Shown in pieces: positions 1-12,975 of a stretch of 12,975 nucleotides of DNA. How positions within the stretch are numbered: the first letter of the stretch is position 1; every line of letters starts with the position of its first letter. A program made the translations under genes and the position numbers. The stretch comes from an uncultured Clostridia bacterium (GTDB lineage Bacteria > Bacillota > Clostridia > Oscillospirales > Acutalibacteraceae), in the NCBI GenBank assembly GCA_947565265.1, contig CANOFK010000009.1, forward strand, positions 1-12,975, read 5' to 3'. Below the pieces are notes generated by a model, which saw only the letters and a list, made by a program, of their open reading frames with translations, made no database searches and had not been told where the DNA came from.

Positions 1-10
1 CCGGGGCGGG

Positions 11-25
11 TGTGGCGGCGCCACA
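11..25 (+). promoter_or_regulatory. Small GC-rich hairpin directly before the first ribosome site
   Basis: TGTGGC (11-16) and GCCACA (20-25) are perfect reverse complements around a 3-base loop GGC. The stem ends where the AAGGAGG at 25-31 begins. No T-run follows, so it is not an intrinsic terminator. Similar hairpins precede the ribosome sites of the second, fourth and seventh genes of the operon, which suggests a shared role in mRNA stability or ribosome access. A six-base stem in GC-rich DNA could also be chance. Confidence 0.35.
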
Positions 26-57
26 AGGAGGTTGACACGCAGATGCATAAAATTTAG
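25..57 (+). other. Strong RBS and ATG followed in frame by an amber (TAG) codon
   Basis: AAGGAGG (25-31) lies 11 bases before ATG (43-45), the same spacing as the certain start of the next gene (AAGGAGG 1768-1774, ATG 1786). The ATG is in frame with the kinase-isomerase gene, but codon 5 (55-57) is TAG: the reading is M-H-K-I-stop-K-R-P-R-L-L-V-V-G-S. Either the kinase gene carries a 5' nonsense change, TAG is read through, or this is a four-codon leader and translation restarts downstream. The same frame is also open from base 1, so 55-57 might instead end an upstream gene. Confidence 0.6.
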
Positions 58-75
58 AAAAGGCCCCGGCTGCTG

Positions 76-1677
76 GTGGTTGGCAGCTTTGTGATGGACT
101 TGATCGTTTCCGTACGGGAGCTGCCCGGCTCGGGGGAAACCATTTTGGGGCGCACCTTCTCCACTGCCCCCGGCGGCAAGGGGGCCAACCAGGCTATCCA
201 GGCTGCCAGGCTGGGGGCGCAGGTGGACATGGTGGGCAAGGTGGGGGACGACGACTTCGGCCGCCGGCTGGTGGCCTCGGCCAGGGAGGCGGGGGTGGAC
301 ATCAGCCATGTGGCGGTGGACAGGGCCCAGCCCTCGGCCATTGGCAATGTGCTTTTGGAAACGGACGGGAACGGCAAAAGCCGGAACCGCATTGTGGTGA
401 TACCCGGCGCCAACATGGCCATAGAGCCCGCGGACGTGGCCTTTTTGCAAGACTGCATAGGGATGTACGACATGGTGCTGCTGCAGCATGAGATACCCGC
501 CGAGGTGAACGGGCTGGTGGCGGCCTATGCCGCTGCCGCCGGGGTGCCGGTGATGCTGAACCCGGCCCCGGCCGCGGCAGTGCCGGACGAACTTTTGGGC
601 AGGCTGGCCTATATCTCACCCAATGAGCACGAACTGGAAAGCCTGACCGGCATAAAGGTGAAGGCGGACGGGGTGCTGGACCGGGAGGCCCTGGGCCGGG
701 CCGTGGAAACGCTGCACCGCAAGGGGGCCCGGAACGTGGTGGTTACCTTGGGCAGCGGGGGCGCGGCGGTTTCGGACGGGGCGGAGATCCTCTACAGCCC
801 CTGCGTGGATGCCATACAGGCCGTAGACCCTACGGCGGCCGGGGACAGCTTTGTGGGGGCCTTCTGCACCGCGGTATGCGCGGGGGCGGACCATCAGACG
901 GCCCTGGGGTTGGCCAACTGCGCGGCCTCCCTGACCGTGTCCCGCATGGGGGCCCAGCCTGGGCTGCCCTGGCTGGGCGAGGTGCGGGAACTGCTGGACC
1001 GGCTGGGGGATACCCGGATAGACCGGGGCCTGCTGGCCGGGCTGGGCGGCGGACGGACCGGGCGCATCGGCGAAACCGCGGCCCAGGCCCTGGAACGGGG
1101 CAAGGAACTGGCCGGCCGGGAACTGGAGCGCTTTATAGCCGGCATGGATGTGGCGGGCTATGAGGCCGCCGCCGGGGTGATATGGGACGCCCAGGCAAAG
1201 GGCGGGCGGGTGCACATTACGGGCATCGGCAAGCCCTCCCATGTGGCCAACTACATGGCGTCGCTGCTGAGCTCTACCGGCACGCCCACCTATTTCCTCC
1301 ACGGGACAGAGGCGGTGCATGGCTCCTGCGGGCAACTGGTGCCGGGGGATGTGGTCATCTGCATCTCCAACAGCGGCGAAACGGCGGAGATGAAATCTAC
1401 CGTGGCGGCCATACAGAACAACGGCTGCAAGGTGATTGGGGTTTCCGGCAACCCGGAAAGCTGGCTGGCGGAAAGGGCCGACGCCCATATTTTCGCCGGG
1501 GTGGAGCAGGAGGGCGGGCCCTTGAACCGGGCCCCGCGGAACTCGGTACTGGCGGAAATGCTGGCGCTGCAGGGGCTGAGCCTGATTTTGCAGGCCCAGC
1601 GTGGGCTGACCCCCAGGGAATATGTGCGCTGGCACCCGGGCGGGGCCCTGGGCGCCCTGCGGGACAACGAGCGCTGA
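76..1677 (+). CDS. PfkB (ribokinase-family) kinase fused to a KdsD/GutQ-like SIS isomerase
   Basis: This predicted cytoplasmic bifunctional enzyme would phosphorylate a sugar and then isomerise the sugar phosphate. Residues 1-310 (counted from GTG 76) are a ribokinase fold: the GGKGAN substrate motif is at 33-38 and the anion-hole/catalytic motif DPTAAGD at 251-257, D257 being the likely base. Residues 330-533 are a sugar-isomerase (SIS) domain with GIGKPSH (383-389), STGTPTYFLHGTEAVHG (400-416), SNSGETAEM (431-439) and a C-terminal HPGG (520-523), all as in arabinose-5-phosphate isomerases; the CBS pair of E. coli KdsD is absent. The start is uncertain. The good RBS belongs to ATG 43, which meets an in-frame TAG at 55-57; GTG 76 has only a weak AAAAGG (58-63) and loses the first residues of strand 1 (R-L-L-V before V-G-S). 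Domain calls are firm. The substrate, perhaps D-arabinose, is inferred from the neighbours. Confidence 0.88.
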   Translation: MVGSFVMDLIVSVRELPGSGETILGRTFSTAPGGKGANQAIQAARLGAQVDMVGKVGDDDFGRRLVASAREAGVDISHVAVDRAQPSAIGNVLLETDGNGKSRNRIVVIPGANMAIEPADVAFLQDCIGMYDMVLLQHEIPAEVNGLVAAYAAAAGVPVMLNPAPAAAVPDELLGRLAYISPNEHELESLTGIKVKADGVLDREALGRAVETLHRKGARNVVVTLGSGGAAVSDGAEILYSPCVDAIQAVDPTAAGDSFVGAFCTAVCAGADHQTALGLANCAASLTVSRMGAQPGLPWLGEVRELLDRLGDTRIDRGLLAGLGGGRTGRIGETAAQALERGKELAGRELERFIAGMDVAGYEAAAGVIWDAQAKGGRVHITGIGKPSHVANYMASLLSSTGTPTYFLHGTEAVHGSCGQLVPGDVVICISNSGETAEMKSTVAAIQNNGCKVIGVSGNPESWLAERADAHIFAGVEQEGGPLNRAPRNSVLAEMLALQGLSLILQAQRGLTPREYVRWHPGGALGALRDNER

Positions 1678-1710
1678 AACGCTTAGCGGGCAGAAAAATG
1701 GGAATACTGG

Positions 1711-1733
1711 AAACCAGGGGGACGGCCTGGTTT
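1711..1733 (+). promoter_or_regulatory. Intercistronic hairpin 1 between kinase-isomerase and DUF6259-like genes
   Basis: AAACCAGG (1711-1718) pairs perfectly with CCTGGTTT (1726-1733) around a seven-base loop. Only three T residues end the stem and GGC follows, so termination would be weak at most. It is the first of three hairpins in the 108-base spacer. Confidence 0.5.
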
Positions 1734-1745
1734 GGCATGGATAGG

Positions 1746-1763
1746 CTCCCGGCGGGCCGGGAG
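1746..1763 (+). promoter_or_regulatory. Intercistronic hairpin 2, adjacent to the SD hairpin
   Basis: CTCCCGG (1746-1752) and CCGGGAG (1757-1763) form a seven-base perfect stem with tetraloop CGGG. It ends on the base before the SD-bearing hairpin (1764-1779), so the two stems could stack end to end. Confidence 0.5.
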
Positions 1764-1779
1764 GTGCAAGGAGGTGCAC
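1764..1779 (+). promoter_or_regulatory. Hairpin presenting the Shine-Dalgarno sequence in its loop
   Basis: GTGCA (1764-1768) and TGCAC (1775-1779) are reverse complements. The six loop bases are exactly AGGAGG (1769-1774), the ribosome site for ATG 1786. The unit also contains a direct repeat GAGGTGCA (1761-1768 and 1771-1778). The structure could tune ribosome access to the DUF6259-like gene; five base pairs is modest and this has not been folded by computation. Confidence 0.45.
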
Positions 1780-1785
1780 GGAAGT

Positions 1786-3978
1786 ATGATCGTATTGAAC
1801 AGCGGACGGCTGGAAGTGGCCATTGACCGGGACACCGGGGCCATACGGCAGGTGACGGACCTGCGTACCGGCACGGTGGTGGCCAAGGGGACCCAGCGGG
1901 AGGCTTTTATCCTGGAGCGGGAAGAGGGCTGCTTTTCCTCCGGCTACCGGCGTTTCTCTTACCGGGAGGAGCCGGGCAGGGTGGAACTTTGCTGGCAGCG
2001 GGAGGACGGCGTGGCCGTGGAGGCACAGGTACGGGTGCGGGGGGAGGCCATCGCCTTTACCGCCCGGGCCTATGGGAACAGGGACTTCCCCCTGTGCAGC
2101 CTGGAGTACCCGTTGATCAACGGCATAAGGAGCATTGGCGGGGACGAGGACTACCTGGCCCATGCCTATGCCACGGGGTTTTTGGTACAGAACCCCCACG
2201 GGGCCTTTGAAAAGGAAGGGGACGGCCTGCGGCATATGCCCTACCCGGAGTCCTTCTCCGGGGCGTCGATGCAGTTTTTTACCTACTACACCCAGGGGCT
2301 GTGCGGGCTGTACTTTGCCGCCGAGGACGGCGGGTTTTACCAGAAGTGGCTGGATTTTTATAAGTCCGGCGACGCCCTGCGGGCCAGCCAGGCCTTTGGC
2401 TATGAGGATGTGGGGCCGGGCAAGCCGGTGGAGAGCCACTGGGACTTCCTGATGCAGGCCACGGAAGGGGACGGCTGGTACGAGGCGGCGGACCTGTATA
2501 AGGCGTGGGCCCTGGGGCAGGTGTGGTGCCGGCGGGGCCGGCTGCGGGACCGGCCGGCCGAAGAAAAGGCTGGCTGGCTGCTGGAGGATACCGGCGCCGT
2601 GACCTTTGGCATAAACGGGATGCACGACCGGGCCAAGTGGATACGCAAATACCGGCAGGCTGTGGGCGCGCCCTTGTTCCATGTGACGGGGCCGGACTGG
2701 CCACGGGTGCCCCAGACCTACGGCAGCGGTGTGCCGGGGGGCTACCCGGACTGGTTCCCCACCCGGTTCCACCCGGAAAATGTGCGGGCCTGGCAGGAGG
2801 ACGGCGGGCATTTTGCCCCCTTTGAGTTCGACTTTTTGGTGGACCCGGAGAAGGGGGACAGGGAAAAGCTACAGGCCAGCCTGCAAAAATGGCCGGAGAA
2901 ACCGAAGTCCCATGACGGGTACAAGTTCCATATGCTTTGCCCCCTTTGCGGGTACACCAGGGAACTGCACCGGGAACGGGACAGGCAGGTGGTGAAGGAG
3001 TGCGGCGCGGACGCCATGTACTATGACATCTCCGCCAACAACATTTTGAAAACCTGCATGGAGGAGGGCCACGGCCACCCGGTGGGGGCCGGCCGGCAGA
3101 TGACGGAGGGCTACCGGGAAATATACCGGGACACCCGCCGGGCCCTTTCGGCGGACAGGGGGCGGTATATCCCCCTGGGCACGGAGATGATTAACGAAAG
3201 CCTGCTGGACGTGCTGGACTTTTACCAGGCCAGGGCCAACGCCCAGCCCTGCTCGGCTTTGGAGCTGTGGCCCTACCGGACGCTGCTGCGGCTGAACCGG
3301 GCCTGGCTGGTGCCCATGTTCCAGTATGTATACGCCGGGTATGCCCCGGTGCGGATGGACGGCTGGGGCAAGCTGGCCGCCGAGGGCGGCGACCTGGTGT
3401 ACCATACCATTGCCAAAACCTACCTTTGGGGCGGGCTGTTTGAGATCAACAGCGAATACAGCCCCATGGAGGTGATAGACGGGGCAGGGGAGAACAGCTC
3501 GGACGAGCATTACTGCCGGCTGGAGCCCAGGGGCTACCGGTTCGACGAGGGGATAGGGGCCTATATACGGAAGTTTGCCGCCCTGCGCACAGGCCCTTAC
3601 GGGAAGTTTTTGGCCTATGGGGAGATGCTGCGGCCCCCAGAACTGGTTTGCCGGAGGACGCCCCGCACCTACCTGCAATATAACCTGAGCGCCGGGACCG
3701 CGGAGCAGAACACCAGCGGCGCCATTACCCGGAACAGCGTGGTGGCCCAGGCCTACCGGCTGGAGGGGGAAGTAGCGGTCTTTTTGGCCAACACCACGGC
3801 CCAGCCCCAGGAGGTGGCGGTGGATGTATCGAGAATAAAGGATGCGCCGGCATGGTTGGCGTGTTTGGACTATACGGACGAAAACCAGACGGAAAAGGTG
3901 GTGGATAGCAAAAAACTGGAACGCCTTACATTGGGCCCCTATCAAGTGGCTGCCCTGCGGTGCGCCGCGGGGGAATAA
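1786..3978 (+). CDS. Large DUF6259-like putative glycoside hydrolase, cytoplasmic
   Basis: A 730-residue protein starting at ATG 1786, 11 bases after AAGGAGG (1768-1774); an earlier in-frame ATG at 1732 lacks an RBS. There is no signal peptide or membrane segment, so it should act in the cytoplasm on imported oligosaccharides. The N-terminal ~270 residues look like a beta-sandwich (short alternating hydrophobic strands), the middle like a TIM-barrel hydrolase, and the last ~100 like a small beta domain. Acidic residues in barrel-like motifs are D409/D414 (DAMYYD), E467 and E471 (GTEMINES) and D525 (VRMDGWG), plausible catalytic carboxylates. A CPLCGY motif (385-390) has two closely spaced cysteines. 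Overall style matches DUF6259-type proteins related to clan-D-like hydrolases, recalled from memory rather than searched. The specificity is unknown; context suggests an arabinoside or other furanoside. It sits between the sugar kinase and transporter genes, 23 bases before the latter's start. Confidence 0.72.
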   Translation: MIVLNSGRLEVAIDRDTGAIRQVTDLRTGTVVAKGTQREAFILEREEGCFSSGYRRFSYREEPGRVELCWQREDGVAVEAQVRVRGEAIAFTARAYGNRDFPLCSLEYPLINGIRSIGGDEDYLAHAYATGFLVQNPHGAFEKEGDGLRHMPYPESFSGASMQFFTYYTQGLCGLYFAAEDGGFYQKWLDFYKSGDALRASQAFGYEDVGPGKPVESHWDFLMQATEGDGWYEAADLYKAWALGQVWCRRGRLRDRPAEEKAGWLLEDTGAVTFGINGMHDRAKWIRKYRQAVGAPLFHVTGPDWPRVPQTYGSGVPGGYPDWFPTRFHPENVRAWQEDGGHFAPFEFDFLVDPEKGDREKLQASLQKWPEKPKSHDGYKFHMLCPLCGYTRELHRERDRQVVKECGADAMYYDISANNILKTCMEEGHGHPVGAGRQMTEGYREIYRDTRRALSADRGRYIPLGTEMINESLLDVLDFYQARANAQPCSALELWPYRTLLRLNRAWLVPMFQYVYAGYAPVRMDGWGKLAAEGGDLVYHTIAKTYLWGGLFEINSEYSPMEVIDGAGENSSDEHYCRLEPRGYRFDEGIGAYIRKFAALRTGPYGKFLAYGEMLRPPELVCRRTPRTYLQYNLSAGTAEQNTSGAITRNSVVAQAYRLEGEVAVFLANTTAQPQEVAVDVSRIKDAPAWLACLDYTDENQTEKVVDSKKLERLTLGPYQVAALRCAAGE

Positions 3979-4001
3979 CCGACAGAAAGGATGGACGACT
4001 T

Positions 4002-5468
4002 ATGAAGAACACAAAGAAAACATTGGCCCTGCTGTTGGCGCTGGCCCTGGTACTGGCAACGGTACTGGTTGGCTGCGCGGGCGGGGATAACGGAGAGAGC
4101 GGAAGCAGCACGGTGGCCAGCACGCCGGAGGAGGACGGGAGCAGCCCTGAAGAGGAGGGGGAGCCCGCCGGGGACGAAGGCGGCGAGGAAGGCGCAGAGG
4201 GCGAAGAAGAGCCTGTGCACGTAAACCCCTATGAGGGCACCGAGTACCCGGAAGGGGAAGAGATCGTGCTGTGGAGCCAGAGCATGGGCGACATCTGGGT
4301 GAATTTCTTCGAGAAGTCTGTGCATGAATACAACCTGGAGGGCCGGGGGTATACCATCCGCGAGGAGTTTATTGCCGCTTCTGCCTGGGACGAGCGCATT
4401 GCGGCGGCGCGGGCCTCGGACACCTGCCCCACGGCGTATATCCAGTCTTACAACCACATCCCTACCGGGGTGAAGGAAGGCTATTACGGCGCGTTTGACG
4501 ACTACATGGACAGCGCGGTGTTTGACGATATGCTGCCCATTGTAAAAGAGATGGTTTCCATTGGGGGCAAGACCTATGCCATCCCCCTGCTGTGCGAGCC
4601 CTCGATGGTGCTGTACTACCGCAAGGACCTGCTGGAGGCCGGCAACTATACCGAGCCACCCAAGACCTGGCAGGAATTGATTGACATGGCCAACGCCCTG
4701 AAAACCGACGAGGTGTTCGGGCTGGAGATACCCGGCTTTGGGGATATGGGCTGGAGCACCTGGGGGATGCAGTTTGGCAACGCCGGCCACGGGCCCATCA
4801 ACGACAACTGGGACGCGCCGCTGATTGACGACGGCTACCGGGATATTGCCCTGTTCTTTAAGGAGCTGTACGATACCGGCGCGGTGCCGGAGCAGCCTTT
4901 GTCCGGCTACACGGACATTAAGCCCTTTGGCCAGGGGGACGTGGTGTTCCAGATTTGCGGCTCTTGGGCGGTTACGGATTTGATTGACACCTACCCGGAG
5001 GTATGGGAGAACACCGGCGTGGCCGTGGTGCCCACCAAGGACGGCAACCTGGACAAGACCACCGCGACCATTGGCGGCTGGGTGTATGTGCTGGACTCGA
5101 AGGCGGAGAAGCCGGAGGGCGCGGCGGACTATCTCTCCTGGCTGGTGAGCAAGGAGAACCCCCAGCGGCTGGGCCAGTACTATGTGGACGTGAAGTTTGC
5201 CAAGGCCTCGCCCTTTGCCAGCATTGCGGACTGGGCGGCGGAGCAGGCCGGGGACGGCGCGGCGTATGTGGACGTGATCAACCGCATTTCCTCTTACGGC
5301 CAGCCGGAGGCGGCTTACCCCTGGGATATCTCGGCCAGGGTGGCCTCCCTGTTTGAGGACGTGGCCATGGGGTACGACGACATTGACAACGCCTTGCAGG
5401 CCTGCGCGGAGGATATACAGCAACTGATAGACGACAACAACCTGCCCGGCACAGACCCCCGCAAGTAA
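4002..5468 (+). CDS. ABC transporter sugar-binding lipoprotein (SBP family 1)
   Basis: A 488-residue extracellular solute-binding protein that would capture sugars or oligosaccharides for the two permeases downstream. ATG 4002 is chosen because AGAAAGGA (3984-3991) lies ten bases before it and it opens a typical lipoprotein signal: K-rich N terminus, hydrophobic core 8-23, and lipobox L-V-G-C with the lipidated cysteine at C25. Residues 26-71 are a disordered, strongly acidic linker (15 Asp/Glu within 43-70, no Lys/Arg) that would hold the binding domain off the membrane. The binding fold starts near residue 88 (IVLWSQSMGDIW), and the protein has the aromatic-rich character usual for carbohydrate-binding SBPs. 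It sits 23 bases after the hydrolase gene and is followed by a long intercistronic hairpin that may protect its mRNA, as binding proteins are usually needed in excess over permeases. The ligand is not readable from sequence. Confidence 0.92.
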   Translation: MKNTKKTLALLLALALVLATVLVGCAGGDNGESGSSTVASTPEEDGSSPEEEGEPAGDEGGEEGAEGEEEPVHVNPYEGTEYPEGEEIVLWSQSMGDIWVNFFEKSVHEYNLEGRGYTIREEFIAASAWDERIAAARASDTCPTAYIQSYNHIPTGVKEGYYGAFDDYMDSAVFDDMLPIVKEMVSIGGKTYAIPLLCEPSMVLYYRKDLLEAGNYTEPPKTWQELIDMANALKTDEVFGLEIPGFGDMGWSTWGMQFGNAGHGPINDNWDAPLIDDGYRDIALFFKELYDTGAVPEQPLSGYTDIKPFGQGDVVFQICGSWAVTDLIDTYPEVWENTGVAVVPTKDGNLDKTTATIGGWVYVLDSKAEKPEGAADYLSWLVSKENPQRLGQYYVDVKFAKASPFASIADWAAEQAGDGAAYVDVINRISSYGQPEAAYPWDISARVASLFEDVAMGYDDIDNALQACAEDIQQLIDDNNLPGTDPRK

Positions 5469-5515
5469 CGGGGCCGGCGCTTACGGGACTTGATGGAAGG
5501 CAACTGAATAGGGTT

Positions 5516-5593
5516 TCCGGGGCCTGCCTTGCAGGCACCTCTGAAAACAAAGGAGATACCGGGTTTTCAGACGTGCCCTGGGCGGGCCCCGGA
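5516..5593 (+). promoter_or_regulatory. Long intercistronic hairpin between binding-protein and permease genes
   Basis: Three stacked stems close one 78-base structure. 5516-5529 pairs with 5580-5593 (14 pairs, two G-U). After a small internal loop, GGCAC (5534-5538) pairs with GTGCC (5573-5577). After a C-C mismatch, TCTGAAAAC (5540-5548) pairs with GTTTTCAGA (5563-5571). The 14-base apical loop contains AAAGGAG. No T-run follows. A competing small hairpin, GCCTGC (5522-5527) with GCAGGC (5531-5536), excludes the outer stem. The likely role is to stabilise the binding-protein mRNA or attenuate read-through into the permeases. Confidence 0.75.
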
Positions 5594-5626
5594 CGCCTTT
5601 ACTACCTGAAAAGGAGGTATGGGAAT

Positions 5627-6547
5627 ATGCGTAGGCCGGCCGGTACAAAAGTGCCCCGCTACACCAAAATGCAAAAGCGGGATATGCGCACCGCCTACCT
5701 GATGCTGCTGCCCGCTGTGGCGCTGCTGACGGTGTTTGTGGTGGCCCCCTTGGTGATGGCCATTGACAAAAGCTTTTACGACTGGAACTTTTACGGAAAC
5801 TCGACCTTTGTGGGGTTTGAGAACTTCCGGGTGATTGTGGTGAACAAATCTTTTAGGCGGGCGGTGGTGAACGCCCTGAAGTTTGTGGCCATTTTGGTGC
5901 CGTTGCAGATTTTGCTGCAATTCGCCTTTGCCCACCTGCTGAAGAGCCTTTCCGTGCGGTTCTCCAACGCCATTAAGACCGCCATCTACATCCCCGGCAT
6001 TATTGCGGGCATTGTGGCGGGCATCATCTTTATGTTTATCTTTGAGTATAAGGGCGGGCTGATCAACCAGATGCTCACCTCGATGGGCCTGTCCCGCATC
6101 GCCTTTTTGAACAACGGCTTTTGGGCCATGTTCTCCATTGTGGTGCCCACCCTGTGGCTGGGCTTTGGCGGGGGTACCATCCTCAACTACGCGGGGCTGA
6201 TCAGCGTGCCGGCGGAGTACTATGAGGCGGCCTCTATTGACGGGGCCGGGGCCTTCCGCAAGCTGGTGTACATCACCCTGCCCCAGATGAAGAACATCTT
6301 TGTGTTGCAGTGCATCAGCATGGTGACGGGCACCTTGCAGATGTTTGAGGTGCCGATGATGATGACCAACGGCGGCCCCAGGGAGAGCACCCTGACCCCC
6401 ATGCTGTACATCTACAACAACTTTAAGAGCACGGGCGTGAACATGGGCCGGACCATTGCAGGGGCGCTGCTGATTATGATTTTTATCGCCATACTCAATT
6501 CCTTTGTGTTTACGGTGATCCGGTCCGAACGGTCCATTGACGGTTAA
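5627..6547 (+). CDS. ABC sugar transporter permease 1 (CUT1, MalF/LacF-like)
   Basis: A 306-residue inner-membrane permease. ATG 5627 lies nine bases after AAGGAGG (5611-5617); an upstream in-frame GTG at 5573 falls inside the long hairpin and has no suitable RBS. Hydrophobic segments near residues 22-46, 80-104, 117-138, 165-189, 222-246 and 273-297 give the usual six helices. The cytoplasmic EAA loop that docks the ATPase is clear at about 200-219 (EAASIDGAGAFRKLVYITLP). The stop codon overlaps the ribosome site of the second permease, so translation is coupled. No ATPase gene is present; in Firmicutes such CUT1 transporters often share a general MsmX-type ATPase encoded elsewhere. Confidence 0.95.
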   Translation: MRRPAGTKVPRYTKMQKRDMRTAYLMLLPAVALLTVFVVAPLVMAIDKSFYDWNFYGNSTFVGFENFRVIVVNKSFRRAVVNALKFVAILVPLQILLQFAFAHLLKSLSVRFSNAIKTAIYIPGIIAGIVAGIIFMFIFEYKGGLINQMLTSMGLSRIAFLNNGFWAMFSIVVPTLWLGFGGGTILNYAGLISVPAEYYEAASIDGAGAFRKLVYITLPQMKNIFVLQCISMVTGTLQMFEVPMMMTNGGPRESTLTPMLYIYNNFKSTGVNMGRTIAGALLIMIFIAILNSFVFTVIRSERSIDG

Positions 6548-6560
6548 GGAGGGAAAACAG

Positions 6561-7397
6561 GTGAAAACGAAACCTTTGGCAAAACTCCGGCGGGGCGTGG
6601 GCTACTGCGTGGCCCTGGCCGTAGCGGCGGTATCGCTGTTCCCCCTGCTGTGGATGTTTTTGGCCAGCTTTAAAAACAAGCAGGAGGTATTGGCCACCCC
6701 CCTGCGGATGCTGCCCAAGGCCTGGATAACCACCAACTATGAGGCCGTGTTGGTCAGCACCAAGAACCCCCTGTTCCATGCCATGCTGGTGACCTTTGTG
6801 GTGGCGGTGCTGGGCGTGGTGTTCTCGCTGCTGGTGAACATGATGGCGGCGTACGCCTTTGCCCGGCTGGAGTTTTTTGGCAAGCGGCTGTTTTGGGTAT
6901 ACTGCCTGATTACCATGTATGTGCCGGGGCTGACGATCCTGATCACCTCTTACCTGGTGGTGCACTCGCTGCACATGATCAACACCATATGGGTGCTGCT
7001 GGTGCCGGGCATTGCGGGCGGGTACAATATCTTCTTCTTCCGGCAGTTCTTCTTGAACATACCCGCCAGCCTGGAGGACGCGGCCCGGATAGACGGCTGC
7101 GGGCGGTTCCGCATATTCTGGACCGTGTTCTTGCCCCTTTCGGTCACGCCCATGGTGGTGCAGGGGGCGGGGATCTTTATCGGCTACTGGAACAGTTTCA
7201 TGTGGCCGTCCATCACGGTAACGGACAAGTCCATCCAGCAGGTGATGCCCATTATCCGCTCGTTCCAGACCGACTACGGCACGGAGTACGGCCGCATTAT
7301 GGCCGCCACCTGCCTGGCGGTGATACCGCCCATTGTGCTGTTTGCCATCTTCCAAAAGCATATTGTCAAGGGCTTTGTGCTCTCCGGGCTGAAGTAA
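6561..7397 (+). CDS. ABC sugar transporter permease 2 (CUT1, MalG/LacG-like)
   Basis: A 278-residue inner-membrane permease, partner of the preceding one. The start is placed at GTG 6561, eight bases after AAGGAGG (6546-6552), whose first two bases are the last two of the previous gene's TAA. A TTG farther upstream (6537) would overlap the previous gene and has no RBS. Hydrophobic segments include about 13-36, 73-98, 110-135, 140-163, 188-210 and 248-266. The EAA motif is at about 171-193 (LEDAARIDGCGRFRIFWT then VFLPL), the usual docking loop for the ATPase. The gene ends in GLK, typical of CUT1 MalG-type permeases. It is followed at 19 bases by the DUF4185 lipoprotein gene. Confidence 0.95.
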   Translation: MKTKPLAKLRRGVGYCVALAVAAVSLFPLLWMFLASFKNKQEVLATPLRMLPKAWITTNYEAVLVSTKNPLFHAMLVTFVVAVLGVVFSLLVNMMAAYAFARLEFFGKRLFWVYCLITMYVPGLTILITSYLVVHSLHMINTIWVLLVPGIAGGYNIFFFRQFFLNIPASLEDAARIDGCGRFRIFWTVFLPLSVTPMVVQGAGIFIGYWNSFMWPSITVTDKSIQQVMPIIRSFQTDYGTEYGRIMAATCLAVIPPIVLFAIFQKHIVKGFVLSGLK

Positions 7398-7416
7398 GGG
7401 GAGGGGCTGTGGCAGT

Positions 7417-8697
7417 ATGGACAGTGTAAACGGTGTGAGCAGGAAAGTGAAACAGGGGGTGGCCGCCATACTGGCTGCCCTGGTGGCGCTGGCTGCCGGG
7501 GGCTGCCGGGAGGCCGGGCCTGCCCCGGAGCCTACCCCCAGCCCTGCCCCGGCCCTGGCTGTGGCAGAGGCCAGCCCCACGGCAAAACCCACCCCGCAGG
7601 CCCTGACCAACGCCGAAAAGACCCGCCAGAAGGGGGAGGCGGTGGTAGCCGGGCTGCTGGAAAAGAACGTGACCTACAAGCCCCTGCGGGACCCGGAGGG
7701 GGCCTATACCCTGAAAGGGGTGAAGAACATCCACATGATCGGGATGGTGACAGGGGAGTACTCGGAGAACCGTACGGCCAGCCGATACGGGGTGGGGGGT
7801 ACGGACCTGGGGGTGACGGTCAACAGGGGGGAGGAAACCTTCCTCTTCTTTGGGGACACCTTCCGGTATGAGGACCAGACCGGGAACTGGCGCAGCAATG
7901 TGGCCGCCGTGACCAGGGACAGCGACTATACCGACGGTATCACCTTTGACAGGATGATTGTGACCGGCACCGGGGTGGCCAAGGAGCTGCTGCGGGGGAA
8001 AAAGGCAGAGGGCAAAGAGGTGACGAAAATACCCACCGGGGCTGTATGCATCGACGGCAACCTGTACCTGTCCTTTATGTCGGTGCGGCACTGGGGGGAG
8101 CCCGGCGCCTGGGACTGCAACTATGGCGCGGTGGCGAAAAGCACCGACGGCGGGGAGAACTGGGAGATCCTGGAGGGGCTGGCGTGGCCGGGGGAGAGCC
8201 GGTTTTGCCAGATGTACCCGGTGCTGGTGGAGGATATGGTGTATGTGCCGGGCATTGGCGGCGGGCGCAACGGCGGCGCGGCCCTGATGCGGGCGCCTGC
8301 CGGCCGGTATGAGGAGTTTGACGCCTACGAGTACCTGACCGGCTATGGGGAGGACGGCACGCCTGTCTTTACCCAGGGGGAAGAGGGGCTGGAAAAGGCC
8401 ATCGACTTTTTGCCAAAGCCGGTGGGGGAGATGTCCTTTTTGTACAGCGAGTACCTGGGGGAATGGCTGGTTACGTATATCTCCGGGCAGGATATTATTT
8501 TGCGCAGCGCCAAGGAGATATGGGGGCCCTACTCGAAACCCGTGACCATCGCCGCCCAGCAGGACTTCCCAGGCCTGTATGGCGCGTTTATGAACCCCCG
8601 GTATGTGTCGGAGGACGGGAAGAAGATCGGCTTTTTCATGTCCCTGTGGCTGCCGGTGTACAATGTGGCCCTGATGGAAATGGAACTGGAAAAATAA
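7417..8697 (+). CDS. DUF4185 lipoprotein, candidate endo-D-arabinofuranase (GH183)
   Basis: A 426-residue secreted lipoprotein. ATG 7417 follows GGGGAGG (7398-7404) by 12 bases. Residues 10-29 are a lipoprotein signal ending in L-A-A-G-G-C with lipidated C30; 31-62 is a Pro/Ala/Thr linker. The rest fits DUF4185, a beta-propeller family: GGTDLG (127-132), LFFGDTF (143-149) and NWRSNV (157-162) near the N end, an Asp-box STDGGENW (242-249), and a C-terminal stretch with FMNPRY and FMSLWLPVYNVALM (407-420). D130 and D147 are the conserved acidic candidates. Members of this family were shown to be endo-acting D-arabinofuranases (CAZy GH183), so a cell-surface enzyme that cuts arabinan into importable pieces is a good hypothesis; the family is broad and this member's activity is inferred. 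Confidence 0.82.
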   Translation: MDSVNGVSRKVKQGVAAILAALVALAAGGCREAGPAPEPTPSPAPALAVAEASPTAKPTPQALTNAEKTRQKGEAVVAGLLEKNVTYKPLRDPEGAYTLKGVKNIHMIGMVTGEYSENRTASRYGVGGTDLGVTVNRGEETFLFFGDTFRYEDQTGNWRSNVAAVTRDSDYTDGITFDRMIVTGTGVAKELLRGKKAEGKEVTKIPTGAVCIDGNLYLSFMSVRHWGEPGAWDCNYGAVAKSTDGGENWEILEGLAWPGESRFCQMYPVLVEDMVYVPGIGGGRNGGAALMRAPAGRYEEFDAYEYLTGYGEDGTPVFTQGEEGLEKAIDFLPKPVGEMSFLYSEYLGEWLVTYISGQDIILRSAKEIWGPYSKPVTIAAQQDFPGLYGAFMNPRYVSEDGKKIGFFMSLWLPVYNVALMEMELEK

Positions 8698-8700
8698 ATT

Positions 8701-8757
8701 GCCTACAAGGCGGGCCGCGGGACTTCCCATGGAAGGGCCGCGGCCCGGCCTGTAGGC
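8701..8757 (+). promoter_or_regulatory. Long intercistronic hairpin between DUF4185 and GH116 genes
   Basis: The 20 bases at 8701-8720 pair with 8738-8757, giving 18 base pairs and two mismatches. Inside, CTTCC (8723-8727) pairs with GGAAG (8731-8735) around a CAT loop. The structure begins four bases after the DUF4185 stop and ends seven bases before the GGAGG (8765-8769) of the GH116 gene. No T-run follows, so termination by this element alone is unlikely; mRNA stabilisation or processing is more plausible. Confidence 0.78.
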
Positions 8758-8775
8758 GGGAAACGGAGGTCGGTT

Positions 8776-11199
8776 ATGGATAAAAGCTATACGGGCAGGC
8801 AGTTGGAGCAGGTCAGCTTCCCGGTAGGGGGCATGGGCGCGGGGATGTTCTGCGTGGAGGGCACAGGGGCCATTGGCAGCCTCTCTTTGCGCAACGCGCC
8901 GGATTTGTTTTATGAGCCAGAATGCTTTTCGGCCCTATACGCCCGGCGGGACGGGGCGGACTGGGCCAGGGTGCTGGAGGGCCCTGTGCCCCGGCGGAAG
9001 ATATTTGGGGGGTGGGGGACTTTATCCGGACTGGGGACCAGCAACCAGTTCGGCAAAACCTATGGCCTGCCCCGGTTCCGGGCCAACACCTTTACGGGGC
9101 GGTTTCCCTTTGCCAGGCTGGCGTTCCAGGAAGAGGGGGCGCCGCTGGAGGCGTCCATGACGGCTTTTAGCCCCTTTTTGCCTGGGAACGAGGATGACTC
9201 TTGCCTGCCGGCGGCAACCCTGCGGTATACCTTTGAGAACCGGGGGGACAGCCCGGTGGAGGCGGTGTACTCCTTTCACACCGTCAACTTTATGGTGCAC
9301 CCGGCGGACAAGTGGTTTCCCTCGCCCCTACGGGAGGAGCCGGAGGGGACCATCACCCGGCAGGGGGGCGGGCTGCTGCTGGCCTGCCCGGCCAGGGAGG
9401 GGGACCCGGCCGCCTTTGGCCAGTGCCTAATCCAGGTGGGGGAGGCGGGGGCCCTATGCCATACGGACTGGTTCCCCAGCGGCTGGTTTGACCCCCTTAC
9501 CATGCTGTGGAAGGGCCTGGCCGCAGGCGAAACGCCCCAGGGGGAGCGGGCGGACGGCAAAAGCCTGGGGGGCTCGCTGGCGGTGCGCTTTTGCCTGCAA
9601 CCGGGGGAGCGCAGGGAAATCGACCTGCACTTTGCCTGGTATGTGCCAAGAACCAACCTGCGCCTTGGCTATGAGGCCCAGGGGGGGCCGGGGGCCAAAG
9701 AAACCTACCGGCCCTGGTACGCCGGGCGCTTTGGAAACGTGGAGGAAGTGATGGCCTACTACCGGGGGCAGTTCACCCGGCTTTGGGAGGAATCGGCGGC
9801 GTTTTCACGGGCGCTGTTTGCCTCTACCTTGCCGGAAGGGGCGCTGGACGCGCTGGCGTGCAACCTGTCGATTTTGAAATCCCCCACCATTTTGCGGCAG
9901 ACGGACGGGCGGCTGTGGGCCTGGGAGGGTTGCTGCGACAACATAGGCAGCTGCCACGGGAGCTGTACCCATGTGTGGAACTACGCCCAGGCCCTCTGCC
10001 ACCTGTTCCCCCGGCTGGAGCGCAGTTTCCGGGACGCGGAGTTCCATGAGGACCAGAACGGGGCGGGGCATCAGGAGTTCCGCTCCTCGCTGCCCATACG
10101 GCCTTCGGGCAACACCTTCCACGCGGCCGCGGACGGGCAGTTGGGGGGGATCATGAAGATGTACCGGGAGTGGCGCATCGGCGGGGACATAGGCTTTATA
10201 CGGGCATACTGGCCGTTGATGAAGAAGAGCCTGGACTACTGCATCGACACCTGGGACAAGGGCCGGGAAGGGGTGCTGAAGGAGCCCCATCACAACACCT
10301 ATGACATTGAGTTTTGGGGCGCGGACGGTATGTGCTCCTCCTTTTACCTGGGGGCCCTGGTGGCCATAAGCCGCATGGGCCGGGCGCTGGGGGAGGATGT
10401 AACCGGGTACGAGCAACTGTACTGCCGGGGCCGGGCGTACCTGGAAACCCGGCTGTTTAACGGCGCATACTTTGTGCAGCAGGTGGAATGGGAAACCTTA
10501 CAGGCGCCTTTTGACCTTTCCGGGGAGCCGGCGGCCTGCCGGGCCCTGATGGAGCGGGAAGGGCCCAAGTACCAGTACGGCGCCGGGTGTATTTCCGACG
10601 GGGTGATGGGGGCCTGGCTGGCCCGCGTCTGCGGGCTGGGGGATATTCTGGACCCGGCAAAGGTGAAGAGCCACCTGCTGGCCGTATACCGCCACAACTT
10701 TAAGCCCGACCTGACAGGGCACGCCAACCCCCAGCGTCCCGGCTATGCCCTGGGCAACGAAGGGGGGCTGCTGCTGTGCACCTGGCCCCAGGGCGGCAGG
10801 CCCTCGCTGCCCTTTGTGTACAGCGACGAGGTGTGGACGGGCATTGAGCACCAGGTGGCCGCCCACCTGATGCTGTTTGGCTGTGTGGAAGAGGCAAAGT
10901 CCATTATAGCGGCCAGCAGGGCCCGGTATGACGGGGCGAAACGCAACCCCTTTGACGAGTATGAGTGCGGCCACTGGTACGCCAGGGCGTTGGCCTCTTA
11001 CAGCTACTTGCAGGCCTACACCGGCGTGCGCTATGACGCGGTGGAAAAGACCCTGTATGCCAGCGGGCAAAACGCCCCGGCCTATGCGGTGTTTTTGAGC
11101 ACGGCAACCGGGTATGGCGTGGTGACTTTGCAGGACGGCCGGGTGGACTTGCAGGTGGTGCGGGGGGAGATACCGGTAGAACGGGTGGTGCTGGCATAA
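8776..11199 (+). CDS. GH116 (DUF608) glycoside hydrolase, cytoplasmic; candidate exo-D-arabinofuranosidase
   Basis: An 807-residue enzyme, near the length of bacterial GH116 proteins. ATG 8776 follows GGAGG (8765-8769) by six bases. There is no signal peptide, so it acts on imported glycosides. The N-terminal domain opens with FPVGGMGAG (15-23) and LSLRNAP (36-42), like the FPLGGIGAG-type entry of GH116; the (alpha/alpha)6 catalytic part shows THVWNYAQAL (398-407), HAAADGQLGG (449-458), HHNTYDIEFWG (505-515), ISDGVMGAW (606-614) and DEVWTGIEHQVAAHLM. D608 aligns by motif with the family's acid/base aspartate; E512 is conserved-looking, but I do not assign the nucleophile. Known GH116 activities include beta-glucosidase, beta-xylosidase and glucosylceramidase, and some act as exo-D-arabinofuranosidases; the DUF4185 neighbour favours the last. 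It is the last gene of the operon. Confidence 0.9.
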   Translation: MDKSYTGRQLEQVSFPVGGMGAGMFCVEGTGAIGSLSLRNAPDLFYEPECFSALYARRDGADWARVLEGPVPRRKIFGGWGTLSGLGTSNQFGKTYGLPRFRANTFTGRFPFARLAFQEEGAPLEASMTAFSPFLPGNEDDSCLPAATLRYTFENRGDSPVEAVYSFHTVNFMVHPADKWFPSPLREEPEGTITRQGGGLLLACPAREGDPAAFGQCLIQVGEAGALCHTDWFPSGWFDPLTMLWKGLAAGETPQGERADGKSLGGSLAVRFCLQPGERREIDLHFAWYVPRTNLRLGYEAQGGPGAKETYRPWYAGRFGNVEEVMAYYRGQFTRLWEESAAFSRALFASTLPEGALDALACNLSILKSPTILRQTDGRLWAWEGCCDNIGSCHGSCTHVWNYAQALCHLFPRLERSFRDAEFHEDQNGAGHQEFRSSLPIRPSGNTFHAAADGQLGGIMKMYREWRIGGDIGFIRAYWPLMKKSLDYCIDTWDKGREGVLKEPHHNTYDIEFWGADGMCSSFYLGALVAISRMGRALGEDVTGYEQLYCRGRAYLETRLFNGAYFVQQVEWETLQAPFDLSGEPAACRALMEREGPKYQYGAGCISDGVMGAWLARVCGLGDILDPAKVKSHLLAVYRHNFKPDLTGHANPQRPGYALGNEGGLLLCTWPQGGRPSLPFVYSDEVWTGIEHQVAAHLMLFGCVEEAKSIIAASRARYDGAKRNPFDEYECGHWYARALASYSYLQAYTGVRYDAVEKTLYASGQNAPAYAVFLSTATGYGVVTLQDGRVDLQVVRGEIPVERVVLA

Positions 11200-11210
11200 C
11201 CGGGGCGGGT

Positions 11211-12005
11211 TTACCGGCCGGCGGCTTTCCAGAATGCCTCCAGCGTACGGTTAAACGCTTGGGGTACATCCATGTTCACACAGTGGCCGGCGTTGGCGAA
11301 AATGGCCAGGGTGCAATCCGGCTCGCTGTTTTTCCACGCCCGGACCGCCTCTAGTTCCATGGGGACGTCAAACGCCCCGCAGCCGATGAGCAGGGGGTAA
11401 TCCCTTGGCCCTGGCTTATGCCGGTTTACCAAACGGTGGAGCGTTGCCAGGTACCGGAACGACTTTTTGGGAAAGCGTAGGTTCATGGCGTAAAATTCGT
11501 TTTGGGCCTTTGGGGTATAGGCGGAAATCTCCCGGTTTGCTTTGGCAAACCATTTCACCGAGAAAAGCGCTTTCAGCATCATTTGCGCCTGTTTGGCGCT
11601 GTTTGCGCGGTTCATTTTGGGGTCGAACCGGCAGATGTCATACCCTCCAAAGCAGGCCAGGGAGCTTACGGCATGGGGGTAATGGTGGGCAAAATCCTGC
11701 GCCAGGACCGCGCCCAAGGAAACGCCGGCCATATGGATTTTGTCAATTTTTTCCGCCTGTAAGATGGCATAGATCCACGGGGACATCCTTTCGATGGTGT
11801 CCCCTTTTTGCGTGTGCAGGGACTGCCCGTGGCCGATGACGTCAACAGCCAGGATGTTGTAGGTGTGCTGAAAATACGCGAACTGGGTTTGGAACATTTG
11901 GTGGTTGACAAAAGCCGCGTGGATAAACAGCACCCATTCGGCCTGCCCGGCGGCCCGGCTTACAAAATAGGTAAGGGGCGAGTTGGCTAACTTTCTTGGC
12001 TTCAT
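11211..12005 (-). CDS. Alpha/beta-fold hydrolase
   Basis: A 264-residue cytoplasmic serine hydrolase of the alpha/beta fold, without a signal peptide. The nucleophile elbow G-V-S-L-G puts the catalytic serine at S96; the likely Asp is D213 (AFD) and the His H241 (AGH); an HG-like oxyanion segment is near residues 28-31 (FIHAAF). The start at 12005 is supported by AAGGAGG (plus-strand CCTCCTT, 12015-12021) nine bases upstream. The sequence resembles the general esterase/lactonase/peroxidase-like hydrolases, so the substrate cannot be named. It points toward the GH116 gene, with only 11 bases between the stop codons and no obvious terminator. Its RBS lies within the tail of the restriction-gene remnant, so it may be transcribed from the promoter at 12791-12819 through that remnant. 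Codons are less GC-rich than in the sugar operon, suggesting a separate origin. Confidence 0.88.
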   Translation of the reverse strand: MKPRKLANSPLTYFVSRAAGQAEWVLFIHAAFVNHQMFQTQFAYFQHTYNILAVDVIGHGQSLHTQKGDTIERMSPWIYAILQAEKIDKIHMAGVSLGAVLAQDFAHHYPHAVSSLACFGGYDICRFDPKMNRANSAKQAQMMLKALFSVKWFAKANREISAYTPKAQNEFYAMNLRFPKKSFRYLATLHRLVNRHKPGPRDYPLLIGCGAFDVPMELEAVRAWKNSEPDCTLAIFANAGHCVNMDVPQAFNRTLEAFWKAAGR

Positions 12006-12011
12006 GATTTC

Positions 12012-12749
12012 CTACCTCCTTTTCTGGGGATTGCCCGGCGGTGGGGGAAGAAATACCCCGCTCCCGCAGCAGCGCCGGATCTTCTCCTTCTTTTCTTCTG
12101 CCGTCCACGCACGGATGAAGTTGTCCAGCGAGGCGTACTCCCCCAAAATATTTTCCTTTGTATAGTCCATCATGCTCTCCTGCCGGAGCAGCTTGCCGTT
12201 GGTATCGTAGATGGAAACCGTTTTGTAGATGACCTTTACCGTGCAGCCGTTTGCGTCTACAACCGGCTTTTCCTGTGGGCCTACCGGGGGGACGGGCGGC
12301 TTTCCGGCACCGGGGACGGGTGCGGTTGGGGCAAAGCCGTCTACCTGCTCCACAGGGCCGCCCCAGCCGGGGTCTGCAAACAGCCGGGTCACTTTGCGGA
12401 AGTCCATCACCACAAAGTGGGTTTTCCCCTCCTTTTCCCGCAGCCGGGTACCCCGGCCAATGATTTGCTTAAATTCCGTCATGGAGCCGGTCATCTCGTC
12501 CAGAACGATCAGCTTTGTCATTTTGCAGTCCGCGCCGGTAGAGAGCAGCTTGGAGGTGGTTGCAATCACAGGTCCCTCTTTTGACGTGGAAATGAAGTAT
12601 TTCAGCTTGCTTTTGCCGTATTCATCGCTGCCGGTTATGCGCACCACATAGTCCGGGTTTTCCCTGACCATGTCCGCGTTCAGGTTGACCAGCGCCAGGC
12701 GCATCCGTTCCGCGGCGTCCTCGGTGGCGCAGAATTGGATGCAACGGTA
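12012..12749 (-). pseudogene. hsdR: Internal fragment of a type I restriction enzyme HsdR (helicase part)
   Basis: This is a broken piece of the motor subunit of a type I restriction-modification system. Homology starts abruptly near 12749 (CIQFC, helicase motif IV region), and the frame upstream hits TAA at 12792-12794. Counted from the in-frame ATG 12704, ATTSKLLSTGAD (48-59) matches motif V and QIIGRGTR (80-87) motif VI of the superfamily 2 helicase; then come FADPGWGGPVE and a proline-rich link (123-145) leading into the DYTKENILGEYASL segment typical of HsdR. At about 12072/12073 the frame appears shifted: reading LLRERGI in another frame restores the family pattern after EEKKEKIRR, consistent with loss of one base. 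The nuclease and first helicase domain, the C-terminal interaction domain, and hsdM/hsdS are all absent here. It cannot encode a working restriction enzyme. Confidence 0.85.
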
Positions 12750-12767
12750 AGCCCCCTTTGCACAAAC

Positions 12768-12779
12768 GCAACGCGTTGC
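12768..12779. promoter_or_regulatory. Perfect 12-bp palindrome, LacI-family-like operator
   Basis: GCAACGCGTTGC is a perfect palindrome centred on CG, the usual centre of LacI/GalR-family operators, with AA/TT pairs just outside (one mismatched position between). It lies about 5-16 bases downstream of the predicted start of transcription for the leftward promoter at 12791-12819, where a bound repressor would block it. Read rightward, six T residues follow, so a weak hairpin terminator is a less likely alternative (stem of only four base pairs). Confidence 0.5.
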
Positions 12780-12790
12780 TTTTTTGGTAT

Positions 12791-12819
12791 ATTATATCAT
12801 AGGGGGCGTCCTAAATCAA
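12791..12819 (-). promoter_or_regulatory. Strong sigma-A-type leftward promoter with extended -10
   Basis: On the minus strand, TTGATT (plus-strand 12814-12819) is separated by exactly 17 bases from TATAAT (12791-12796), with TG one base before the -10 (extended -10, TGATATAAT). The surrounding DNA is AT-rich in a GC-rich window. Transcription would start near 12784 and run left through the HsdR remnant to the alpha/beta hydrolase. The palindrome at 12768-12779 lies just downstream. Confidence 0.72.
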
Positions 12820-12837
12820 ATATTTTGTAATATTCCA

Positions 12838-12975
12838 TCAGGAACAAGCGTGGCGCGTGCTGCGGCCTACAGGTACGCCCGCTGAAAGCGTACCGTGCAT
12901 TCTGCCCATCAAAAAACCTTTCACCTCCGCCAAATGAGAAAAGCAAGGGATACCTTCCCGGATAGCCGTATCATT
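12838..12975 (-). CDS. Possible C-terminal end of a gene entering from the right edge
   Basis: The minus-strand frame from the right edge stays open for 45 codons and ends with TGA at 12838-12840. The readable part runs roughly N-D-T-A-I-R-E-G-I-P then F-S-H-L-A-E-V-K-G-F and ends R-H-A-C-S. I do not recognise a family. If the real gene instead starts inside the window, ATG at 12907-12909 has AAAGG (12917-12921) seven bases upstream and would give only 23 residues. A hairpin, GGTACGC (12872-12878) with GCGTACC (12888-12894), lies inside. It could be the tail of the gene whose deletion left the HsdR scar, or non-coding DNA. Confidence 0.35.
   Translation of the reverse strand, partial: NDTAIREGIPCFSHLAEVKGFLMGRMHGTLSAGVPVGRSTRHACS

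Follow-up and report, generated by a model that had tools for sequence, protein, structure and literature searches.

The window, by which we mean the whole 12,975-nucleotide stretch of DNA that was analysed, carries seven genes that together look like an operon with which a Clostridia-type bacterium takes up and catabolises D-arabinan, including a kinase-isomerase fusion that would act on D-arabinose. We put the probability of this reading at roughly 0.78, and D-arabinan is very probably the target of the locus. Through Pfam searches, we found every family named for this DNA in an earlier note in its place and far above chance, and the claim of a complete ABC importer minus its ATPase was borne out by one SBP_bac_8 protein and two BPD_transp_1 permeases. 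The seven genes are as follows:

43..1677, plus strand, start uncertain: PfkB-SIS fusion of a ribokinase-like sugar kinase and a KpsF/GutQ/KdsD-type isomerase (Pfam, NCBIfam and PDB matches, 5' end sequence)
1786..3978 (ORF 1732-3978), plus strand: DUF6259 protein (DUF6259, E 6e-25)
4002..5468 (ORF 3960-5468), plus strand: ABC importer solute-binding lipoprotein (SBP_bac_8, E 7e-27; lipobox LVGC at the N-terminus)
5627..6547 (ORF 5573-6547), plus strand, start uncertain: ABC importer permease A, UgpA-like (BPD_transp_1; NCBIfam NF007852 below cut-off)
6537..7397, plus strand, start uncertain: ABC importer permease B, UgpE-like (BPD_transp_1; NCBIfam NF008210 below cut-off)
7417..8697, plus strand: GH183 (DUF4185) probable surface lipoprotein, proposed endo-D-arabinanase (PF13810, E 1e-76; PDB 8hhv/8ic1, E 2e-49)
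8776..11199, plus strand: GH116 enzyme, proposed exo-beta-D-arabinofuranosidase (both GH116 Pfam domains, E 1e-48 and 4e-36; PDB 8ic6, E 2e-111)

The profile scan covered nine window proteins, and families, conserved catalytic residues, gene order and linkage were all computed. Intergenic gaps in the operon are at most about 160 bases; the strand switches after 11199, and the two ORFs beyond belong to other families. Base 1 of the window is also base 1 of its contig (C9), in a genome that is 60% complete, and the locus is therefore truncated on the left. Promoter scanning of the window gave 7 sites, where shuffled sequence averaged 2.8, and none of the 3 on the plus strand lay ahead of an operon gene; terminator scanning gave 16 sites against 13.5 in shuffled sequence.

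The GH183 protein scored 258.5 bits for DUF4185 against a curated cut-off of 39.5, and its only PDB match at E <= 1 was EndoMA1, represented by a wild-type and a mutant entry. The catalytic Asp33 and Asp51 of EndoMA1 align with Asp130 and Asp147 of the window protein, and both residues are invariant across 30 aligned sequences, the window's included. A weak lipobox (LAAGGC) was seen at the N-terminus, and the protein is probably a surface-anchored lipoprotein; a loose lipobox pattern fits 51 of the 80 loci when the best GH183 protein of each is taken, and several of the misses look lipoprotein-like by eye. For the GH116 enzyme, which has no evident signal peptide at its N-terminus, the PDB ranking was led by ExoMA2 (376.8 bits), whereas the best glucosidase reached only E 2e-11 and 46.2 bits. 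In the alignment, Glu384, His399, Arg436 and Asp510 correspond to Glu431, His446, Arg483 and Asp557 of ExoMA2. The residues that separate the specificities are Arg483/His446 in ExoMA2 and His507/Asp452 in TxGH116 (PMC10509167), and the window enzyme has Arg436/His399 there, as ExoMA2 does. We therefore propose it as an exo-beta-D-arabinofuranosidase of GH116 subfamily 4; assignment as a glucosidase or xylosidase was rejected on the ExoMA2-first ranking and the ExoMA2 residues. The earlier note had named placement of these proteins with enzymes of other specificity as evidence against D-arabinan; GH116 did not prove glucosidase-like, and both proteins best match D-arabinan enzymes with the diagnostic residues kept.

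Two other substrates were weighed for the locus as a whole. The majority of characterised GH116 enzymes act as beta-glucosidases or glucosylceramidases (PMC10509167), but a locus for a beta-glucoside or xyloside, in which GH116 would be a glucosidase and DUF4185 would have nothing to do with arabinan, is highly improbable in view of the PDB ranking, all four ExoMA2 positions, the GH183 partner and the GH172 gene that adjoins the operon in a relative. A locus aimed at some other D-arabinofuranose glycan, such as Gram-negative LPS or pilin glycans, instead of the mycobacterial-type wall seems rather improbable. Some GH183 enzymes do act on the alpha-1,5-D-Araf oligosaccharides of P. aeruginosa PA7 pilin (PMC10115798). 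The best-scoring Microbacterium paralogue was also not EndoMA1 (172 bits) but the SBP-adjacent GH183 (253 bits), identified by position as MIAR_33320, an insoluble protein whose activity went unassayed in its own study (PMC10509167). However, a GH116 enzyme with ExoMA2 residues suits the beta-linked D-Araf ends described for the arabinan domain (PMC10509167).

The earlier note had claimed a full path from D-arabinan to D-ribulose 5-phosphate, but the window alone falls short of one for want of the exo-alpha enzyme GH172. The Pfam scan found no GH172 exo-alpha-D-arabinofuranosidase in the window, and a search of the 60%-complete genome turned up none, although that search gave no match in any control genome either. 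In genome G019 of the same genus (the same place as L011, JAETSR01), the order is GH172, LacI, PfkB-SIS, DUF6259, SBP, permeases, GH183 and GH116, and the GH172 has ExoMA1 as its best match (E 1e-128). There, GH172 and the LacI regulator lie just beyond the point that matches the end of the window's contig, and the window's contig probably breaks off just short of a GH172 gene. GH183 itself is patchy in the genus (2 of 29 genomes).

The fusion is encoded by one ORF (76-1677) that holds both PfkB (E 1.8e-58, about 79-972) and SIS (E 2e-17, about 1204-1569). At its 5' end, an ATG at 43-45 runs into an in-frame TAG at 55-57, which sits 55 bases from the contig end, and the first open start is the GTG at 76. 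Protein P0001 (565 aa), 100% identical over the query, has no stop at the TAG position; the TAG may reflect faulty assembly or variation between strains, and the gene probably starts left of 76. The SIS domain matched 5uqi (E 1e-27) and 2xhz (E 3e-26) in the PDB, and scored 127 bits with NCBIfam kpsF, under the cut-off of 203.7 and over model positions 1-151 of 268. The window protein keeps the Lys, Glu, Glu and His that we take to be the catalytic positions of arabinose-5-phosphate isomerases, as do 9 of 10 relatives. The type of SIS domain and these residues support the kinase-isomerase reading. In its SIS match and these residues the domain resembles KdsD, GutQ and c3406; unlike them, it was found without CBS domains, fused to a PfkB kinase and in a catabolic operon. 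Arabinose-5-phosphate isomerases are best known from KDO synthesis. KDO-8-phosphate synthase passed its cut-off in none of 16 genomes, with weaker matches in 11, and the isomerase is therefore unlikely to serve KDO synthesis.

With the ribokinase equivalog TIGR02152, the kinase scored 281.8 bits from a query without the first residues of the gene, just under the cut-off of 299.65, and its relative in genome G246 scored 307.7 bits, just over it. Because the scores straddle the cut-off, D-ribose is a live alternative substrate. The hydrolases and importer would then still form a D-arabinan locus, while the fusion would handle D-ribose or some other sugar as a ribokinase-type enzyme and D-arabinose would pass through an L-fucose-type isomerase and kinase encoded elsewhere; we consider this unlikely. 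Anaerotruncus colihominis and Faecalispora jeddahensis have stand-alone proteins, annotated as ribokinase, with 59% identity to the kinase domain, and PF02952 isomerases are encoded at other places in G000 and G040. This genome has 4 L-fucose-isomerase-type matches on its other contigs, 2 of them over cut-off, so the fusion need not be the sole D-arabinose route. In G221, a lone kinase of the clade (50% identical, without a SIS partner) lies beside purine-type amidohydrolases, one with an adenine-deaminase domain, a setting that fits ribose use. Against D-ribose, the SIS domain retains the arabinose-5-phosphate isomerase positions, and of 245 genomes of the order, 6 carry this kinase clade and 5 of these have a SIS partner fused or adjacent to it, whereas ordinary ribose use needs none. 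Furthermore, FGGY or FucI was found in none of the nine GH183 loci that have the PfkB+SIS pair; across all 80 loci, PfkB+SIS occurs in 9, FGGY or fucose-isomerase genes in 37, and both in none.

The pair also occurs in G246, of the same family, where it is 62% identical to the fusion; the operon there also encodes a sialidase-like BNR protein and a DHDPS-family lyase but no GH183. A Kdo aldolase would yield D-arabinose, and a Kdo reading of this operon fits the lyase, whose score of 44.8 is far under the N-acetylneuraminate lyase cut-off of 281; a sialic acid reading is at least as likely because a NanE gene and NagA/NagB adjoin the lyase. G164 and G282 likewise have the pair, and the stretches examined there contain none of the arabinan genes that were looked for. 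On plasmids, none of 942 matching records covers 80% of the fusion.

From these results we infer function throughout, namely the substrates, the step directions, the ATPase, the GH172 past the contig end and the role of DUF6259. The lipid-anchored GH183 would cleave D-arabinan at the cell surface, presumably taken from arabinogalactan or lipoarabinomannan made by mycobacteria, corynebacteria and related bacteria, and the SBP and two permeases would bring in D-arabino-oligosaccharides with an ATPase borrowed from elsewhere in the genome. In the cytoplasm, GH116 would strip beta-D-arabinofuranose caps, GH172 (beside the operon in the relative, probably just off the contig here) would strip alpha-linked units, and DUF6259, as a GH129/GH36-like hydrolase, would probably take off some further alpha-linked sugar. 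The fusion kinase would phosphorylate D-arabinose at O5, and the SIS domain would convert D-arabinose 5-phosphate to D-ribulose 5-phosphate for the pentose phosphate pathway. Such a locus would extend D-arabinan breakdown to Bacillota, name enzymes able in principle to dissect mycobacterial and corynebacterial cell-wall glycans, and point to a catabolic role for arabinose-5-phosphate isomerases.

An ABC-based D-arabinan locus was published in 2023 for the Gram-positive actinomycete Microbacterium arabinogalactanolyticum, with GH183, GH172, GH116, an isomerase and a kinase; both D-arabinose and an extract of mycobacterial walls induce it (PMC10509167). The earlier note, to which an ABC-transporter-based Firmicutes version with an all-in-one kinase-isomerase seemed new, had therefore overstated the novelty. 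Its GH183, SBP, two permeases and GH116 all have counterparts in the window, which is likewise built on an SBP_bac_8 importer with kinase and isomerase functions, and its GH172 adjoins a LacI gene as in G019. The Microbacterium locus has four GH183 genes (PMC10509167) and the window one, and the hosts belong to Actinomycetota and Bacillota, respectively. It uses a fucose-isomerase C-terminal domain protein and an FGGY kinase where the window has PfkB-SIS, and no PfkB, SIS or DUF6259 match was found among its ORFs of at least 200 aa over 40 kb. Conversely, none of the nine window proteins, from a locus truncated at its left end, has L-fucose-isomerase-type or FGGY kinase domains. PUL42 of Dysgonomonas gadei shares GH183 with the window and also has GH172 enzymes (PMC10115798), with a GH116 candidate in its cluster noted by PMC10509167, but is of the Bacteroidota PUL type. 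The excerpts of PMC10509167 make no mention of Bacillota D-arabinan loci or a PfkB-SIS fusion, and the words kinase and Firmicutes are absent from the main text of PMC10115798. In the open-licence literature, we found no paper combining 'D-arabinose kinase' with 'arabinose 5-phosphate isomerase', and the one paper pairing D-arabinofuranosidase with Paenibacillus did so only through its reference list. What appears to be new is the PfkB-SIS fusion, in which D-arabinose would be phosphorylated first instead of passing through an isomerase and then an FGGY kinase.

The DUF6259 protein matched no other Pfam model and had no PDB sequence match at E <= 1, and no signal peptide was seen at its N-terminus. 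Its predicted fold resembles GH129/GH36 retaining alpha-glycosidases; compared with the GH129 enzymes NagBb and ZgGH129 the likeness is in the predicted fold only, with 12% identity. Checking co-occurrence on GH183 loci, as the earlier note had suggested, showed DUF6259 inside 16 of the 28 loci from non-actinomycetes and none of the 52 from actinomycetes. DUF6259 lies inside 16 of 24 checked loci, where random placement expects 0.145. As a substitute for GH172 it was weakened as a candidate because 15 of the 16 DUF6259-bearing GH183 loci also have a GH172-family gene within the stretch; in 7 of these 15 it is near that of G019 (over 500 bits), and the rest have only a distant kind. More broadly, we suggest, tentatively and at somewhat under even odds, both that a kinase-first PfkB/SIS route for D-arabinose displaces the isomerase-first module in Bacillota and some Actinomycetota, and that DUF6259 is a new retaining alpha-glycosidase removing a decoration or cap (e.g., galactosamine or mannose) from imported D-arabino-oligosaccharides. 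No paper on DUF6259 was found in the open-licence literature, and its association with GH183 loci looks new; the locus offers DUF6259 as a candidate new glycosidase family that can be tested.

From the left window end to 11199, seven genes lie on the plus strand and encode a PfkB-SIS fusion, a DUF6259 protein, an SBP_bac_8 lipoprotein, two permeases, a DUF4185 (GH183) lipoprotein and a GH116 enzyme; every family that the earlier note had named for this set was found in its place. No intergenic gap exceeds about 160 bases, the permease ORFs overlap each other, and the genes directly to the right occupy the opposite strand, which makes it likely that the seven genes form one operon. The right-hand neighbours are:
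11211-12005, minus strand, alpha/beta hydrolase, convergent to the GH116 gene
12012-12704, minus strand, EcoAI-type type I restriction subunit R fragment
The hydrolase falls under every curated NCBIfam cut-off listed, and the restriction gene looks truncated, its match being confined to positions 427-647 of a 768-position model.

We found that EndoMA1, the endo-D-arabinanase of Microbacterium, was the sole PDB match of the DUF4185 protein (two entries, E 2e-49), and that both catalytic Asp residues are aligned and invariant across 30 sequences, the window's included. Among the Microbacterium paralogues, the SBP-adjacent one scored best (253 bits), followed by EndoMA1 (172) and a third (48). 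By its position the best one is MIAR_33320, which in the available part of PMC10509167 was induced but insoluble and not assayed, so the endo-D-arabinanase assignment calls for caution. The GH116 protein matched the exo-beta-D-arabinofuranosidase ExoMA2 with E 2e-111 and 36% identity, whereas glucosidases reached E 2e-11 or weaker. The same part of that paper gives Glu431 and Asp557 of ExoMA2 as catalytic, and Arg483/His446 as what differs from a beta-glucosidase; the aligned window residues are Glu384, Asp510, Arg436 and His399. In 25 GH116 sequences (the window's and those above 150 bits from the best 80 of 424 relatives, weaker matches dropped), Glu and His were kept in 25/25, and Arg and Asp in 24/25, the exceptions being gaps.

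The fusion joins a ribokinase-like kinase to an arabinose-5-phosphate-isomerase-type SIS domain. The window's fusion and 9/10 relatives retain the four SIS positions taken as catalytic in KdsD; in the exception, L080, the match is split over two ORFs and two positions are missing. The published Microbacterium locus instead pairs an FGGY kinase with a protein that has a fucose-isomerase C-terminal domain, without PfkB or SIS match, so that isomerisation would come first there and phosphorylation first in the window. Single-sequence searches of 80 GH183 loci (best 80 of 424 relatives; stretches ending at 10 kb or contig ends) showed PfkB and SIS adjacent or fused in 9, an FGGY or fucose-isomerase-type gene in 37, both in none and neither module in 34, two of which carry a lone PfkB or SIS match. 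The hypergeometric P for mutual exclusion was 0.0024, with loci not independent (3/9 from one genus). As to novelty, the available part of PMC10509167 already describes an ABC-based D-arabinan locus as typical for Gram-positives; a Bacillota locus, the PfkB-SIS module and DUF6259 were found neither in the parts of PMC10509167 and PMC10115798 at hand nor in titles of open-licence literature.

The complete degradation path proposed earlier was not supported, as no GH172 exo-alpha enzyme appeared among the window proteins or, by a search that gave no match in control genomes either, in its 60%-complete genome. In G019, of the same genus, the order is GH172, LacI regulator, PfkB-SIS, DUF6259, SBP, two permeases, GH183 and GH116, and its GH172 matches ExoMA1 (E 1e-128). 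Judged by this order, the window, which starts at base 1 of its contig, is cut between the fusion gene and the expected place of the LacI regulator. A GH172 gene over the cut-off was present somewhere in 20/20 distinct GH183 genomes searched (21 entries, one genome entered twice), and a GH172-family ORF lay inside the fetched stretch in 62 of the best 80 of 424 loci. A second, distant GH172 was observed between permease B and GH183 in L012 (6301), L013 (8743), L016 (6383) and L018 (8814), scoring about 140-155 bits to the G019 enzyme; the window has no gene there. At the contig end, an in-frame TAG stands at 55-57, just past the ATG at which the fusion gene likely begins and 55 bases from the end; P0001, a protein identical over the fusion query, has no stop at this place.

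The kinase clade occurred in 6/245 genomes of the order, with SIS fused or adjacent in five, and in one of these (G090) GH183 and DUF6259 adjoin the pair. Counting against a D-arabinose substrate, G282 and G164 have the pair without the searched arabinan genes in the stretches covered, the sole kinase without SIS (G221) adjoins purine-type amidohydrolases, and in G246 the pair sits in a sialidase-like operon:
L118 1650-10196, IclR regulator, DHDPS-family lyase, importer, BNR_2 protein, YhcH, split PfkB/SIS pair
This operon may supply D-arabinose by a second route, through Kdo, or may serve the use of sialic acid. KDO-8-phosphate synthase was over the cut-off in 0/16 genomes, with weaker matches in 11/16. 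Fucose-isomerase-type domains occurred in 15/16 genomes; in G042, G045 and G054 one of them falls within the very locus that holds GH183. The genome of the window carries four, all on other contigs, and two of these exceed the cut-off.
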